Origin: Sphingomonas taxi
GTDB taxonomy: Bacteria > Pseudomonadota > Alphaproteobacteria > Sphingomonadales > Sphingomonadaceae
Length of the DNA stretch: 64,000 nt
Direction: 5' to 3'
Assembly (NCBI RefSeq): GCF_000764535.1
Contig: NZ_CP009571.1
Span: 806,001-870,000 of the forward strand
Position 1 is the stretch's first letter. Every line of letters begins with the position of its first letter. The position numbers and the translations under genes were made by a program. A model generated the notes under the pieces. The model was not told where the DNA came from. It ran no database searches and worked only from the letters and a program-made list of their open reading frames with translations. Below are positions 1 through 64,000 of the stretch, in pieces.

Positions 1-2815
1 CGGACTGACGGCCCGCATAGCGCGGCCGCTTGACCGCGCAATCGGCGGCCTTGAGCGATTCCTCGATCAGCGGCTCGACGAAGAACCAGTAACCGTTGTT
101 CTTCGGCTCTTCCTGCGCCCAGACGACATCCTCGAGCTGCGGCATCCGCGCGATCCGGCGGGCGAGCGCATCGCCGGGGAACGGATAGAGCTGCTCGATC
201 CGCACGATCTGCGTGCCGGTATCGCCCGCGGCGTTGCGCGCCTCGATCAGATCATAGGCGACCTTGCCGGTGCACAGCACCAGCCGCTTCGTCTCGGCAT
301 CCGCCGCACCATTGGTGTCGGACAGGATGCGCTTGAAGTGGCTGTCGCCCTGGAAGTCCGCCGCGGCCGACACCGCCAGTTTGTGGCGGAGCAGCGACTT
401 GGGCGTCATCACGATCAGGGGTTTGCGGAAGTTGCGGTGCATCTGCCGGCGCAGCAAGTGGAAATAGTTCGCCGGCGTGGTGCAATTGGCGACCTGGATA
501 TTGTCCTGCGCGCACGACTGGAGGAAGCGTTCGGGACGTGCCGAGCTATGCTCGGGTCCCTGCCCTTCGTAGCCGTGCGGCAGCAGCATCACGAGGCCGT
601 TGGCGCGCAGCCACTTGGATTCGCCGCTGGTGATGAACTGGTCGATCATGATCTGCGCGCCGTTGACGAAATCGCCGAACTGCGCCTCCCACATCACCAA
701 TGTCTTCGGGTCGGCGAGCGCATAGCCGTACTCGAACCCGAGCACGCCATATTCGGAGAGCGGACTATCGAGCACCTCGAACCGGCCGTGCTCGACCGTG
801 GTCAGCGGCACGTACTTGTGCTCGTCGGTCTGGTCGACCCAGACCGCGTGGCGCTGCGAGAAGGTGCCGCGGCCCGAATCCTGACCCGACAGGCGGACGC
901 CATAGCCCTCCGACAGCAGCGAGCCGAAGGCCAGCGCCTCGCCGGTCGCCCAGTCGAAATTCTCGCCGGTCTTGAACATCTGGCGCTTGGCGTCGATCAC
1001 GCGCGACAGCGTCTTGTGGATCTGGATGCCCTCGGGCACCGTCGTCAGCGTGCGGCCGAGCGCGTCGAACAGCTTGAGCTCGATGCCGGTCTCGACGTTG
1101 CGGCGTTCGCTGCCGCCGTCGGTCGGCGCCGACAGACCCGACCAGCGACCGGCGAACCAGTCCGCCTTGTTGGGCTTGTAGCTCGCGCCCGCCTCGAATT
1201 CGCCTTCGAGCAGGGTGGTGAACTGGTGGACCTTGTCGTCCAGCCATGCCTGATCGATCACGCCTTCCGACATCAGACGCTTGGCGTAAATCTCGCTGAC
1301 GCCGGGATGCTGGCGGATGACGTTGTACATCAGCGGCTGCGTGAAGCCCGGCTCGTCGCCCTCGTTGTGACCAAAGCGGCGATAGCACCACATGTCGATC
1401 ACGATGTCGCGATGGAACTTCTGGCGGAATTCGATCGCCATCTTGGTGGCGAAGGTCACCGCCTCGGGATCATCGCCGTTGACGTGGAAGACCGGCGCCT
1501 GCACGCCCTTCGCCACGTCGGACGGATAGGGCGACGAGCGCGCGAATTGCGGCGAGGTCGTGAAGCCGACCTGGTTGTTGATGATGAAATGGACACAGCC
1601 GCCGGTGTTGTAGCCGCGGATGCCCGAGAAGCCGAGGCATTCCCAGACGATCCCCTGCCCCGCGAACGCCGCGTCGCCGTGGATCAGCACCGGCAGCGAG
1701 CCGGTATGCTCGACGAGGTCGTTGGCGAGCGTCTGGATCGCGCGCGTCTTGCCGAGCACGACCGGATCGGCAGCCTCGAGGTGCGACGGATTGGCGACCA
1801 GCGACATATGGACCTTGTGACCGTCGAACTCGCGGTCGGTCGAGGTGCCGAGGTGATATTTGACGTCGCCCGAACCGCCGATCTCGTCGGGGTTGGCCGA
1901 ACCGCCGGCGAATTCGTGGAAGATCACGCGCAGCGGTTTCGCCATCACGTTGGCGAGCACGTTGAGACGGCCGCGATGCGCCATGCCGTAGACGATCTCG
2001 CGTACGCCGGCCTGGCCGCCGTATTTGATGACGCTTTCGAGCGCCGGGATCATGCTCTCGCCGCCGTCGAGGCCAAAGCGCTTGGTCCCGACATACTTCT
2101 TGCCGAGGAACTTCTCCCATTGCTCGGCCTCGATGACCTTGCTCAGGATCGCGCGCTTGCCGTCGCTGCTGAACTCGATCGCCTTGTCCTTGCCCTCCAT
2201 GCGGTCCTGCAGGAAGCGGCGCTCCTCGACGTCGACGATGTGCATATATTCGAGGCCAACGTTGCCGCAGTAATTGCGACGCAGCGTGTCGACGAGCTCG
2301 CGTACGGTTGCCCATTCGAAGCCGAGCGTGCCGCCGAGGTAGATCGGCCGGTCGATGTCGGCGTCGGTGAAGCCGTGATATTCGGTGCGCAGATCCTCGG
2401 GCATGTCGCGGTGCGACAGGCCGAGCGGATCGAGATTGGCGGCGAGATGGCCGCGGACGCGATAGGTACGGATCAGCATCTGCGCGCGGATCGCATCGCC
2501 CGCCGCCTTGATGATGTCGTCCTTGGAGGGCGCCGCGGTGGCGGCTGCGGCGGGCTTGCCGCCCTTGGCGGGCTTGGGCGCGGGCTCCATCTGGGTGGGG
2601 TCGAGGCCCGCGGTCAGGTCGTCGGTGGTCGACAAAGGCCAGCGCTTGTTGGTCCAGCTCGGACCGCCGGTGCCGGCCTCGAGACCCTCGAAGAAGCCAC
2701 GCCAGCCGAGATCGACCGACGACTGGTCGGCCTGATATTTGGCGTAGAGCGCTTCGATGAACGCAGGCGACACGCCGGATGCGATGTCGCCGAAATCCTG
2801 ACCTTCGTAGCCCAT
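1..2815 (-). CDS. sucA: 2-oxoglutarate dehydrogenase E1 component, C-terminus cut by window edge
   Basis: Thiamine-diphosphate-dependent E1 subunit of the 2-oxoglutarate dehydrogenase complex, which decarboxylates 2-oxoglutarate and passes the succinyl group to the E2 lipoyl domain in the TCA cycle. The frame is open from the ATG at 2815 (MGYEGQDFGDIASG) to the left edge, giving 938 visible codons; the last residues seen, RPRYAGRQS, match the usual extreme C-terminus, so only a short tail is missing. Family landmarks are the N-terminal E2-binding helix, the YGMAHRGRLNVLAN stretch, the HGDAAFAGQG cofactor region and the RRFGHNEGDEP block. An Ala/Lys/Pro-rich linker lies near residues 78-95. 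It lies downstream of sucD on the same strand; sucB and lpd would be expected past the left edge. Confidence 0.96.
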   Translation of the reverse strand, partial: MGYEGQDFGDIASGVSPAFIEALYAKYQADQSSVDLGWRGFFEGLEAGTGGPSWTNKRWPLSTTDDLTAGLDPTQMEPAPKPAKGGKPAAAATAAPSKDDIIKAAGDAIRAQMLIRTYRVRGHLAANLDPLGLSHRDMPEDLRTEYHGFTDADIDRPIYLGGTLGFEWATVRELVDTLRRNYCGNVGLEYMHIVDVEERRFLQDRMEGKDKAIEFSSDGKRAILSKVIEAEQWEKFLGKKYVGTKRFGLDGGESMIPALESVIKYGGQAGVREIVYGMAHRGRLNVLANVMAKPLRVIFHEFAGGSANPDEIGGSGDVKYHLGTSTDREFDGHKVHMSLVANPSHLEAADPVVLGKTRAIQTLANDLVEHTGSLPVLIHGDAAFAGQGIVWECLGFSGIRGYNTGGCVHFIINNQVGFTTSPQFARSSPYPSDVAKGVQAPVFHVNGDDPEAVTFATKMAIEFRQKFHRDIVIDMWCYRRFGHNEGDEPGFTQPLMYNVIRQHPGVSEIYAKRLMSEGVIDQAWLDDKVHQFTTLLEGEFEAGASYKPNKADWFAGRWSGLSAPTDGGSERRNVETGIELKLFDALGRTLTTVPEGIQIHKTLSRVIDAKRQMFKTGENFDWATGEALAFGSLLSEGYGVRLSGQDSGRGTFSQRHAVWVDQTDEHKYVPLTTVEHGRFEVLDSPLSEYGVLGFEYGYALADPKTLVMWEAQFGDFVNGAQIMIDQFITSGESKWLRANGLVMLLPHGYEGQGPEHSSARPERFLQSCAQDNIQVANCTTPANYFHLLRRQMHRNFRKPLIVMTPKSLLRHKLAVSAAADFQGDSHFKRILSDTNGAADAETKRLVLCTGKVAYDLIEARNAAGDTGTQIVRIEQLYPFPGDALARRIARMPQLEDVVWAQEEPKNNGYWFFVEPLIEESLKAADCAVKRPRYAGRQS

Positions 2816-2831
2816 GGTCTTCTTCCTTCAA

Positions 2832-2984
2832 CCCCTCTCCCCTTGTGGGAGAGGGAGGGGCCCGCCGCCGTCAGGCGGTGGGAGGGTGAGGGGAAAGGGT
2901 GTCGCTCAACATCCCCCTCATCCAACTTCGACTAGGCGGCTGCGCCGCCAAGTCTCCGTATCCTTCTCCCACGAGGGGAGAAGG
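2832..2984. repeat. REP-like palindromic repeats between sucD and sucA
   Basis: The sucD-sucA gap is filled with palindromic sequence: a CCCTCTCC/GGAGAGGG hairpin from 2832, a CCGCC/GGCGG stem, and a separate perfect 9-bp stem (2962-2970 with 2976-2984, CCTTCTCCC). The same style of CCCTC-rich element recurs near 6540, 21450, 43565 and 44755, so it is a dispersed family rather than a gene-specific structure. In the mRNA it could pause transcription or protect the 3' end between sucD and sucA. No T-run follows, so I do not call it a terminator. Confidence 0.6.
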
Positions 2985-2990
2985 GTCAGA

Positions 2991-3875
2991 TCAGCCGTTC
3001 AGCACTTCCAGCAGCGTCGAGCCCAGTTCCGACGGGCTCGCCGCGACCTTGATGCCGGCGGCTTCCATCGCCGCGATCTTGCTCTCGGCGTCGCCCTTGC
3101 CGCCCGACACGATCGCGCCGGCATGGCCCATGCGACGGCCCGGAGGCGCGGTGCGGCCCGCGATGAAGCCGGCCATCGGCTTCTTGCGGCCACGCTTGGC
3201 CTCGTCGATCAGGAACTGTGCGGCCTGCTCCTCGGCGTCGCCGCCGATCTCGCCGATCATGATGATCGACTGCGTCGCCTCGTCGGCGAGGAACAGTTCG
3301 AGCACGTCGATGAAGTTGGTGCCGTTGACCGGATCGCCGCCAATGCCGACCGCGGTGGTCTGGCCGAGGCCGGCGTTCGAGGTCTGGAACACCGCCTCAT
3401 AGGTCAGCGTACCCGAGCGCGACACGACGCCGACCGAGCCCTGCTTGAAGATGCTGCCGGGCATGATGCCGATCTTGCACTCGCCCGGCGTCAGCACGCC
3501 CGGGCAGTTCGGACCGATCAGCCGCGACTTGGAGCCCGACAGCGCGCGCTTGACGCGGACCATGTCGAGCACCGGGATGCCTTCGGTGATCGCGACGATC
3601 AGCGGGATCTCGGCGTCGATCGCCTCGAGGATCGAATCGGCGGCGAAGGGGGGCGGCACGTAGATCACCGACGCATCGGCGCCGGTCTTCGACTTGGCTT
3701 CGGCGACGGTGTTGAACACCGGCAGGCCGAGATGCTCGGTCCCGCCCTTGCCCGGCGTCACGCCGCCGACCATCTGCGTGCCATAGTCCAGCGCCGCCTT
3801 GGTGTGGAAGCTGCCGGTTTCTCCGGTCATGCCCTGGGTGATGACCTTGGTGTTCTTGTTGACGAGGATGCTCAT
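2991..3875 (-). CDS. sucD: succinate-CoA ligase (succinyl-CoA synthetase) alpha subunit
   Basis: Alpha subunit of succinyl-CoA synthetase, which interconverts succinyl-CoA and succinate with formation of ATP or GTP. The 294-residue protein has the normal length. It shows the CoA-binding Rossmann N-terminus ([14 protein letters not shown]), the [19 protein letters not shown] block, and the phosphorylated active-site histidine in RRMGHAGAI (His251). The ATG at 3875 is preferred over the upstream in-frame ATG at 3887 because GGGAG stands at good spacing in front of it and [11 protein letters not shown] is the conserved beginning. The gene for the partner beta subunit, sucC, is not beside it: the upstream neighbours are a GIY-YIG gene and mdh. 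Confidence 0.97.
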
Positions 3876-3924
3876 TGGTGCTCCCACTCTTTATGGCCCC
3901 CGCCGAGGCGGGAACACTTGATAT

Positions 3925-4215
3925 CTAGAACAGCGACTCGAACAGATCGTCCCAGTCAGGGTTCTTCTCTTCGATCAGCCGCAACTTCCACTGGCGGTTC
4001 CACTTCTTGAGCTGGAGTTCGCGGTATCGCGCACTCTCCAGTTCGTCGTGGACCTCGTACCAGACGAGACGTTTGCAACCATATTTCTTGGTGAAGCCTT
4101 CGACCAAGCCGTTGCGGTGCTGGTACACGCGGGCAGGAAGGTCGCTGGTGACACCGAGATAAATCGTGCCGTTCAACTGGCTCGCCATCATATAGACGTA
4201 GCCTGGCTTGCTCAC
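3925..4215 (-). CDS. small GIY-YIG nuclease superfamily protein
   Basis: A 96-residue single-domain GIY-YIG protein. The two signature strands read YVYMM and TIYLGVTSDL, followed by the Arg of ARVYQHRNG and a basic helix (KKYGCKRLVWYE) with a late Glu-rich helix, as in the YhbQ/UPF0213-type standalone members. Family members may nick DNA, but for these minimal forms a role is not established. I place the start at the GTG at 4215 (VSKPGYVYMM): the in-frame ATG further upstream at 4281 lies in a palindromic repeat that would otherwise add an Arg/Pro-rich leader. It sits between mdh and sucD, an odd place for a nuclease-like gene, and such genes often move about with REP repeats. Confidence 0.85.
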   Translation of the reverse strand: MSKPGYVYMMASQLNGTIYLGVTSDLPARVYQHRNGLVEGFTKKYGCKRLVWYEVHDELESARYRELQLKKWNRQWKLRLIEEKNPDWDDLFESLF

Positions 4216-4217
4216 CG

Positions 4218-4288
4218 CCCGCCCCCATGTGTCCCCGCGAAGGCGGGGACCCAGTCTGGGCTCCCGCCTTCGCGGGAGCACAAAGGGG
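4218..4288. repeat. REP-like inverted repeat upstream of the GIY-YIG gene
   Basis: Two related palindromes stand back to back: GTCCCCGCGAAGGCGGGGAC and CTCCCGCCTTCGCGGGAG, joined by CCAGTCTGGG. This GCGAAGGC-centred repeat is a common intergenic type in sphingomonads. It lies between mdh and the GIY-YIG gene and is read through if these genes share an mRNA. A shorter related hairpin (CCCGCCGAGGCGGG) lies at 3898-3912 in front of sucD. Confidence 0.75.
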
Positions 4289-4302
4289 CCGCGGGTTGCA
4301 CC

Positions 4303-5352
<1,050 letters not shown>

Positions 5353-5386
5353 TTAAGAGTTTATCTGATAATGGTTCGCAAGTGCA

Positions 5387-6487
5387 TTAGGCCGTGCCAT
5401 GGCCTTGTGCTAGATAGTCTTCGGACCGCATTTCTTCCAGTCGGCTGACCGTGCGCTGGAATTCGAACCGGCCGTCGCCCTCGGGATAGAGCGCGTCGGG
5501 CTCGGCATCGGCCGCCGCAAGCAGCTTGACCTTATGCTCGTAGAGCGCGTCGATCAGCGCGACGAACCGTGCCGCCTCATTGCGGTTCTCCGGCCCCAGC
5601 TTCGGAATGCCGACGAGGATCACCGTATGATAGCGGCGTGCGACGGCCAGATAGTCGGCCGCGCCGCGCGCCTCGCCGCACAGCTTTTTGAAGGAGAAGA
5701 CCGCGACGCCCTTCAGCGTCTTGGGGACGTGCAGGGTACGCCCCTGCACCGCGATATCCTCCGACGGGATCGGCTCGGTCACCTCGTGATCGGTCAGGCG
5801 GAAGAAGGCGGCGGACAGGTTGCGCGTCGCCTCGGCGCCGTTGGGGACGAGCCAGGTGTTCTGCTGGCCGAGCCGGTCGCGGCGATAGTCGATCGGCCCG
5901 TTCAGCGTCACCACGTCGAGCCGGCTTTCGATCAGTGCGATGAAAGGTAGGAAATGCTCGCGGTTGAGGCCGTTCTTGTAGAGGTCGGCGGGCGCGCGGT
6001 TGGAGGTGGTGACCATCGTCACGCCGGCTTCGAGCAAGGCGGTGAACAGGCGGCTGAGGATCATCGCATCGGGCGAGTTGGTGACCATCATCTCGTCGAA
6101 GGCGAGCAATCGCGTCTCGGCGGCGAGCGCCGCGGCGACGGGGGCGATCGGGTCGCCAGCTTCCCGGCGGCGTTCGATCGCGATGCGGCCGTGCACCTCG
6201 AGCATGAATTCGGAGAAATGGACGCGGCGCTTCTTGTCCACCGCGACATTGGCGAAGAACAGGTCCATCATCATCGACTTGCCGCGGCCGACGTCGCCGA
6301 ACATGTAGACGCCGCGCGGTCCGCCGCCGCCGCGCCCGGTGAGGCGGCTCAGCAAGCCCTTCTTGCGTGGCGCCTCGAGTGCGGCGGCGAGTTCGTCGAG
6401 GCGGGTGGCGGCGGCGCGCTGTTCGGCGTCGGGGCGCAGCTCGCCCGCGGCGACGAGCGCGTCATAGGCGTTGAGGACTTTGGTCAT
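5387..6487 (-). CDS. zapE: cell division protein ZapE (AFG1-like ATPase)
   Basis: AFG1/ZapE-family AAA-type ATPase; the E. coli member acts at the division ring, and mitochondrial homologues work in respiratory-complex quality control. At 366 residues it has normal length. The P-loop is FGDVGRGKS at residues 63-71, with Walker B LLAFDEMMV and the sensor-like MVTTSNRAPADLY segment, all typical of the family. It follows sdhB and the thioesterase on the same strand, so it may be the last gene of that unit, after a 140-bp gap containing a degenerate repeat. Confidence 0.93.
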   Translation of the reverse strand: MTKVLNAYDALVAAGELRPDAEQRAAATRLDELAAALEAPRKKGLLSRLTGRGGGGPRGVYMFGDVGRGKSMMMDLFFANVAVDKKRRVHFSEFMLEVHGRIAIERRREAGDPIAPVAAALAAETRLLAFDEMMVTNSPDAMILSRLFTALLEAGVTMVTTSNRAPADLYKNGLNREHFLPFIALIESRLDVVTLNGPIDYRRDRLGQQNTWLVPNGAEATRNLSAAFFRLTDHEVTEPIPSEDIAVQGRTLHVPKTLKGVAVFSFKKLCGEARGAADYLAVARRYHTVILVGIPKLGPENRNEAARFVALIDALYEHKVKLLAAADAEPDALYPEGDGRFEFQRTVSRLEEMRSEDYLAQGHGTA

Positions 6488-6536
6488 GGGGAGCTCCTGC
6501 GAACGCCGGGGCGCTCATGGTCATTATAGGCGTTTC

Positions 6537-6600
6537 GCCTCACCCTCACCTGTCGGTCGGCGGGAGAGGGATAGATGCCGCAGGCGGCGCCGGGTGCGGG
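6537..6600. repeat. degenerate CCCTC-type palindromic repeat
   Basis: In the thioesterase-zapE gap the sequence CTCACCCTCACC, GGCGGGAGAGGG, GCCGCAGGCGGC and GGGTGCGGGC resembles a decayed copy of the REP-like element seen at 2832 and 21450. Pairing is imperfect. Confidence 0.4.
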
Positions 6601-6627
6601 CAGGCGCGATCGGACAAAGCGTTCGCC

Positions 6628-7074
6628 TCAGGCCGTCGCCTTGCGCAGCGTGCCGGTGAAGCTGGCGATCGTCCGCGCCTCCTGCACGATCAGCCCGCGC
6701 AGGAACAGCATGCGGCCGGTTTCGCGCAACAGTTCGATGCGTGCTTCCAACGGCACCCCGATCGCGCCGCCATCGATGAACTGCGCCGACAGATCGACCG
6801 TCACCGCGCCCCCTGCCCCGAGAACGCCGAAGCCGCGCGACGCGGCGAACAGCGCGACGTCCATGAAGCCGAGCAGCGCCCCGCCATGGACGTTTTCGCG
6901 CATATTGGAATGGTCGCGCCGCGGCTGCATGCGGACGCGGGCGATGTCGTCCTCGACGCGGACGTGCAGCGGCTCGATGAACGCGTTGAAGCGCGACACG
7001 TCCCGGAACTGCCAGCGTTTCCAGCCGGGCAGCTCCGGATCGTCGTCGTAGACGAAGGCCGGCGACTCCGTCAC
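6628..7074 (-). CDS. PaaI-type hotdog-fold thioesterase
   Basis: A 148-residue single hotdog-domain protein. The motif NVHGGALLGFMDVALFAASRG is the PaaI-type N/D-x-HGG...D/E active-site helix, followed by the TVDLSAQFIDGGAIGVPLEARIEL strands. Such proteins hydrolyse acyl-CoA thioesters, but the substrate cannot be read from sequence. Only about 10 bases separate its start from the stop of sdhB, so it is very likely co-transcribed with it. Confidence 0.85.
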   Translation of the reverse strand: MTESPAFVYDDDPELPGWKRWQFRDVSRFNAFIEPLHVRVEDDIARVRMQPRRDHSNMRENVHGGALLGFMDVALFAASRGFGVLGAGGAVTVDLSAQFIDGGAIGVPLEARIELLRETGRMLFLRGLIVQEARTIASFTGTLRKATA

Positions 7075-7084
7075 GCCACGTGCC

Positions 7085-7870
7085 TTACAGGATGCGCTCG
7101 GCTTCCATCTTCTTGATCTCGGCGATCGCCTTGGCCGGGTTGAGACCCTTGGGGCAGGTGTTCGCGCAATTCATGATCGTGTGGCAGCGATAGAGGCGGA
7201 ACGGATCCTCGAGCTGGTCGAGCCGCTCGCCGGTCATCTCGTCGCGGCTGTCGGCGAGCCAGCGATAGGCCTGGAGCAGGATCGCCGGCCCGAGGAACTT
7301 GTCGGCGTTCCACCAATAGCTCGGGCACGAGGTCGAGCAGCAGGCGCACAGGATGCACTCGTAGAGACCGTCGAGCTTGGCGCGATCCTCGGGCGACTGC
7401 AGCCGCTCCTTGCCCGAGGGTGGCGGACTGACCGTCTGCATCCACGGCTTGATCGAGCTGTATTGCGCATAGAAATGCGTGAAGTCGGGGACGAGGTCCT
7501 TGATGACGTCCATCGCCGGCAGCGGGGTGATCTTCACCTCGCCCTTCACGTCCTCGATCGCGGTGGTGCAGGCGAGGCCGTTGCGGCCGTCGATGTTCAT
7601 CGAGCAGGACCCGCAAATGCCCTCGCGGCACGACCGGCGGAAGGTGAGCGACGAATCCTGCTCGGCCTTCATCTTGATGAGCGCGTCGAGCACCATCGGG
7701 CCGCATTCGTCGAGGTTGATCTCGAACGTATCGTAACGCGGGTTCTCGGCGGTATCGGGATCGTAGCGATAGACCTTGAAGGTCTTGATGCGCTGCGCGT
7801 CACCGGTCGCTTTATGAACCTTGCCCTTCGCCTTGACCTTGCTGTTCTTGGGCAGGGTGAACTCGGCCAT
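7085..7870 (-). CDS. sdhB: succinate dehydrogenase iron-sulfur subunit
   Basis: Iron-sulfur subunit of succinate dehydrogenase (complex II), carrying electrons from the SdhA flavin to quinone on the inner face of the cytoplasmic membrane. All three clusters are visible: the [2Fe-2S] cysteines in CREGICGSC plus the later Cys (residues 81, 86, 89, 101), the [4Fe-4S] set in [12 protein letters not shown], and the [3Fe-4S] set in [14 protein letters not shown]. Length (261) is normal. The usual neighbours sdhC, sdhD and sdhA are absent: upstream on the same strand is a ClpP-like gene after 80 bp, and then transcription diverges. Confidence 0.97.
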
Positions 7871-7950
7871 CGCCGCAACGCTCCTCTATATGCTGCGTTG
7901 CGGCTATGCCTTTCGTCGGGCGAGTGCAACCCCCGAGAGATAGGCGGCGA

Positions 7951-8532
7951 TCAGATCACATCAAGAACAAGGCCGCGCTGGCGCGCCTCTTCGGCCTCGA
8001 TATACCAGTTGGACGGCGCCTTGCTGCGCAGCTCGTCCAGCGTCACCGACGAGCCGCGGACGATCTCGCGGAAGCCCTCTTCCTGGATCTTGATCGACTC
8101 CTCGATCTCATGGAGCTTCGCCTTGAGCACCGCGGGCAAGGTGGTGAGCGGACCGGAGAGCTGCACCGTGCTGGTCATCAACCGCTCGTGCAGCATCAGC
8201 CGGGTGCCGCGGGTGAGGAACCGCTTCTCGACCGGGAAGGCCGCCATGAAGGTCGCGCCGGCCGAATAGACCGCGACCTTGCCGAGGAACAGCGTCTCGC
8301 GGCCGGTATAGTCGCGCAGCAGCTGGATGTCGTCGCCCATCGCGCGGCCCATCTCGGGGTCGCCGCCGAGCGTGGTGATCGACACGACGAGCGAGCCGTC
8401 CTGCGGCGCCTCGGCGAGCTGCGTCTTGAAGCGGGCGTACATCATGTCGTCCACGGTGCCGTGGAGCTGGATGTGCGGAAATGCCAGCAAGGGGTATTTG
8501 CTGGCGACGTTTTGGCGGGCGCTATCGGTCAT
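7951..8532 (-). CDS. ClpP/crotonase-fold protein, S14 peptidase-like, catalytic Asp apparently replaced
   Basis: A 193-residue ClpP-like protein. By eye it aligns with ClpP over VVSITTLGGDPEMGRAMGDDI, then KVAVYSAGATFM (Ser90 at the nucleophile position) and TRGTRLMLHE (His115). Near the C-terminus SNWYIEAEEARQRGLVLDVI lines up with the ClpP segment around RDRFLSAxEAxxYGLVD, which would put Asn175 where ClpP has its catalytic Asp. It may therefore be a weak or non-canonical protease, or a scaffold. It has no Clp ATPase beside it and is shorter in the N-terminal loop than the housekeeping ClpP. It lies between sdhB and a divergent dehydrogenase gene. Confidence 0.78.
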   Translation of the reverse strand: MTDSARQNVASKYPLLAFPHIQLHGTVDDMMYARFKTQLAEAPQDGSLVVSITTLGGDPEMGRAMGDDIQLLRDYTGRETLFLGKVAVYSAGATFMAAFPVEKRFLTRGTRLMLHERLMTSTVQLSGPLTTLPAVLKAKLHEIEESIKIQEEGFREIVRGSSVTLDELRSKAPSNWYIEAEEARQRGLVLDVI

Positions 8533-8631
8533 GTCGCGGCGAACCCCCGTGGCCCGCCGAGGTTCCCGACCTTGGCGGAACCCGCCGCCGTGGTGGCGCG
8601 CTTGTTGCGCACCCCAGCGAAAGATGAACCC

Positions 8632-9639
8632 ATGAAGCCAGCGCTAAAGCCTCTCGCCGAGCAGGTGATCGTGATCACCGGAGCAAGCTCCGGTATCGGC
8701 CTCGTCACCGCGCGGATGGCGGCGGCGCGCGGCGCCAAGGTGTTGCTGATCGCCCGCGACGAAGCGGCGCTGCGCGAGGCGGTACAGGGCATCGTCGCGG
8801 CGGGAGGGACGGCGGACGCCTATGCCGCCGACATCGGCGACGCGGATACGATGCGCGCCGCAGCCGCGCATGCCAACCAGCGGTTCGGACGGATCGACAC
8901 CTGGGTCAACGATGCCGGCACCGCCATCTACGGCAAGCTGGTCGAGCTGCCCGACGACGAACATCGCCAGCTGTTCCGGACCAATTATTTCGGCACCGTC
9001 CACGGCTGCCTCGCCGCCATCCCGTATCTGACCGCGTCGCGCGGCACGTTGATCACGGTCGGGTCGGTCGCGTCCGACATGCCGAGCCCGATCATGGGCG
9101 CCTATGCCGCGAGCAAGCACGCGACCAGGGCCTATATCGACGCGCTGCGCATGGAGCTGGCCAGCGACGGGGTGCCGATCCAGGTGACATTGGTCAAACC
9201 GTCGGGGATCGACACGCCGATCGCCCAGCATGCCGCCAATCACGAGCCCGGCGAGGCGCAGATCCCGCCGCCGGTCTATGCGCCCGAGCTGGTCGCGGAC
9301 GCGATCCTGTTCTGCGCGACGCATGCCAAGCGCGACATCACCGTCGGCGGGGCGGGCCGCGCGCAGGCGCTGTTCGCCGCGCATTTCCCCAAGCTGTTCG
9401 ACCGGCTCGCGCCGCTGGCGGCGACGATGTTCGTCGATCCCAAGAAGGACCAGCCAGCGCCGAGCAATCTGTTCACCACCACCGATACCGGCCGCGTCCA
9501 TTCGGGCGAGCATCCGGCGGCGCGGCAGACCAGCCTGTATACCGCCGCGGCGAAACATTCGGGGCTGACCACGGCGCTGGTCGCGATCGCCGCGGCGGGC
9601 GCCGGCGCCTTCCTCTACGGCCGGAAGGATGCGGCGTGA
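8632..9639 (+). CDS. short-chain dehydrogenase/reductase with C-terminal membrane segment
   Basis: NAD(P)-dependent short-chain dehydrogenase of 335 residues. The cofactor motif TGASSGIG lies at residues 16-23, NDAGTAIYG is the variant NAG strand, and the catalytic YAASK is Tyr158/Lys162. Past the roughly 250-residue core comes an extension ending in a hydrophobic stretch (TALVAIAAAGAGAFLYGRK), suggesting a single membrane anchor; this form is common in sphingomonads and its substrate is unknown. The ATG at 8632 gives MKPALKPLAEQVIVITG right at the family start. Its stop overlaps the start of the next small gene. Confidence 0.9.
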   Translation: MKPALKPLAEQVIVITGASSGIGLVTARMAAARGAKVLLIARDEAALREAVQGIVAAGGTADAYAADIGDADTMRAAAAHANQRFGRIDTWVNDAGTAIYGKLVELPDDEHRQLFRTNYFGTVHGCLAAIPYLTASRGTLITVGSVASDMPSPIMGAYAASKHATRAYIDALRMELASDGVPIQVTLVKPSGIDTPIAQHAANHEPGEAQIPPPVYAPELVADAILFCATHAKRDITVGGAGRAQALFAAHFPKLFDRLAPLAATMFVDPKKDQPAPSNLFTTTDTGRVHSGEHPAARQTSLYTAAAKHSGLTTALVAIAAAGAGAFLYGRKDAA

Positions 9640-9872
9640 GCGATATCGAATGGCAGATGAGCGCCGTCCTCGCCAACGTCGACCGCGGCGGCAACGAGGT
9701 TCCCGAGGTGACCAATCTCGCCGATGCGGTGCGGGCGTGGCTGGCGCTCGACAACGGCCTGCAGAATGACGCGGTGCTGCGTCCCGAACGCGCGGTCGAC
9801 GTCGATGGCGAGCCGGTCGCGGTGTTCGCCGGGCAGGCGATCCGCGCTCTGGCGGCACGACTGAGCGGCTGA
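9636..9872 (+). CDS. small hypothetical protein coupled to the dehydrogenase gene
   Basis: A 78-residue acidic protein (MSDIEWQMSAVLANVDRGG at the start) with no recognised domain, signal peptide or membrane segment. It begins at a GTG whose last bases form the TGA stop of the dehydrogenase (GTGA overlap), a strong sign of translational coupling and a shared mRNA. I do not recognise a family; the pairing is the only functional hint. It ends five bases before the convergent glycoside hydrolase gene. Confidence 0.7.
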   Translation: MSDIEWQMSAVLANVDRGGNEVPEVTNLADAVRAWLALDNGLQNDAVLRPERAVDVDGEPVAVFAGQAIRALAARLSG

Positions 9873-9876
9873 ACCG

Positions 9877-12387
9877 TCAGGCGCGCGCCGCGCTTCCGAT
9901 CAGGGGCAGCATCGTCGCGGCAAGGCCGTCGCCGCGTGCCTCGAGGCGGATCGGACCACCCTTCTCCCCTGCCTGGACCAGCGCCATCGCCAAGCCGTTG
10001 AACGCGGATCGCGTCGTGGCGTGATCGGGCTCCAGGCTGCGCGGATCGCCGTTGCCGACACCGAGCAATACCGCGTCGCCGCTCAGCACGAAGCTGATGC
10101 GGTTGCTGGCGGTCGGTACCTCGCGGCGCCGTTTGTCGAGGATCGCGGCGCGGACCACCGCGACCTCGCCCGGTGCGAGCTGGCGTCGATCGCTCGACAG
10201 GCCGATCCCTGCGGGTGCGCCGGTCGTCTGTCGTTCGGCGGTCAGGATAAGGCCACCATTACGGAAACCCCGCGCGGTGATCCGGCCCGGTGCGTACGGC
10301 ACCTGCCAAGCGAGATGCGCGTTGCGCGCCACCGTCTGCCGCCCGAGGCTGCGACCGTTGAGGAACAATTCGACCGCGTCGCAATTGCTGTGCACCCAGA
10401 CCGCGACCGTCTGCCCCTCTCGACCCGGCCAGTTCCAGTGCGGGAAGAGGTGGAGCACCGGCTCCGCCCCCCACCAGGCGCGGTAATAATGGAAATTGTC
10501 CTTGGGGAAGCCGCACAGGTCCATCTGGCCGAAGTGGGAGACGTTTTCCGGCCAGCGTTCGAACGGCGTCGGCTCGCCGCGATAGTCGAAGCCGGTCCAG
10601 ACGAACCCGCCGGCGAGGAACGGCCGCGCGTCGTAGAAGGACCACCATTTCTCCGCGGTCGTCGCCCAGACCGGATAGTCCTGATCGTAGGCGGGGACGA
10701 GCCCTTCCTTGTCGTTGCGGGCATATTCGCCGCGCGTCATCACCGTGCTGCCCGTCTCGGTGCCGATCATCGGCACGGTCGGATGCTTGGCGTGATAGCC
10801 GTCGATCTCGCCGAGATAATAATTGCAGCCCATGACATCGAGCACGCGCGAGGCGCCCTGCCCGAGCTTGCCGTTGAATGCCTCGGTCACCGGACGGGTG
10901 CCGTCGAGCGCGTGGACGCGGCGCTTCATCGTCTCGGCGATGCGGGCGCCGTTTTCGGTGCCGCGGTGGATCTCCTCGTTGCCGATGCTCCAGATGAAGA
11001 CACTGGGGTGGTTGCGACCCTGCCGCACGACGCGGTCGAGCTGTGACAGGCCTTCGGCATTGCTCGACATCTGCCGCGTCTCGCTCATCACGAGGATGCC
11101 GAGCCGGTCGCAGGCGTCGAGGATCGCCGGCGCGGGGGCATGATGGGTCGAGCGATAGGCGTTGGCGCCCATCGCCTTGAGCTGTTCGAGCCGCCAGACG
11201 TGCAGGCTGTCGGGCACCGCGAAACCGACGCCGGCATGATCCTGATGATTGCAGGTGCCCTTGATCTTCACCGGACGGTCGTTGAGGAAGAAACCGCGGT
11301 CGGGATCGAAGCGGATCGTGCGGATGCCGAAGCGCGTCTCGTCGCGGTCGACCGGCGCATCGTCGATCAGGATCTCGCTGGTCAGCGTATAGAGGTGCGG
11401 CGTCTCCAGCGACCAGAGCGCCGGACTGGCGAGCAGCGTCTGCTGCGCCGCGATCGTCTCGCCCCAGGCGGGCAGCGCGAGCGGATCGGAGGTCAGCCGC
11501 GCCACCACCCGTCCGTCCGGCGCGGCGATCGTCGAGCGCAGCCGCACGCGTGTGGCGGGGCCGTCGTTGACGATCTCGGTCGCGATCGCCACCTGCGCGC
11601 CCGCTGCGGCGACGGTGGTGCGTACGGTCGCACCCCATTGCCGGATGTGCACCGGCGCGGTCTTGACCAGCCGCGCGTGGCGATAGAGGCCGGCGCCCTC
11701 GTACGACCATGCCTCGCCGAGGCTGACGTCGCAGCGGACGAGCAGCACATTGTCCTCGCCCGGCTTGGCGAAGTCGGTGACGTCGATCTCGAACGGCGTA
11801 TAGCCGCTCTCGTTCGACCCGACGACGAAGCCGTTGAGGATAACGAGGCAGTCGCGCGACACGCCGTCGAACTGGAGCAGCAGCCGGCGCGTCGCATCCG
11901 CCGGCGTCAGGCGGATGATGCGCCGGTACCAGCCGACGCTGGTCGCCGGCCACATCCGGCCGAGCGGCTTGAAGCCCTGATAGGCGCCGGTTTTGTCCGC
12001 GTCGCTGCCCGGCGCGCCGAACCGCTCGAACGGCAAGTCGACTGCCCAGTCGTGCGGCAGCGACACCGTCGCCCAATCCTTGGCGTCGAACTTGGCTTCG
12101 GCGGCCGGGGTGCCGGCGTCGCCCGATTTGGCATAGGTATCGTGGCTGCGGCCGAAGCCGAAGTCCCTGGCCGGATCGCTGGCGTGGCCGAGGTGGAAGC
12201 GCCAGTCGGTGTCGAGCGGCTCGACGATGCGCGGGTTCGGCGAACCGGCCGGAGCCGCCGCAGCGAGCGGCGCGGCGGGCAACAGCGCCGCGACGGCGGA
12301 GGCGCCGCCGGTCTTCAGGAGCGCGCGGCGGTGCGGGTGGCTCAAAAGGCGTCCTTCCGTCGGTTGATCGGATCGCCATTCCATCAT
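9877..12387 (-). CDS. glycoside hydrolase family 2 protein (beta-galactosidase-like), Tat-exported
   Basis: An 836-residue family 2 glycoside hydrolase. The N-terminus has a twin-arginine motif (HRRALLKTGG, residues 19-28) and an Ala-rich hydrophobic stretch ending near APA, so periplasmic export by Tat is likely. The sugar-binding domain comes first (DWRFHLGH, near residue 61), then an Ig-like domain (250-360), then the TIM barrel with acid/base Glu471 (SIGNE) and nucleophile Glu544 (MIGTE), and C-terminal beta domains. Beta-galactosidase is the nearest guess; beta-glucuronidase or mannosidase cannot be excluded. The start may be the second ATG at 12384. It stands alone, with no sugar transporter or TonB receptor beside it. 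Confidence 0.92.
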   Translation of the reverse strand: MMEWRSDQPTEGRLLSHPHRRALLKTGGASAVAALLPAAPLAAAAPAGSPNPRIVEPLDTDWRFHLGHASDPARDFGFGRSHDTYAKSGDAGTPAAEAKFDAKDWATVSLPHDWAVDLPFERFGAPGSDADKTGAYQGFKPLGRMWPATSVGWYRRIIRLTPADATRRLLLQFDGVSRDCLVILNGFVVGSNESGYTPFEIDVTDFAKPGEDNVLLVRCDVSLGEAWSYEGAGLYRHARLVKTAPVHIRQWGATVRTTVAAAGAQVAIATEIVNDGPATRVRLRSTIAAPDGRVVARLTSDPLALPAWGETIAAQQTLLASPALWSLETPHLYTLTSEILIDDAPVDRDETRFGIRTIRFDPDRGFFLNDRPVKIKGTCNHQDHAGVGFAVPDSLHVWRLEQLKAMGANAYRSTHHAPAPAILDACDRLGILVMSETRQMSSNAEGLSQLDRVVRQGRNHPSVFIWSIGNEEIHRGTENGARIAETMKRRVHALDGTRPVTEAFNGKLGQGASRVLDVMGCNYYLGEIDGYHAKHPTVPMIGTETGSTVMTRGEYARNDKEGLVPAYDQDYPVWATTAEKWWSFYDARPFLAGGFVWTGFDYRGEPTPFERWPENVSHFGQMDLCGFPKDNFHYYRAWWGAEPVLHLFPHWNWPGREGQTVAVWVHSNCDAVELFLNGRSLGRQTVARNAHLAWQVPYAPGRITARGFRNGGLILTAERQTTGAPAGIGLSSDRRQLAPGEVAVVRAAILDKRRREVPTASNRISFVLSGDAVLLGVGNGDPRSLEPDHATTRSAFNGLAMALVQAGEKGGPIRLEARGDGLAATMLPLIGSAARA

Positions 12388-12802
12388 TTCGCCTTTAGTC
12401 CGTCAAATATATTATACGATGATAAGGTCTTCGACCGATTGCGTATGGCAAGCGACGGGGTGAGGAATGATTTGATTTCACGTGCGTTCGCAATGACTTG
12501 AGTGAGCATGCCCGCTCGGATTGCGGATGGATGTTTGACGTCAGTGGCTTGGGTCGATTTGCATCAGCGCAGGCGGGTGCAGCCTTGTGAATCACGTCCG
12601 GACTTTTGCTGATAAGCAGTTGAGGACGCGCGTATTATCCAAAGTTCGATGCCGCTGGGCCGATCGTTTCGTGTGCCGACCGCGGCGATTGCGACGCTGC
12701 CATACGTCGTTGCCCGAGATTGCAAAATCGCCTGCATTAACCCAATGGTAGCCTCCTCGTGCCAGGGATGGCCGAGGGGTAACCCTACAATAGGAGATTA
12801 GC
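12388..12802. other. 415-bp divergent intergenic region
   Basis: Separates the glycoside hydrolase from the small membrane protein gene. The first 60 bases are AT-rich by local standards (AAATATATTATACGATGATAAG near 12403), the likely promoter area for the hydrolase. The rest is less GC-biased than neighbouring genes and has no convincing coding frame: a 66-codon minus-strand frame at 12395-12595 lacks a plausible start signal and composition. AGGAG at 12792-12796 is the ribosome site of the next gene. Confidence 0.5.
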
Positions 12803-13045
12803 GTGATTCGTAAGTACCTCACCGCCGTTGCCGCTACGGCCCTCGTCGCTGCACCGGTCGCTGCGGCACCGGCCAACCCCGCTGCGAGCCTGTCGGTCGC
12901 CAAGTCGGTGCGCACCGGTTCCACCTCGGCCAAGAAGAACGAGCTCGCCGGTGGCGGCGTCATCATCGCCGTACTGGCGGTCGCTGCCGTGGCAGCCGGC
13001 ATCGTTGCCGTCGCTTCGGACGACGACAAGGCCGACAGCAACTAA
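12803..13045 (+). CDS. small exported/membrane protein with Gly-Ala-rich hydrophobic C-terminal segment
   Basis: An 80-residue protein with a clear signal peptide (MIRKYLTAVAATALVAAPVAAA), a short polar middle and a second hydrophobic stretch (GGGVIIAVLAVAAVAAGIVAVA) before an acidic tail SDDDKADSN. It starts at GTG, supported by AGGAG six bases upstream. The pattern is a small envelope protein with one membrane helix after signal cleavage. Proteins of this kind are common in sphingomonads but have no assigned role. A strong terminator follows 70 bp after the stop. Confidence 0.8.
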   Translation: MIRKYLTAVAATALVAAPVAAAPANPAASLSVAKSVRTGSTSAKKNELAGGGVIIAVLAVAAVAAGIVAVASDDDKADSN

Positions 13046-13112
13046 GATCCGTTTTCCGCGGTCGTCGCCTGTGGGCGCGGCCGCCGGTCACGGCAGCGCC
13101 ACGGGCGCTCGC

Positions 13113-13134
13113 AAAGGGGGCTACGGCCCCCTTT
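13113..13134. terminator. bidirectional rho-independent-type terminator
   Basis: A perfect 9-bp stem AAAGGGGGC (13113-13121) pairing with GCCCCCTTT (13126-13134) around a TACG loop. The A and T ends make it usable in both directions. It ends the plus-strand gene at 12803-13045 and, from the other side, the minus-strand small membrane protein gene, whose TAG stop (13121-13123) lies inside the hairpin. Confidence 0.85.
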
Positions 13135-13375
13135 GTTGTGTCTGCGGGCGGGACACGTCGTCGCGCTGGTCGGTCAGGCGCGCCGGGCCGCGGCCCCATC
13201 GGCCCATCAGCGCGCGCACCAGTCCGCCGCGCCGGTAATAGGCATCGTGCCACTCGGCGGCACGCCGCTGCTGCACGCGCCGGTCGTAGCGCAACGCGAG
13301 ACACAGGCTGGCGATCAGCACCGCGATTCCGGCGAGGATCAGGGCATCGCTTGCGGAAAGATGTTCCCAATACAT
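13121..13375 (-). CDS. small single-pass membrane protein, unknown function
   Basis: An 84-residue protein beginning MYWEHLSASDALILAGIAV, with one hydrophobic helix (ALILAGIAVLIASLCLAL) followed by a very basic, Arg-rich cytoplasmic-type tail. An alternative ATG at 13390 would add five residues. The stop codon is within the shared terminator. No family is recognised. Composition and the presence of a proper terminator support it as real; confidence is limited by its size. Confidence 0.55.
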   Translation of the reverse strand: MYWEHLSASDALILAGIAVLIASLCLALRYDRRVQQRRAAEWHDAYYRRGGLVRALMGRWGRGPARLTDQRDDVSRPQTQQRGP

Positions 13376-13394
13376 TCTCAAGCGCCCCATCGGG

Positions 13395-13436
13395 CGCCCT
13401 GCCGGCCCGGGAGTTGACGAGCCCGCCGGCAGGGCG
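13395..13436. repeat. perfect 12-bp inverted repeat
   Basis: CGCCCTGCCGGC (13395-13406) is exactly complementary to 13425-13436, with an 18-base loop. It lies just upstream of the small membrane protein gene at 13121-13375 and would form a stable hairpin in its leader, or be the 3' structure of the acyltransferase gene at 13586-14164, which points toward it. No T-run follows. Confidence 0.6.
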
Positions 13437-13585
13437 TGGTACAGACATGCCGGTCGGGACGCCGGCGAGCAACCGCAATCGCTATAGGGTCTTGCGCCGG
13501 AATCCCGTTCCGAAACAAATCAACTCACGCCGCACGGCTTCGCTCCGCCCGGCGCATCGCTACTAAGCACCGCCGGCAGCGGGCA

Positions 13586-14164
13586 TCAGGCGCGCTTCGT
13601 CGCCAGCACCACCGGCGTCGCGGCGACGCCGGGCACGGGCAGGTCCTTGATCCGTCGCGCGCGGATGGCGCCGGAGGGACCGGCCATGTTGACGTACAGG
13701 CCGTTGGGCTCGGTATCCTCGACGACCAGCGCCTTGGCGCCGATCTCGCAGCCCGCGCCGATCGTGACGCCGGGATTGATCGTCACGTCGGTCATCACCC
13801 AGCTGCCCGCCTTGATCGTGATCGGCGAGTCGATCGTCTCCTGCGACGAGCGCCGCTTGGGATTGCCGGTGTGATGATGCGTGCTGGTGGTGAAGGTGAC
13901 GCCCGACGAGACGCGCGCGCCCGCCTCGAAGATCAGCGGCGCGGCACCGTCGTAGCGGGCGAAGCAGTTGAGCATCGCATCCGGTCCCATCACGATGTCG
14001 GCGCTGTCGAGCCAGCAGGAATGACGGATGGTGGCGGTCGGGTGGATCCGCGCGCCTGCGAAATTGAGCAGGTGCCGCCGCAAGCCGTCGGAGATGAACA
14101 CCGAGCCCTGGATGCGCAGGATCAGGGCGCGCAGCTTCGTTCGTTTCCAACGAATCTGGGTCAT
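13586..14164 (-). CDS. acyltransferase with left-handed beta-helix (hexapeptide repeats)
   Basis: A 192-residue hexapeptide-repeat acyltransferase. Repeats run from IHPTATIRHSCWL through ITIKAGSWVMTDVTINPGVTIGAGCEIGAKALVVED, with the catalytic-type histidine in TTSTHHHTGNP. The pattern is that of WcaF/LacA-like O-acetyltransferases, which acetylate sugars of surface polysaccharides. It has no polysaccharide genes beside it; the XrtA locus in this window is over 30 kb away. The substrate is unknown. The ATG at 14164 gives MTQIRWKRTKLRALIL. Confidence 0.85.
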   Translation of the reverse strand: MTQIRWKRTKLRALILRIQGSVFISDGLRRHLLNFAGARIHPTATIRHSCWLDSADIVMGPDAMLNCFARYDGAAPLIFEAGARVSSGVTFTTSTHHHTGNPKRRSSQETIDSPITIKAGSWVMTDVTINPGVTIGAGCEIGAKALVVEDTEPNGLYVNMAGPSGAIRARRIKDLPVPGVAATPVVLATKRA

Positions 14165-14460
14165 CGGCTGTCTCCCGGCACACTACGGTCATCGTCGTTT
14201 TCGACGGAACTCGGGCACGAATGTTGTCCTAAAGCTACAGACCCATTTTGTCATCAGTCAAATGATTCTGTCCGATCGGCGTCACGGTCGATCGCATGAC
14301 AATCCGATGGCCACGAACATACGGAACGCGACGTTAACCTTCTCCGGCTACACGCAGACTCGGTCGGAAAGACCATGGAAGGGATTGCCGGACTGACCTG
14401 CCCGCCCAGTATCTGGTGGGTGGGTCAGTTTACCCACAAACCCCTGCCCTGCCGCGGCCG
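14165..14460. other. intergenic region with hairpin at 14393-14428
   Basis: Separates two minus-strand genes, so the part near 14165-14330 probably holds the acyltransferase promoter; it is relatively AT-rich (TTTTGTCATCAGTCAAATGATT near 14252). At 14393-14428 a long stem (CTGACCTGCCCGCC with GGTGGGTGGGTCAG, G-U pairs allowed) could end transcription of the upstream exported cluster or be a repeat. No gene seen. Confidence 0.45.
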
Positions 14461-15066
14461 TCACACCCGCGCGCTGTCGACGACGCGCCGCGCCGTCGGT
14501 GCGCTCCGCTCGTAATAATAGAGCGCGGGCGCCTCATAGGTGATCAGATACAGGCGGCCGCGGATGATCGCGCCGAACGCCTCGCCGCGCCGGTGCAGCG
14601 ATTCGTCGAGACGGATATAGCTGTAGGTGAAATGGACGCCGTCGCTGCCGGCGAAGCGTGCCGGCTCGACCCGCTCGATCGTCATCGCCGCGATGCCGCG
14701 CGCGACGCGATAGCTGTTCTCCAGCAAAATCGGGATGTCGGTGACCAGCATCGTCGCCGCCACGCGCGGCAACGGCCGCTCCTTCCGGTTGACCTCTCGG
14801 AACAGCGTCTTGCCGTCGGCGATCCCGCCATAGAAGGTCAGTGCGTCGAGCTGGTCGCCGTCGCGCGTCCAGCGTTCCGCATAGCGTCCGGGGCGAACGC
14901 CGAGCCTGTTCCATTCGGCGTCAGGCTGTACGGTCAGCACCGATCCGGCGACGGCGATGCGCTGCCCCGCCGGGATGAGCGTGTTGGCGGCGTGGACCGG
15001 CGCCGCGAGAGCGAGCGCCGCGGCGGCGAGCGCGATGGAGGGGAAGCGGCGCAACGTCATCGGCAA
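14461..15066 (-). CDS. exported protein of unknown function
   Basis: A 201-residue protein with a clear signal peptide (MPMTLRRFPSIALAAAALALAAPVHAA). The mature part is beta-rich with no motif I recognise. It follows the M48 metalloprotease gene by three bases and is third in a three-gene unit (16981 to 14461) whose products all have signal sequences, so it probably works in the same envelope process. Confidence 0.75.
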   Translation of the reverse strand: MPMTLRRFPSIALAAAALALAAPVHAANTLIPAGQRIAVAGSVLTVQPDAEWNRLGVRPGRYAERWTRDGDQLDALTFYGGIADGKTLFREVNRKERPLPRVAATMLVTDIPILLENSYRVARGIAAMTIERVEPARFAGSDGVHFTYSYIRLDESLHRRGEAFGAIIRGRLYLITYEAPALYYYERSAPTARRVVDSARV

Positions 15067-15069
15067 GCC

Positions 15070-16209
15070 TCATGAAGCGATCAGGGTGGAGATCAGCGGC
15101 GCATCGCCCGCATCGGGCTTGCGCCGAAGATAGTCGCGCAGCGCCGCCTTGCCCGGCTCGGCCTGGTTGCCGCGCAACAGCGCGAGGCCGAGCCCGCGAT
15201 AGGCTTCCGGCGGCGCGTCGCCACGGCCGATCGCGTCGCGATAGAAACCGGCGGCGCTCACCAGATCGCGCGGATTGCCGCGTTCGCGATACAATTCGCC
15301 CCGCGCGAACAGGAGCGGCGTCGTCCAGCCGTCCGCCGCCAGTTGCGCGAGCAGATATTCGCTGCCGCCGAAGTCGTTGCGCTTGATCTGGTCGGCGAGC
15401 AGGCGCGGCAGCCATGGCGCGACCGCCGCGCGATACCGCGCCGCCTCGTCCGCGCCGTGGACGCCGATCGCCGCCGCCGCGGCACGCAGATAGGTGGCGC
15501 GGGTGAGATCGGTCGGATGCGTCGCGAAGAAACCGGCGGTGTAGCGTTGGTCGGGCTTGCGATAGCGGCCGATCGCGCTCGCGTCCGTCTCCGCCATGGC
15601 GCGCACCCAGATGTCCGCCGCCGCCGATGCCGGATAGGACGAGGCCGCTAGGTAGCGCAGGCCGAGCAGGTCCGCCGCTTTCTCCTGCGCGCGATCGAAG
15701 CGGTAGAAGCCGCCGATCGTCGCCACCTGCAAGGCGAAGCCGCCGCCGAGGATCGATGCCCAGGCGAGCAAAGCGTTGCCGCTGCGCCGGTGGCGGAAGC
15801 TCGCCACGGTATGACGCAGCTCGAAATGGCCGAATTCGTGGCCGAGCATCGCGCCGAGCTCCGCCTCGCTGTGCAGCCGCAGCAGCGCACCCGTCCACAC
15901 CGTCATCATCCCGTTGGGATAGGTGGTCGCGTTGAACGCCGGGATGCGCACGATGTAGAGCCGGATCGCGGCGCAGCGATCGGCACCGACGGTGCGGCAC
16001 AGGACGTCGCGGACGAAGGCGTTGAGCGCGGGATCGCGGATCACCTCCGGCGCATCGCGCAGCCGCCGCTCCTCTTCGTCGGCGATCATCCACGCACCAC
16101 GCTCGTCGACATCGGTAGGCTGATAGGCGGGAACATAGGGCGGCAGCACCGGATCGGACGCCGCAGTCGCGGTCGAGACGATCAGCGCGGCGGCGATCAG
16201 GCGGCGCAT
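15070..16209 (-). CDS. M48-family zinc metalloprotease with TPR-like tail, exported
   Basis: A 379-residue periplasmic M48-type protease. The signal peptide is MRRLIAAALIVSTATAAS; the zinc site is LGHEFGHFELRH (HEFGH at residues 124-128) with the third ligand Glu in RAQEKAADLLGLRYL. The C-terminal third (GELYRERGNPRDL... GLGLALLRGNQAEPGKAALRDYL) looks like tetratricopeptide repeats. This is the BepA/LoiP-type arrangement used in outer-membrane quality control. I chose the ATG at 16209 because it opens a signal peptide; the frame extends further upstream only as a shadow of the preceding gene. It is the middle gene of three exported-protein genes. Confidence 0.88.
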   Translation of the reverse strand: MRRLIAAALIVSTATAASDPVLPPYVPAYQPTDVDERGAWMIADEEERRLRDAPEVIRDPALNAFVRDVLCRTVGADRCAAIRLYIVRIPAFNATTYPNGMMTVWTGALLRLHSEAELGAMLGHEFGHFELRHTVASFRHRRSGNALLAWASILGGGFALQVATIGGFYRFDRAQEKAADLLGLRYLAASSYPASAAADIWVRAMAETDASAIGRYRKPDQRYTAGFFATHPTDLTRATYLRAAAAAIGVHGADEAARYRAAVAPWLPRLLADQIKRNDFGGSEYLLAQLAADGWTTPLLFARGELYRERGNPRDLVSAAGFYRDAIGRGDAPPEAYRGLGLALLRGNQAEPGKAALRDYLRRKPDAGDAPLISTLIAS

Positions 16210-16210
16210 C

Positions 16211-16981
16211 TCAAGGCGCTGCTGCGGGCTTGCCGGGGAAGCCGGCGAGCAACTGCCGCACGCGCTTCTCGGCGCCGGCGGCATCGCGGACGTCCCCGCC
16301 CATCTGCCAATCGGCGTTGAGCCACACCAGATCGCCGGTACGCAGATCGACCAGCCCGGCGAACCCCCGGTGTACCCCGGCGGTGACCGGCACCCGCGCG
16401 AGTGCGGCGAAGATCTGCAACACCTTGCGTCCGGTCGAACCGAAATGATCCTCGGTCGAGACGAACAGCGCGTAATCGGCGCCGGCGAGGCCGGGCAGCG
16501 TCGCAACCTCCGGCCCGAGGCTCCAGGCGAACTGGTCCTTGCGCTTCTTGGTCGGCAGCCGGTTGCCGACGAAGAACTGATATTCGATCACCGACGCCGC
16601 GACCGTATCGAACAGCGCCTGATATTCGGCAAGCCGCGCGGCGTCCGCGCCGACGGGCTCGACATAATCGGTCACGTCGTTGCCGAGCCGCCGCTCCGCC
16701 GTACGCAACGCGGCGCCAAGTGCGTCGCGTGCCTGTGCGGTCCAGTCGGCATTGGGTTCGAACATCCCCGCGGTCGATTGCGCCCCGACCTGGATCGAAG
16801 GCCGGATCAGCACGATATGCGCCGATCCCGGCGTCAGCGTGAAACCCGGCTTGACGCCGGACTTCTCCTGCGCCGACGCCGACGACGCCCCGACCAGCAA
16901 CCAGACCACCATAATGATCCGAACAATCTGCAAGTTACCGCCCCCGGCCATCGGACTGCTATCCGACTCGCAACTTTGCAT
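16211..16981 (-). CDS. exported protein of unknown function, first gene of M48 unit
   Basis: A protein of up to 256 residues. The hydrophobic signal (VRIIMVVWLLVGASSASAQ) is preceded by about 20 residues if the ATG at 16981 is used; a TTG in front of QIVRIIM, with a G-rich run upstream, would give a more typical signal peptide. The mature part (TPGSAHIVLIRPSIQVG..., DYALFVSTEDHFGSTGRKVLQIFAA, GLVDLRTGDLVWLNADW) recalls envelope proteins annotated as GNA1162- or LpoB-like, but I cannot assign it. It ends two bases before the M48 protease start. Confidence 0.75.
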   Translation of the reverse strand: MQSCESDSSPMAGGGNLQIVRIIMVVWLLVGASSASAQEKSGVKPGFTLTPGSAHIVLIRPSIQVGAQSTAGMFEPNADWTAQARDALGAALRTAERRLGNDVTDYVEPVGADAARLAEYQALFDTVAASVIEYQFFVGNRLPTKKRKDQFAWSLGPEVATLPGLAGADYALFVSTEDHFGSTGRKVLQIFAALARVPVTAGVHRGFAGLVDLRTGDLVWLNADWQMGGDVRDAAGAEKRVRQLLAGFPGKPAAAP

Positions 16982-17162
16982 ATCACACAGAGTCGAGATT
17001 TAGAACTGCGACTTTAGCCCTAGTTTCTGCCTATTGCTTCACCGTCGAGCTACAACACATGGGTGGCCCGTCTAATATATTGATTGCGTTGCCATTCGCA
17101 GACGTGACGCGCCCGATCACCGGGTCGGCACCAAACCGGCGCACGGGCGTTACGATCGCGCA

Positions 17163-17870
17163 ATGGTTTCACGCCACCTGAAAGTCGCCAGCTACAATAT
17201 CCACAAGGGCGTCGGTCTCGACCGTCGCCGCAACCCGGAACGGGTGCTGGAGGTGCTGCGTGAGATCGACGCCGACGTCATCGCCTTGCAAGAGGCGGAC
17301 CGCCGCTTCGGCACGCGCGAATCGGTGCTGCCGACGCATCTGCTCGACGAGCACAGCGACTGGAAGCCGGTCGAATTCGGCATGCGCGCGCTGTCGATGG
17401 GCTGGCACGGCAACGTCATCCTCGTGCGCAAGTCGGCGCGGGTGGTCGAGCGCGCGCCGATCCATTTGCCCTCGCTCGAACCGCGCGGCGCGGTGATGGC
17501 GGATATCGAGACGCATGCCGGCATGCTGCGCGTCGTCGGCATGCACCTCGACCTCTCCGGCCTGTGGCGGCGGCGGCAGGCGGCGGCGATCATGGCACAT
17601 GTCGAGACCGCGACGCTGCGCCATCCGACCGTGCTGATGGGCGACCTCAACGAATGGACCGCCGCGGCAGGGTGCCTGCGCGACTTCTGCCGCGACTATC
17701 GCATGGCCGCGACCGGGCCGAGCTTCCACGCGCGCCGGCCGGTCGGGCGGCTCGACCGGATCATGGTGTCGCCCGAGCTGACCGTCGCCGAGTGCGGCGT
17801 CCATGCCAGCGCCGCGGCGCGCAAGACCTCGGATCATCTGCCGATCTGGGCGACGCTGGCGCCCGCCTGA
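17163..17870 (+). CDS. endonuclease/exonuclease/phosphatase family protein
   Basis: A 235-residue EEP-fold hydrolase with the family landmarks VASYNIHKGVG (metal-binding Asn), IALQEADRR (catalytic Glu), GMHLDL, MGDLNEW and the final SDHLPIWATL with the Asp-His pair. Members cleave phosphodiesters or phospholipid head groups (sphingomyelinase, IP phosphatases, AP endonuclease). Its TGA overlaps the ATG of a patatin-like gene (ATGA), so a lipid substrate is a reasonable inference. No signal peptide is visible. Confidence 0.88.
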   Translation: MVSRHLKVASYNIHKGVGLDRRRNPERVLEVLREIDADVIALQEADRRFGTRESVLPTHLLDEHSDWKPVEFGMRALSMGWHGNVILVRKSARVVERAPIHLPSLEPRGAVMADIETHAGMLRVVGMHLDLSGLWRRRQAAAIMAHVETATLRHPTVLMGDLNEWTAAAGCLRDFCRDYRMAATGPSFHARRPVGRLDRIMVSPELTVAECGVHASAAARKTSDHLPIWATLAPA

Positions 17871-20164
17871 TGCGCGAGAAGGAACTGCGCCTCGCCCTGG
17901 TCTGCTACGGCGGGATCAGCCTTGCGGTCTATATGCACGGCATCACCAAGGAGGTGTGGCATCTGGTGCGCGCGAGCTGCGCCTACCATGCCGGCGATGC
18001 GCGGGAGGGCGGCAGCGAAGCGGTCTATGCCGCGCTGATCGAGGAGATCGAGGCGCTCGCCGGCATCCGGCTGCGCGTTCTCGCCGACATCATCGCCGGT
18101 GCGTCGGCGGGCGGGATCAACGGCATCTTCCTCGCGCAGGCGATCGCCACCGGGCAGAGCCTCGAACCGCTCACCGATCTGTGGCTGACCTCCGCCGATG
18201 TCGAGGCGCTGATCGATCCCGATGCCGCACCCGCCAGCCGCTTCTCGAAACTATGGGCGCTGCCGCTCGCCTGGGTCGCGGCGGGGCGCAGCAAGGACAA
18301 GGTCGAGGCGCTCGACGAGGCGACGCAGGACGAGGTGCGGACCAAATTGTCGCATTTCGTCCGCTCGCGCTGGTTCGAGCCGCCGTTCGGCGGTGCGACC
18401 TTCACCGGGCTGCTGCTCGACGCCTTCGCGGCGATGGCACGATCGACGGCGGGGCCGCGGCTGCTGCCCGACGGCCAGCCGCTCGACCTGTTCGTCACCT
18501 GCACCGATTTCACCGGCCATCCCGAACGGCTGCGCCTCAATTCGCCGCCCGAGGTGATGGAGACCGAGCATCGCGTCGTGCTCGGCTTCTCCGATCATGC
18601 CAGCGGCGGCGTGATCGGCGCGATGCCCGACCTAGCCTTCGCGGCGCGCGCGACGTCGAGCTTTCCGGGGGCCTTCCCGCCGTTCACCGTCGGCGAGCTT
18701 GACGACGTGCTCGCGGCGCGCGGCATCGACTGGCCGGGCCGCGCCGCCTTCCTCAAGCGTGCGCTGCCACGGCAGTTCGCCGCCAACCAAGTCGACAAAG
18801 CGGTGCTGATCGACGGATCGGTGCTCGCCAACGCGCCGTTCCGGCCGGCGATCGACGCGCTCAAGGAGCGGCCGGCGCGGCGCGAGATCGATCGCCGCTT
18901 CGTCTACATCGACCCTTCGCCGGGCATCAAGATCCGGCTCGGTTCGGGCGGCGAGAAGCCCGGCTTCTTCCAGACGATCCTCGGCGCCCTCAGCGACCTG
19001 CCGCGCCAGCAGCCGATCCGCGACAATCTCGATGCGCTCGCCGAGCGCTCCGGCCGGATCGACCGGATGCGCGGCATCGTCACCGCGCTGCGCCCCGCGG
19101 TCGAGGAGGAGATCGAGCAGCTCTTCGGCCACACCTTGTTCCTCAACCGGCCGACGCCGGCGCGGCTGGTCGCCTGGCGACGCCGCGCGCAGACCGCGGC
19201 GGCGACGCGCGCCGGCTACAGCTACGCCGCATACGGCCATCTCAAGCTCAGCGGCGTGGTCGAGACGATCACCGGCCTGCTTTACCAGGTCGGCGGCGAG
19301 CCCGGCCAGCAACGCTGGCGCCGCATCCGCGCGCGTATCGAGGCGGCGATCGCCGAACGCGGCTTCGGCGGGCTCGCGCCGAGCTTCTCGGGCAAGGAGA
19401 GCACGGCGACGATCGACTTCCTGCGCACCTTCGACCTCGGCTTCCGCATCCGCCGGCTGCGGCTGATGGCGCGGCGGCTGGAGGAGATCGAGGCGCAGCA
19501 TGACGGTGCCGCGGGCGAGGCGAGCGCGATGCGCGAGGCGATCTATGCCTCGCTCGCCGCCTATCTCGACCGCCAGCGCGCCGACCAGCATCCCGAGCTC
19601 GGCCACCACGTCCGCCGCCTGCGCAGCGGCGATGCCGCGCCGCTGCTCGACGCGCTCGGCGCGGCGCTGGACCTCACGACATTGGACGGCGATACGGACC
19701 GGCGGCTGGCGCACGCCTTCGCGACGCTCGACCGGCCGATGCGGCGGGCGTTGCTGCTCGCCTATCTCGGCTTCCCCTATTTCGACACCGCGACCTTGCC
19801 CTTGTTACAGGGCGAGGGGCTGGACGAATTCGATCCGATCAAGGTCGATCGCATCGCTCCCGACGACGCCACCGCGATCCGCGCGGGCGGTGCGGAGGCG
19901 ACGCTGAAGGGCATTCAGTTCAACAGCTTCGGCGCGTTCTTTAGCCGCGCCTATCGCGAGAACGACTATCTCTGGGGCCGCCTCCACGGTGCCGAGCGGA
20001 TGATCGACATCTGCGTCTCGACGCTGCCCGCGCAGGTGCGGATGAAGCCCGGCCGCGTCGCCGCGATCAAGCGCGCCGCCTTCCGCGCGATCCTCGACGA
20101 GGAGGAACCGCGGCTGACGGCGATCCCGGCGCTGATCGCGAGTTTGCGGGTGGAGGTGGGGTGA
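17870..20164 (+). CDS. patatin-like phospholipase family protein, large form
   Basis: A 764-residue patatin-like protein. The oxyanion strand is CYGGISLAVYMHG (residues 12-24), the nucleophile elbow GASAG has Ser79, and the dyad Asp is in LIDGSVLANAPF (Asp315). The long C-terminal part (residues about 360-764) is helical and without a motif I know; this size class, with a DUF3376-type tail, is seen in actinobacteria and sphingomonads. It likely hydrolyses acyl esters of phospholipids. It is coupled to the upstream EEP hydrolase by an ATGA overlap. Confidence 0.88.
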   Translation: MREKELRLALVCYGGISLAVYMHGITKEVWHLVRASCAYHAGDAREGGSEAVYAALIEEIEALAGIRLRVLADIIAGASAGGINGIFLAQAIATGQSLEPLTDLWLTSADVEALIDPDAAPASRFSKLWALPLAWVAAGRSKDKVEALDEATQDEVRTKLSHFVRSRWFEPPFGGATFTGLLLDAFAAMARSTAGPRLLPDGQPLDLFVTCTDFTGHPERLRLNSPPEVMETEHRVVLGFSDHASGGVIGAMPDLAFAARATSSFPGAFPPFTVGELDDVLAARGIDWPGRAAFLKRALPRQFAANQVDKAVLIDGSVLANAPFRPAIDALKERPARREIDRRFVYIDPSPGIKIRLGSGGEKPGFFQTILGALSDLPRQQPIRDNLDALAERSGRIDRMRGIVTALRPAVEEEIEQLFGHTLFLNRPTPARLVAWRRRAQTAAATRAGYSYAAYGHLKLSGVVETITGLLYQVGGEPGQQRWRRIRARIEAAIAERGFGGLAPSFSGKESTATIDFLRTFDLGFRIRRLRLMARRLEEIEAQHDGAAGEASAMREAIYASLAAYLDRQRADQHPELGHHVRRLRSGDAAPLLDALGAALDLTTLDGDTDRRLAHAFATLDRPMRRALLLAYLGFPYFDTATLPLLQGEGLDEFDPIKVDRIAPDDATAIRAGGAEATLKGIQFNSFGAFFSRAYRENDYLWGRLHGAERMIDICVSTLPAQVRMKPGRVAAIKRAAFRAILDEEEPRLTAIPALIASLRVEVG

Positions 20165-20242
20165 CGAGACTCTCTCCCTGCAAGGGCAGGCTGTTTCAGG
20201 GGGTTGCGATGTTACATATCTCCCTATCATGCCGGACCTGAT

Positions 20243-20287
20243 CCGGCATCCCGCTTCTTCATACCCTCCGAAGAAGCGGGATGCCGG
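20243..20287. repeat. REP-like palindrome
   Basis: A perfect 18-bp inverted repeat (CCGGCATCCCGCTTCTTC at 20243-20260 with 20270-20287), flanked by CATGCCGGACCTGAT and AAGGCCGGGATGACGG. This is the GCCGG-ATCCCG type of repeat common in alphaproteobacteria. It lies in the 273-bp gap between the patatin gene and lapA and may end or process the patatin transcript. Confidence 0.8.
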
Positions 20288-20437
20288 CACAAGGCCGGGA
20301 TGACGGAGTGGCTTTGGAAGTTCGGCCAGAGCAGACAGACGCTCGTAGGCGATAGCCCTGCCCTTCCGGGAGAGGACCGCCCCCTCTGGCCATCGGCGCG
20401 CGCCCCGGCTACCCTCGCCGCTCCTCAGGAGTGTTGC

Positions 20438-20764
20438 ATGCAGTTCCTCAAGATCCTGTTCTGGTTCCTGCTCGCGTTCGTCGCGGCGCTGTTCACCTAT
20501 GGCAATTGGACCGGCGTCCAGATCAATCTGTGGAGCGGCCTGATCGCCGACGTGAACCTGCCGCTGCTGCTGCTCGTCACTTTCCTGCTCGGCTTCCTGC
20601 CGACCTATCTGTACCTCGGCACGGTGCGCTGGCGACTGCGCCAGCGTCTCGCGGCGTGCGAGCGGCTGCTGGTCGACCAGCGGGCCGCACCGGCGATGCC
20701 CGCACCCGTTGCGGCCGAGCCGGTCGTGCCGGCCGACCCGACGCTCGACGGACGCCCGGCATGA
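20438..20764 (+). CDS. lapA: LapA domain (DUF1049) inner-membrane protein
   Basis: A 108-residue protein with two hydrophobic helices (FLKILFWFLLAFVAALFTY and LPLLLLVTFLLGFLPTYLYLG) followed by a basic coil (RWRLRQRLAACERLL), the hallmark of the LapA/YciS family linked to lipopolysaccharide assembly. CAGGAG lies just upstream of the ATG. It overlaps pyrF by ATGA and is the first gene of the pyrF-trp-accD-folC run, the same order as in other sphingomonads. Confidence 0.85.
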   Translation: MQFLKILFWFLLAFVAALFTYGNWTGVQINLWSGLIADVNLPLLLLVTFLLGFLPTYLYLGTVRWRLRQRLAACERLLVDQRAAPAMPAPVAAEPVVPADPTLDGRPA

Positions 20765-21432
20765 GCCCGATCTACGTCGCGATCGACACGCCCGATCTCG
20801 CCCGCGCCAAGGCGATCGCCACCCGCACCCGCGCGCATATCGGCGGCATCAAGCTCGGCCTCGAATTCTTCTGCGCGCACGGCCAGCATGGCGTGCGCGA
20901 GATGGCGGAGCTCGGCCTGCCGATCTTCCTCGATCTCAAGCTGCACGACATCCCCAACACCGTCGCCAAGGCGGTGCAGGCCTTGAGCCCGATCGAGCCC
21001 GCGATCCTGACCGTCCACGCCAGCGGCGGCCGCGCGATGCTCGAGGACGCCAAGGCGGCGGCACCGCTCAACACCAAGGTCGTCGCGGTGACGATGCTGA
21101 CCAGCCTCGACGCGAGCGATCTCGCCGCCACCGGCATCGGCGGCAGCGCGCACGACCAGGTCCTGCGCCTCACGGAACTGGCGCATGAGGCGGGGATCGA
21201 CGGCATCGTCTGCTCGGGCGCCGAAGTCGCCGCGGCGAAGAAGGCGTGGCCCAAGGGCTTCTTCGTCGTCCCCGGCGTCCGCCCCGCCGATGGCCCGGCC
21301 GGCGACCAGAAGCGCGTCGTCACCCCCCGCGCCGCGCTCGATGCGGGCGCCTCGATCCTCGTCATCGGCCGCCCGATCACGCAGGCAGAAGATCCCGACG
21401 CCGCCGCGCGGGCGATCGGCGGGACGCTGTAG
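20761..21432 (+). CDS. pyrF: orotidine 5'-phosphate decarboxylase
   Basis: Last step of UMP synthesis, decarboxylating OMP. The 223-residue protein has the catalytic DLKLHD tetrad segment (Asp58, Lys60, Asp63) in FLDLKLHDIPNT, the phosphate-binding VVPGVRP loop and the terminal VIGRPIT loop. It starts at the ATG overlapping the lapA stop. Confidence 0.97.
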   Translation: MSPIYVAIDTPDLARAKAIATRTRAHIGGIKLGLEFFCAHGQHGVREMAELGLPIFLDLKLHDIPNTVAKAVQALSPIEPAILTVHASGGRAMLEDAKAAAPLNTKVVAVTMLTSLDASDLAATGIGGSAHDQVLRLTELAHEAGIDGIVCSGAEVAAAKKAWPKGFFVVPGVRPADGPAGDQKRVVTPRAALDAGASILVIGRPITQAEDPDAAARAIGGTL

Positions 21433-21443
21433 GACCCGATCGA

Positions 21444-21537
21444 TCCTCACCCTTCCCACCGCCTACGGCGGCGGGCCCCTTCCCTCTCCCGCCGGGAGAG
21501 GGAAAAGCCGCCGGAGGCGGCGACGGGTGAGGGTGAC
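21444..21537. repeat. CCCTC-type REP-like palindrome
   Basis: The pyrF-trpF gap holds CCTCACCCTTCC...GCCGCCTACGGCGGCGGGCC, then CCCTCTCCCGCCGGGAGAGGG (a perfect 9-bp stem), then GCCGCCGGAGGCGGC and GGGTGAGGGTGA, whose ends pair with the CTCACCC at the beginning. Same family as the repeats at 2832 and 44755. Confidence 0.75.
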
Positions 21538-21607
21538 GGCTGAATGCGATCGGCCCGTAGCCGCCGAACCCTTGCACTTCCCCCGCCGAACGCCGACACG
21601 CGCAATC

Positions 21608-22243
21608 ATGCCCGTCCACACCAAGATCTGCGGCCTCTCCACGCCCGAGACGCTCGATGCCGCGTTGCGGCACGGCGCGAGCCATGTCGGTTTCGTCTTC
21701 TTTCCACCGTCGCCGCGCCATCTCGATTTCGCGCGCGCGGCCCAGCTCGCCGCGCGCGTGCCCTCGCACGTCCGCCGCGTCGGCGTGTTCGTCGATCCCG
21801 ACGATGCGCTGGTCGAAGAGGCGGTGGCCAGCGGCACGATCGACGCGGTGCAGCTCCACAAGACCGCCGCGTCCCGCGTCGCCGCGATCCGTGCCCGCAG
21901 CGGTCTCGAAAGCTGGGCCGCGGTGGCGGTGAAGACCCGCGCCGACCTCGACGCGGCCCGCGCTTTCGCCGGCGCTGCCGATCGCATCCTCTACGACGCC
22001 AAGACCCCGGACGACGCGAAACTCCCCGGCGGCATGGGTTTGCGGTTCGACTGGGCGCTGCTCGACGGCTTCCGCCACCATTTGCCGTGGGCGCTGTCGG
22101 GTGGGCTCGACCCCGCCAATGTCGGCGAGGCGATCGCGCGCACCGGCGCGTCGCTGGTCGACGTCTCGTCAGGCGTCGAATCCGCGCCGGGGGTCAAGGA
22201 TATGGACAAGATCGGCGCCTTCCTTAAAGCGACGCAGTCATGA
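21608..22243 (+). CDS. trpF: phosphoribosylanthranilate isomerase
   Basis: Third step of tryptophan synthesis from anthranilate. The 211-residue TIM barrel starts [16 protein letters not shown] with the catalytic Cys in KICGL, has [10 protein letters not shown] and VQLHKT, and ends with [11 protein letters not shown] and [14 protein letters not shown], where the catalytic Asp lies within the barrel. Its stop overlaps trpB (ATGA), so trpF, trpB and trpA are translated as a coupled set. Confidence 0.97.
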
Positions 22244-23472
22244 ACGCCCCCAACACCTATCGCGCGCAGCCCGACGAGCGCGGCCACTTCGGCCAGTTCG
22301 GCGGCCGCTATGTCGCCGAGACGCTGATGCCCTTGGTCCTCGACCTCGATCGCGAATATCGCGCCGCCAAGGCCGACCCGGCCTTCGCCGCGCAGTTCGA
22401 CGACCTCATGGAACATTATGTCGGCCGCCCCAGCCCGCTCTATCACGCCGAACGGCTGAGCGAGGCGGTGCGCGAGGGCGCGGAGCCCGGCATGGGCGCG
22501 CAGATCTGGTTCAAGCGCGACGAACTCAACCATACCGGCGCGCACAAGATCAACAATTGCATCGGCCAAATCCTGCTCGCGATCCGGATGGGCAAGACGC
22601 GGATCATCGCCGAAACCGGCGCCGGCCAGCATGGCGTCGCCACCGCCGCAGTCTGCGCGCGCTTCGGCCTGCCGTGCGTCATCTACATGGGCGCGAAGGA
22701 CGTCGCGCGGCAGCAGCCCAACGTCTTCCGCATGAAGCTGCTCGGCGCCGAGGTCCGCCCGGTGACCAGCGGCGCGGCGACGCTGTCGGACGCGATGAAC
22801 GAGGGGCTGCGCGACTGGGTCGCCAACGTCCACGACACCTTCTACATCATCGGCACCGCCGCCGGCCCGCATCCGTATCCGGAGCTGGTCCGCGACTTCC
22901 AGAGCATCATCGGTCGCGAGGCGCGCGCGCAGATGCTCGCCCGCACCGGCCGCCTGCCCGACCTGCTCTGCGCGGCGATCGGCGGCGGCTCGAATGCGAT
23001 CGGCCTGTTCCATCCGTTCCTCGACGATCCCGCGGTCGGGATGCTCGGGGTCGAGGCGGCGGGCCACGGGCTCGACGGCAGCGAACATGCCGCCAGTCTG
23101 GCGGGCGGCTTCCCCGGCGTGCTCCACGGCAACAAGACCTATCTGTTGCAGGACGAGGACGGCCAGATCGCCGAGGGTCATTCGATCTCGGCCGGACTCG
23201 ACTATCCCGGCATCGGCCCCGAACACGCCTGGCTGCGCGATATCGGCCGCGTCGAATATACCAGCGCGACCGACAAGGACGCGCTCGACGCCTTTCAGTT
23301 GCTCTGCCGCACCGAGGGGATCATCCCCGCGCTCGAGCCGGCGCATGCGATCGCCGCGGTGGCGGTGCGCGCGCGGACGATGCGCGACGACCAGATCATC
23401 CTCGCCAACCTCTGCGGTCGCGGCGACAAGGATATCTTCACCGTCGCCGACGCTCTCGGGGTGGCGATATGA
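22240..23472 (+). CDS. trpB: tryptophan synthase beta chain
   Basis: Condenses indole with serine using PLP. The 410-residue protein has HTGAHKINN (PLP lysine Lys103), [12 protein letters not shown], and the phosphate-binding GGGSNAIG loop. The start overlaps trpF and the end overlaps trpA by four bases. Confidence 0.98.
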
Positions 23473-24272
23473 GCCAGCGGCTCGCCAACGCCTTTGCCAA
23501 GGGCCGCCCGGCGCTGGTGACCTTCGTCACCGCCGGTGATCCGACGCCTGATGCGACCGGCGCGATCCTCGACGCGCTCGTCGCGGGCGGCGCCGACGTG
23601 ATCGAGCTCGGCATGCCGTTCACCGATCCGATGGCGGACGGCCCGGCGATCCAGGAGGCGAACCTGCGCAGCCTCGCCGCCGGCACGCGGACCGCCGACA
23701 TCCTCGCCATCGCCACCGCCTTTCGCGCCCGGCATCCCGAGGTGCCGCTGGTGCTGATGGGCTATGCCAATCCGATGCTGCGCCGCGGCCCCGACTGGTT
23801 CGCCGAGGCGGCCTCGGCGGCGGGCGTCGATGGCGTGATCTGCGTCGACATCCCGCCCGAGGAAGACGATGCGCTGGGGCCGGAGCTGCGCGCGCGCGGC
23901 ATCGATCCGATCCGCCTCGCCACGCCGACCACCGACGCCGCGCGCCTGCCGCGCGTGCTCGATGGCGCGAGCGGTTTCCTCTATTACGTCTCGGTCGCCG
24001 GCATCACCGGGCTGCAGCAGGCGGCGCAGGGCTCGATCGACCAGGCGGTCGCGCGGCTCAAGGCGACCACCGACCTGCCCGTCGCGGTCGGCTTCGGCGT
24101 CCGCACCCCCGAACAGGCCGCCGCAATCGGCGCGGTCGCCGACGGCGTCGTCGTCGGCTCGGCGATCGTCGAGCTGGTCGCCACCCACGGCGCCGCCGCG
24201 CCCGATGCGGTGCGCACCTACGTCCACTCCCTCAGCGAGGCGCTGGCCTCGTCGCGAAAGGTCATCCGATGA
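23469..24272 (+). CDS. trpA: tryptophan synthase alpha chain
   Basis: Cleaves indole-3-glycerol phosphate to indole, which is channelled to TrpB. The 267-residue barrel carries the catalytic pair in [16 protein letters not shown] (Glu46 and Asp57) and the [10 protein letters not shown] loop. It overlaps both trpB and accD by ATGA, tying tryptophan synthesis to the fatty-acid gene accD in one transcript. Confidence 0.98.
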
Positions 24273-25123
24273 GCTGGATCACCAACGTCCGCAACGCTTT
24301 GCCCTTCGTCGCCAAGCGTGAATCGTCCGACGAGAACCTCTGGCACAAGTGCAAGGGCTGCGGGCAGATGGTCTTCACCAAGGAGCTGGAGGAGAACCTC
24401 TACGTCTGCCCGAAATGCGATCATCACGAGCGCATCGGCCCCAAGCTGCGCTTCGCACAGATCCTCGACGAGGGCAGCTGCGCCGAACTGCCAGTGCCCA
24501 AGGTGCCCGAGGATCCGCTCAAGTTCCGCGATTCCAAGCGCTATACCGACCGGCTCAAGGCGGCGCGCACCTCGGCGCACGAACAGGACGCGCTGATCAA
24601 CGCGCGCGGCACGATCCTCGGCCATCGCGTCGTGATGGGGGTGCAGGATTTCGCCTTCATGGGCGGCTCGATGGGGCTCGCGGTCGGCGAGGCGTTCGTC
24701 CGCGGCGTCGAGGAAGCGATCCGCGAGAAGGCTCCCTATGTGATCTTCACCGCCGCGGGCGGCGCGCGTATGCAGGAGGGCATCCTGAGCCTGATGCAGA
24801 TGCCGCGCAGCACGGTCGCGATCCAGATGCTGCACGACGCCGGCCTGCCCTATGTCGTCGTGCTGACCGATCCGACCACCGGCGGCGTCACCGCGAGCTA
24901 TGCGATGCTCGGTGACGTGCAGATCTCCGAACCCAATGCGCTGATCGGTTTCGCCGGCCAGCGCGTGATCGAGAGCACGATCCGCGAGAAGCTGCCCGAA
25001 GGCTTTCAGCGCGCCGAATATCTGCTCGACCACGGCATGCTCGATATGGTCGTCCACCGCAAGGAGCTGCGCGAGCGGCTGGCGACGGTGATCGGCTATC
25101 TGTCGGTGGCGCAGGCGGCGTAA
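24269..25123 (+). CDS. accD: acetyl-CoA carboxylase carboxyltransferase beta subunit
   Basis: Carboxyltransferase beta subunit that, with AccA, moves the carboxyl group from biotin to acetyl-CoA. The 284-residue protein has the N-terminal zinc ribbon (CKGCGQ and CPKCDHH) and the crotonase-like core with [22 protein letters not shown] and [17 protein letters not shown]. Overlaps trpA by four bases. Confidence 0.98.
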
Positions 25124-25215
25124 CCGGGGGAACGCTGTCCCACCCACGTCGTCACCCCGGACGTGTTCCGAGGTGACGAAGGGAATTTGGCAAGCGGACC
25201 CCCGGACTCCAACAA

Positions 25216-26529
25216 ATGCCAGACCACGCCACCTCCACCGATCCCGCCGTCCAGCAGCAGCTCGACCGGCTGTGGTCGCTCTCCCCCGGCGCCGATATCC
25301 TCGGCCTCGACCGTATCACTACGTTGCTCGCGCGGCTCGGCGACCCGCATCTGGCGCTGCCGCCGGTGTTCCACGTTGCCGGTACGAACGGCAAGGGCTC
25401 GACCTGCGCCTTCCTGCGCGCGGCGATCGAGGCGGCGGGGCATGACGTCCACGTCTTCTCCAGCCCGCATCTCGTCCGCTTCAACGAGCGCATCCGCACT
25501 GCCGGGCGGCTGATCGACGACGCCGCGCTCGCCGCCCTGCTATCCGAGGTGCTCGACCATGCCGACGGCATCGGCGCGAGCTTCTTCGAGGTCACCACCG
25601 CCGCCGCCTTTCTCGCCTTCGCGCGCACCCCCGCCGCCGCGACGATCGTCGAGGTCGGCCTCGGCGGCCGGCTCGACGCGACCAACGTCATTGCCCGTCC
25701 CGCGGTCACCGGCGTCGCGGCGCTCGGCATGGACCACGAGGCCTTTCTCGGCAGCCGCATCGTCGACATCGCCGGCGAGAAAGCGGGGATCGCCAAGCCG
25801 GGCGTGCCGCTGGTGACGATGAACTATCCCGCCCCCTGCCGCGCCCGCGTCGCGGCGGTCGCCGCCGCCGCCGGCGCTCCCGTCATCGCGCGCAACCTCG
25901 ACTGGTGGAGCGAAACCGCGCGCCAAACGATGCGCTATCGCGACGGCGGCTTTGCGGTCGTCACCGATCGGCCCCGACTGGTCGGTCCGCATCAGTCGCG
26001 CAATCTGGCGCTCGCCATCGCGATGCTGCGCCATCAGGGCGCGCTGGCCATTCCGGAGGCGGCGATGCGCGCCGCCGCCGATTGGGCGCAATGGCCCGCG
26101 CGCATGCAGCGACTCGGCGCCGGACCGCTCCACGATCGCCTGCCGGCCGGCAGCGACCTGTGGCTCGACGGCGCGCACAATCCCTCCGCCGCGCAGCCGG
26201 TGGCACGCGCGCTGCGCACGCTCGCCGGCGACCGGCCGGTGGTGATCGTCCTCGGCATGCTCGCCAACAAGGATGCGCGCGGGGTGCTGCGCCTGCTCGC
26301 CCCCGCGGTGTCGCGGATGATCGCGGTGCCGGTCCCCGGTCACGCCTGTCACGCCCCCGCCACGCTCGCCGCGCTGGCCGGGGAACTCGGCGTCGCCGCC
26401 GGAGTCGCCGACGATCTGCCGCAAGCGCTCGATCTGGCGGGAGAAACCGCTGCGCCGGTCGTGCTGATCGCCGGTTCGCTCTATCTTGCCGGTGAAGCGC
26501 TCCGCCTGAACGACGAGTATCCGCAATGA
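25216..26529 (+). CDS. folC: dihydrofolate/folylpolyglutamate synthase
   Basis: Adds glutamate to dihydropteroate or folates. The 437-residue Mur-ligase-fold protein has the P-loop HVAGTNGKGST (residues 53-63), VFSSPHLVRFNERI, TIVEVGLGGRLDATN and the C-terminal WLDGAHNPSAA. It follows accD by 92 bp in the usual alphaproteobacterial order. Confidence 0.96.
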   Translation: MPDHATSTDPAVQQQLDRLWSLSPGADILGLDRITTLLARLGDPHLALPPVFHVAGTNGKGSTCAFLRAAIEAAGHDVHVFSSPHLVRFNERIRTAGRLIDDAALAALLSEVLDHADGIGASFFEVTTAAAFLAFARTPAAATIVEVGLGGRLDATNVIARPAVTGVAALGMDHEAFLGSRIVDIAGEKAGIAKPGVPLVTMNYPAPCRARVAAVAAAAGAPVIARNLDWWSETARQTMRYRDGGFAVVTDRPRLVGPHQSRNLALAIAMLRHQGALAIPEAAMRAAADWAQWPARMQRLGAGPLHDRLPAGSDLWLDGAHNPSAAQPVARALRTLAGDRPVVIVLGMLANKDARGVLRLLAPAVSRMIAVPVPGHACHAPATLAALAGELGVAAGVADDLPQALDLAGETAAPVVLIAGSLYLAGEALRLNDEYPQ

Positions 26530-26598
26530 CGCGCTGATTGCGATTGACTTGCAATAGCGGATTGTTGAGTGTTCGGGACGACCACAGGAGTTGCCCCG

Positions 26599-27027
26599 AT
26601 GTCCGACCTCACCACCACGATCGCAGCCCTGCCCTATGCGCTCCCCGCCTGCCCCAATGCGCGGATCGCGTTGTTCGCGCTGCGCCGGATGGGCGCGCAG
26701 GGATTGCACGACGCACGCGCCAGCCACGCGCTGTTCACCGCCTTCGGGCAGGAATTCCGCCGGCCGCTGGTGCTGATGCGCGCGCTGATGGCGGATCTCG
26801 CCGGTACCGCGGCGGGGACGATCGCGATCGCGCCCTGCTGCTGCGCGCGGATGACCGCGGCGGAGCGGACGATGCTCACCATCCTCGCCCGCGTCGAGAC
26901 CGCGCCCGACACCGCACGGCTGCTGCTCGGCGACCTGCTCGGCGTCCGCCGCGTCGACGCGGTGCTGGCGAGCGTCGCGGCGGTGGCGACCGCCTTCGCC
27001 GACGACGGCCGCCCGATCTGCGTCTAG
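26599..27027 (+). CDS. DUF6628-like protein, unknown function
   Basis: A 142-residue protein rich in Ala, Leu and Arg with a CCC run (IAIAPCCCARMTAAER, residues about 74-89). It looks like the DUF6628 family found in sphingomonads, about which nothing functional is known. The ATG at 26599 has GGAG at good distance; the frame's earlier start at 26569 lacks support. Its 3' end overlaps the end of the convergent permease gene by four bases. Confidence 0.75.
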   Translation: MSDLTTTIAALPYALPACPNARIALFALRRMGAQGLHDARASHALFTAFGQEFRRPLVLMRALMADLAGTAAGTIAIAPCCCARMTAAERTMLTILARVETAPDTARLLLGDLLGVRRVDAVLASVAAVATAFADDGRPICV

Positions 27028-28421
27028 GCTTGGGGCGTGTCGCGCACGTCACCTTCGCCCGCCACGCCGGCGCTGCCGATCGACCGGTCGATCAGGCCCG
27101 ACCGGCACATCCACCAGAACAGCAGCACGCCGGGCAGCGCCGCGACCGTCGTCCCCCAATAGAAAGCGACATAGCCGAAACTGTCCACCAGCCGCCCGGT
27201 CGTCGTCGCCGTCAGCACGCGGCCGACGATGCTCGCCGCCGCCGAGATCAGCGCATATTGCGCGGCGGTGAAGCGCAGGTCGCACAATGCCGAGAAATAG
27301 GCGACGACGGTTACGCCGCCGATGCCGCTGGCGAGATTTTCGAATGCCATCGCCCCGGCCAGACCGAGGTTGCTGTGCCCCGCCCCGGCGAGCAGCGCAA
27401 AGGCGGCGTTGGAAACCATCATCAGCACGAGGCTGAGCATCACCGAGCGCTTCAGCCCCATGCGCGCGTAAAGCACGCCGCCGACCGCGATCCCGATCCA
27501 GAACGCCCAGAAGCCGATGACGACATCGTACAGCGCGATCTCGTCGTTGCTGAAATGGAGGTCGTCGAGCAACAGCCGCAGCGCCTGCTGCCCCAAAGTG
27601 TCGCCGATCTTGTGCAGCAGGATGAAGGCGAGGATGATGAAGGCACCGTGGCGGCGGAAGAATTCGAGGAACGGGCTGACGATCGATGCAGCGATGTCGC
27701 GTGCGCCATGCCGCTTGATCGGCTCGCGGCGCCGATGCGGCTCGCCGCGGACCAGCGCGACGATCATCGCCGGAAAGGCGAACAGCACGCAGGCGAGATA
27801 GGCGACATGCCAGTTCGAGCGAGCGGCGATCACCAACGCCAGCGCGCCGGCGAGTACCGAACCGATCCGCCAGCCATATTGCGTCATGCCCGAGCCGATG
27901 CCCATCTGCTCGGGTTCCAGTGTCTCGATGCGATAGGCGTCGATGACGATGTCATAGGTCGCGCCGGCAAAGCCGACTAGCACCGTCGCGATGATCGTCG
28001 CCTGCAGACTGGCGGCGGGATCGACGAAGGCGAGGTTGGCGACCGCGAGAATCACCAGCACGCCCGACAGCAACACCCACGACACCCGCTGCCCCAGCCT
28101 GCCGATCAGCGGCAGCCGCACGCCATCGACCATCCACGCCCATAACGGCTTGAGATTGTAGACGAGAAAGCCGAGCGTGAAGGCGGTGATCGTGCTCTTG
28201 TCGAGCCCGTCCTGCTTCAGCCGCGTGGTCAGCGTCGCGCCGATCATCGTGAAGGCGAGCCCCGAGGATATCCCCATGAAGAACACCGCGATCGGGCCGC
28301 GCTCGGCATAAGGTGCCAGCGGCGCGAGCCGCGCCCACAGCGCCGCGGAGCGCCGCATCGCGACGATCAGCACAAGCACGAGCGCGACGACGATCAGGAA
28401 ATACAGGTTATTGCCGGTCAT
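27024..28421 (-). CDS. MFS permease, AmpG-like
   Basis: A 465-residue, twelve-helix major facilitator protein. The pattern GISSGLAFTMIGATLTTRLKQDGLDKSTI, then LKPLWAWMVD and ATYDIVIDAYRIE, is that of the AmpG family, which imports anhydro-muropeptides for cell-wall recycling. The start is taken at the ATG at 28421 (MTGNNLYFLIVVALVL); the frame is open to 28490. No beta-lactamase or recycling gene is adjacent, so the substrate is inferred from family resemblance only. Confidence 0.82.
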   Translation of the reverse strand: MTGNNLYFLIVVALVLVLIVAMRRSAALWARLAPLAPYAERGPIAVFFMGISSGLAFTMIGATLTTRLKQDGLDKSTITAFTLGFLVYNLKPLWAWMVDGVRLPLIGRLGQRVSWVLLSGVLVILAVANLAFVDPAASLQATIIATVLVGFAGATYDIVIDAYRIETLEPEQMGIGSGMTQYGWRIGSVLAGALALVIAARSNWHVAYLACVLFAFPAMIVALVRGEPHRRREPIKRHGARDIAASIVSPFLEFFRRHGAFIILAFILLHKIGDTLGQQALRLLLDDLHFSNDEIALYDVVIGFWAFWIGIAVGGVLYARMGLKRSVMLSLVLMMVSNAAFALLAGAGHSNLGLAGAMAFENLASGIGGVTVVAYFSALCDLRFTAAQYALISAAASIVGRVLTATTTGRLVDSFGYVAFYWGTTVAALPGVLLFWWMCRSGLIDRSIGSAGVAGEGDVRDTPQA

Positions 28422-28505
28422 CGGCGCGACACTAACGTCAATTTCGCGTGCGCCTAGCGGCTTTGCGAATGGGGCGGGGACCGAAGTCATCGCCCCATCC
28501 CATAC

Positions 28506-28573
28506 CGTTCACCCTGAGCCGGTCGAAGGGCGGCAGGACCCACCGTGCTTCGACAAGCTCAGCACGAACGGCG
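28506..28573. repeat. REP element (TTCGACAAGCTCAGCACGAACGG type)
   Basis: CGTTCACCCTGAGCCGGTCGAAGGG at 28506-28530 and GTGCTTCGACAAGCTCAGCACGAACGG ending at 28571 form an imperfect inverted pair. This is the well-known repeat found in many alphaproteobacteria and xanthomonads. It lies between the permease start and the end of the response-regulator gene. Confidence 0.85.
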
Positions 28574-28595
28574 TCGGGATGTATCCCGACCCGTC

Positions 28596-29030
28596 TTATC
28601 CCGCCGGCGCCTCGAACAACTGGAACCCCGACGGCAGGCGCTTGGTCTTGCGGCCGGCGCGTTTGGCTTCGATCGCCTCGATCGCGCCGATCAGGTCGCG
28701 CTGCTGGTAGGGCTTGGCGAGGCAGCCGGCCGCCAGCGGCATCGCCTCGGCCGGAAAGTTGCCGGTGACGAACAACACCGGCACACCGCCCTCGCCCGCG
28801 GCGCGCGCGACGTCGAGCCCCGATCCGTCGGCGAGATGCACGTCGACCAGCACCAGATCGACCTCCGCATCCGAGCGCAGCACGCGAACCGCATCGGCGA
28901 CCCGGTCCACCGTCGCGACGATCTGATAGCTCGCATCGGTCAGCAGGTGCTCGACGTCGAAGGCGATCAACGGTTCGTCCTCGACGACCAGCAGGCGCAC
29001 GATCTGGCGCTTCTTCCTCCCGAACAGCAT
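28596..29030 (-). CDS. receiver-only response regulator
   Basis: A 144-residue CheY-like receiver. The acidic pair is in VVEDEP, the phospho-acceptor is Asp63 in VLVDVHLADG, the switch Thr is in LFVTGN and the conserved Lys in CLAKPY. After the receiver there is only a short basic tail, so no DNA-binding or enzyme domain. The ATG at 29030 (MLFGRKKRQIVRLLVVEDEP) fits the receiver start. No histidine kinase is nearby. It is divergent from rluB. Confidence 0.9.
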   Translation of the reverse strand: MLFGRKKRQIVRLLVVEDEPLIAFDVEHLLTDASYQIVATVDRVADAVRVLRSDAEVDLVLVDVHLADGSGLDVARAAGEGGVPVLFVTGNFPAEAMPLAAGCLAKPYQQRDLIGAIEAIEAKRAGRKTKRLPSGFQLFEAPAG

Positions 29031-29146
29031 CGATGCGCTCCGCGTGGCGTCAGGGTATTCGTTACGCCTCCGCGACATAACGCACGCACGCAGCTTCGGA
29101 CGCAAATATTTTCGCAGCTTGGACGAATGCGCGTTATGGGCGGAGC

Positions 29147-30679
29147 ATGGCCCAAACCCCCGAACCCCGCACCGGCGACCGGATCGCGAAACTGCTCGCC
29201 CGCGCCGGCGTCGCGAGCCGCCGCGAAATCGAACGGATGATCGCCGACGGGCGCGTCGCGCTCGACGGCAAGCCGCTCGACACGCCCGCGACGGTGCTGC
29301 GCTCACTCGCCGGCGTCACCGTGGACGGCGAGCCGGTCGCGCCGCCCGAACCGACGCGTCTGTTCCTCTATCACAAGCCGACCGGCCTGCTCGTCACCGA
29401 GCATGACCCGGCGGGGCGGCCGACGATCTACGACCGATTGCCCGACGACCTGCCGCGGCTGGTGCCGGTCGGCCGGCTCGACCTCAATACCGAGGGGCTG
29501 CTGCTGCTGACCACCGACGGCGGCTTCAAGCGCCAGCTCGAACTGCCGGCGACCGGGGTCGAGCGCAGCTATCGCGCGCGCGCCTACGGCAATGTCACGC
29601 AGCAGCAGCTCGAGGACCTGGCCGAGGGCATCGAGATCGACGGCATCCGCTACGGCCCGATCGACGCCAATATCGAGCGGCGCACCGGCGCCAACGTCTG
29701 GATCGAGATCACGATCACCGAGGGCAAGAACCGAGAGGTGCGGCGCGTGCTCGAACATCTCGAATTGCAGGTCAGCCGGCTGATCCGCACCCGCTACGGC
29801 CCGTTCATCCTCGGCGACCTGCCGGTCGGCGGCGTCGGCGAGGTCAAGCAGCATGAGGTCGTCGCCTTCCGCCGCACGCTGAAGGGCGGCGCGCCCGACG
29901 AACCGATGATCGAGGCGCCACGCGACGGCTTCCGCACCGCACCGACCGCCAACCGGCCGGCGCGTGCCCGGCCGCGCCCCGTAGACGTGCCGGCACCGCG
30001 CGACGTGCAGGAACGGCCGGCCCAGGCGCGCACGCCCGCTACCGGCGAAGGTCGCCGCGCGCCCCGCCGCAGCGATGCGGCACCGGCCGGCGTCGCCACG
30101 CGTCCCGCTCGTCCCGGCGCGACGCCGGCGTCGTCGGCAGGCGGTCGTCAGGACACCCGTCGCGTCGCCCCCCGCGCCGAACGCACCGGTTCGGAGGAAG
30201 GCCGTCGCTTCACTCCGCGCGCCGATCGCGGCGGCGAGCGCGACGCTCCCCGTCAGGAAGGCCGCCGCTTCGTGCCGCGGGCGGATCGCGGCGACGAGCG
30301 TGATGCGGGCCGCGGCCGGTTCGGCGATGCCCGCCGCGCGGTCCGTGCCGGCGACGCCAAACCCGCTGGCGCGCGTCCGCCCCGGTCGAACACCCGCCCG
30401 CCCCGCGACGACGACCGGCCGAAAGTCCCGACCGGTGGCTCGGCGATCAAGCCGTGGGAGCAGGGCGACGATCGCAACGGCGGTCGCACCCGATCGAATG
30501 ACGGCCAGCGCTCGTCCACCGCCGGCAATCGTCCGGCGCGCGCGGGCGCCCGCCCGCCGCGCGGCGATGCGCCCCGCAGCGGAGGTCCCGCCGGCGGTCG
30601 CGGCTCGCCGCGTCCCAAAACCCCCGGCGGCGCCCCCCGCGGGACGCCGCGCGGCGCGCCAAAGGGCGGCCGTCGATGA
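29147..30679 (+). CDS. rluB: 23S rRNA pseudouridine synthase RluB-like with long basic disordered tail
   Basis: RsuA/RluB-family pseudouridine synthase. Residues 1-65 are an S4 RNA-binding domain (RIAKLLARAGVASRREIERMI); the catalytic Asp is in VGRLDLNTEGLLLLT; the core ends near residue 250. The remaining 260 residues are an Arg/Pro/Gly/Asp-rich, low-complexity tail with a repeated unit EGRRF(T/V)PRADRG at about residues 351 and 371. Such tails occur on RluB in several alphaproteobacteria and may bind rRNA; this one makes the protein roughly twice the usual size. Its end overlaps rsmD by ATGA. Confidence 0.92.
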   Translation: MAQTPEPRTGDRIAKLLARAGVASRREIERMIADGRVALDGKPLDTPATVLRSLAGVTVDGEPVAPPEPTRLFLYHKPTGLLVTEHDPAGRPTIYDRLPDDLPRLVPVGRLDLNTEGLLLLTTDGGFKRQLELPATGVERSYRARAYGNVTQQQLEDLAEGIEIDGIRYGPIDANIERRTGANVWIEITITEGKNREVRRVLEHLELQVSRLIRTRYGPFILGDLPVGGVGEVKQHEVVAFRRTLKGGAPDEPMIEAPRDGFRTAPTANRPARARPRPVDVPAPRDVQERPAQARTPATGEGRRAPRRSDAAPAGVATRPARPGATPASSAGGRQDTRRVAPRAERTGSEEGRRFTPRADRGGERDAPRQEGRRFVPRADRGDERDAGRGRFGDARRAVRAGDAKPAGARPPRSNTRPPRDDDRPKVPTGGSAIKPWEQGDDRNGGRTRSNDGQRSSTAGNRPARAGARPPRGDAPRSGGPAGGRGSPRPKTPGGAPRGTPRGAPKGGRR

Positions 30680-31212
30680 GGGTGATCGCCGGCCAATGGC
30701 GTGGCCGCCCGCTCGTCGCACCCAAGGGCGACGCCACCCGCCCCACCGCCGACCGTACGCGCGAGGCGCTGTTCTCGATGCTGACCAGCCGGCTCGGCAG
30801 TTTCGAGGGGCTCGCCGTCGCCGACCTCTTCGCCGGCTCGGGCGCGCTCGGCATCGAAGCGCTGTCGCGCGGTGCCGCCTCGTGCCTGTTCGTCGAACAG
30901 GACGGCGCGGCGCTCGACGCACTCAAGGGCAATCTCGCCAAGCTCGGCACCCGCGCCGACGTGCGTGCCGGCTCGGTGATGGGGCTCGGTCCCGCACCGG
31001 CGGCGCTCGATCTCATCATGATGGACCCGCCTTACGGCACCGGCGCCGGCCTCGTCGCGCTCGACAAGCTGGCGCGGCTCGGCTGGGTCTCGCCGGCGAC
31101 CTGGGTCAGCATCGAGACCGCCAAGGTGGAGGAGATCGCCCCGCCCGGCTTCACCGTCGATGCGACCCGCGTCCATGGCAAGGCACGGCTGACGCTGCTG
31201 CGGCAGGCGTAG
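30676..31212 (+). CDS. rsmD: 16S rRNA (guanine-966-N2) methyltransferase
   Basis: SAM-dependent methyltransferase that modifies G966 of 16S rRNA. The 178-residue protein begins MRVIAGQWRGRPL, has the SAM loop DLFAGSGALGIEALSRGA and the catalytic MDPPYGTG (DPPY). Coupled to rluB by ATGA, an rRNA-modification pair. Confidence 0.95.
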   Translation: MRVIAGQWRGRPLVAPKGDATRPTADRTREALFSMLTSRLGSFEGLAVADLFAGSGALGIEALSRGAASCLFVEQDGAALDALKGNLAKLGTRADVRAGSVMGLGPAPAALDLIMMDPPYGTGAGLVALDKLARLGWVSPATWVSIETAKVEEIAPPGFTVDATRVHGKARLTLLRQA

Positions 31213-31217
31213 CGCCG

Positions 31218-32498
31218 TTACGCCGCGGGCCGTCCCCGCAGCAACGCCAGCCCGCCCAGGCTGAGCAGCCCCGCGCCGACCAGATACAGGCCGATCCACC
31301 CCAGACCGCGATGCGCCAGCGCCTCCGCGGCGATCGGTGCGACCGCGCCGCCGAGGATGCCGCCGAGGTTGAAGGTCATCGACACGCCGGTATAGCGCAC
31401 CCCCGCCGGAAACAGGCTCGGCAGCCACCCGCCGAGCGGCCCGTAGGCGAAGCCCATCACGAACAAGGCGAAGGCGAGCCAGAGGAAGACGACGAAGAGC
31501 GAGCCCGCGCCGAGCATCGGCCCCATCGCGAGGCCCGCGGCCATGCAGCCGAGAAACCCGATCACCAGCATCCGTCGCGCACCGGTGCGATCGGCGGTGA
31601 CGCTGGCGACGATCACCCCGGCGGCGAGGAACAGGATCGCCACCAGTTCGACCGCCAGCATCGCCTCGCGTCCGTATCCCAGCGTCTTGGTCCCGTAGCC
31701 GAGCGTAAAGGCGGTCGCGAGATAGAAGAGCGCGAAACAGGCGATCACCCCGCCCGTCCCCGCCAGCACCGCGCGGCCATGGTCCAGCATCAGCGTCGCG
31801 ATCGGCACCTTGGGCAGCGCCTCCGCCTGCTCCGCCTCGACGAACGCGGGCGTCTCGGTGAGCTTCAGCCGCACCCATAGCCCGAGCACGACCAGCACCG
31901 CGCTGACCAGGAACGGCAGCCGCCAGCCCCACGCCCGGAACTGCGCCTCGTCGAGCGCCAGCCCGAGGATGAGGAACAGTCCGTTCGCCATCAGGAAGCC
32001 GACCGGCGCACCCAGCGGCGGGAACATCCCCCAGGTGTTGCGGCGGTGCGGCGGTGCGTTCTCGACCGCGAGCAGCGCCGCCCCGCCCCATTCGCCGCCG
32101 AGCCCGAACCCCTGTCCCAGCCGCAGCAGGCACAGCAGCAACGGCGCGACCCAGCCGACCTGATCGTAGGTCGGCAGGAAGGCGATCGCGACGGTCGACC
32201 CGCCCATCAACATCAGGCTGGCGACGAGGGTCGACTTGCGCCCGACGCGGTCGCCGAAATGACCGAACACGATCGCGCCCACCGGCCGCGCAATGAACGC
32301 GAGGCCGAAGCTGGCGAAGCTCAGCATCTGCTGCGCGGTCTTGCTCTCGGCAGGGAAGAACAATTCGCCGAACACCAAAGCGGCGGCGGTGGCGTAGATG
32401 TAGAAATCGTAGAACTCGACCGCGGTGCCGACCAGGCTGGCGGTCAGGATGCGTCGGGCGGAGGCGGGCGCGGGCGGCGTGGCGGACGGCGAAGGCAT
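31218..32498 (-). CDS. MFS transporter, metabolite:H+ symporter (MHS) type
   Basis: A 426-residue twelve-helix transporter. The start LVGTAVEFYDFYIYATAAAL, the loop GHFGDRVGRKSTL and GQGFGLGGEWGGAALLAVENAP are hallmarks of the MHS family (ShiA, ProP, citrate and alpha-ketoglutarate permeases). The substrate is not readable; a carboxylate or osmolyte is likely. It converges on rsmD with five bases between the stops. Confidence 0.88.
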   Translation of the reverse strand: MPSPSATPPAPASARRILTASLVGTAVEFYDFYIYATAAALVFGELFFPAESKTAQQMLSFASFGLAFIARPVGAIVFGHFGDRVGRKSTLVASLMLMGGSTVAIAFLPTYDQVGWVAPLLLCLLRLGQGFGLGGEWGGAALLAVENAPPHRRNTWGMFPPLGAPVGFLMANGLFLILGLALDEAQFRAWGWRLPFLVSAVLVVLGLWVRLKLTETPAFVEAEQAEALPKVPIATLMLDHGRAVLAGTGGVIACFALFYLATAFTLGYGTKTLGYGREAMLAVELVAILFLAAGVIVASVTADRTGARRMLVIGFLGCMAAGLAMGPMLGAGSLFVVFLWLAFALFVMGFAYGPLGGWLPSLFPAGVRYTGVSMTFNLGGILGGAVAPIAAEALAHRGLGWIGLYLVGAGLLSLGGLALLRGRPAA

Positions 32499-32746
32499 GC
32501 GGTCATTCTAATCGCGAAAAAATCGTCGCGGGCAACAGTTGTGAAATCCGTTCGCAACAATCCACGCCTAGACAGAGAACGTCGCTGCTCCTCTCCCCCT
32601 GTGGGTAGCGACGTGTCGGTCGCCTCCCCTGTCGGCCGACCCTCCCTGAACTACGGGGCGGTCGCTTTGCGGCTGCCCCGATTTTTCATGGACTTGACCG
32701 CTCGTCGCGACGCGACGGCGATCGCCGCGCCGCCGAGCGAAAAGCC
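32499..32746. other. 248-bp intergenic region
   Basis: Lies between the minus-strand transporter start and the end of the minus-strand UrcA gene. The first 70 bases after the transporter start are AT-rich (GAAAAAATCGTCGC near 32516) and likely hold its promoter. Short repeats GTCGGTCGCC and GTCGGCCGACC and a GGGGC...GCCCC hairpin followed by T5 (about 32656-32686) are visible, but no plus-strand gene ends there, so that hairpin's role is unclear. No coding frame seen. Confidence 0.4.
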
Positions 32747-33085
32747 TTATTCCGAACGATCGGCGTCGTGCAGACCGGCGAGTCGCACGTCGCCCGCCCG
32801 TGCCGCGAGCTGGCGCGTGCCGTCGTCGCGCATCTCCCTGACGCAGCGCAGCGCATCGAGCCGCATCTCCAGCGTCGCTCCATTGGGGATGCACGCCGCG
32901 CGCGCCGCGCGGACGATGCGGCCTTCCAGCGACCGCCGGCCCGATTCGCTGTGCAGGTCGAGCCCCTTGGCCGACACCTTGACCTGCACCGGCTCCCGCT
33001 CCGCAGCGATGGCGGCGCCCGGAACCGCGGCGAACAGGCACGACAAGGCGACCGCCGCGATGGCGGCGTGATGCGACGTCTTCAT
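32747..33085 (-). CDS. UrcA family exported protein
   Basis: A 112-residue protein with a signal peptide (MKTSHHAAIAAVALSCLFAAVPGAAIAA), then VKVSAKGLDLHSESGRRSLEGRIVRAARAACIP, the characteristic UrcA block in which the VSY/F-x-DL strand is followed by a helix and a Cys (AACI), with the partner Cys in RCVREM. UrcA proteins are small periplasmic proteins of alphaproteobacteria with unknown function. Monocistronic and divergent from uvrD. Confidence 0.85.
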   Translation of the reverse strand: MKTSHHAAIAAVALSCLFAAVPGAAIAAEREPVQVKVSAKGLDLHSESGRRSLEGRIVRAARAACIPNGATLEMRLDALRCVREMRDDGTRQLAARAGDVRLAGLHDADRSE

Positions 33086-33237
33086 GATGACACTCCTGCA
33101 AATCGGACTCGCCGCGGCGGGCCGGCTCGATCCCCGCGCGCCTCCCGGGCGCCGGCTGGACGAAGCCGACCATTCCGCCGGCGGGGTCGCCCTAGCAGTC
33201 GGTCGTTACGCATGCGTTACATGCCGGTGTCGCCTTG

Positions 33238-35586
33238 ATGACGACCGGTCGCCGATCGGACTTGCCCGCTCGCGCGCCGTTCCCTACCTGTTCGCCGGTG
33301 ACCGATCTCAGCGCCCCCGCCAACGCCTTGCAGGACCCGCCCTATCTCAAGGGGCTCAACCCGCCGCAGCGCGACGCGGTCCTGACCACCGAAGGCCCGG
33401 TGCTGATGCTCGCCGGCGCCGGCACCGGCAAGACCGCCGCGCTCACCGCCCGGCTCGCGCACCTGCTGTGGACGCGCAAGGCGTGGCCGTCCGAGATCCT
33501 CAGCGTCACCTTCACCAACAAGGCGGCACGCGAGATGCGCGAGCGCGTCGGCCGGCTCGTCGGCGACGCGGTCGAGGGCATGCCGTGGCTCGGCACCTTC
33601 CACGCGATCGGCGCCAAGATGCTGCGCCGCCACGCCGAACTGGTCGGGCTGCAGAGCAATTTCAGCATCCTCGACACCGACGACCAGCTCCGGCTGCTGA
33701 AACAGCTCATCCTCGCCGCCGATCTCGACGAGAAGCGTTTCCCCGCGCGCAGTCTCGCCGGGCTGATCGACGACTGGAAGAACAAGGGGCTGGTTCCCGC
33801 CGATATCGATGCCGGCGAAAGCGAACGCTATGCCAACGGCCGCGGCGGCGAACTCTACGCGCAATATCAGGAGCGGTTGAAGGCCCTCAACGCCTGCGAT
33901 TTCGGCGATTTGCTGCTGCACATGCTGACCGTGCTCAAGACCTATCCCGAGGTGCTGAAAATGTACCAGGAGCGGTTCAAATACATCATGGTCGACGAAT
34001 ATCAGGACACCAACGTCGTCCAGTATCTCTGGCTGCGACTGCTCGCGCAGGCGCGCAAGAACATCGCCTGCGTCGGCGACGACGACCAGTCGATCTATTC
34101 GTGGCGCGGCGCGCAGGTCGAGAACATCCTCAAGTTCGAGAAGGACTTTCCGGGTGCGAAGGTGATCCGGCTCGAACAGAATTACCGCTCGACGCCGCAT
34201 ATCCTCGGCGCCGCCTCGGGCGTCATCGCCAACAACGGCGGCCGGCTCGGCAAGACTTTGTGGACCGAACTCGACGCGGGCGAGAAGGTGCGCGTGCTCG
34301 GCGTCTGGGACGGCCCCGAGGAGGCGCGCCGCGTCGGCGAGGAGATCGAGGCGGCACAGCGCAGCGGCAAGAGCCTCGACGAGGTGGCCATCCTTGTCCG
34401 CGCGCAGCATCAAACGCGCGAATTCGAGGACCGCTTCATCGCGATCGGCATGCCCTATCGCATCATCGGCGGCTTCCGCTTCTACGAACGCGCCGAGATT
34501 CGCGACGCGCTCGCTTATCTGCGCATCGTCAACCAGCCGTCCGACGACCTCGCCTTCGAACGGATCGTCAACGTCCCCAAGCGCGGGCTCGGCGACAAGG
34601 CGCTCGCCAAGATCCACCAGCTCGCTCGGATCGAGGGCATACCGCTGACCATCGCCGCGGCGCGCATCCTCGACACCGACGAACTGACCCCGCAGGCGCG
34701 CCGCGCGCTCGGCAACCTGGTCGGCGACATCGCCCGCTGGCGCGACATGGCGCGCGACCTGCCGCATGCCGAGCTCGCCCGCCAGTTGCTCGACGAGAGC
34801 GGCTATACCGCCATGTGGCAGGCGGAGAAATCGGTCGACGCCGCCGGCCGGCTCGAGAACCTGTCCGAACTCGTCCGCGCGATGGAGGAATATGAATCGC
34901 TCGGCGCGTTCCTCGAACACGTCAGCCTCGTCATGGACAAGGAGGGCGGCGTCCAGGACCCGCAGGTGACGATCATGACGATCCACGCCGCCAAGGGCCT
35001 GGAATACGACACCGTCTTCCTCGTCGGCTGGGAGGAGGGGCTGTTCCCGTCGCAGCGCTCGCTCGACGAGGGCGGCACCAAGAGCCTCGAGGAGGAACGC
35101 CGCCTCGCCTATGTGGCGATCACCCGCGCGCGGCGGCGCGCGACGATCCTCCACGCCGCCAACCGCCGCATTTACGGCCAGTGGACGTCGAGCATTCCGA
35201 GTCGCTTCGTCGGCGAACTGCCCCCCGAACATACCGATGCCGAGACGACGATGTCGGGCGGGGAGAGCCTGTGGCGCGCGAACTGGAGCGAACGCGCCGA
35301 CCCCTTCGCCGACGTCGGCCGCGGTACCGGCCGCGGACCCGGCTGGCAGCGCGCGGCGGGCAGTGGCTCGGGCTTCTCGACCGCGCCGACGCGCGTCGTC
35401 GAAAGCCGGTCGAGCGCGGTCAGCATCGGCAACAAGGGGCGCAGCGACCTTTCGGTCGGCCTGCGCGTCTTCCACCAAAAGTTCGGCTATGGCGCGATCG
35501 CCGAGATTGAAGGCAACAAGCTCGAGATCGACTTCGAGGCGGCGGGCCGCAAGCGCGTGATGGACAGTTTCGTCACGATCGGGTGA
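33238..35586 (+). CDS. uvrD: UvrD/PcrA-type ATP-dependent DNA helicase
   Basis: Superfamily 1A 3'-5' DNA helicase for nucleotide-excision and mismatch repair. Motifs in order: Q motif LNPPQRDAV, Walker A AGAGTGKT, Ia TFTNKAAREM, Walker B VDEYQDTN, III GDDDQSIYSWRGA, IV LEQNYRST, V TIHAAKGLEYDTVFL, VI VAITRARRR. The C-terminus (VGLRVFHQKFGYGAIAEIEG) is the Tudor-like RNA-polymerase-binding domain of PcrA/UvrD. Length (782) is normal. The start is uncertain: ATG 33238, adjacent TTG 33235, or GTG 33298 (VTDLSAPANALQD), which would remove a poorly conserved leader. No clear SD decides. Confidence 0.95.
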   Translation: MTTGRRSDLPARAPFPTCSPVTDLSAPANALQDPPYLKGLNPPQRDAVLTTEGPVLMLAGAGTGKTAALTARLAHLLWTRKAWPSEILSVTFTNKAAREMRERVGRLVGDAVEGMPWLGTFHAIGAKMLRRHAELVGLQSNFSILDTDDQLRLLKQLILAADLDEKRFPARSLAGLIDDWKNKGLVPADIDAGESERYANGRGGELYAQYQERLKALNACDFGDLLLHMLTVLKTYPEVLKMYQERFKYIMVDEYQDTNVVQYLWLRLLAQARKNIACVGDDDQSIYSWRGAQVENILKFEKDFPGAKVIRLEQNYRSTPHILGAASGVIANNGGRLGKTLWTELDAGEKVRVLGVWDGPEEARRVGEEIEAAQRSGKSLDEVAILVRAQHQTREFEDRFIAIGMPYRIIGGFRFYERAEIRDALAYLRIVNQPSDDLAFERIVNVPKRGLGDKALAKIHQLARIEGIPLTIAAARILDTDELTPQARRALGNLVGDIARWRDMARDLPHAELARQLLDESGYTAMWQAEKSVDAAGRLENLSELVRAMEEYESLGAFLEHVSLVMDKEGGVQDPQVTIMTIHAAKGLEYDTVFLVGWEEGLFPSQRSLDEGGTKSLEEERRLAYVAITRARRRATILHAANRRIYGQWTSSIPSRFVGELPPEHTDAETTMSGGESLWRANWSERADPFADVGRGTGRGPGWQRAAGSGSGFSTAPTRVVESRSSAVSIGNKGRSDLSVGLRVFHQKFGYGAIAEIEGNKLEIDFEAAGRKRVMDSFVTIG

Positions 35587-35669
35587 GGGTCGTTCAGGAA
35601 CCGCCAAGGTCGGATCGGATTATGCTCGTTGCGGACCCGACTTCACGGGTCCCTTAAAGGATCATCCCG

Positions 35670-36209
35670 ATGTTCAGGTCCCTTCTGCTGTCCGCCGCGG
35701 TCTGCGCGAGCCTCGCCGCGACCGCCCCGGCGATCGCCCAGTCCGCCGCCGACGATGCCCGCTTCGCCGCCGCGCAACAGCGGTTCGATGCCGAGATGGC
35801 GCGCTACCGTTCCGAATTCGACCGCTATCGTGCGCTGCGCGGCACGCCGGGCCCGGGCGGCTATCGCCAGGCGCCGGTGCCGGGCGGCTATGACGACCAG
35901 CGCTACGACGATCGCGACGACGACCGGTACGAAAACGGCTACGATCCCGCCCGCTACTATCGTCCCGGCGCGCAAGAGCGCGTGCTGAGCCCCAACGACC
36001 GCGTCTATGCGGGCAATGACGGCCGCTATTATTGCAAGCGCAGCGACGGCACGACCGGCCTCATCGCTGGCGGTGCGGCGGGTGGCATCCTCGGCAACGT
36101 CATCGACGGCGGCCATAGCCGGATCGTCGGCACGTTGCTGGGCGGCGCGGTCGGCGCGCTCGCCGGCAAGGCGATCGACCAGAATCAGGCGCAGGTGCGC
36201 TGCCGCTGA
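35670..36209 (+). CDS. exported glycine-zipper 2TM domain protein
   Basis: A 179-residue envelope protein: signal peptide (MFRSLLLSAAVCASLAATAPAIAQ), a coil (residues 25-58), a Tyr/Asp/Arg-rich low-complexity linker (residues 65-105), then YYCKRSDGTTGLIAGGAAGGILGN...GTLLGGAVGALAGKAID, a glycine-zipper 2TM pattern as in the RcsF/SlyB-like and Rickettsia 17-kDa families. It likely associates with the outer or inner membrane. It has a Cys in YYCKR but no lipobox. Confidence 0.85.
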   Translation: MFRSLLLSAAVCASLAATAPAIAQSAADDARFAAAQQRFDAEMARYRSEFDRYRALRGTPGPGGYRQAPVPGGYDDQRYDDRDDDRYENGYDPARYYRPGAQERVLSPNDRVYAGNDGRYYCKRSDGTTGLIAGGAAGGILGNVIDGGHSRIVGTLLGGAVGALAGKAIDQNQAQVRCR

Positions 36210-36228
36210 GCGAGCGGCGGTCGAACGG

Positions 36229-36579
36229 TCAGGCCCGTTCGACCGCCATCAGCGTCACGCCGGCATATTTCTCGGCTTCGGGCTCGAACAGGCTGCTCGG
36301 CGCGAACGCCTTGTCGGTCAGCGTCGGCTCGCCGAGCCCGTCCATCTTGAACGTGCCGACCTTCTCCTCGCGCGGCGGCTTGCCGTCGCGCTCCACCGTC
36401 ACCGCGTCGACGTAGATCTCGCCATGGCGGGTGTAGAGAATATGCGGCGCGATCGTCACCGTCCCCTTGTTGTAGGTGGCGGTCACGGTCAGCAGGCGCA
36501 CGATCGCTTCGAACATCGTCGGCACCGGTCCCGTCGGTGCGGCAGTCGCGGCTTCGGTCTGGGTCATCGGCGGCACCAT
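36229..36579 (-). CDS. hypothetical protein
   Basis: A 116-residue soluble protein (MVPPMTQTEAATAAPTG...). The middle (TVTATYNKGTVTIAPHILYTRHGEIYVDAVTVERDGKPP) is a beta-strand pattern reminiscent of small WYL-like or ligand-binding folds, as seen in conserved sphingomonad proteins, but I cannot name a family. The second ATG at 36567 (MTQTEA) is an equally likely start; no strong SD precedes either. It converges on the 2TM gene. Confidence 0.65.
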   Translation of the reverse strand: MVPPMTQTEAATAAPTGPVPTMFEAIVRLLTVTATYNKGTVTIAPHILYTRHGEIYVDAVTVERDGKPPREEKVGTFKMDGLGEPTLTDKAFAPSSLFEPEAEKYAGVTLMAVERA

Positions 36580-36666
36580 AAACGTTCGTGTTGCGTCGCA
36601 GCAAGAACGCTTTGCCGTTAACGATGTTTCACGGCCGGCGGATCGCCCCGCCGGCCGCCGTCCGCC

Positions 36667-36990
36667 TTAGCGATAGACGGTGAAACAGCGGCGCTGCGGC
36701 CCATAATAGCCACGATGCACTCGGCAGACGACGCGGCCGCGACCATAACCGCGGCCATAGCCCCGCCCGTAACCGCCGCCATAACCCCGGCCATAGCCAT
36801 AACCGCGACCACGATCGTAGCCGCGCCCGTGGAATCGCGGACCATCGCGCCAGTGCCGGTCGTAGCCGCGATGATCGTACCCGCGGTGATAGCCGCGATC
36901 GTAGCCGTAGCGCTGCGCCTCGGCGGGCGCGGCGGTCATCAAGGTGCCGGCAGCGAGCGCCGCGGCGCTGAACAAAGCAATGAGCTTCAT
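36667..36990 (-). CDS. exported Gly/Tyr/Arg-rich protein
   Basis: A 107-residue protein with a signal peptide (MKLIALFSAAALAAGTLMTAAPAEA) and a mature part of GY and RG repeats (RGYDRGRGYGYGRGYGG and onward) ending with two cysteines (VVCRVHRGYYGPQRRCFTVYR), which could form a disulfide. AGGAG sits properly before the ATG at 36990. Similar small RGY-rich exported proteins are frequent in sphingomonads; the function is unknown. Confidence 0.78.
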   Translation of the reverse strand: MKLIALFSAAALAAGTLMTAAPAEAQRYGYDRGYHRGYDHRGYDRHWRDGPRFHGRGYDRGRGYGYGRGYGGGYGRGYGRGYGRGRVVCRVHRGYYGPQRRCFTVYR

Positions 36991-37105
36991 GGGGTTACTC
37001 CTCACACGCCCGACATCGGGCATGTCCGCACCATGGCGCGGGCGCCATGCATGCGATCTGAACCCGCGGTTGTGAAAATGTCAGGATCGCTGCCCCGCCA
37101 CCCCG

Positions 37106-37411
37106 TCAGGGCAGGCGCACCGTCAACCCGTCGAGCGCCGCGGTCAGCCGCACCTGGCAGGCGAGGCGACTCGTCCGCGACGCGGCGGGGACCAGATCGA
37201 GCAGATCCTCCTCCTCCTCCCGCGCCGCCGGCATGCGGGCAAAATCCTCCGCGGCGATGACGACGTGGCAGGTTGCGCAGGCCATGTCGCCGTTGCACGT
37301 CCCTTCGAGCGGATGGCCATCCGCCTGCGCGAGATCGAGCAATCGGGTGCCCTCGGTGCCCTCCGCCTGTCGGCTGCGGCCATCCGGATCGACGAACACC
37401 ACGCGAATCAT
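37106..37411 (-). CDS. 2Fe-2S ferredoxin
   Basis: A 101-residue adrenodoxin-type ferredoxin. The cluster ligands are in CNGDMACATCHV, with the fourth Cys in LACQVRL, the C-x5-C-x2-C...C spacing of ISC-type/adrenodoxin ferredoxins. Its ATG overlaps the stop of the cysteine desulfurase gene (ATGA), so it is the third gene of an Fe-S cluster unit, where it could supply electrons for cluster assembly. Confidence 0.9.
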   Translation of the reverse strand: MIRVVFVDPDGRSRQAEGTEGTRLLDLAQADGHPLEGTCNGDMACATCHVVIAAEDFARMPAAREEEEDLLDLVPAASRTSRLACQVRLTAALDGLTVRLP

Positions 37412-38496
37412 GCCATTCCCCCCTGCCGCGCCGCCGCCGCGACGATGGCCGCCAATCCATCCCGCAGCGCGTCCTCGCCGGTATAGCGCCCGAAACCGAG
37501 CCTGATACTCGACCGCGCCTGCGCCTCGGTCATGCCGAGCGCGCGCAGCACGTGGCTCGACCGGCCCGAGCCGCTCGCACACGCCGATCCCGCCGAAAAG
37601 GCGAGATCGCGACAGTCGCTCATCAGCCGTGCCACGTCGAGCCCGTCGCGCCGCACGTTGAGATTGCCGCGATACCGTCGCGTCGCCGACCCGTTGACGT
37701 CCCATCCCGCCAGCGTCGCGGTCGCGATCGCCCAGAGCCGGTCGACATGCGCCGCATCGGCCGCAGCCCGCTCCGTCATCAGCCGCGCCGCGGCACCGAA
37801 ACCCGCGCACAGCGCCGGCGACAGCGTCCCCGAGCGTCCCGCCGCCTCCTGTCCGCCGCCGTGGATCAGCGGCGCCAGCGTCACGCCGTCGCGGACCCAC
37901 AAGCCGCCGATCCCCTTCGGCCCGTGCAGCTTGTGCGCCGACACCGCGACCAGATCGCATCCCGGCGGCACCGGCATGCGCCCATAGCCCTGCACCGCAT
38001 CGCACAGCATCAGCGCGCCTGCCGCATGCGCGAGTTCGGCGAGCGCCGCGATCGGCTGGAGCACGCCGATCTCGTTATTGACCAGCATCGCCGCGACCAG
38101 TCCCACCCCCGGCCCGATCGCCGCCGCGGCCCGATCGAGGTCGACCAGCCCGTCGTCGCCGACCGGCAGCACCGTCACCTGCCGTCCACGGGCCGCCTCC
38201 GCCGCGACGGTGTCGAGCACCGCGGCATGTTCGGTCGCCAGCGTGACGATCGCGCCGCCGGTCCCCTTGATCGCCCAGTTGAGCGCCTCGGTCGCACCGC
38301 TGGTGAAGCTGAGCGCGCCCCCCGCCGGCGCGAGCGCGGCCACCGCATCGCGCGCAACCTCGACCGTCGCCCGGGCGGCGCGGCCCGGCCGATGCGGCGA
38401 ATGCGGATTGGCATGTTGCGATTCGAGCCATGGCAGCATCGCCGCCAAGGCTTCGGGGGCGAGCGGCGTCGTCGCCTGATAATCGAGATAGATCAT
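37408..38496 (-). CDS. cysteine desulfurase (NifS/IscS-like), second of tandem pair
   Basis: A 362-residue class V aminotransferase-fold cysteine desulfurase beginning MIYLDYQATTPLAPEA. The PLP lysine is Lys189 (VSAHKLHGPKG) and the catalytic cysteine is Cys306 in GSACASGSGRSSHVL. It supplies sulfur from cysteine for Fe-S clusters or tRNA thiolation. Its start overlaps the end of the preceding desulfurase gene (ATGA) and its end overlaps the ferredoxin. The loop SACASGSG around the catalytic Cys is IscS-like rather than SufS-like. Confidence 0.92.
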   Translation of the reverse strand: MIYLDYQATTPLAPEALAAMLPWLESQHANPHSPHRPGRAARATVEVARDAVAALAPAGGALSFTSGATEALNWAIKGTGGAIVTLATEHAAVLDTVAAEAARGRQVTVLPVGDDGLVDLDRAAAAIGPGVGLVAAMLVNNEIGVLQPIAALAELAHAAGALMLCDAVQGYGRMPVPPGCDLVAVSAHKLHGPKGIGGLWVRDGVTLAPLIHGGGQEAAGRSGTLSPALCAGFGAAARLMTERAAADAAHVDRLWAIATATLAGWDVNGSATRRYRGNLNVRRDGLDVARLMSDCRDLAFSAGSACASGSGRSSHVLRALGMTEAQARSSIRLGFGRYTGEDALRDGLAAIVAAAARQGGMA

Positions 38497-39563
38497 GCCG
38501 CGCGCCGCGTCGTCTTCGCCATCTGCCGCCACGCCGCAACGAAGGCGTCGACGTCCGCCTCGCTTGTGGTGCGCCCGAAGCTCACCCGGATCACCTCGCG
38601 CCCGGCGGCCGCGTCCCAGCCCATCGCACCGAGCACATGGCTCGGCTTCATGGTGCCGCTCGAACAGGCGCTGCCCGCCGAGACCGCGAAGCCGGCGCTG
38701 TCGAGCAGGATGAGCTGCGCCGCCGCCGCGACCCCGCGCAGACGATACGATCCGATCGCCGGATGGCGCGGACTGTCGGCGGCGACGATCTCGCCCCCCG
38801 ACCGCAGGATCGCATCGTCGAGCCGGGCGCGCAGCGCGCCATGGTCCGGCTCCGCCTCGCCGAGCGCCGCGGCATAGCCGAGCGCGCCGGGCAGGTTCTC
38901 CGTCCCCGGTCGATAGCCGCGCTCCTGCCCGCCGCTGGGATGCAGCAGCGCGAGATCGCGCACCAGCAGCGCCCCGATCCCCGGCGGGCCCCCGCGCTTG
39001 TGCGCCGACAGCGCCACCATATCGGCCACCTCCGCCAGTTCGACGGACGCCGGCATCTGCGCGGCATCGATCAGCAATCGGCTGCCGGCGTCGCGCACCA
39101 GCGCAGCGATCTGTGCCAGCGGCTGCCGCACCCCCGTCTCGCTGTTCGCCCATTGCACGCAGACCAGCGCCGGCCCCGCCGCGAGCAGCGCCGCAAGCGC
39201 CGCCAGATCGACGATCCCATCCGCAGCCACCGGCGCCACGGCGGCATCGCCGCCGGCGCGCAGCACCGCATCATGTTCCACCGCGGTAACGATCCGCCGC
39301 GGCAGCGTCGTCCGCCCCAGGGCGATCGCAAGCGATTCGCTCGCGCCGCTGGTCAGCAGCGTCTCGCCCCGCCAGCCGTACGCCGCGGCGATGGCGCGTC
39401 GCGCCGCCTCCAGCGCCGCCCGCGCCGCGCGCCCCTCGGCGTGCGGCGACGACGGGTTCGCCCAGCGCGCCAATCCGTCGACGACGGCCGCGCGTGCGGC
39501 ATCGGTCATCGGCGTGGTGGCGGCGTGATCCAGATAGAGACGTTGGGACAGGATTCGTTCCAA
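38493..39563 (-). CDS. cysteine desulfurase (NifS/IscS-like), first of tandem pair
   Basis: A 356-residue paralogue of the following gene, beginning MERILSQRLYLDHAATTPM. The PLP lysine is Lys189 (LSAHKRGGPPG) and the catalytic cysteine Cys300 in GSACSSGTMKPSHVL. The two proteins clearly differ in sequence, especially around the catalytic loop, which suggests different partner proteins rather than a recent duplication. Transcription starts in the 80-bp gap shared with the divergent hydrolase gene. Confidence 0.9.
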   Translation of the reverse strand: MERILSQRLYLDHAATTPMTDAARAAVVDGLARWANPSSPHAEGRAARAALEAARRAIAAAYGWRGETLLTSGASESLAIALGRTTLPRRIVTAVEHDAVLRAGGDAAVAPVAADGIVDLAALAALLAAGPALVCVQWANSETGVRQPLAQIAALVRDAGSRLLIDAAQMPASVELAEVADMVALSAHKRGGPPGIGALLVRDLALLHPSGGQERGYRPGTENLPGALGYAAALGEAEPDHGALRARLDDAILRSGGEIVAADSPRHPAIGSYRLRGVAAAAQLILLDSAGFAVSAGSACSSGTMKPSHVLGAMGWDAAAGREVIRVSFGRTTSEADVDAFVAAWRQMAKTTRRAA

Positions 39564-39643
39564 TTGCGTGTCGGAGCCCGACGCCTATATAGCGCGCAAC
39601 GTTCTGCGCTGCACAGCGCGCCCCTTCTTACGTGGCGAGACCC

Positions 39644-40300
39644 ATGCCCGAAGTCATTTTTCCCGGCCCCGAAGGCCGTCTCGAAGGCCGTTTCGCGCCC
39701 GCTCCCCGTCCGCGCGCACCGGTGGCGATGATCCTGCATCCGCACCCCGCCGCCGGCGGCACGATGAACAGCCGCATCGTGCAGGAGCTCTACAAGACCT
39801 TCCAGCGCCGTGGTTTCGCAACGCTGCGCTTCAACTTCCGCGGCGTCGGCAAGAGCCAGGGGACGTTCGACAACGGCATCGGCGAACTGTCCGACGCGGC
39901 GAGCGCGCTCGACTGGGTGCAAAGCTTCCATCCGGAGGCGTCGACCACCTGGATCGCCGGGGTCAGCTTCGGCGCATGGATCGGCATGCAGCTGCTGATG
40001 CGCCGTCCCGAGATCCGCGGCTTCATCTCGATCGCGCCGCCCGCGAACATGTTCGACTTCTCGTTCCTGGCACCCTGCCCCTCCTCGGGCATCATCATCC
40101 AAGGCGAGGCCGACGAGGTCGCCACCCCTGGCGCGACGCAGAAGCTCGTCGACAAGCTGCGCACCCAGAAGCACATCACGATCCATCACGACACGATCCC
40201 GAAGGCGAACCACTTTTTCGAGAACGAGACGCCGGAGCTGATGCGCTCGGTCGACAAGTACCTCGACATGCGGCTCGACCCGAACTCGCCGATCCGCTGA
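39644..40300 (+). CDS. alpha/beta hydrolase family protein
   Basis: A 218-residue alpha/beta hydrolase beginning MPEVIFPGPEGRLEG. Features: ILHPHPAAGGTMN (oxyanion region), FNFRGVGKSQG, the nucleophile elbow GVSFGA (Ser) and the final His in KANHFFEN. This is the conserved short hydrolase that stands beside SUF/ISC-type genes in many alphaproteobacteria; here it diverges from the cysteine desulfurase pair, keeping that link. A GTG 12 bases upstream is an alternative start. Confidence 0.9.
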   Translation: MPEVIFPGPEGRLEGRFAPAPRPRAPVAMILHPHPAAGGTMNSRIVQELYKTFQRRGFATLRFNFRGVGKSQGTFDNGIGELSDAASALDWVQSFHPEASTTWIAGVSFGAWIGMQLLMRRPEIRGFISIAPPANMFDFSFLAPCPSSGIIIQGEADEVATPGATQKLVDKLRTQKHITIHHDTIPKANHFFENETPELMRSVDKYLDMRLDPNSPIR

Positions 40301-40361
40301 CGTCGACGCCGGGACCGCCCGATGATGCGGTCCCGGCCACGCTGGCGGTCGCTGGTCTCGA

Positions 40362-40754
40362 TCAGTCGCCGGTCAGCAGACCCTCGAAATCGAGGATGCC
40401 GGCGTGATATCGTTCGCCCCGCACCTCTTCGAGGATGTCATAGATCGCCATGAGCTTGTCGCATCCCTCGGCCGTCTTGCCATTCGTGTCGTCGGGATCG
40501 GCTAGAAACAGTGATTTGGCTTCATCCGCATCAGCGAGAACCGTCCGGTAGCGCTCTTCGCCGACCTTGTCCGCGACGGCGGCTAGCCCAAGTTGAATAC
40601 TTCGAAACTCGTTGTCGACCGACCGATGATAGCCGTAAGACGTCACCTCGGCGAAGCGCGGCGCCGCCGCCATCATGCACATGAGGAAATCCTGGATTTC
40701 GCTCAACTGTTCGGGGACGTACAAGCGCCCACCTTCCTTGCGCTGCGGTTCCAT
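40362..40754 (-). CDS. hypothetical protein, helical
   Basis: A 130-residue acidic, helix-rich soluble protein (MEPQRKEGGRLYVPEQLSE at the start) without a signal peptide. Codon use is less GC3-biased than in neighbouring genes and the upstream gap is AT-rich, so it may be a recent arrival. No family recognised. Confidence 0.65.
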   Translation of the reverse strand: MEPQRKEGGRLYVPEQLSEIQDFLMCMMAAAPRFAEVTSYGYHRSVDNEFRSIQLGLAAVADKVGEERYRTVLADADEAKSLFLADPDDTNGKTAEGCDKLMAIYDILEEVRGERYHAGILDFEGLLTGD

Positions 40755-40958
40755 ATTGCCTCACTGTTTCATGACATACGTATGGTCGTATCCCGCCCTC
40801 CCTTCCGGTTACGGTAGGAACATATCAGCAACATTTTCCAACAAAGCAAATGCGTATTACGGCACGCTGGCACCAGATCGCCGACGTGGTTGATATCGGG
40901 AGATTCTATCTTTGCTCTTATCGTCGACGGTCGACGCGCATGCCCGGCGACTCGGCCG

Positions 40959-41138
40959 TTAAAATTGCCAGATCACCACATTGCCGAGCAATACCGCCGC
41001 CATCACCAGCAACAGGATGGCCTTCCGGCGATCCCCGCCGCGGGCGAGCAGCGCGCCACCGCCGATCAGGCAGGCGAAGCAGCCGAGCATGGCGATGGCC
41101 GGGGCGGCGTTGGCGATCGATCCGAGAAGCGCTTGCAT
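40959..41138 (-). CDS. small two-helix membrane protein
   Basis: A 59-residue protein starting MQALLGSIANAAPAIAMLGC, with two hydrophobic helices (residues 8-33 and 38-58) separated by a basic turn GGDRRKA. It is the type of tiny inner-membrane protein conserved near metabolic genes in sphingomonads. It follows the threonine dehydratase gene by 65 bp on the same strand. Function unknown. Confidence 0.65.
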   Translation of the reverse strand: MQALLGSIANAAPAIAMLGCFACLIGGGALLARGGDRRKAILLLVMAAVLLGNVVIWQF

Positions 41139-41203
41139 TACGATAATTTGCCTCTCACCGCCTGCAATGTCGAGGCGACGCGCGCGCGTGACCGCGTAGC
41201 GCG

Positions 41204-42163
41204 CTAGCCGATCGCCCGCGCATAAGCGTCGATGTCGACGTTGCCGCCCGAAAGGATCACGAGCAGCCCCGGCTCCGCCGCGACCTTGCCCGCGAGCACC
41301 GCTGCCAGCGCCACCGCGCCGCCCGGCTCGATCACCAGCCGCAAATTCTCCGCCGCCCAGCGCTGCGCCGCCGCGGTCTCCGCCTCGCTCACCGCCACGC
41401 CGGTCGCATCGCGCCGCGACAGCACGTCGAAGGTCAGCGGCGACACGCGCTGCGTCTGCAAGGCATCGCACGCAGTTGGCGGCGGATTGGGGCCGACCGG
41501 CTCGATCCACGACGCCTCCAGCGAGCGGCGCATGTCGTCCCAGCCCTCGGGCTCGACGACCGTCACCGCGCTGTCCTTGAGCGCCAGCGCGAGCCCGGCC
41601 GCCAGCCCGCCGCCGCCGCAGGGTACGACGACGCGAGCCGGAACGCCCAGCCCCAGCGCCGCCATCTGCGCCGCCGCCTCGATCCCCGCGCTGCCCTGTC
41701 CCTCGATGATCCACGGATCGTCGAAGCTCGGCACCAGCGTCGCGCCGCGCGCTTCGGCGAGTCGGGCGGCGATGCCTTCGCGGCTCTCGGTGACGCGATC
41801 GTAGCGCACCACTTCGGCGCCGAGAGCCAGCGTCGCCGCCAGCTTGGCGTGCGGCGCATCCGCGGGCATCACGATCGTCGCGGCGATGCCCAGCCGCCGC
41901 GCCGCCCAGGCGATCCCCTGCGCGTGGTTCCCCGAGGAGAAGGCGACCACCCCGCGCCGCCGCGCATCCTCGTCCAATGCGGTGAGCCGATGCCAGGCGC
42001 CGCGAATCTTGAACGCCCCGATCGGCTGCAGCGACTCCGCCTTGAACGCCACGTCCAAGCCGTTGATTTCGCGCACATAAAGTGGCGTCGGCGGCAGGAT
42101 CCTGGCGATCTTTTCGGCCGCGTCGCGCACCCCGGCGCGCGTCGGTTGTCGCAAAAACGTCAC
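41204..42163 (-). CDS. threonine/serine dehydratase (PLP, no ACT domain)
   Basis: A 319-residue fold-type II PLP enzyme deaminating threonine or serine to the 2-oxo acid. The PLP lysine is Lys52 in GAFKIRGAW, followed by FSSGNHAQG, and the phosphate loop is CGGGGLAAG. It ends LLVILSGGNVD without an ACT regulatory domain, so it is the catabolic/serine-racemase-like short form rather than the biosynthetic IlvA. It is divergent from the PLP decarboxylase gene, sharing a 109-bp gap that should hold both promoters. Confidence 0.9.
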   Translation of the reverse strand: MTFLRQPTRAGVRDAAEKIARILPPTPLYVREINGLDVAFKAESLQPIGAFKIRGAWHRLTALDEDARRRGVVAFSSGNHAQGIAWAARRLGIAATIVMPADAPHAKLAATLALGAEVVRYDRVTESREGIAARLAEARGATLVPSFDDPWIIEGQGSAGIEAAAQMAALGLGVPARVVVPCGGGGLAAGLALALKDSAVTVVEPEGWDDMRRSLEASWIEPVGPNPPPTACDALQTQRVSPLTFDVLSRRDATGVAVSEAETAAAQRWAAENLRLVIEPGGAVALAAVLAGKVAAEPGLLVILSGGNVDIDAYARAIG

Positions 42164-42272
42164 TTTTCGTCCTTTCCTACGCTAACCCACTTTACATGGG
42201 GGTCGGACGACCATAGATCGCGCCTCCGCTGCCCCATGGGACTTCCAACCGCAAGGCAGCTTTTGTCACCGT

Positions 42273-43541
42273 ATGCCGAAAGGCAATTGGAGGTCCCTTG
42301 AATTGGCCAAGCACCATAGCGCGCTGGGGTTAGCGCCCCTCTCGACCGCCCGTTCCGCCTTTAGCCGCACGGGCATCGACATCGCCAAGAGCCGACCGGT
42401 CGATCCGGTCACGCTCGTTCGCCCGCACGCCGCTGCGCGCGCCGCCCGCTTCTTCGTCGAGAAGTTTCCGGGCCGCTCGATGTATGCCGTGAAGGCGAAC
42501 CCCAGCCCGGACCTGCTCAAGGTCCTCTGGGACAATGGCATCACGCATTACGATACGGCATCGATCGCGGAAGTGCGTCTGGTCAAGGCGACGCTGCCGG
42601 AGGCGACCTGCTGCTTCATGCATCCGGTCAAGTCGGAAGAGGCGATCGCCGAGGCGTATTTCGTCCACGACGTGAAGACGTTCTCGCTCGACAGCATGGA
42701 AGAGCTGGCGAAGATCGTCCGTGCGACCGACGGCGCCACCGACCTCACGCTCTGCGCGCGGCTGCGCGTCTCGTCCGAATATGCCAAGCTCAGCCTGGGC
42801 TCGAAGTTCGGCGTCGGTCCCGGCGAGAGCAAGGAATTGCTGATCGCCACCCGCCAGGTCGCGGACGCGCTCGGCATCTGCTTCCACGTCGGCAGCCAGA
42901 CGATGTCGCCGGACGCCTATACCAATGCGATGGAGCGCGCCCGCGCGGCGATCGTCGAGGCGGCGGTGACCGTGGACGTCATCGACGTCGGCGGCGGCTT
43001 CCCCTCGGCCTATCCCGGCATGACCCCGCCGCCGCTGGAGCGGTTCTTCGAAACGATCCACCGCGCGTTCGAGAGCCTGCCGATCAGCTATTCGGCCGAA
43101 TTGTGGGCCGAGCCGGGCCGGTCGCTGAGCGCCGAATATGCCTCGGTCGTGGTGCGCGTCGAGCGTCGCCGCGGCACCGAGCTGTACATCAACGACGGCG
43201 CCTATGGCACGTTGTTCGATGCGGCGCACATCGGCTGGAAATATCCGGTACAGCTGCTGCGCGAGCCGGATTCGGACGCGCGCGACATGGACTTCGCCTT
43301 CTGGGGTCCGACCTGCGACGATCTCGATTACATGCAGGGGCCGTTCCCGCTGCCCGCGGACACGGTCGCCGGCGATTATTTCGAGATCGGCATGCTCGGG
43401 GCGTACGGCTCCGCGATGCGGACCGCGTTCAACGGCTTCGGCACCGGCGACACGGTCGTCGCGTCCGACGAGCCGATGCTGTCGGTCTATCTCGACGACG
43501 AGATCGCCGACGTGCGCACGAACAACGTCGTAAAGCTGTAA
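42273..43541 (+). CDS. PLP-dependent (fold III) ornithine/lysine decarboxylase-like protein
   Basis: A fold-type III decarboxylase of the eukaryotic-ODC/bacterial lysine-ornithine type, up to 422 residues. The PLP lysine is in YAVKANPSP (Lys74), the phosphate-binding glycines in DVGGGFPSAYPG, AEPGRSLSAEYA follows, and the catalytic cysteine is in WGPTCDDLDYM (Cys348). It should make putrescine and/or cadaverine. The start is doubtful: ATG 42273 has no SD, whereas a TTG at 42303 follows GGAGG (42289-42293) at good spacing and would shorten the protein by ten residues. It precedes a deoxyhypusine-synthase-like gene by 114 bp, and the two probably form a polyamine unit. Confidence 0.9.
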   Translation: MPKGNWRSLELAKHHSALGLAPLSTARSAFSRTGIDIAKSRPVDPVTLVRPHAAARAARFFVEKFPGRSMYAVKANPSPDLLKVLWDNGITHYDTASIAEVRLVKATLPEATCCFMHPVKSEEAIAEAYFVHDVKTFSLDSMEELAKIVRATDGATDLTLCARLRVSSEYAKLSLGSKFGVGPGESKELLIATRQVADALGICFHVGSQTMSPDAYTNAMERARAAIVEAAVTVDVIDVGGGFPSAYPGMTPPPLERFFETIHRAFESLPISYSAELWAEPGRSLSAEYASVVVRVERRRGTELYINDGAYGTLFDAAHIGWKYPVQLLREPDSDARDMDFAFWGPTCDDLDYMQGPFPLPADTVAGDYFEIGMLGAYGSAMRTAFNGFGTGDTVVASDEPMLSVYLDDEIADVRTNNVVKL

Positions 43542-43561
43542 CGCCAACGCTATAACCGATT

Positions 43562-43604
43562 GTCTTCCCTCCTCCCGCTTCGGCGGGAGGGGCGGCCCCT
43601 GGGT
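43562..43604. repeat. palindromic repeat between the polyamine genes
   Basis: TCCCTCCTCCCGCTTCGGCGGGAGGGGCGGCCCCTGGG: a CCTCCCGC-TTCG-GCGGGAGG stem with a TTCG tetraloop. It belongs to the CCCTC-type repeats in the window and could modulate read-through from the decarboxylase into the deoxyhypusine-synthase-like gene. Confidence 0.7.
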
Positions 43605-43655
43605 TTCCGCGTCCCCAATGTTGAACGACGACGGCTGGATAGCCAAAGGCGAACC

Positions 43656-44738
43656 ATGACCGACACGCTGAACAAGACCGCCGGCGCCAACGCGCCGATC
43701 AACGACAACCGCAAGGCCGAACTGCTCTCGAAGCAGGTCAAGCATATCGACATCAAGAGCTTCGACGCGCGCCCGATCGTCGACGCGATGGCCGACATGA
43801 GCTTCACCAGCCGCGATCTCGGCCGCGCGACCAATATCTACAACCAGATGCTAGCCGACAAGGATTGCTCGATCTTCCTCGTCATCGCCGGTTCGACCTC
43901 GGCCGGCGGCTGCATGGACCTCTATGCCGAGCTGGTGCGCAACAACATGGTCGACGGCATCGTCGCGACCGGCGCGACCATCGTCGACATGGATTTCTTC
44001 GAAGGGCTCGGCCACAAGCATTATCAGGCGCTCGAGATCCCCGACGACGATACGCTGCGCTCGCTCTACATCGACCGTATCTACGATACCTATATCGACG
44101 AGGAAGCGCTCCAGAACGTCGACCACACGATCTTCGAGATCGCCGAGAGCCTCGAGCCGCGCGCCTATTCGAGCCGCGCCTTCATCCGCGAGATGGGCAA
44201 GTATCTCGTCGAGCATGGCAAGAAGGACAACAGCCTCGTCAAGCTTGCCTATGAGCATGACGTGCCGATCTTCTGCCCGGCGTTCGTCGATTCGTCGGCG
44301 GGCTTCGGCCTCGTCAAGCATCAGGTCGATGCCGCCAAGGCGGGTCGTCCGTATCTGATGATCGACGCGGTGGCGGACTTCCGCGAGCTGACCGAGATCA
44401 AGATCCAGGCGGGCACCACCGGCCTGCTGATGATCGGCGGCGGCGTGCCGAAGAACTTCATCCAGGACACCGTGGTCTGCGCCGAAATCCTCGGTCACGA
44501 CGACGTCCAGGTCCACAAATATGCGGTGCAGATCACCGTCGCCGACGTCCGCGACGGCGCCTGTTCGTCCTCGACGCTGCAGGAAGCGGCAAGCTGGGGC
44601 AAGGTCAACACCGGCATCGAGCAGATGGTGTTCGCCGAGGCCGGCTCGGTGATGCCGCTGCTGGCGTCTGACGCCTATCACCGTGGCCTGTGGAAGGACC
44701 GCCCGGTCCACCGCTGGGGTGCAATCTTCGACAAGTAA
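43656..44738 (+). CDS. deoxyhypusine synthase family protein (possible homospermidine synthase)
   Basis: A 360-residue homologue of deoxyhypusine synthase, the eukaryotic/archaeal enzyme that moves an aminobutyl group from spermidine to eIF5A. Family features are the NAD-binding IAGSTSAGGCMDLYAELV, HDVPIFCPAFVDSSAGF, MIGGGVPKNFI and the active-site lysine in EAASWGK (Lys316), where the conserved WGK lysine forms the imine with the aminobutyl group. Bacteria have no eIF5A, so the natural acceptor should be different; plant homospermidine synthases arose from this family by using putrescine, and the decarboxylase gene directly upstream suggests putrescine here too. That role is inference. The start is the ATG at 43656. 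Confidence 0.9.
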   Translation: MTDTLNKTAGANAPINDNRKAELLSKQVKHIDIKSFDARPIVDAMADMSFTSRDLGRATNIYNQMLADKDCSIFLVIAGSTSAGGCMDLYAELVRNNMVDGIVATGATIVDMDFFEGLGHKHYQALEIPDDDTLRSLYIDRIYDTYIDEEALQNVDHTIFEIAESLEPRAYSSRAFIREMGKYLVEHGKKDNSLVKLAYEHDVPIFCPAFVDSSAGFGLVKHQVDAAKAGRPYLMIDAVADFRELTEIKIQAGTTGLLMIGGGVPKNFIQDTVVCAEILGHDDVQVHKYAVQITVADVRDGACSSSTLQEAASWGKVNTGIEQMVFAEAGSVMPLLASDAYHRGLWKDRPVHRWGAIFDK

Positions 44739-44752
44739 GCCATACCTAAGTC

Positions 44753-44906
44753 CTCCCCCGCCAGGGGGAGATGGCACGGCCAAGCCGTGACGGAGGGGGA
44801 GGACAGGGCGAAGCTTCGTTATGGAGCTGCCACCCTGTCCTCCCCCTCAACCGTTCGGCTAACGCCGAACGGTTCCCCTCCCCCTTGCGGGGGAGGAATG
44901 GTGGAT
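44753..44906. repeat. stacked REP-like hairpins
   Basis: The DHS-MAPEG gap holds CCTCCCCCGCCAGGGGGAG, CACGGCCAAGCCGTG, a perfect 16-bp stem (GAGGGGGAGGACAGGG at 44793-44808 with 44833-44848), a perfect 11-bp stem AACCGTTCGGC (44849-44859 with 44864-44874, loop TAAC), and CCCTCCCCCTTGCGGGGGAGG. Outer CCTCCCCC and GGGGGAGG ends pair as well, so the whole can fold as a branched structure of about 150 nt. Confidence 0.8.
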
Positions 44907-44956
44907 ATTGCGCCTGCCCTTCCGATCCGGCACTTTGATGCGAAAGGGAGCCACCG

Positions 44957-45382
44957 ATGCACGCCGAAATCCTGCGCCCGATGGCGGCGCTCGTCGCCTG
45001 GACGCTCGTCATGCTGGTCTGGATGCTCGCCACCCGCCTGCCGGCGATGAAGGCCGCCGGTCTCCGCCTCGGCACGCTCGTCGGCACCAAGCCGTCCGAT
45101 GCCGACCGCGGCCTGCCACCCCAGGCGCAGTGGAAGGCCCACAATTACAATCACCTTCACGAACAGCCGACGCTGTTCTACGCGATCTGCACGGTGATCG
45201 CGCTCAGCGGCACCGGCAACGGCGTCAACGCCGCGATCGCCTGGGCCTATGTCGGCCTGCGCGTCATACATTCGCTGGTACAGGCGACCACGAACAAGGT
45301 AGGGCCTCGCTTCATGCTCTTCATCGCCTCCAGCCTCGCGCTCGCCGCGCTCACCCTCCACGCCGTCATGGCGGTATTCTGA
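44957..45382 (+). CDS. MAPEG family membrane protein
   Basis: A 141-residue protein with four hydrophobic helices. The motif HNYNHLHEQPTLFYAICTVIAL (its start reads KAHNYNHLHEQPTLFY) with later AWAYVGLRVIHSLVQA is the MAPEG signature (E-x-P...R-x-xH). Eukaryotic members act in eicosanoid and glutathione metabolism; bacterial ones have unknown roles. Its stop overlaps the next small gene. Confidence 0.88.
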   Translation: MHAEILRPMAALVAWTLVMLVWMLATRLPAMKAAGLRLGTLVGTKPSDADRGLPPQAQWKAHNYNHLHEQPTLFYAICTVIALSGTGNGVNAAIAWAYVGLRVIHSLVQATTNKVGPRFMLFIASSLALAALTLHAVMAVF

Positions 45383-45567
45383 TGGCCAAGGGTGAGGTAT
45401 TCGAACGCCACCGCCAGCCGTGGACGCAGGACGAGATCCAGAAGCTCCACCAGTTCGCCAAGAAGGGCATGGCGCTGAAGGCGATCGCCAAGGCGCTCAA
45501 GCGCAGCGAGGAATCGACCAAGGATCGCGCCAAGGCAGACAATCTGTCGATCGCCAAGCTGCGCTAA
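45382..45567 (+). CDS. small HTH-like protein coupled to MAPEG
   Basis: A 61-residue basic protein starting at the ATG that overlaps the MAPEG stop by one base (TGATG). The pattern WTQDEIQKLHQFAKKGMALKAIAKALKRSEESTKDRAK looks like a Myb/SANT- or GcrA-type helix-turn-helix that could bind DNA. No family assignment is possible by eye. It converges on asnB. Confidence 0.7.
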   Translation: MAKGEVFERHRQPWTQDEIQKLHQFAKKGMALKAIAKALKRSEESTKDRAKADNLSIAKLR

Positions 45568-45590
45568 GCGCCTCCCGAACCGGACGACGC

Positions 45591-47477
45591 TTAGCCGAAC
45601 AACCGTTTCGCGCTGCGCTCCAGCATCAGCAACTGCCACAGGGTGCGGCCGTGGTCCGCCCGGCCGCTGCGATGCGCATCGGCGAGCCGCGCGACCTGCG
45701 CCATGTCGAGCCAGCCGCTCTCCACCAGCGTCCGCGACCGCGCCAGCCCGTCCGCTTCCGACGCCAGCGCGCCGCGGAACCATGCGCTGATCGGCGTCAC
45801 GAACCCCATTTTCGGCCGATAGAGGATCTCCTTGGGGAGATAGCGTTCGAGGCTGCGCTTCATCAGCCATTTGCCCTCGCCGCCGTGCAGCCGCATGCCG
45901 GCCGGCAGCGTCGCGCAGAATTCGACCAGCCGGTGGTCGAGCAACGGCTCGCGCGCCTCCAGCCCTACCGCCATGCTGGTGCGATCGACCTTGGTGAGGA
46001 TGTCGCCGGGCAGCCAGATCATCATGTCGGCATATTGCGCGCGGTCGAGCGCATCGCGCGCCGGCGCCGCCCGCATCGCCGCGACGTAGCGATCCTCGGC
46101 GCGATGTCCGCCGAGCACCCGCCGCGCCTCCGCGCTGAGCAATTGCGCGCGCAGCTCGGGCGAGGTCACGCCCACGGCGCGCGCATAGGCTTCGTCGCCG
46201 TCCGTCCCGAGCGCAAGCAGCGTCGCCTTGGCGCGCAACGGTCGCGGTGCCCAGTCGGCCTTGGGGTAATAGCGCCCGAGCGTCCCGAACGCCGCGCGCC
46301 GCCACCGATCCGGCAGCATCCCGCGCACCCGTTCCTCCGCCGCCTGGAATCTGTAGCGGCGATAGCCCGCCAGCATCTCGTCCGCGCCGTCGCCCGACAG
46401 CGCCACCGTCACGCTCTTCCGCGCCAGTGCCGCGACCTGATAGGTCGCCAGCGCGCTGCCGTCGGCGAAGGGTTCGTCGAAATGGTGGACCAGCGTGTCG
46501 ATCAGCGCGAAATCGTCGGGCCGGACCACCTGCGCGTGATGATCGGTGGCGAAGCGCTGCGCCACCAATGCGGCATGCGCGCGCTCGTCGTGTCCCGCCT
46601 CGTCGAAGCCGATCGTGCAGGTCTTGACCGCCGCCTTGCTCGCCTCCGCCATCAGCGCGACCACCGCCGAACTGTCGACCCCGCCCGACAGGAAGGCGCC
46701 GAGCGGCACGTCGGCGACCATGCGGCTGCGCACCCCGTCGCGCATCCGCGCCAGCAATTCCTCGCCGAGCGCCTTGGCCGATCCGCCCGCGCGATCGGCG
46801 AAGCTCAGCGACCACCAGCGCCGCGGCCGCGGCACGCCCTGCCAGCGTTGGACGTGGAGGAAATGGCCGGCAGGCAGCTTGCGGACGCCCGCGACGAGGC
46901 AGGCATCGTCGGGCACATAGCCATAAGCGAGGAAATCCTCAACCGCGGTGACGTCCGGCACCCGCCGCAGCAAGGGATGCGCGAGCAGGCCCTTCAGTTC
47001 CGAGGCGAAGGCGAGGCTGCCGTCGGACAATTCGACGTAATGGAGCGGCTTCACCCCCATCCGGTCGCGCGCGAGGAACAGCGTCCCCTGGTCCGCATCG
47101 TGCAGCGCGAAGGCGAACATGCCGTTGAGCCGGTCGAGCAGCGCCGGCCCCCACGCCCGCCAGCCGTGCAGCAGCACCTCGGTATCGCCCTCGGTGACGA
47201 AGCGCGCGCCCTTGCGCTCCAACTCGGTGCGCAGTTCGGCGAAATTGTAGATCTCGCCGTTATAGGTGATCGTCAGCGCGCCTGCCTGCATCGGCTGCGG
47301 CGATCCGTCGAGATCGATGATCGACAGCCGGCGATGGCCGAGCCCGACGCCGGGTGCGGTCCAGATCCCCTCGCCATCCGGCCCGCGATGCGCCTGCGCG
47401 GCGATCATCGCCGCGATCCGCGACGGATCGACCGGCTTTGGCGTCTCGGGATGGAAGATACCGGCGATGCCGCACAT
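45591..47477 (-). CDS. asnB: XrtA-system asparagine synthase (glutamine-hydrolysing)
   Basis: A 628-residue amidotransferase/asparagine synthase. The N-terminal class II glutaminase begins with the nucleophile Cys2 (MCGIAGIFHPE) and has HRGPDGEG and YNGEIYNF; the synthetase half has the PP-loop LSGGVDSSAVVAL and SGDGADEMLAGYRRYR. Its position directly after exosortase A, overlapping it by one base, identifies it as the XrtA/PEP-CTERM amidotransferase that travels with these loci and probably amidates a polysaccharide or precursor rather than free aspartate. Confidence 0.94.
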   Translation of the reverse strand: MCGIAGIFHPETPKPVDPSRIAAMIAAQAHRGPDGEGIWTAPGVGLGHRRLSIIDLDGSPQPMQAGALTITYNGEIYNFAELRTELERKGARFVTEGDTEVLLHGWRAWGPALLDRLNGMFAFALHDADQGTLFLARDRMGVKPLHYVELSDGSLAFASELKGLLAHPLLRRVPDVTAVEDFLAYGYVPDDACLVAGVRKLPAGHFLHVQRWQGVPRPRRWWSLSFADRAGGSAKALGEELLARMRDGVRSRMVADVPLGAFLSGGVDSSAVVALMAEASKAAVKTCTIGFDEAGHDERAHAALVAQRFATDHHAQVVRPDDFALIDTLVHHFDEPFADGSALATYQVAALARKSVTVALSGDGADEMLAGYRRYRFQAAEERVRGMLPDRWRRAAFGTLGRYYPKADWAPRPLRAKATLLALGTDGDEAYARAVGVTSPELRAQLLSAEARRVLGGHRAEDRYVAAMRAAPARDALDRAQYADMMIWLPGDILTKVDRTSMAVGLEAREPLLDHRLVEFCATLPAGMRLHGGEGKWLMKRSLERYLPKEILYRPKMGFVTPISAWFRGALASEADGLARSRTLVESGWLDMAQVARLADAHRSGRADHGRTLWQLLMLERSAKRLFG

Positions 47478-48967
47478 CAGCGCGGCGCCACGACGGCATC
47501 GCTCAAGCCGTCGACCGGGCCGAGCGCCGCCGCCAGCGCAGCGATATCGGCGCGGGCATCGCGCCCTGGCAGCACCTCCGCGGAGAGATGGATTGCCACC
47601 GCGCGCTGCGCGCCGCCGAACAGTTTCGCCTTCATCGTCTCGATCTTCACCACGCGCTCGTCCGACGTTACCGTATCGCCGACGACGTACCATGTCGCGA
47701 CGACGCGCTCCACCGGCCCGGCGGCGGTGATCCGCATCGCCTTGCCGCCGGCGATCGGCGCTTCGTCAGCGACGCGCACCCAGCGGTCCTCTTCGCGGAT
47801 CGCGCCGGTGCCGAAGGCGCCAATTTTATGCCCCTCGCCCTGCGATCCGAAGACCGCGACCGCCAGATCGACCGCCGCGCCGCCACGCGCATAGCGACCG
47901 AACAGCATATGGTCGGCACCCGGATAATACGGCATCCACGGCGCCCGCCGGCTGAGCGCCGCGCGCGTCCACCCTGCCACCTGCGGCAATTCGATCCGCG
48001 CGGGCAGCGGTGTCGCGCGATGCGCGATTCCCGCGCTCCACATCGGCCAGACGCCCGCCACCGCCAGGGTGAGCAGCACGCCGATCGGCAGCCCCATCCG
48101 TCCCCCGGCGACCGGCCGCAGCGCGGCGGGATCGAACGCCGGCGCATCGGGCGTGCGATCGAACCAGCGCCAGCCGATCGCCAGCACCGCCGCCATCACC
48201 AGCCCGAAGAACAGCCAGCCGTAGACGATATGGTCGAAGCCCGTCGCCGCCTCGACGCTGGTCAGATGCGCGGCATAGATCGTTCCGAACGCGCGCAGCC
48301 CGTTGGCGAGCACCGGCACGACCAGCGCGGCGAGCAGGAACCACGCCCGCCGCCGCCACGACACGAAACAGACGTCGGCGACTAGCACGCCGAAGGCGAG
48401 CATCGCGATGACGAACTTGGCGCCCGAACACGCCTCCGCGACCTCGAACCAATAGCGGCCCGCATGGATCAGCACGCCGTTCGAACTCGCCGGCACGCCG
48501 GCCAGATGCAGCAGCGGCATCACCATCCGCACCGTCACGGCTTGCAGCAGCGACTCCATCTCCTCGCCGAACGGCACGAGGAACAGCGCATAGCCGAGCG
48601 GAAAGGCGAGCCCGCGCGCCACCTGCGGCCCGAGCAGCGTCACCACCGCGCCCTGCAGCATGACGACCAGCCCCAATTGCCGCGCGAAGCCGACCGAGCC
48701 GGCGTCGCCCATCAGCCACCCTGCCCCGCCGACCGCGACCAGCGCCAGCCCCGGCCACCACGCCACCGGCGTCAGCGCCGCCAGCTCGCGCCGCCGCTGC
48801 CACACCAGCCAACCGATCACCGGCCCGATGAAGAGGCAATGGCCAAAGGTCGTGCTCGTCCACCAGATCGACACCAACCGCGCGACATCGTCGCGAACCA
48901 GCAGCAGGATCGCCGCCGCCGCCAGCGCCAGCCCGATGGCATGCCGCCGCCATTGTGCGCCGGTCAC
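47477..48967 (-). CDS. xrtA: exosortase A fused to an EpsI domain
   Basis: A 496-residue integral membrane transpeptidase-like protein. Residues 1-270 are the exosortase core with eight or so helices and the Cys-Arg-His triad: Cys180 (EACSGAKF), Arg225 (NGLRAFGT) and His246 (GFDHIVYGW). From about residue 290 an EpsI domain follows (a single helix, then the periplasmic PYYPGADHMLFGRY...GHKIGAFG module). Exosortase cleaves PEP-CTERM proteins; EpsI is often separate, so the fusion is notable but known in sphingomonads. The start is a GTG at 48967 whose last bases are the stop of the glycosyltransferase. Confidence 0.93.
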   Translation of the reverse strand: MTGAQWRRHAIGLALAAAAILLLVRDDVARLVSIWWTSTTFGHCLFIGPVIGWLVWQRRRELAALTPVAWWPGLALVAVGGAGWLMGDAGSVGFARQLGLVVMLQGAVVTLLGPQVARGLAFPLGYALFLVPFGEEMESLLQAVTVRMVMPLLHLAGVPASSNGVLIHAGRYWFEVAEACSGAKFVIAMLAFGVLVADVCFVSWRRRAWFLLAALVVPVLANGLRAFGTIYAAHLTSVEAATGFDHIVYGWLFFGLVMAAVLAIGWRWFDRTPDAPAFDPAALRPVAGGRMGLPIGVLLTLAVAGVWPMWSAGIAHRATPLPARIELPQVAGWTRAALSRRAPWMPYYPGADHMLFGRYARGGAAVDLAVAVFGSQGEGHKIGAFGTGAIREEDRWVRVADEAPIAGGKAMRITAAGPVERVVATWYVVGDTVTSDERVVKIETMKAKLFGGAQRAVAIHLSAEVLPGRDARADIAALAAALGPVDGLSDAVVAPR

Positions 48968-50262
48968 GCCAGCCCCAGCAGAGCATCGAGCGGCGCGAGC
49001 CGCGCCTCCCAGTCGTACCGTGCGATCACCCGCGCCCGTGCCGCGGCACCAAGCGCCGCAGCTGCGTCTGGATCGTCGAGCAGCGCGCCGATCGCCGCGA
49101 CATGCGTCGCGGCGTCGTCGGCGACACGCAGCGTGCCGCCATGATCGATCCCCTCGGCCGCGGCGACGGAGGCGACGACCGGCCGCGCCATCGCCATCGC
49201 CTCGAGCACCTTGTTCTGGATACCGCGCGCGAGCCGCAACGGCGCGACGCACACGTCCGCCGCCGCGAGCCACGGCCGCACGTCGTCCACCGCACCGGTG
49301 ACGATCACGGCGTCGGACGCGAGCGCCTGCACTGCGGCGGTCGGCGCCCGCCCAACGATAGCGAAGCGGACGCCGGAATAGCGCCCCCGCAAGCCCGGCA
49401 GCACGTCGCGGACGAACCAGATGACGGCGTCGACATTGGGCCGGTAATCCATCTGCCCGGTAAAGACGATCAGCGGCCTGTGCGGCACGGACCCGCCCCC
49501 CAATCCCCCCGTCACCCCGGACTCGTTCCGGGGTCCACTCTGCGGCGAGGAGAGCGGCGCATGAGCCGCGACCGTTCTCCCGGGGACGGGTGGACCCCGG
49601 AACAAGTCCGGGGTGACGGCGTGGGTAGGGCCGGCATTCCGTGCCACCACGCCCGGATCGAACGCCGCGGCGTCGATCCCGTTCTCCACCGCCACGATCC
49701 GCCCGGTCGCGCCGCCGGAGCGAAACAACGCCGCCTCCGCCTCGCTGACGAACAGGCTCGCCGAAACCTCCGCGGCAACCCGCCGTTCGAACGCGCCCAG
49801 CACCCGCGCCTCGCGCCGCATCAACCACCGCATCGGTGCCGATCCCGCCTTGGCGAAGCCGGCGAACTTGGCTGAATCGACATCGACGAAGTCCATCACC
49901 GCTGGCACGTCGGCGGGCAGATATTGCGCCATCTGTCCCGAGAAGCAGTAGACCGCATCGGCCCTTACCGCCGCGACCGCACGCCGCATGTCTCCCGACC
50001 CGAAGGCGGTCAACGACACCGGCAAGCCGCGCGCCAGCGCCGCCACCGCCGCCACCGCCTGCGGCTTGCGCCGCCGCACGATCGTCACGCTCGCCAGCCC
50101 GTCGAGCGCGGCCGGCACGTCGAAATCCGCCTCGCCCTCTCCGAACGCGACCAGATGCACCCGCGCCCGCGCCATCAGATAGCGCAACACGTGATAGCTG
50201 CGGATCTTGTCGCCCCGATCGGGCGGGAAGGGCGCGCGATGGGCGAGGAAGAGGAGCTCCAT
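48964..50262 (-). CDS. XrtA-system glycosyltransferase (GT4 type) with repeat-encoded insert
   Basis: A 432-residue GT-B glycosyltransferase, MELLFLAHRAPFPPDRGDKIRS at the start, of the type found in PEP-CTERM/XrtA loci (recalled as TIGR03087). The C-terminal nucleotide-sugar half has QMDYRPNVDAV, FAIVGRAPT, and the PLRLARGIQNKVLEAMAM donor-site motif. Between the domains, residues about 211-258 are encoded by a palindromic element and read HAVTPDLFRGP...GPRNESGVTGG; other members should lack this stretch. The frame stays open through it, so the protein is probably active, with an extra interdomain loop. Confidence 0.92.
   Translation of the reverse strand: MELLFLAHRAPFPPDRGDKIRSYHVLRYLMARARVHLVAFGEGEADFDVPAALDGLASVTIVRRRKPQAVAAVAALARGLPVSLTAFGSGDMRRAVAAVRADAVYCFSGQMAQYLPADVPAVMDFVDVDSAKFAGFAKAGSAPMRWLMRREARVLGAFERRVAAEVSASLFVSEAEAALFRSGGATGRIVAVENGIDAAAFDPGVVARNAGPTHAVTPDLFRGPPVPGRTVAAHAPLSSPQSGPRNESGVTGGLGGGSVPHRPLIVFTGQMDYRPNVDAVIWFVRDVLPGLRGRYSGVRFAIVGRAPTAAVQALASDAVIVTGAVDDVRPWLAAADVCVAPLRLARGIQNKVLEAMAMARPVVASVAAAEGIDHGGTLRVADDAATHVAAIGALLDDPDAAAALGAAARARVIARYDWEARLAPLDALLGLA
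49511..49617. repeat. palindromic element inside the glycosyltransferase coding sequence
   Basis: 28-bp arms GTCACCCCGGACTCGTTCCGG... (49511-49538) and GTGGACCCCGGAACAAGTCC... (49590-49617) are inverted repeats with one mismatch, separated by 51 bases. It is the same kind of repeat as those between genes elsewhere in the window but lies within an open frame, coding about 36-48 residues including flanks. Confidence 0.9.
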
Positions 50263-51287
50263 CACCCCAGCCCGCGCGAAATCCACGGCCCCAGCGCATT
50301 GGCGACCGGCAACGGCAACCGCTGCCACGTCCGTACCATCAGCGCATATTTCGGGTTGAGCGGATTGACCTCGCGGCTCTCCCCCTCGCTGCGCTTGGCA
50401 TAGAGCCGCGGCACGCCGGCGAAGCCCCAATTCTTCTTGAACGCCGCCGCCCCCGTCCCGGTCTTCGATCGCCCGAAGTCGAACCGCGTACAGCCACGCG
50501 CCCGCGCATGGCCCATCAGCGCGAAATACATCCGGTCGTTGGCGCGCAGACCCCGCGCCGCCGCGGTGCCGCCACCCCAATAGGGAAACACCGTCCCTTG
50601 GAAATACAGGCTGAGCACGCTCGCCACCGCCCGCCCCTCGTGCCGCACGGTCAGCACATCGGCGTCCATCGCCTCGGCGACGCAGCGGAACAGTTTCGCC
50701 GGAAACACCGGGGTGCCGAGATTGCGCACCGATTCGGCATAGACGCGATAGTGATCGCCGAGCAGCGCCGCCCCTCCCGTCTCCACCGTCAGATCGAAGC
50801 TGAGCGCCCGCCGCACCTCGGCACGCTGCTTACGCGGCACGGCGAGCAATTCGGCATCGTCGTCCGCCGCCAGATCGCGCACGAAGCCGAGATAGGAGGT
50901 GTCGTCCGTCTCCCATCCCGCCGGCGCCGGTCCGCCACGCAACTCGACGCCCGGACAGCCGATCCGCCGCGCCAGCGCCCAGGCCGCCTCGCCCAGCGCA
51001 TCGACGCCCTCGCCGAGCACCCCGCCATCCACTCCGAAGCCGGTCGACACCAGCGCCTTGCCGAACAGCGGCGACCGCATCGCGGTCAGCGGCAGCGCGC
51101 CGACGATCGCCCCGCCCCGCTCGGCGACGAGATAGCGCGCGCGCTGGCCGCAGCCGCGTTCGACAGCGCGGCTCCAAGCGGTGAGATGGAACGGCGTCGC
51201 GCCTGCGCTACGACGGACGAAGTCGTCCACCGCCGCGCTCTCCCTGCTATCGCGCAGATCGGCCTCGCGCACGCCGGTCGCGGTCAC
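50262..51287 (-). CDS. FemAB-like protein of the XrtA system
   Basis: A 341-residue GNAT-fold protein of the FemAB/BioF2-like group found in PEP-CTERM loci. The start GTG at 51287 overlaps the deacetylase stop (GTGA). Features include PFHLTAWSRAVERGCG, ARYLVAERGGAIVGALPLT, and the second acyltransferase half VASVLSLYFQGTVFPYWGGG...FDFGRSKTGTGAAAFKKNWGF. The role is probably aminoacyl or acyl transfer to a polysaccharide or lipid-linked sugar. It overlaps the glycosyltransferase start by one base. Confidence 0.9.
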   Translation of the reverse strand: MTATGVREADLRDSRESAAVDDFVRRSAGATPFHLTAWSRAVERGCGQRARYLVAERGGAIVGALPLTAMRSPLFGKALVSTGFGVDGGVLGEGVDALGEAAWALARRIGCPGVELRGGPAPAGWETDDTSYLGFVRDLAADDDAELLAVPRKQRAEVRRALSFDLTVETGGAALLGDHYRVYAESVRNLGTPVFPAKLFRCVAEAMDADVLTVRHEGRAVASVLSLYFQGTVFPYWGGGTAAARGLRANDRMYFALMGHARARGCTRFDFGRSKTGTGAAAFKKNWGFAGVPRLYAKRSEGESREVNPLNPKYALMVRTWQRLPLPVANALGPWISRGLG

Positions 51288-52138
51288 GACAGCAGCGCCG
51301 CCTCGCGCGCCACGACCGTATCGACCCGGCCCCAATCGTGCCGTTCGATCAGCCCGCGCAGCTTGCCCGCCATCGCCCCCAGTCGCGAATAATGCCGCAC
51401 CTTCGATCGCAGCGGCGCCTGCCGCACCCGCGGCTGGTCGGCATCGACCTCCCAGGGGTGGAAATAGAAGATGCCGGCATGGCCTTCGCGATTGACCTGC
51501 CGCACCGCGAAATCGGTCAGCGCCGAAGGCAGCAGCCGGAAGAACCCGCCCCCCGTCGCCAGATGCCGCCCGCCGATCCGCGCCACCGTCACCGGCAATT
51601 CGATCAAAGGCGAGTCCTTGAGCGGCCGGAACGCATAGCGTGGCGCATCGCGCCAGCCATAATGGTCGTGCGCCACCGGTGCGACGCTCGACGAATAGGC
51701 ATAGCCCGCCTCCGCCAGCTCATTGAACGCCCACAGATTGCGCGTGTCGATCGAGAAGCTCGGCGCGCGATAGCCCGTCACCGCCTGCCCGCCGGCATCC
51801 TCCAGCGCCGCCCGCGCCCGCGCGAGATCGGCGCGGAACGCCGCCGCATCCATCGTGAACACGCGCTGGTGGTCCCAGCCGTGGCTGGCGATCTCATGCC
51901 CCGCCTCGGCGATCCGCCGGATCAGCCGCGGCTGCCGCGCCGCCACCCAGCCAAGCGTGAAGAAGGTCGCCTTGACCCCGCTCTCCGCGAACAGGTCGAG
52001 CACCGCGCCGGTGTTCGCCTCGACGCGGCTGGCGATCGTCGCCCAGTCGCTCTTGTCGATGACCCGCTCGAACGCGCCGACCTGAAACCATTCCTCGACG
52101 TCGACCGACAGGCCGTTGCGCACCGCGCTACGCGGCAT
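51284..52138 (-). CDS. XrtA-system polysaccharide deacetylase
   Basis: A 284-residue NodB-type deacetylase beginning MPRSAVRNGLSVDVEEWFQ, with catalytic Asp in SVDVEEW, metal histidines in IASHGWDHQRV and the substrate-site RAPSFSI. A C-terminal DUF3473-type part (FYFHPWEVDADQPRV) marks the PEP-CTERM-associated branch. It removes N- or O-acetyl groups from the exopolysaccharide. It overlaps the ATPase gene by 11 bp. Confidence 0.94.
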   Translation of the reverse strand: MPRSAVRNGLSVDVEEWFQVGAFERVIDKSDWATIASRVEANTGAVLDLFAESGVKATFFTLGWVAARQPRLIRRIAEAGHEIASHGWDHQRVFTMDAAAFRADLARARAALEDAGGQAVTGYRAPSFSIDTRNLWAFNELAEAGYAYSSSVAPVAHDHYGWRDAPRYAFRPLKDSPLIELPVTVARIGGRHLATGGGFFRLLPSALTDFAVRQVNREGHAGIFYFHPWEVDADQPRVRQAPLRSKVRHYSRLGAMAGKLRGLIERHDWGRVDTVVAREAALLS

Positions 52139-53309
52139 GGTCCCACGCCGCCGGAGGACGGATCGGGACGTGATCGTCGCGGATGTCGGATGCGCCAGCG
52201 GCCATCGCCGCGGAGGCTGCCGCCGCCTCGTGACGATCGGCCTCGACCCAGTCGACCAGCAGCGTCAGCACGCGCCGGAGCGCGCCCTCCTGCTGGTTGA
52301 TCCGCGCCTCCAATGCCGCGATCCGCGCCTCCGCGGCGGCAGACAGTCCCTCGTCCGCGGCGGCACGATCCGGCACCGGCTCCGCGACCGGCTCCGAAGG
52401 CGCGGCGCGCGGCACGAAGCGCCGCACCGAACTTTCCTGCTCGACCGGCGCCGGTGGCGGCGCAGCGGCCGCCGACGGTTCGCTCGCCGGCATCGGCAGA
52501 TCGCCGTGGAGGTCGCCGAGCACCTGCCGGACGACCGCGCCGTCGATGATCTCCGCCCCCTCGACCGCAGCGTGCAGCATCACCCGTCCCGCGAGCTGGT
52601 TGAGCCGCCGCGGCACGCCGCCCGACCCCTCGTACAGCGCCGCAAAGGCATCCGCGGCGAAATCCGGCCGCCCCTGCCAGCCGACCACCGACAGCCGGTG
52701 CGCGACGTAATCGGCGACCTCATGCGCCTCCATCGGGTCGAGATGGTGGATGGCGATCACCCGCTGGCGCAATTGCTCCAGCCGCTCCGAACCGTGCAGC
52801 CGCTCGCGGAATTCCGGCTGGCCGAGCAGCAGGATCTGCAGCAGCGCATGCCCGCCCGCCTGGAAGTTGGACAGCATGCGCAGCTCTTCGAGCGAATCGA
52901 TCGGCAGCGCCTGCGCCTCGTCGACGATCAGCAGCGTCCGCCGTCCCGAGCGCGCCACCGCATGCAGTCCGCGCTCGATCGCGGTGAGCAATTGCGCCTT
53001 GGCGAGGCCCTGCGGGTCGACGCCCAGCCCGGTCGCGACGATGCGCAGCAGGTCGTCGGCGGGGACGGCGGTCGACACGATGGTGATGACGTTGAGCGCC
53101 TCGGGATCGATCTGCGCGGTGAGATGGCCGACGAGCGTCGTCTTGCCCGCGCCGATGTCGCCGGTGACGACGACGAAGCCTTCGCCCTGCGCCAGACCGT
53201 AACCGAGATAGGCCATCGCCTTGCGATGCGTCGCCGTCTCGTACCAGAAGCGCGCGTCGGGCGTCAGCTGGAACGGCCGCCCCGATAATCCGAAATGCGC
53301 GTCGTACAT
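52128..53309 (-). CDS. XrtA-associated AAA ATPase (GspA/ExeA-like)
   Basis: A 393-residue ATPase. MYDAHFGLSGRPFQLTPDARFWY is the characteristic start; Walker A is TGDIGAGKTT (residues 49-58); Walker B LLIVDEAQALP; sensor LLLGQPEFRERL; and RVIAIHHLDPMEA follows. The C-terminal 120 residues are Ala/Pro/Glu-rich, with a helix predicted to be coiled-coil-like (AEARIAALEARINQQEGALRRVL). General-secretion ATPases of this kind handle peptidoglycan or export assembly; here it sits in the XrtA unit. It is separated from the outer-membrane protein gene by 12 bp. Confidence 0.92.
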   Translation of the reverse strand: MYDAHFGLSGRPFQLTPDARFWYETATHRKAMAYLGYGLAQGEGFVVVTGDIGAGKTTLVGHLTAQIDPEALNVITIVSTAVPADDLLRIVATGLGVDPQGLAKAQLLTAIERGLHAVARSGRRTLLIVDEAQALPIDSLEELRMLSNFQAGGHALLQILLLGQPEFRERLHGSERLEQLRQRVIAIHHLDPMEAHEVADYVAHRLSVVGWQGRPDFAADAFAALYEGSGGVPRRLNQLAGRVMLHAAVEGAEIIDGAVVRQVLGDLHGDLPMPASEPSAAAAPPPAPVEQESSVRRFVPRAAPSEPVAEPVPDRAAADEGLSAAAEARIAALEARINQQEGALRRVLTLLVDWVEADRHEAAAASAAMAAGASDIRDDHVPIRPPAAWDHAA

Positions 53310-53321
53310 AAGCCGATGCCC

Positions 53322-54926
53322 TTAGAACGAGTAGCGCGCGGCAAGCAGTGCCTGCGCCGACCAAGCGGTATCCACGTCACCGGTATCGAACGCGTAAACG
53401 CCCGCGCTCGCCGTGGTGGTGATCCGCCCGAAACTGTGACCATAACTCGCCGTACCGCCATAGGACCAGAGCCCGGCGCTGCGTGCGATCCCCGATTCGT
53501 AGTAATTGACGAACAGATTGGCGTCGAACGTCGACAGCGCGGTCAGCGTGCGGTTGAAGAACAGCTGCGCATAGGCGCTCTGGTCCTCGATCCCGTACAG
53601 CGTCACGCCGGGCACGTCGTCGCGGTTGAACAGCTTGCGGTTGGCATAGCCGACGCCGCCGCCATAGGTCGACCGTCCGCGCGTGATCGACAGCACCGCG
53701 TCGACGCCGCGCGCGCGATAGCTTGCGGTCGAGATCGACTGGAACACGTCGTTAAGGCAGCCACCCGGCGTCGATCCGCTGGTCGAGAATATGCAGCCGT
53801 TATATTGCTGGGTGAAGGCGTCGCGCGCCGACAGGAAGCTGGTCGGCAGATTGGCGAGCCCGGTGCGCAACTGCCGGCCGAAGGTGGTGACGCTGTCATA
53901 GACGTCGGCGGCGAAGCCGACATGCTCCGACGCCTGATAGGTCAGCAGCCCGGTATAGCTCAGCGAGCCGTAACGCTTGCCGACATGCGCCTCCGCCGAC
54001 AGCCGCCGGTTGGGCCGCCACACCACGCCGGCATCGTAATAGACGCCGTCGGTACGATAGGCGATCTGGCGCGGTGCCGCCGGATCGGTGACGAACCGTC
54101 CGTCGCGATCGACCACCGGCGCGCCCGCCGCATCGGTCAGCGCCGCGCGGTTGCTCGTCTCGACCCGCTCGTACCCGACCCCGCCGGTCAGCGCGACATA
54201 GGGCGAGACCGGCAGCAGCGCGTCGCCGCGTACCCGCCAGCTCTGGTAGCGGCCGTCGAGCTGACCGGCATCCTCGCGCTCCCAGCCGCCGCTTGCGGTC
54301 AGACCGACCGGCAGCACCTGCCCCGGCCGCACGCTGGCGCTGACCCCCGCCGCCTGGCCGAACGAATCGTCGTAATAATCGAGCCGCGGCTGTCCCGCCG
54401 CCACCGCGGTGAAGCTCGGGCTCTCGACCTTGGTATAGCCCGCCTGATAGCTTGTCGCGATCGCCACCGGCCCGGCCTGCGTCGCATAGCTTGGACCGCC
54501 ATAGACCGCATAGACCTGGCTGATGTTGTCGACATTGCCGACCAGCACGCCCGGCGCCGCGCCGCGGATGTCGGAGCGGCTGCGCGTCGCGATGCCGCCC
54601 GCCTCCAGCGTCAGCCCGCGCGCGACCTGCGCCGACACCCGGGCGAGCCCGGTATGGATGTCGTCGTCGCCGATGCGGTCGTCCCAGGCGATCCGCCGTT
54701 CGTAGCGATAGGACAATTGTCCCGTGAGCCGCGCGCTGCTCGCGGCGACGTCGATCCCCGCGGCGATCGTCGAATAGGTCAGCACGTCGCCGGAATTGAG
54801 ATCGGCGTCGAGCACCTGACCCAGCTCGATATAGGGCACGGCATTCAGCCGCCGGCTCTGCGCCTCGGCCTGACCGGCGACCGCCAGCGCGGCCAGCCCC
54901 ACTCCCACCGACAGCATCCGGATCAC
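53322..54926 (-). CDS. XrtA-associated outer-membrane beta-barrel protein
   Basis: A 534-residue outer-membrane protein with signal peptide MIRMLSVGVGLAALAVAGQAEAQ and many amphipathic strands ending in the aromatic C-terminus ARYSF. It belongs to the PEP-CTERM-associated beta-barrel family (recalled as TIGR03016). It likely forms the outer-membrane passage or a scaffold for the exopolysaccharide. The start is the GTG at 54926 overlapping the kinase stop (GTGA); an ATG at 54917 is possible. Two cysteines lie in a loop (NGCIFSTSGSTPGGCLND). Confidence 0.85.
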   Translation of the reverse strand: MIRMLSVGVGLAALAVAGQAEAQSRRLNAVPYIELGQVLDADLNSGDVLTYSTIAAGIDVAASSARLTGQLSYRYERRIAWDDRIGDDDIHTGLARVSAQVARGLTLEAGGIATRSRSDIRGAAPGVLVGNVDNISQVYAVYGGPSYATQAGPVAIATSYQAGYTKVESPSFTAVAAGQPRLDYYDDSFGQAAGVSASVRPGQVLPVGLTASGGWEREDAGQLDGRYQSWRVRGDALLPVSPYVALTGGVGYERVETSNRAALTDAAGAPVVDRDGRFVTDPAAPRQIAYRTDGVYYDAGVVWRPNRRLSAEAHVGKRYGSLSYTGLLTYQASEHVGFAADVYDSVTTFGRQLRTGLANLPTSFLSARDAFTQQYNGCIFSTSGSTPGGCLNDVFQSISTASYRARGVDAVLSITRGRSTYGGGVGYANRKLFNRDDVPGVTLYGIEDQSAYAQLFFNRTLTALSTFDANLFVNYYESGIARSAGLWSYGGTASYGHSFGRITTTASAGVYAFDTGDVDTAWSAQALLAARYSF

Positions 54927-55972
54927 TTGCCGGGCTCCTGCCCGTAATAGGTGCCGTAGCGATGGCCGCCGGGGACGAAGGACACGGCGTTGAGCACCAG
55001 CGCGATCTCGTCGCAGCCGTCGAGCCGCTGCACCGCCTCGCGTAACTCGTTCTCCGGCGTGCGGTCGGCGCGCACCACCAGCACCACCTGCCCGACCAGC
55101 ATCGCCAGCACCGCCGCCGGCGACGCCGCCAGCGCCGGCGGCGAATCGAAGATCACGATGCGCCGCGGATTGGCTTCGAGCAGCCGCGCGAGCACCTCGC
55201 GCGTCCGCGCCGAGGCGAGCAGCTCGGTGTCGGTCGCGGTCTTGGTCCCCGCCGGCAGGATCGCCAGCCCGCCGACATCGGTACGGATCACCAGGCTCTC
55301 GACGTCGATCCGGCTGTCGGCGAGCGCGTCGAGCAGCCCCGGCTGTTCGGCGAGGCCGAGCCGGGCGAGCACGTCGGGCTTGGCGAAATCGGCATCGACC
55401 AGCAACACCTCGGTGTCGCGCTCCGCCGCCATCGACAGCGCCAGATTGACCGCGCAGAAGGTCTTGCCGTCCCCCGGCCGCGCCGAACAGACGAGCGCAG
55501 TACGCGCCCGGTCGCGCGCCGCGGGATCGTCGCGCCCGGCCCGCGCGACGCGCTCGCGGGTGATAAGCAATTGCCGCTTGATGAGCCGGAATTCCTCGGC
55601 GAGCGGGCCGACCGGCGCGCCCGGGACGATCATGCCCGCCTCGGCGAGCATGCCGCGGTCGATCCCGGCGATATCGGTCAGCTCGGGCGTCTCGTAGAAG
55701 GCGTCGGGGAGCTCGTGGCCAACGGGCGCACGCAATTCCGCCGGAATCGCGAGGAAGGTCGGGTCCGCACCGGGATCAGCGGCGGTCCAGGCGTCGACCG
55801 GCGGCGGTGGCGGCGGCGGTGCGGCGACCGCCTCCAGCACCGGCAGGTCGAGCGCCGGCGCCCGGCGACGCAGGTGCGTGCCGAAATCATAGACGCGCGC
55901 GGCGCGCTCGAGCAGCGATTCGCCACGATCCGGCGTCGGCGTCATCTCGTCGTCCCGTCGCAACCCGTTCAT
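54923..55972 (-). CDS. XrtA-associated tyrosine autokinase (BY-kinase)
   Basis: A 349-residue bacterial tyrosine kinase. Walker A is in CSARPGDGKTFCAVNLAL, Walker A' LLVDADFAKPD, Walker B IVIFDSPPAL, and a C-terminal tyrosine cluster with Tyr339, Tyr342 and Tyr343 in GHRYGTYYG. The N-terminus (residues 1-130) is Pro-rich and lacks membrane helices, so the co-polymerase partner encoded just upstream supplies the membrane part. Autophosphorylation regulates chain length and export. It starts at 55972, overlapping the co-polymerase stop. Confidence 0.92.
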   Translation of the reverse strand: MNGLRRDDEMTPTPDRGESLLERAARVYDFGTHLRRRAPALDLPVLEAVAAPPPPPPPVDAWTAADPGADPTFLAIPAELRAPVGHELPDAFYETPELTDIAGIDRGMLAEAGMIVPGAPVGPLAEEFRLIKRQLLITRERVARAGRDDPAARDRARTALVCSARPGDGKTFCAVNLALSMAAERDTEVLLVDADFAKPDVLARLGLAEQPGLLDALADSRIDVESLVIRTDVGGLAILPAGTKTATDTELLASARTREVLARLLEANPRRIVIFDSPPALAASPAAVLAMLVGQVVLVVRADRTPENELREAVQRLDGCDEIALVLNAVSFVPGGHRYGTYYGQEPGK

Positions 55973-57480
55973 GCCGCCATCCCCCGTTGCAGCACTTCGA
56001 CGCCGAGCAGCAGCACATAGGCCGCGACTAGGCCGGCGGTGCCGCCGAGGAACAGCTTGAGCCGTTTGGTACGCTGGTCTGCCTGCATCCGCGTCACCAC
56101 CTCGCCGATCGAGCCGATCACCGGCATGCCGGTCGCCTTCTCCAGCCGCGGCCCGGTCGCAAAGGTCGCGCGCAACTGGCCGAGCGCGAACGCCGCACCG
56201 ATCCCGGCGGCGAGCCCGGCGATCAACACGCCGGTCAGCAGCAGCATTCGGTTGGGCGCGGTCGGCGCGCGCGGCATCGTCGGCGGGTCGATCACCGAGA
56301 ATTTGACGTTGTCGGTCTGCGTCTGTGCTTGGCCGCGCAGCGCGATCTGCTGGCGCTGGGTCAGCAACTGGTCGTATTGATCCTTGAGCACCTGATAGTC
56401 GCGGTCGATCTGGCCCTGCTCCGCCGCCACTTCGGGATCGCCCGACAATTTGGCGTTGAGCTGGTCGAGGTCGCCCTGCAATTGCGCCTTGCGCATCTTG
56501 AGCGCCGCCACCGCCGACTGTTTGTCCGCCATCATCGACTGCAGCGAGAGGTACAAGGGATTGGGCGTACCGCCGCCACCCGCGCCGACCGGCTCGCCGC
56601 GCGCCGCCGCCTGCGCGGCCGCGAGCTGCCGCTTGAGCGCCACCACATCGGGATGCTGGTCGGTATAGCCGCGCGCCCGCGCATCGGCGAGCTGGCCCTG
56701 GATCGCGTTGAGCGCCGCCCGCGCCGGCCCGGCGGCGACGCCGCCCGCACCCGGGATCGACGCCGGCGTCCCCGCCATCTGCCCCTGCACCGCCGCCAGG
56801 CTCGACTGCGCCGCGGCGAGATCGCCGTCGACCTGCGCCATCTGGCTGCGCGACGCACCGATGCGGTCGCCGACCGATCCGGTGCCCGGCAGGGAGCCGA
56901 GGTAGCGCGTCTGGAAGTCGGCGCGCTTGGCGTCCAAGTCGGCGAGCTGCTTCTGCAACTGGTCGAGCTGCTTGTTGAGGAAATCGAGGCTCTGCGTCGT
57001 CTGGCTGCGATCGCGGCCGAGGTTCTGCTCGACGAAGATGTCGATCAATTTCTGCGTGATCGCCCGCGCCAGCTTGGGGCTGGCGGCGGTCGTCGTGATC
57101 TGGAACAGATTGTCCTGCTGGCTCTCGACCTTGATCGCGCTGGCGAGGCCGGCGACGCGATCGGCGACGTCGCGATCGCTCGACACCGTCTGCGCCAGAT
57201 CGGTGCCGCGCACCACCTTCTCGAGGTTGACCGCGCTGATCAGCGTCTGGCGGATCGTGTCGACGTCCTTCTGCTGCGTCTGCGCCGGCGCGTCCATCGA
57301 CGCGGGCAGGATCGACTGCATCTGCACGAAGACGCGCGCGCGCGATTCGTAGCGGCTCGGCATCTGGCTGACTACGAACCAGCCGGCGACGCACACCCCC
57401 CACGCCACCGCCAGCGCGAGCCAGCGCCGCGTCCAGATCGCATGCAGCGCCAGCCGCACCTCGTCGTAGAGGCCGTTCAT
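55969..57480 (-). CDS. XrtA-system chain-length determinant (Wzz-type co-polymerase)
   Basis: A 503-residue PCP protein. Membrane helices lie near residues 17-38 (WLALAVAWGVCVAGWFVV), near 425-450 (LLTGVLIAGLAAGIGAAFALG) and at the end. The long periplasmic part has coiled-coil segments (residues 150-220 and 260-390), and the proline motif PPTMPRAPTAPNRM stands before the second helix. It sets polysaccharide length together with the kinase. Start at the ATG 57480; it follows the export lipoprotein gene by 46 bp. Confidence 0.93.
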   Translation of the reverse strand: MNGLYDEVRLALHAIWTRRWLALAVAWGVCVAGWFVVSQMPSRYESRARVFVQMQSILPASMDAPAQTQQKDVDTIRQTLISAVNLEKVVRGTDLAQTVSSDRDVADRVAGLASAIKVESQQDNLFQITTTAASPKLARAITQKLIDIFVEQNLGRDRSQTTQSLDFLNKQLDQLQKQLADLDAKRADFQTRYLGSLPGTGSVGDRIGASRSQMAQVDGDLAAAQSSLAAVQGQMAGTPASIPGAGGVAAGPARAALNAIQGQLADARARGYTDQHPDVVALKRQLAAAQAAARGEPVGAGGGGTPNPLYLSLQSMMADKQSAVAALKMRKAQLQGDLDQLNAKLSGDPEVAAEQGQIDRDYQVLKDQYDQLLTQRQQIALRGQAQTQTDNVKFSVIDPPTMPRAPTAPNRMLLLTGVLIAGLAAGIGAAFALGQLRATFATGPRLEKATGMPVIGSIGEVVTRMQADQRTKRLKLFLGGTAGLVAAYVLLLGVEVLQRGMAA

Positions 57481-57526
57481 CGCGCGCCGATCCCGCCGGG
57501 CCGGTTCAGGACACCCACGCCCACGC

Positions 57527-58171
57527 TCAGAACATCGATTCGGGGATGATGATGACGTCGCCCGGTTGCAGGCTGACGTTGGCGCTCGAATCGCCCTTCT
57601 TGAGCAGATCGGCGATCTGCAGCTTATATTCCTGCTGCTCCCCGGTCTTGCGATCGTGGCGCACCAGCTTCGCCTTGTTGCCCGCGGCATATTGGTTGAG
57701 CCCGCCCACCGCGATCATCGCGTCGAGCAATGTCATATTGGCGCGATACGGGATGGACGCGGGCTTCTCGGTCGCGCCGATCACCCGCACCTGCTGGCTG
57801 TAGGTGCCCGAGAAATTCTCGACGATCACCGAGACGATCGGGTCCTTCACATATTGGCCCAGCGCCTGCTTCATGTCGGCGGCGAGCACCGACGGCGTCT
57901 TGCCGACCGCGGGCATGTCGTTGATCAGCGGCGTGGTGATGCGGCCGTCGGGGCGCACCTGCACCTTCGCCGACAATTCCGGATTGCGCCACACGAAGAC
58001 GTTGAGCTGGTCGAGCGGGCCGATGACATATTCCTCGCCCGGCTGCTCCTTGCTCGCGACATAGGTCGCCGGCGGCAGCACGGGTCCGCTGGCACTGCTC
58101 GCACAGCCGCCGAGCACCGACGCCGCGGCACCGACGGCGAGCAGGACACGGACGGGAACACCGGAACGCAT
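57527..58171 (-). CDS. polysaccharide export lipoprotein (Wza/EpsE-like) of the XrtA system
   Basis: A 214-residue outer-membrane lipoprotein: signal peptide with lipobox LGGC (Cys23), then the Poly_export domain (YVIGPLDQLNVFVWRNPELS, residues 48-67) and a SLBB-like domain (RVIGATEKPASIPYRANMTLLDAMIAVGGL). It ends GDVIIIPESMF with a C-terminal Phe. First gene of the long minus-strand XrtA unit; its promoter should be in the 165-bp gap before 58337. Confidence 0.93.
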   Translation of the reverse strand: MRSGVPVRVLLAVGAAASVLGGCASSASGPVLPPATYVASKEQPGEEYVIGPLDQLNVFVWRNPELSAKVQVRPDGRITTPLINDMPAVGKTPSVLAADMKQALGQYVKDPIVSVIVENFSGTYSQQVRVIGATEKPASIPYRANMTLLDAMIAVGGLNQYAAGNKAKLVRHDRKTGEQQEYKLQIADLLKKGDSSANVSLQPGDVIIIPESMF

Positions 58172-58336
58172 AATCTTCTCCTGACCCCCAGACGCAGGAC
58201 CGCATTACGATGCGGGGCGCGTGCGGCACGTCATGGGGCGGGAGAGGTGAAGATAGCGTTAGGAACGCTAGGTCAACGATTTCGCCGACATGCCGACGCC
58301 CTCCCCAAGGCCGCCGGCCTTCGTTATCATGAAGCG

Positions 58337-58771
58337 ATGATCCGTGCTCTTCTTTTGGTGACCGCGTCGTTCACCTTCGCCGATCCCGTTTCGGCACAGT
58401 CGCTGCCGCTGCTGACCGATCTCCAGATCACCGCGGTCAGTTCCGCCACCCAGTCGGAACGGATCGCCCCCGGCCAGCAGCAGACCGCCCGCCGTCACAG
58501 CGGCCCGGTCAGCGTGGTCGTGACGGAGAGGGGCATCGGCCGCGCCCGGCTGCTTCGCATCGACGGCGAGGTCGCGGCGGCGGAAGCGACCCAGCGCCCG
58601 CTCTGCGGCGCCGCGGTGACCGCCGGCGCCTGCCACCCCGGCGACCCCGCCACCGGCATCGAGATCACCTATCACCTCGGCCCGCTGCCGTCCGGGACGC
58701 GGATCGGCGTACAGGACACGTCCGCCGCGCTTCCCGCCCGGACGCTGGGCGCGGAGATCGTGCTGCGATAG
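58337..58771 (+). CDS. exported hypothetical protein lying across the XrtA locus
   Basis: A 144-residue protein with a signal peptide (MIRALLLVTASFTFADPVSAQ). The mature part contains a Cys pair (LCGAAVTAGACHPGDP) but no domain I recognise. It is on the plus strand, between the export lipoprotein gene and the PLP decarboxylase gene (both minus), and is not a known member of XrtA loci. GAAGCG upstream of the ATG is a weak SD. Only 13 bp separate its end from the decarboxylase end. Confidence 0.7.
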   Translation: MIRALLLVTASFTFADPVSAQSLPLLTDLQITAVSSATQSERIAPGQQQTARRHSGPVSVVVTERGIGRARLLRIDGEVAAAEATQRPLCGAAVTAGACHPGDPATGIEITYHLGPLPSGTRIGVQDTSAALPARTLGAEIVLR

Positions 58772-58784
58772 CCGCCGCGGCCGG

Positions 58785-59999
58785 TCAGCCCGCGACGATC
58801 TCCACCGCCGGCGGATGGCCGAGGAACCCCGCCGGGCTCGCCGACGCACCATAGGCGCCGGCGAGGAACACCGCGATCACGTCCCCCGGTTCGGCATGCG
58901 GCAGGCCGACACGATCCCCGAGCCGGTCGAGCGGCGTGCAGAGCGGCCCGACCACCGACACCTCTTCCGCCGCCGCGCCGCCGATCTCCGACGCAAGCGC
59001 CAGCGGATAATTGCGCCGCACCACCGTTCCGAAATTGCCGCTCGCCGCGAGCTGATGGTTGAGCCCGCCGTCGGTGACGAGGAAGGTCTCGCTTTGGCTC
59101 TTCTTGCGGTCGATGATCCGCGTCAGATAGACGCCCGCCTCGGCGACCAGCCACCGCCCCAGTTCGATCGCGAACCGCGCGCTGCGCAGCACCTCGGCGC
59201 GCCGGTCGAGCACTTCTGCCAAAGCCGCCCCGACCCGCTCGACGTCGAGCGGCACGTCGCCCGCGAAATAGGGGACGCCGAACCCGCCGCCGAGATTGAC
59301 CAGAGGCGGCGCCGCCCCCGCCTCCTCGCCCAGCCGCGCAGCGAGCGCCAGCGTCGCCGCCTGCGTCTCGATGATCGCGCCCGCGTCGAGCGCCTGGCTG
59401 CCCGCGTAGATATGGAAGCCGCGCCAGTCCGCGCCGGCGGCGACGATCCGCCGCACCAGCGCCGCGGCGCGCGCCGCATCGACGCCGAACGGCGACGGCC
59501 GCCCGCCCATCTTCATCCCCGATCCGCGCAGCTCGATATCCGGATTGACCCGCACCGCGAGCCGCGGCGTCACGCCCAGCTCGTCACCGAGCCGCAGCGC
59601 GCGTTCCGCCTCGCCCTCGGATTCGACATTGAGCGTCGCGCCGCTGCGGATCGCGCCGATCAGCTCGGCATCGCGCTTGCCCGGCCCGGCGAAACTGATC
59701 GCCGCCGCCGGCTTGACCGCCAGCGCCGTCTCCAGCTCGCCCCCCGAGGCGACGTCGAGCCCGTCGACCAGCGGCGCCACGCGGTCGAGCAGCGCCGGCA
59801 ACGGATTGGCCTTGATCGCATAATGCAGGTCGATCCCGCGAAACGCCGCACGGAACCGCTCCACCCGCGCCGTCACGATCCCGACGTCATAGACGAACAC
59901 CGGCGTCTCCACCGCCCAGTCGGCGGCCGACGTCCCGGCGATCGTCAGCATGCCGGATTGCGCGGCGAACTCCGCCGGCAGGGGTCCCATCGCCTTCAT
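58785..59999 (-). CDS. XrtA-associated PLP-dependent decarboxylase
   Basis: A 404-residue fold-III decarboxylase of the diaminopimelate/ornithine type. The PLP lysine is Lys63 (HYAIKANPLP), the glycine loop NLGGGFGVPYF, then ELGRWLVAEAG, and the catalytic cysteine lies in VGPLCTPLDRL. Its start overlaps the acyl-CoA ligase stop (ATGA). It is the type of decarboxylase found with exosortase A systems (recalled as TIGR03099) and may prepare an amine for coupling to the ligase/ACP product. Confidence 0.93.
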   Translation of the reverse strand: MKAMGPLPAEFAAQSGMLTIAGTSAADWAVETPVFVYDVGIVTARVERFRAAFRGIDLHYAIKANPLPALLDRVAPLVDGLDVASGGELETALAVKPAAAISFAGPGKRDAELIGAIRSGATLNVESEGEAERALRLGDELGVTPRLAVRVNPDIELRGSGMKMGGRPSPFGVDAARAAALVRRIVAAGADWRGFHIYAGSQALDAGAIIETQAATLALAARLGEEAGAAPPLVNLGGGFGVPYFAGDVPLDVERVGAALAEVLDRRAEVLRSARFAIELGRWLVAEAGVYLTRIIDRKKSQSETFLVTDGGLNHQLAASGNFGTVVRRNYPLALASEIGGAAAEEVSVVGPLCTPLDRLGDRVGLPHAEPGDVIAVFLAGAYGASASPAGFLGHPPAVEIVAG

Positions 60000-61486
60000 G
60001 ACGTCACCTCGTTGCGGATCGCGGCGCGATCCAGTTTGCCATTGGCGTTGCGCGGCAATTCGTCCCGCCACACATATCGTGCCGGCTGCATGAAGCTCGG
60101 CAGCAGCGTGCGCAACCGCATCCGCAACGCCTCCTCCTGCGCGGCATCGCCGGCGACCATCACGACGATCCCTTGCCCCAGCCGCGCGTCCGGCACGCCG
60201 ACCGCGACCGCCTCGCGCGCCTCGCCGCCGGCGAGCACCGCCTCCTCGATCTCGAGCGGGCTGATCCGGTTGCCCGCGCTCTTGATCATCTCGTCGTCGC
60301 GCCCGACGAAGCGGAACAGCCCGTCCGCCCCCTCGATCACTTTATCCCCCGACCAGACCGCCAGCCCGCCGCTCGCCGACCAATCCGGTGCCGGCCGGAA
60401 ACGCTGCGCGCTCCGCTCGGGATCGCGCCAATAGCCCTGCGCGACCAGCGGCCCGGCATGGACCAGCTCGCCCGCCTCGCCGATCGCGCGCGCGCCATCC
60501 GCGCCCACCGCCATCACCTCGGCGAACGGGATCGCCCGCCCCATCGCATCGGGATGCGCATCGATCAGCGCCGGATCGAGCCACGTCGAGCGGAACGCCT
60601 CGGTCAGCCCGTACATCGCCACCAGCTCCGCCTGCGGGAATCGCGACCGCAGCCCCCGCACCAACCGCTCGGTCAGCGCCCCGCCCGAATTGGTCAGCCG
60701 CCGCAACCGCGCCGCGGTCGCCGCCGGCCAGTCGACATCGAGCAACTGCACCCACAGCGGCGGCACCCCGGCGAGCGTCGTCGCTCCGATTCGCTCGACC
60801 GCCTTCACCACGTCGCGCGCAGTCAGATAGTCGAGCGGCGCCACCGCCGCCCCCGCATACCAGCTCGAAAAAAGCTGGTTCTGCCCGTAATCGAACGACA
60901 GCGGCAGCACGCCGAGCACCCGGTCGTCCGGCGCGATGCGCAGATAATGCGCGACCGACACCGCCCCGAGCCACAGATTGGCATGGCTGAGCATCACCCC
61001 CTTCGGCCGCCCGGTCGATCCCGAGGTGTAGAGGATCGCCGCCAACGCCTGTGGGTCCGCGGCCGACCGGCCCGGCCCGTCGCGATCCAGCGGCAGATCC
61101 TCGACCACCCGGCATCCCGCCGGCACGTCGCCCGCCTCCAGCGTCGCCGCCCGCGCCGCCTGCGTCACCAGCAGCGCCGCGCCGCTGTCGGCGAGGATAT
61201 GCGCGACCTGCGCGCGCCGCAGCGCCGGATTGACGGGCACATGCACCAGCCCCGCCCGCGCCGCCGCCAGCGGCATGACGCAGGCGAGCGCCGTCTTGGG
61301 CAGCCACGTCGCCACCCGCTCCCCCGCCGCCAGCCCGAGCCCGCCGAGCCACCCCGCCGCGCTCGCCACCGCCGCCTCCAGTTCCGCGAACGTCCATGAC
61401 CGCTCGCGCTCGATCAGCGCCGGCGCGTGCGGCGCGCCGCGCAGCAGATGGTCGATCGAAAACGGCGTGGGATCGGGCGACAGCAT
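59996..61486 (-). CDS. XrtA-associated acyl-CoA ligase (AMP-forming)
   Basis: A 496-residue adenylate-forming enzyme. The AMP-binding loop is LYTSGSTGRPKG, followed by LVAMYGLTEAFRSTW and WSGDKV...FVGRDDEMIKSAGNRISP, and the C-terminal catalytic lysine lies in LPRNANGKLDR. It activates a carboxylate, presumably for the divergently encoded acyl carrier protein. It shares an 82-bp divergent promoter region with that gene and is coupled to the decarboxylase downstream. Confidence 0.94.
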   Translation of the reverse strand: MLSPDPTPFSIDHLLRGAPHAPALIERERSWTFAELEAAVASAAGWLGGLGLAAGERVATWLPKTALACVMPLAAARAGLVHVPVNPALRRAQVAHILADSGAALLVTQAARAATLEAGDVPAGCRVVEDLPLDRDGPGRSAADPQALAAILYTSGSTGRPKGVMLSHANLWLGAVSVAHYLRIAPDDRVLGVLPLSFDYGQNQLFSSWYAGAAVAPLDYLTARDVVKAVERIGATTLAGVPPLWVQLLDVDWPAATAARLRRLTNSGGALTERLVRGLRSRFPQAELVAMYGLTEAFRSTWLDPALIDAHPDAMGRAIPFAEVMAVGADGARAIGEAGELVHAGPLVAQGYWRDPERSAQRFRPAPDWSASGGLAVWSGDKVIEGADGLFRFVGRDDEMIKSAGNRISPLEIEEAVLAGGEAREAVAVGVPDARLGQGIVVMVAGDAAQEEALRMRLRTLLPSFMQPARYVWRDELPRNANGKLDRAAIRNEVTS

Positions 61487-61568
61487 GGCCCCTCATAGCG
61501 TCACCCCGTTGCCGAATGCAGCCCCAGCCTCTAACGGGCGTCGATCCGCAACCGGTAAGGGCGCCGCT

Positions 61569-61841
61569 TTGCTTCCCGAAGGCTATGATACCGTCGAAAC
61601 CACCGTCCGCGCCGTGCTGCGCGATGTGCTCGGCCTCTCCGCGGACCGCGTCGCGGGCTTCACCGCGACGACGCCGCTGTTCGGCGCGTTGCCCGAACTC
61701 GATTCAATGGCCGTCGCCGGCGTCCTGACCGAGATCGAGGACCGGCTCGGCATCCTGATCGAGGACGACGAGGTCGACGGCGACATGCTCGAGACGTTCG
61801 GCGCGCTCGTCGAGTTTGCGGCGAACAAGGCGCTCGTCTAG
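61569..61841 (+). CDS. acyl carrier protein of the XrtA system
   Basis: A 90-residue acyl carrier protein. The phosphopantetheine serine is Ser46 in LPELDSMAVAGVL (the DSM motif), in an acidic four-helix sequence. I take the TTG at 61569 as start because TAAGGG stands seven bases before it and no ATG lies at a sensible place. It should carry the acyl group activated by the divergent ligase. It is followed by two hydrolase genes at close spacing. Confidence 0.88.
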   Translation: MLPEGYDTVETTVRAVLRDVLGLSADRVAGFTATTPLFGALPELDSMAVAGVLTEIEDRLGILIEDDEVDGDMLETFGALVEFAANKALV

Positions 61842-61852
61842 CGTCGCGCGGC

Positions 61853-62515
61853 ATGGCGCCGCGCATCGATCATTACGACTGGGCCGGCGGCCGCGAGGCG
61901 ATGCTGCGCTTCGGCCCCGATACCGGCCCCCTGCTAGTCGCCGCGCTGCCGCTGTTCGAGGAAGCCAATCGCACGCGCACCTTCACCGTCACGCTGCTGC
62001 GCGCCCTTGCCGCGCGCGGCATCGCCAGCGTGCTGCCCGACGTGCCGGGTCAAGGCGAGAGCATCGCACCACTCGCGACGCTGCCGCGCATGGCCGAAGC
62101 GCTCGCCGCGATCCCGCCGGAGGGTCGCCCCACCTATGCGATCGGTATCCGCAGCGGCGCGCTCCTCGACACCGCCGCGCCCCGTATTGCGCGCTGGCAT
62201 TTCGCGCCGCAGACCGGCGACGACCTCGCCCGCCTTTTGCTCCGCACATGGCGGGCGGCGGGGAACAGCGCGCCGCAGCCCGACCCGATCGAGATCGCCG
62301 GCAATCCGATTCCGCAGGCGCTGCTGGCATCGTTCGGCGCGGCGGAGCCGGCCCCGGCCGATCGTGTCGTCCGCCTGATGACCGACCCCGCCGAGGCCGA
62401 TCGCAAGATCGACGCCGCGCCGCTCTGGCGGCGCAGCGAGCCGGGAAACGATCTCGCGCTGGTCGAGATACTCGCCGATGACATCGCGGCGTGGCTGACC
62501 CGATGCGCAGCCTGA
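61853..62515 (+). CDS. XrtA-associated alpha/beta hydrolase (hydrolase 2 type)
   Basis: A 220-residue protein from the alpha/beta hydrolase group found with exosortase A (recalled as hydrolase 2). LFEEANRTRTF and DVPGQGES mark the fold; the nucleophile elbow is GIRSG (Ser101). It is shorter than usual for the family and the terminal His is not obvious, so activity is uncertain. It overlaps the next hydrolase gene by 13 bp. Confidence 0.8.
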   Translation: MAPRIDHYDWAGGREAMLRFGPDTGPLLVAALPLFEEANRTRTFTVTLLRALAARGIASVLPDVPGQGESIAPLATLPRMAEALAAIPPEGRPTYAIGIRSGALLDTAAPRIARWHFAPQTGDDLARLLLRTWRAAGNSAPQPDPIEIAGNPIPQALLASFGAAEPAPADRVVRLMTDPAEADRKIDAAPLWRRSEPGNDLALVEILADDIAAWLTRCAA

Positions 62516-63273
62516 TCGCCTTCCCCTGTGCGGGAGAGACGTTGGTCGGCACGCTCGATGCCGCCCCCGGCCGGACCGGCCTGCTGATCGTCTCCGGCGG
62601 CAACGAGATCCGCTGCGGCGCGCACCGCGGCATGGCGCTGCTCGCCGCCCATGTCGCCGCAGCGGGATATCCCGCCTTCCGCTACGACCGCCGCGGCATC
62701 GGCGATTCGACCGGCGAGAACAATGGCTACGTTTCGGCCCGCGACGACCTCGTCGCTGCCGCGACGGCATTTCGGGCGCAGGCGCCGCAGCTCATGACGA
62801 TCCTCGCCTACGGCAATTGCGATGCGGCGAGCACGCTTGCGCTTTACGGCCGCACCGCGGGCATCGACCGCCTCCTGCTCGCCAATCCGTGGACGATCGA
62901 GGACACGGACGACCTTCCCCCCGCCGCAGCGATCCGCGCAACCTATCGCCAGCGCCTGACCAGTCCCGCGGCATGGGCCAGACTGCTCGCCGGCAAGATA
63001 GATTTCACCAAAGCTATCGACGGCTTGCGCAAGGCTTCTCGCACCATGCCGCAACCGCTGGCAACGCAGATGGTCACCGCCATCGAGGGATGGGGCGACG
63101 CGGCGACGGTCATCCTCGCCACCGGCGACGCCACCGCGCAAGCCTATCGCGCCGCCGCCCGCCACCTTCCCGCGCAATCGATCGAGACCGCCTCCCACAG
63201 CTTCGCCCGCGAGGAGGACCAGCGCCAGCTCCGTGCCGCCGTTCTGGCGGCGCTGGCGGGTGCCGGGATTTGA
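62503..63273 (+). CDS. XrtA-associated alpha/beta hydrolase (hydrolase 1 type)
   Basis: A 256-residue alpha/beta hydrolase with GNEIRCGAHRG, FRYDRRGIGDSTG and a nucleophile elbow that reads YGNCDAAS, so cysteine (Cys106) occupies the nucleophile place, as in dienelactone hydrolase and as recalled for exosortase A hydrolase 1. The acid-histidine side ends SHSFAREEDQ. The likely job is release or transfer of the carrier-bound acyl group. The ATG at 62503 is preferred over a GTG at 62491. Confidence 0.88.
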   Translation: MRSLIAFPCAGETLVGTLDAAPGRTGLLIVSGGNEIRCGAHRGMALLAAHVAAAGYPAFRYDRRGIGDSTGENNGYVSARDDLVAAATAFRAQAPQLMTILAYGNCDAASTLALYGRTAGIDRLLLANPWTIEDTDDLPPAAAIRATYRQRLTSPAAWARLLAGKIDFTKAIDGLRKASRTMPQPLATQMVTAIEGWGDAATVILATGDATAQAYRAAARHLPAQSIETASHSFAREEDQRQLRAAVLAALAGAGI

Positions 63274-63280
63274 TTCACGC

Positions 63281-63539
63281 GAAGACGCGAAGACGCAAAG
63301 ATGTTGCGTTCGGGAATGCTCGGCGCGCCGTCACGTCGCTCTCCGCCCCCCAATCGTCACCCCGGCGAAAGCCGGGGCCCATGGTAACGATGGTCCAGAT
63401 GGCGTGCGCAACCCCAGGCGATTGCGTGTCCATGGGTTCCGACTTTCGTCGGAATGACGAAAAGGTAGGCCGGCCGCCTCCAACAATATCCGCGCAGGCG
63501 GCCACCCCACACGAACCATCTTCGCGTCTTCGCGTCTTC
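63281..63539. repeat. repeat-bounded intergenic element
   Basis: The 277-bp gap between the hydrolase and trxB stops is framed by 23-bp inverted repeats GAAGACGCGAAGACGCAAAGATG (written in parts: GAAGACGC twice, then AAAGATG; 63281-63303 with 63517-63539, one mismatch). Inside is a REP pair at 63355-63384 (GTCACCCCGGCGAAAGCCGG...) and 63430-63459 (CCATGGGTTCCGACTTTCGT...). No gene seen inside. Confidence 0.75.
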
Positions 63540-63550
63540 GTGCGAAAATC

Positions 63551-64000
63551 CTATTCCGCCGCCTCGGCCATTTCCTCGAACTCCGCCGCCGCGAGGAACC
63601 GCTCCGCGTCCAGCGCCGCCATGCACCCGGTCCCCGCCGCGGTCACCGCCTGACGATAGACCTTGTCCGCCACGTCGCCGCAGGCGAATACGCCCGGCAC
63701 GCTGGTCCGCGTCGAGCCCGTCTCCACCGCGATATAGCCGTCGTCGTCGAGCGCGAGATGCCCGCGGAACAGCTCGGTCGCCGGATGATGGCCGATCGCC
63801 ACGAACCCGCCCTCGACGTCGAGCCGCGACTGCTCGCCGGTGACCGTATCCTCCAGCGTCAGCGCCACCAGCCCGGCATTACCGCCGCCATCGACGAACT
63901 CGCGGACTTCCTTGTTCCACAGAACCTTGACGTTGGGATGCGCGTGCAGCCGCTCCTGCAAAATCCGCTCCGCGCGTAAGGAATCGCGGCGATGGATCAG
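63551..64000 (-). CDS. trxB: thioredoxin reductase, N-terminus cut by window edge
   Basis: C-terminal 149 residues of NADPH-dependent thioredoxin reductase. The visible part begins in the NADPH domain (IHRRDSLRAERILQERL) and includes VEGGFVAIGHHPATELF, the FAD-contacting GVFACGDVADKVYRQAVTAAGTGCMAALDAERFL, and a Glu-rich end. The redox CxxC lies beyond the right edge. The frame is open to position 64000. Confidence 0.95.
   Translation of the reverse strand: MIHRRDSLRAERILQERLHAHPNVKVLWNKEVREFVDGGGNAGLVALTLEDTVTGEQSRLDVEGGFVAIGHHPATELFRGHLALDDDGYIAVETGSTRTSVPGVFACGDVADKVYRQAVTAAGTGCMAALDAERFLAAAEFEEMAEAAE

Follow-up and report, generated by a model that had tools for sequence, protein, structure and literature searches.

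The linker that joins the two Rossmann domains of an XrtA-system glycosyltransferase in Sphingomonas taxi contains a REP dimer that is read in frame, and the same linker holds REPs of three different families across the genus. The most likely account, which we put at roughly 70%, is that REPs have repeatedly inserted into a permissive interdomain linker of this GT4 enzyme. A non-autonomous, high-copy dimer of the CGTC type would enter the short, variable stretch that joins the domains and, where the insertion preserves the frame, translation of the repeat would add a disordered loop of some 45 to 50 residues that the enzyme tolerates. As a permissive site, the linker would have been entered at least three times in Sphingomonas, by REP families A, B, and C, after which the resident elements would drift almost freely at the amino acid level, multiply in tandem, invert, swap, and get deleted while the frame stays open. 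We infer from the comparisons below that the loop is translated and tolerated, in what order elements were gained and lost, and that the site stands out for its permissiveness, not for any benefit or target preference.

The window, the whole 64,000-nucleotide stretch of S. taxi DNA that was analysed, carries the insert-bearing gene on its minus strand at 48964..50262. The 432-aa product matches the TIGR03087 profile of PEP-CTERM/XrtA-system glycosyltransferases at 392.5 bits, above the curated cut-off of 316.65, and its reading frame is uninterrupted across the REP dimer. The surrounding minus-strand ORFs (45591-52138) look asparagine-synthase-like, exosortase-like, FemAB-like, and polysaccharide-deacetylase-like, and presumably make up the usual XrtA/exopolysaccharide cluster. 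As read in the protein, the insert occupies the interdomain linker at residues 211-258 (49489..49632, minus strand) in both alignments and the AlphaFold2 model, exactly the coordinates given in the earlier note. AlphaFold2, run with 37 sequences, returned a mean pLDDT of 88.6 and a pTM of 0.84, with 351 of the 432 residues at a pLDDT of at least 90 and the two Rossmann domains mostly above 90. Residues 214-257 fell below 50, i.e., they are predicted to be disordered, and the insert is predicted to form a loose loop between the two confidently modelled domains. When the predicted fold was searched with Foldseek, GT4-type enzymes such as 6tvp were matched (E = 1.8e-15), and a profile search agreed with this (E = 1.3e-11).

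The REP dimer itself is an inverted dimer of the family that we call type C and spans 109 bp (49510..49618, no strand assigned). Arm 1 (49510..49537, plus strand) consists of a CGTC head, an 8-bp stem, a 5-nt loop, and a CCA tail, and arm 2 (49591..49618, minus strand) is the same unit on the opposite strand. The 28-bp arms differ by one mismatch, just as had been claimed from the letters alone, and are separated by a 53-bp spacer; at lower stringency the inverted repeat grows to 41 bp at 85% (49498-49538 and 49590-49630). RNA folding of the region gave -112.8 kcal/mol (z = -7.56 against 200 dinucleotide shuffles). The host linker is 207 bp long, whereas five relatives lacking the insert have linkers of 57, 57, 60, 60, and 72 bp, which amounts to a gain of 135-150 bp. 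It is very unlikely that the insert arose from a sequencing error, because independent records, from Sphingomonas melonis and others, share the kind of insert and its place.

We searched the 4.06-Mb genome with the 20-bp core of the repeat and up to three mismatches. There were 119 forward and 122 reverse matches (241), whereas the reversed core pattern, used as a control in the same genome with the same mismatch limit, matched 0 times in either direction, so the core is a genuine high-copy repeat. The earlier note's claim that a REP-like, normally intergenic repeat is read in frame between two Rossmann domains is upheld. Our type C catalogue of 108 elements was drawn from 99 genomic stretches, chosen from the best 100 of the 241 core matches, 40 scored long matches, and one tblastn match; because the stretches were picked by similarity, diverged copies are absent from it. 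Inverted dimers account for 92 of the 108, and the modal dimer is 107 bp, a length not divisible by three.

The consensus unit, built from 61 copies, consists of CGTC, an 8-bp stem (ACCCCGGA/TCCGGGGT), a CTTGT loop of 5 nt, and a CCA tail, which lies within the ranges of the CGTC superfamily (stem of 8-9 bp, loop of 4-5 nt, CCA). The terminal CGTC is conserved at 99% per base over the 176 ends of 88 dimers, the copies having been retrieved through a core that adjoins CGTC and does not include it. The predominance of inverted dimers agrees with the mainly inverted (HH) dimers of the superfamily, whichever end the paper calls the head. Stem position 1 is A-T and position 2 is C-G; according to the accessible parts of Di Nocera et al. 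2013 (PMC3733652), CGTC REPs "almost invariably" have A-T at both positions. The type C unit therefore fits the CGTC superfamily of that paper except at the second stem position.

Two features of the type C copies bear on how they move. A RAYT transposase was rejected as the mover, since a search for Y1_Tnp (PF01797) in this genome and two relatives was negative in all three while 5 of 14 control genomes were positive, and we do not assign the repeat to the REPIN/RAYT class. The Y1_Tnp-free genomes agree with the description, in the parts of PMC3733652 available, of CGTC repeats without a transposase partner. No target-site duplication or direct repeat was visible at the ends of the 88 dimers. 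In the type C copies of this genome (G000), a weak TTTCC box lies 11-15 nt outside CGTC and looks like part of the repeat itself, not a target; because of this box, the mobile unit appears to exceed the REP dimer in length, which would bring it close to the gene's net gain of 135-150 bp. G000 also contains a repeat family related to type A, with 28 matches, the longer of which mostly show 74-78% identity.

The 108 type C elements were sorted by a codon-usage score of their flanks, for which a gene broken by insertion is indistinguishable from two neighbouring genes. Coding flanks were co-directional at 40 elements, convergent at 29, and divergent at 9; a further 26 sit beside one coding flank, 3 were unresolved, and 1 runs in frame through a gene. 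That single copy is the one in the glycosyltransferase. Families A and B were scored in the same manner in two relatives (G034 and G024, 20 copies per family each, taken as the best matches to the glycosyltransferase copies with those copies excluded), and 0 of 80 were in frame through a gene. As a positive control, the score flagged 19 of 20 insert-bearing glycosyltransferases, the missed one having a stop codon. By this measure, REP copies avoid genes outside the glycosyltransferase linker. The translated insert peptide did match open frames elsewhere by tblastn, the longest of 578 aa, but at none of the nine matches checked was the peptide frame the coding frame on both sides; at two of the nine, the flanks were coding in one frame with stops between them. 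These nine places (3 in the 108-element catalogue, 1 on contig C2 of this genome, and 5 in four other genomes) are a subset of the peptide matches and were judged with a codon table trained on this genome. The earlier note had proposed to look for the same peptide in unrelated genes, and none of the nine matches is such a case. Its broader statement that REPs can enter essential-looking genes is too general, since just 1 of 188 scored copies, the glycosyltransferase one, is in frame through a gene. This rarity elsewhere (1/108 and 0/80) also counts against our preferred account, because many proteins have linkers and mere permissiveness might predict more in-frame copies.

Linkers of other Sphingomonas orthologs were then compared. 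At E ≤ 1e-50, 295 Sphingomonas genomes yielded 261 orthologs, and at least 25 of them have a REP dimer in the linker, assigned by eye to type C in 3 (G000, G538, G541), type A in 8 (G518, G098, G034, G085, G184, G210, G177, G151), and type B in 14 (G116, G117, G148, G222, G562, G024, G565, G082, G192, G572, G094, G186, G095, G521). We read individually those orthologs that had a match split at the linker, plus one truncated by a contig end; 25 is a lower bound because short remnants leave the match unsplit. G186 is counted although its insert contains an in-frame stop, which is probably an assembly error in a genome that is 80% complete; the type B insert of G521 runs into a contig edge, and G067, with two matches, is excluded because it has a full-length unbroken match. 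Type C was found in S. melonis, and the clade with types A and B includes Sphingomonas faeni strains and isolates Leaf208, Leaf230, and OK281.

Among 30 aligned rows, our own included, the two closest homologs are insert-free and two others have different palindromes in the same linker. The gap that the earlier note proposed to look for in other sphingomonads is present in several close relatives. Linker lengths in 123 distinct parsed orthologs were 18-26 residues in 103, 31 in one, and 50-74 in 19; this set was partly chosen for inserts and so displays two size classes, not frequencies, and 5 of 128 orthologs, L084 of G186 among them, were unparsed. All 20 insert-bearing linkers in a 27-row DNA set are divisible by three. 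Families A and B are themselves repeated within genomes that carry them. A and C have a common REP plan (CACCCCGG...CCGGGG...CCA) yet are distinct families in different reading frames, and the differing frames mean that the two did not diverge from a single insertion with its frame retained. We can practically exclude that the insert is a long-standing accessory domain of these enzymes, palindromic by chance: within each clade it is common to several species, but several close relatives lack it, its DNA is found at about 100 further sites, most of them intergenic, the position in the linker is filled by three different sequences, and the segment is predicted to be disordered, so this idea is already contradicted.

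In a tree of 123 proteins built without the linker, our own type C row joins five insert-free rows, and types A and B are intermixed in another clade. A DNA tree of 27 rows, built from domains and flanks, places L010 (type A) with three type B rows (support 100/100) and L083 (type A) inside type B rows (95/90). The A and B labels need at least six changes on the best tree, in which several branches are weak; the later-found G518, G538, G541, G562, G565, G572, and G521 lie outside both trees. Gene replacement as the source of this mosaic is unsupported for L083 and L010, whose DNA matches that of their type B sisters up to both linker edges; because the flanks match these sisters, the swaps brought no long flanks from the type A rows compared. 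L080 and L087 share about 157 identical bp around the element despite a domain pS of 0.25, possibly through exchange, recent replacement, or constraint at the DNA level. Because such short exchange of inserts is possible, true new insertions are bounded only from below, by the three families.

Rearrangements within the linker are also visible. The type B spacer of L011 is inverted relative to all 11 other type B inserts compared, clearly so against most of them and narrowly against L086, L091, and L113, while the outer flank that it has in common with L082 is unchanged; the seven type A spacers run in a single direction by eye. Tandem growth was seen in type A: 15 of 121 proteins have linkers of 129-250 aa, and linkers with 2-4 units occur in L358 of G518 and in P0041-P0044, P0046-P0049, P0052, P0059, P0065, P0066, P0074, P0076, and P0112. 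Homolog length goes up to 624 aa, with four A units. At the DNA level, a two-unit case had a host coding segment copied along, and some tandem repeats include the host segment AVE[ND]GID..FDPA. Loss is probable as well: the 31-residue linker of L045 appears to retain both ends of a type A element that was otherwise deleted, i.e., a deletion scar, and both L045 and the short-linker L044 are nested in the insert-bearing clade.

The mosaic of labels, the swaps limited to the linker in L083 and L010, the spacer inverted in place in L011, the near-identical tract of about 157 bp in two species, and the tandem duplication would all be expected if sequence or local recombination drew palindromes to this DNA, where they would insert, swap, and flip whatever their effect. 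We regard such a DNA-level hotspot as unlikely, if a serious contender, since the positions of A, B, and C in the linker differ somewhat and their flanks are different, and the type C dimers have neither direct repeats at their ends nor a box that looks like anything but the repeat's own.

Selection on the host and on the insert was compared by pN/pS, measured for inserts of type B alone. Over four independent type B pairs the ratio was 0.14 in the domains and 0.94 in the insert, one of these pairs having zero insert differences, and over the 15 pairs of six equal-length type B inserts it was 0.16 and 0.87. The domains are under purifying selection and the type B insert peptide is nearly free to change. 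The domain values of 0.14-0.16 in these relatives lend indirect support to the view that the protein is made and works with its insert. Insert pS is low, however, at 0.14 vs 0.38 in the domains (15 pairs) and 0.08 vs 0.24 (four independent pairs), which speaks against a purely neutral view.

The earlier note took the multiple-of-three length and the open frame as signs of selection on the element, and this has to be given up. Among the six frames, 52% were open in type C (88 copies), 56% in type A (40), and 66% in type B (40), against shuffle means of 67%, 53%, and 57%, respectively. Because intergenic type C copies are open less often than their shuffles, the open frame is no evidence for selection on the element; the modal dimer length and the pN/pS of about 0.9 in type B inserts point the same way. 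What keeps the frame open in the gene is purifying selection on the host.

Hairpin strength gave a divided picture. Folds expressed per 100 nt had unequal amounts of flank, so in-gene and intergenic values can be compared only roughly. The type C hairpin in the gene has -71.3 kcal/mol per 100 nt against an intergenic type C mean of -57.0; for type B (intergenic mean -63.1), 7 of 11 in-gene hairpins are stronger and 2 of 11 are weaker by more than 1 sd. By contrast, 5 of 7 type A hairpins in the gene are weaker by more than 1 sd (-43.3 to -53.7 vs -58.0, sd 4.1). The strong type C and type B hairpins, the very stable fold of the region, the low insert pS, the presence of three families at one site, and the insert in most rows of one clade could mean that lineages retain the REP because its RNA delays the ribosome between the domains or controls how strongly the downstream XrtA genes are expressed. 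We find this improbable, if still a contender, given that the insert was not found in 236 of the 261 orthologs, that a probable scar (L045) and a short linker (L044) occur within the insert-bearing clade, that the weaker hairpins of types A and B run counter to it, and that the type B peptide is nearly unconstrained. A bolder version, rather unlikely in our view, would make the linker a recurrent docking site in which REP hairpins of different families are taken up, passed between species, inverted, and multiplied because an in-frame hairpin alters production of the enzyme or its operon, turning an intergenic repeat into a swappable protein cassette.

In-frame REPs are already known, both as Rickettsia RPEs and among other CGTC and GTAG REPs. 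The accessible parts of PMC3733652 describe intragenic CGTC and GTAG REPs in several species, and the elements studied here resemble them in their CGTC head, 8-bp stem, 5-nt loop, CCA, inverted dimers, alphaproteobacterial hosts, and occurrence of some copies within ORFs. The same parts equate RPE-4 and RPE-6 of Rickettsia conorii with CGTC repeats, which lends substance to the resemblance to Rickettsia palindromic elements proposed in the earlier note. As with RPEs, the palindrome lies in frame within a gene that has insert-free orthologs, but RPEs, as that source presents them in part, occupy many genes of one genome, whereas here 1 of 108 copies is intragenic and its linker was hit repeatedly. 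The accessible text also mentions recB, where two Xanthomonas species have different REPs at about one site. In Sphingomonas, a single interdomain linker holds REPs of three families in at least 25 genomes, along with cases of tandem expansion, inversion, and what is probably a scar. The glycosyltransferase was absent from the intragenic REPs in those parts of the paper, its Additional file 3 list aside.

Two other systems are similar in part. Enterobacterial RU elements (Delihas 2007, PMC2759123) are likewise small mobile repeats with open frames within annotated genes, but they have other sequences and other hosts, and recurrent capture at the same site is absent from the accessible portion of their description. 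REPINs with RAYT transposases, as far as the available text of PMC3116915 and PMC8266576 goes, are also high-copy inverted REP dimers, from which ours differ by the lack of a PF01797 match in the three genomes searched. A search of the literature on such repeats and on the enzyme names, subscription literature lying mostly outside it, found no REP in an XrtA glycosyltransferase. What is new is that, across a genus, three families have repeatedly used one linker, where elements have also grown in tandem, inverted, and probably been lost. One linker of about 20 codons with three kinds of repeat amounts to a natural replicate experiment, in which insert-free, inserted, probably scarred, inverted, and tandem-expanded alleles occur across environmental species. 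The site lets one test whether intragenic repeats are merely tolerated or put to use, and it also informs the pace at which new protein segments arise from mobile palindromes. As a warning to annotators, VTPDLFRGP, PLPEREGPGVG, and HPGEGRGPVG in predicted sphingomonad proteins are peptides from repeat DNA.

Outside Sphingomonas, no insert was seen among the matches listed for 195 genomes of other genera, a check that covered all but the weakest single matches (e.g., G399, G246, G264, and G377). Of the genomes with multiple matches, G390 and G446 have a full-length unbroken match, and G499 is fragmented with a normal linker of 20 residues. Two records under other names, L100 (Arthrobacter sp. 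TPD3018) and L157 (Microvirga sp. SRT01), contain sphingomonad-like orthologs and are probably mislabelled or contaminated.
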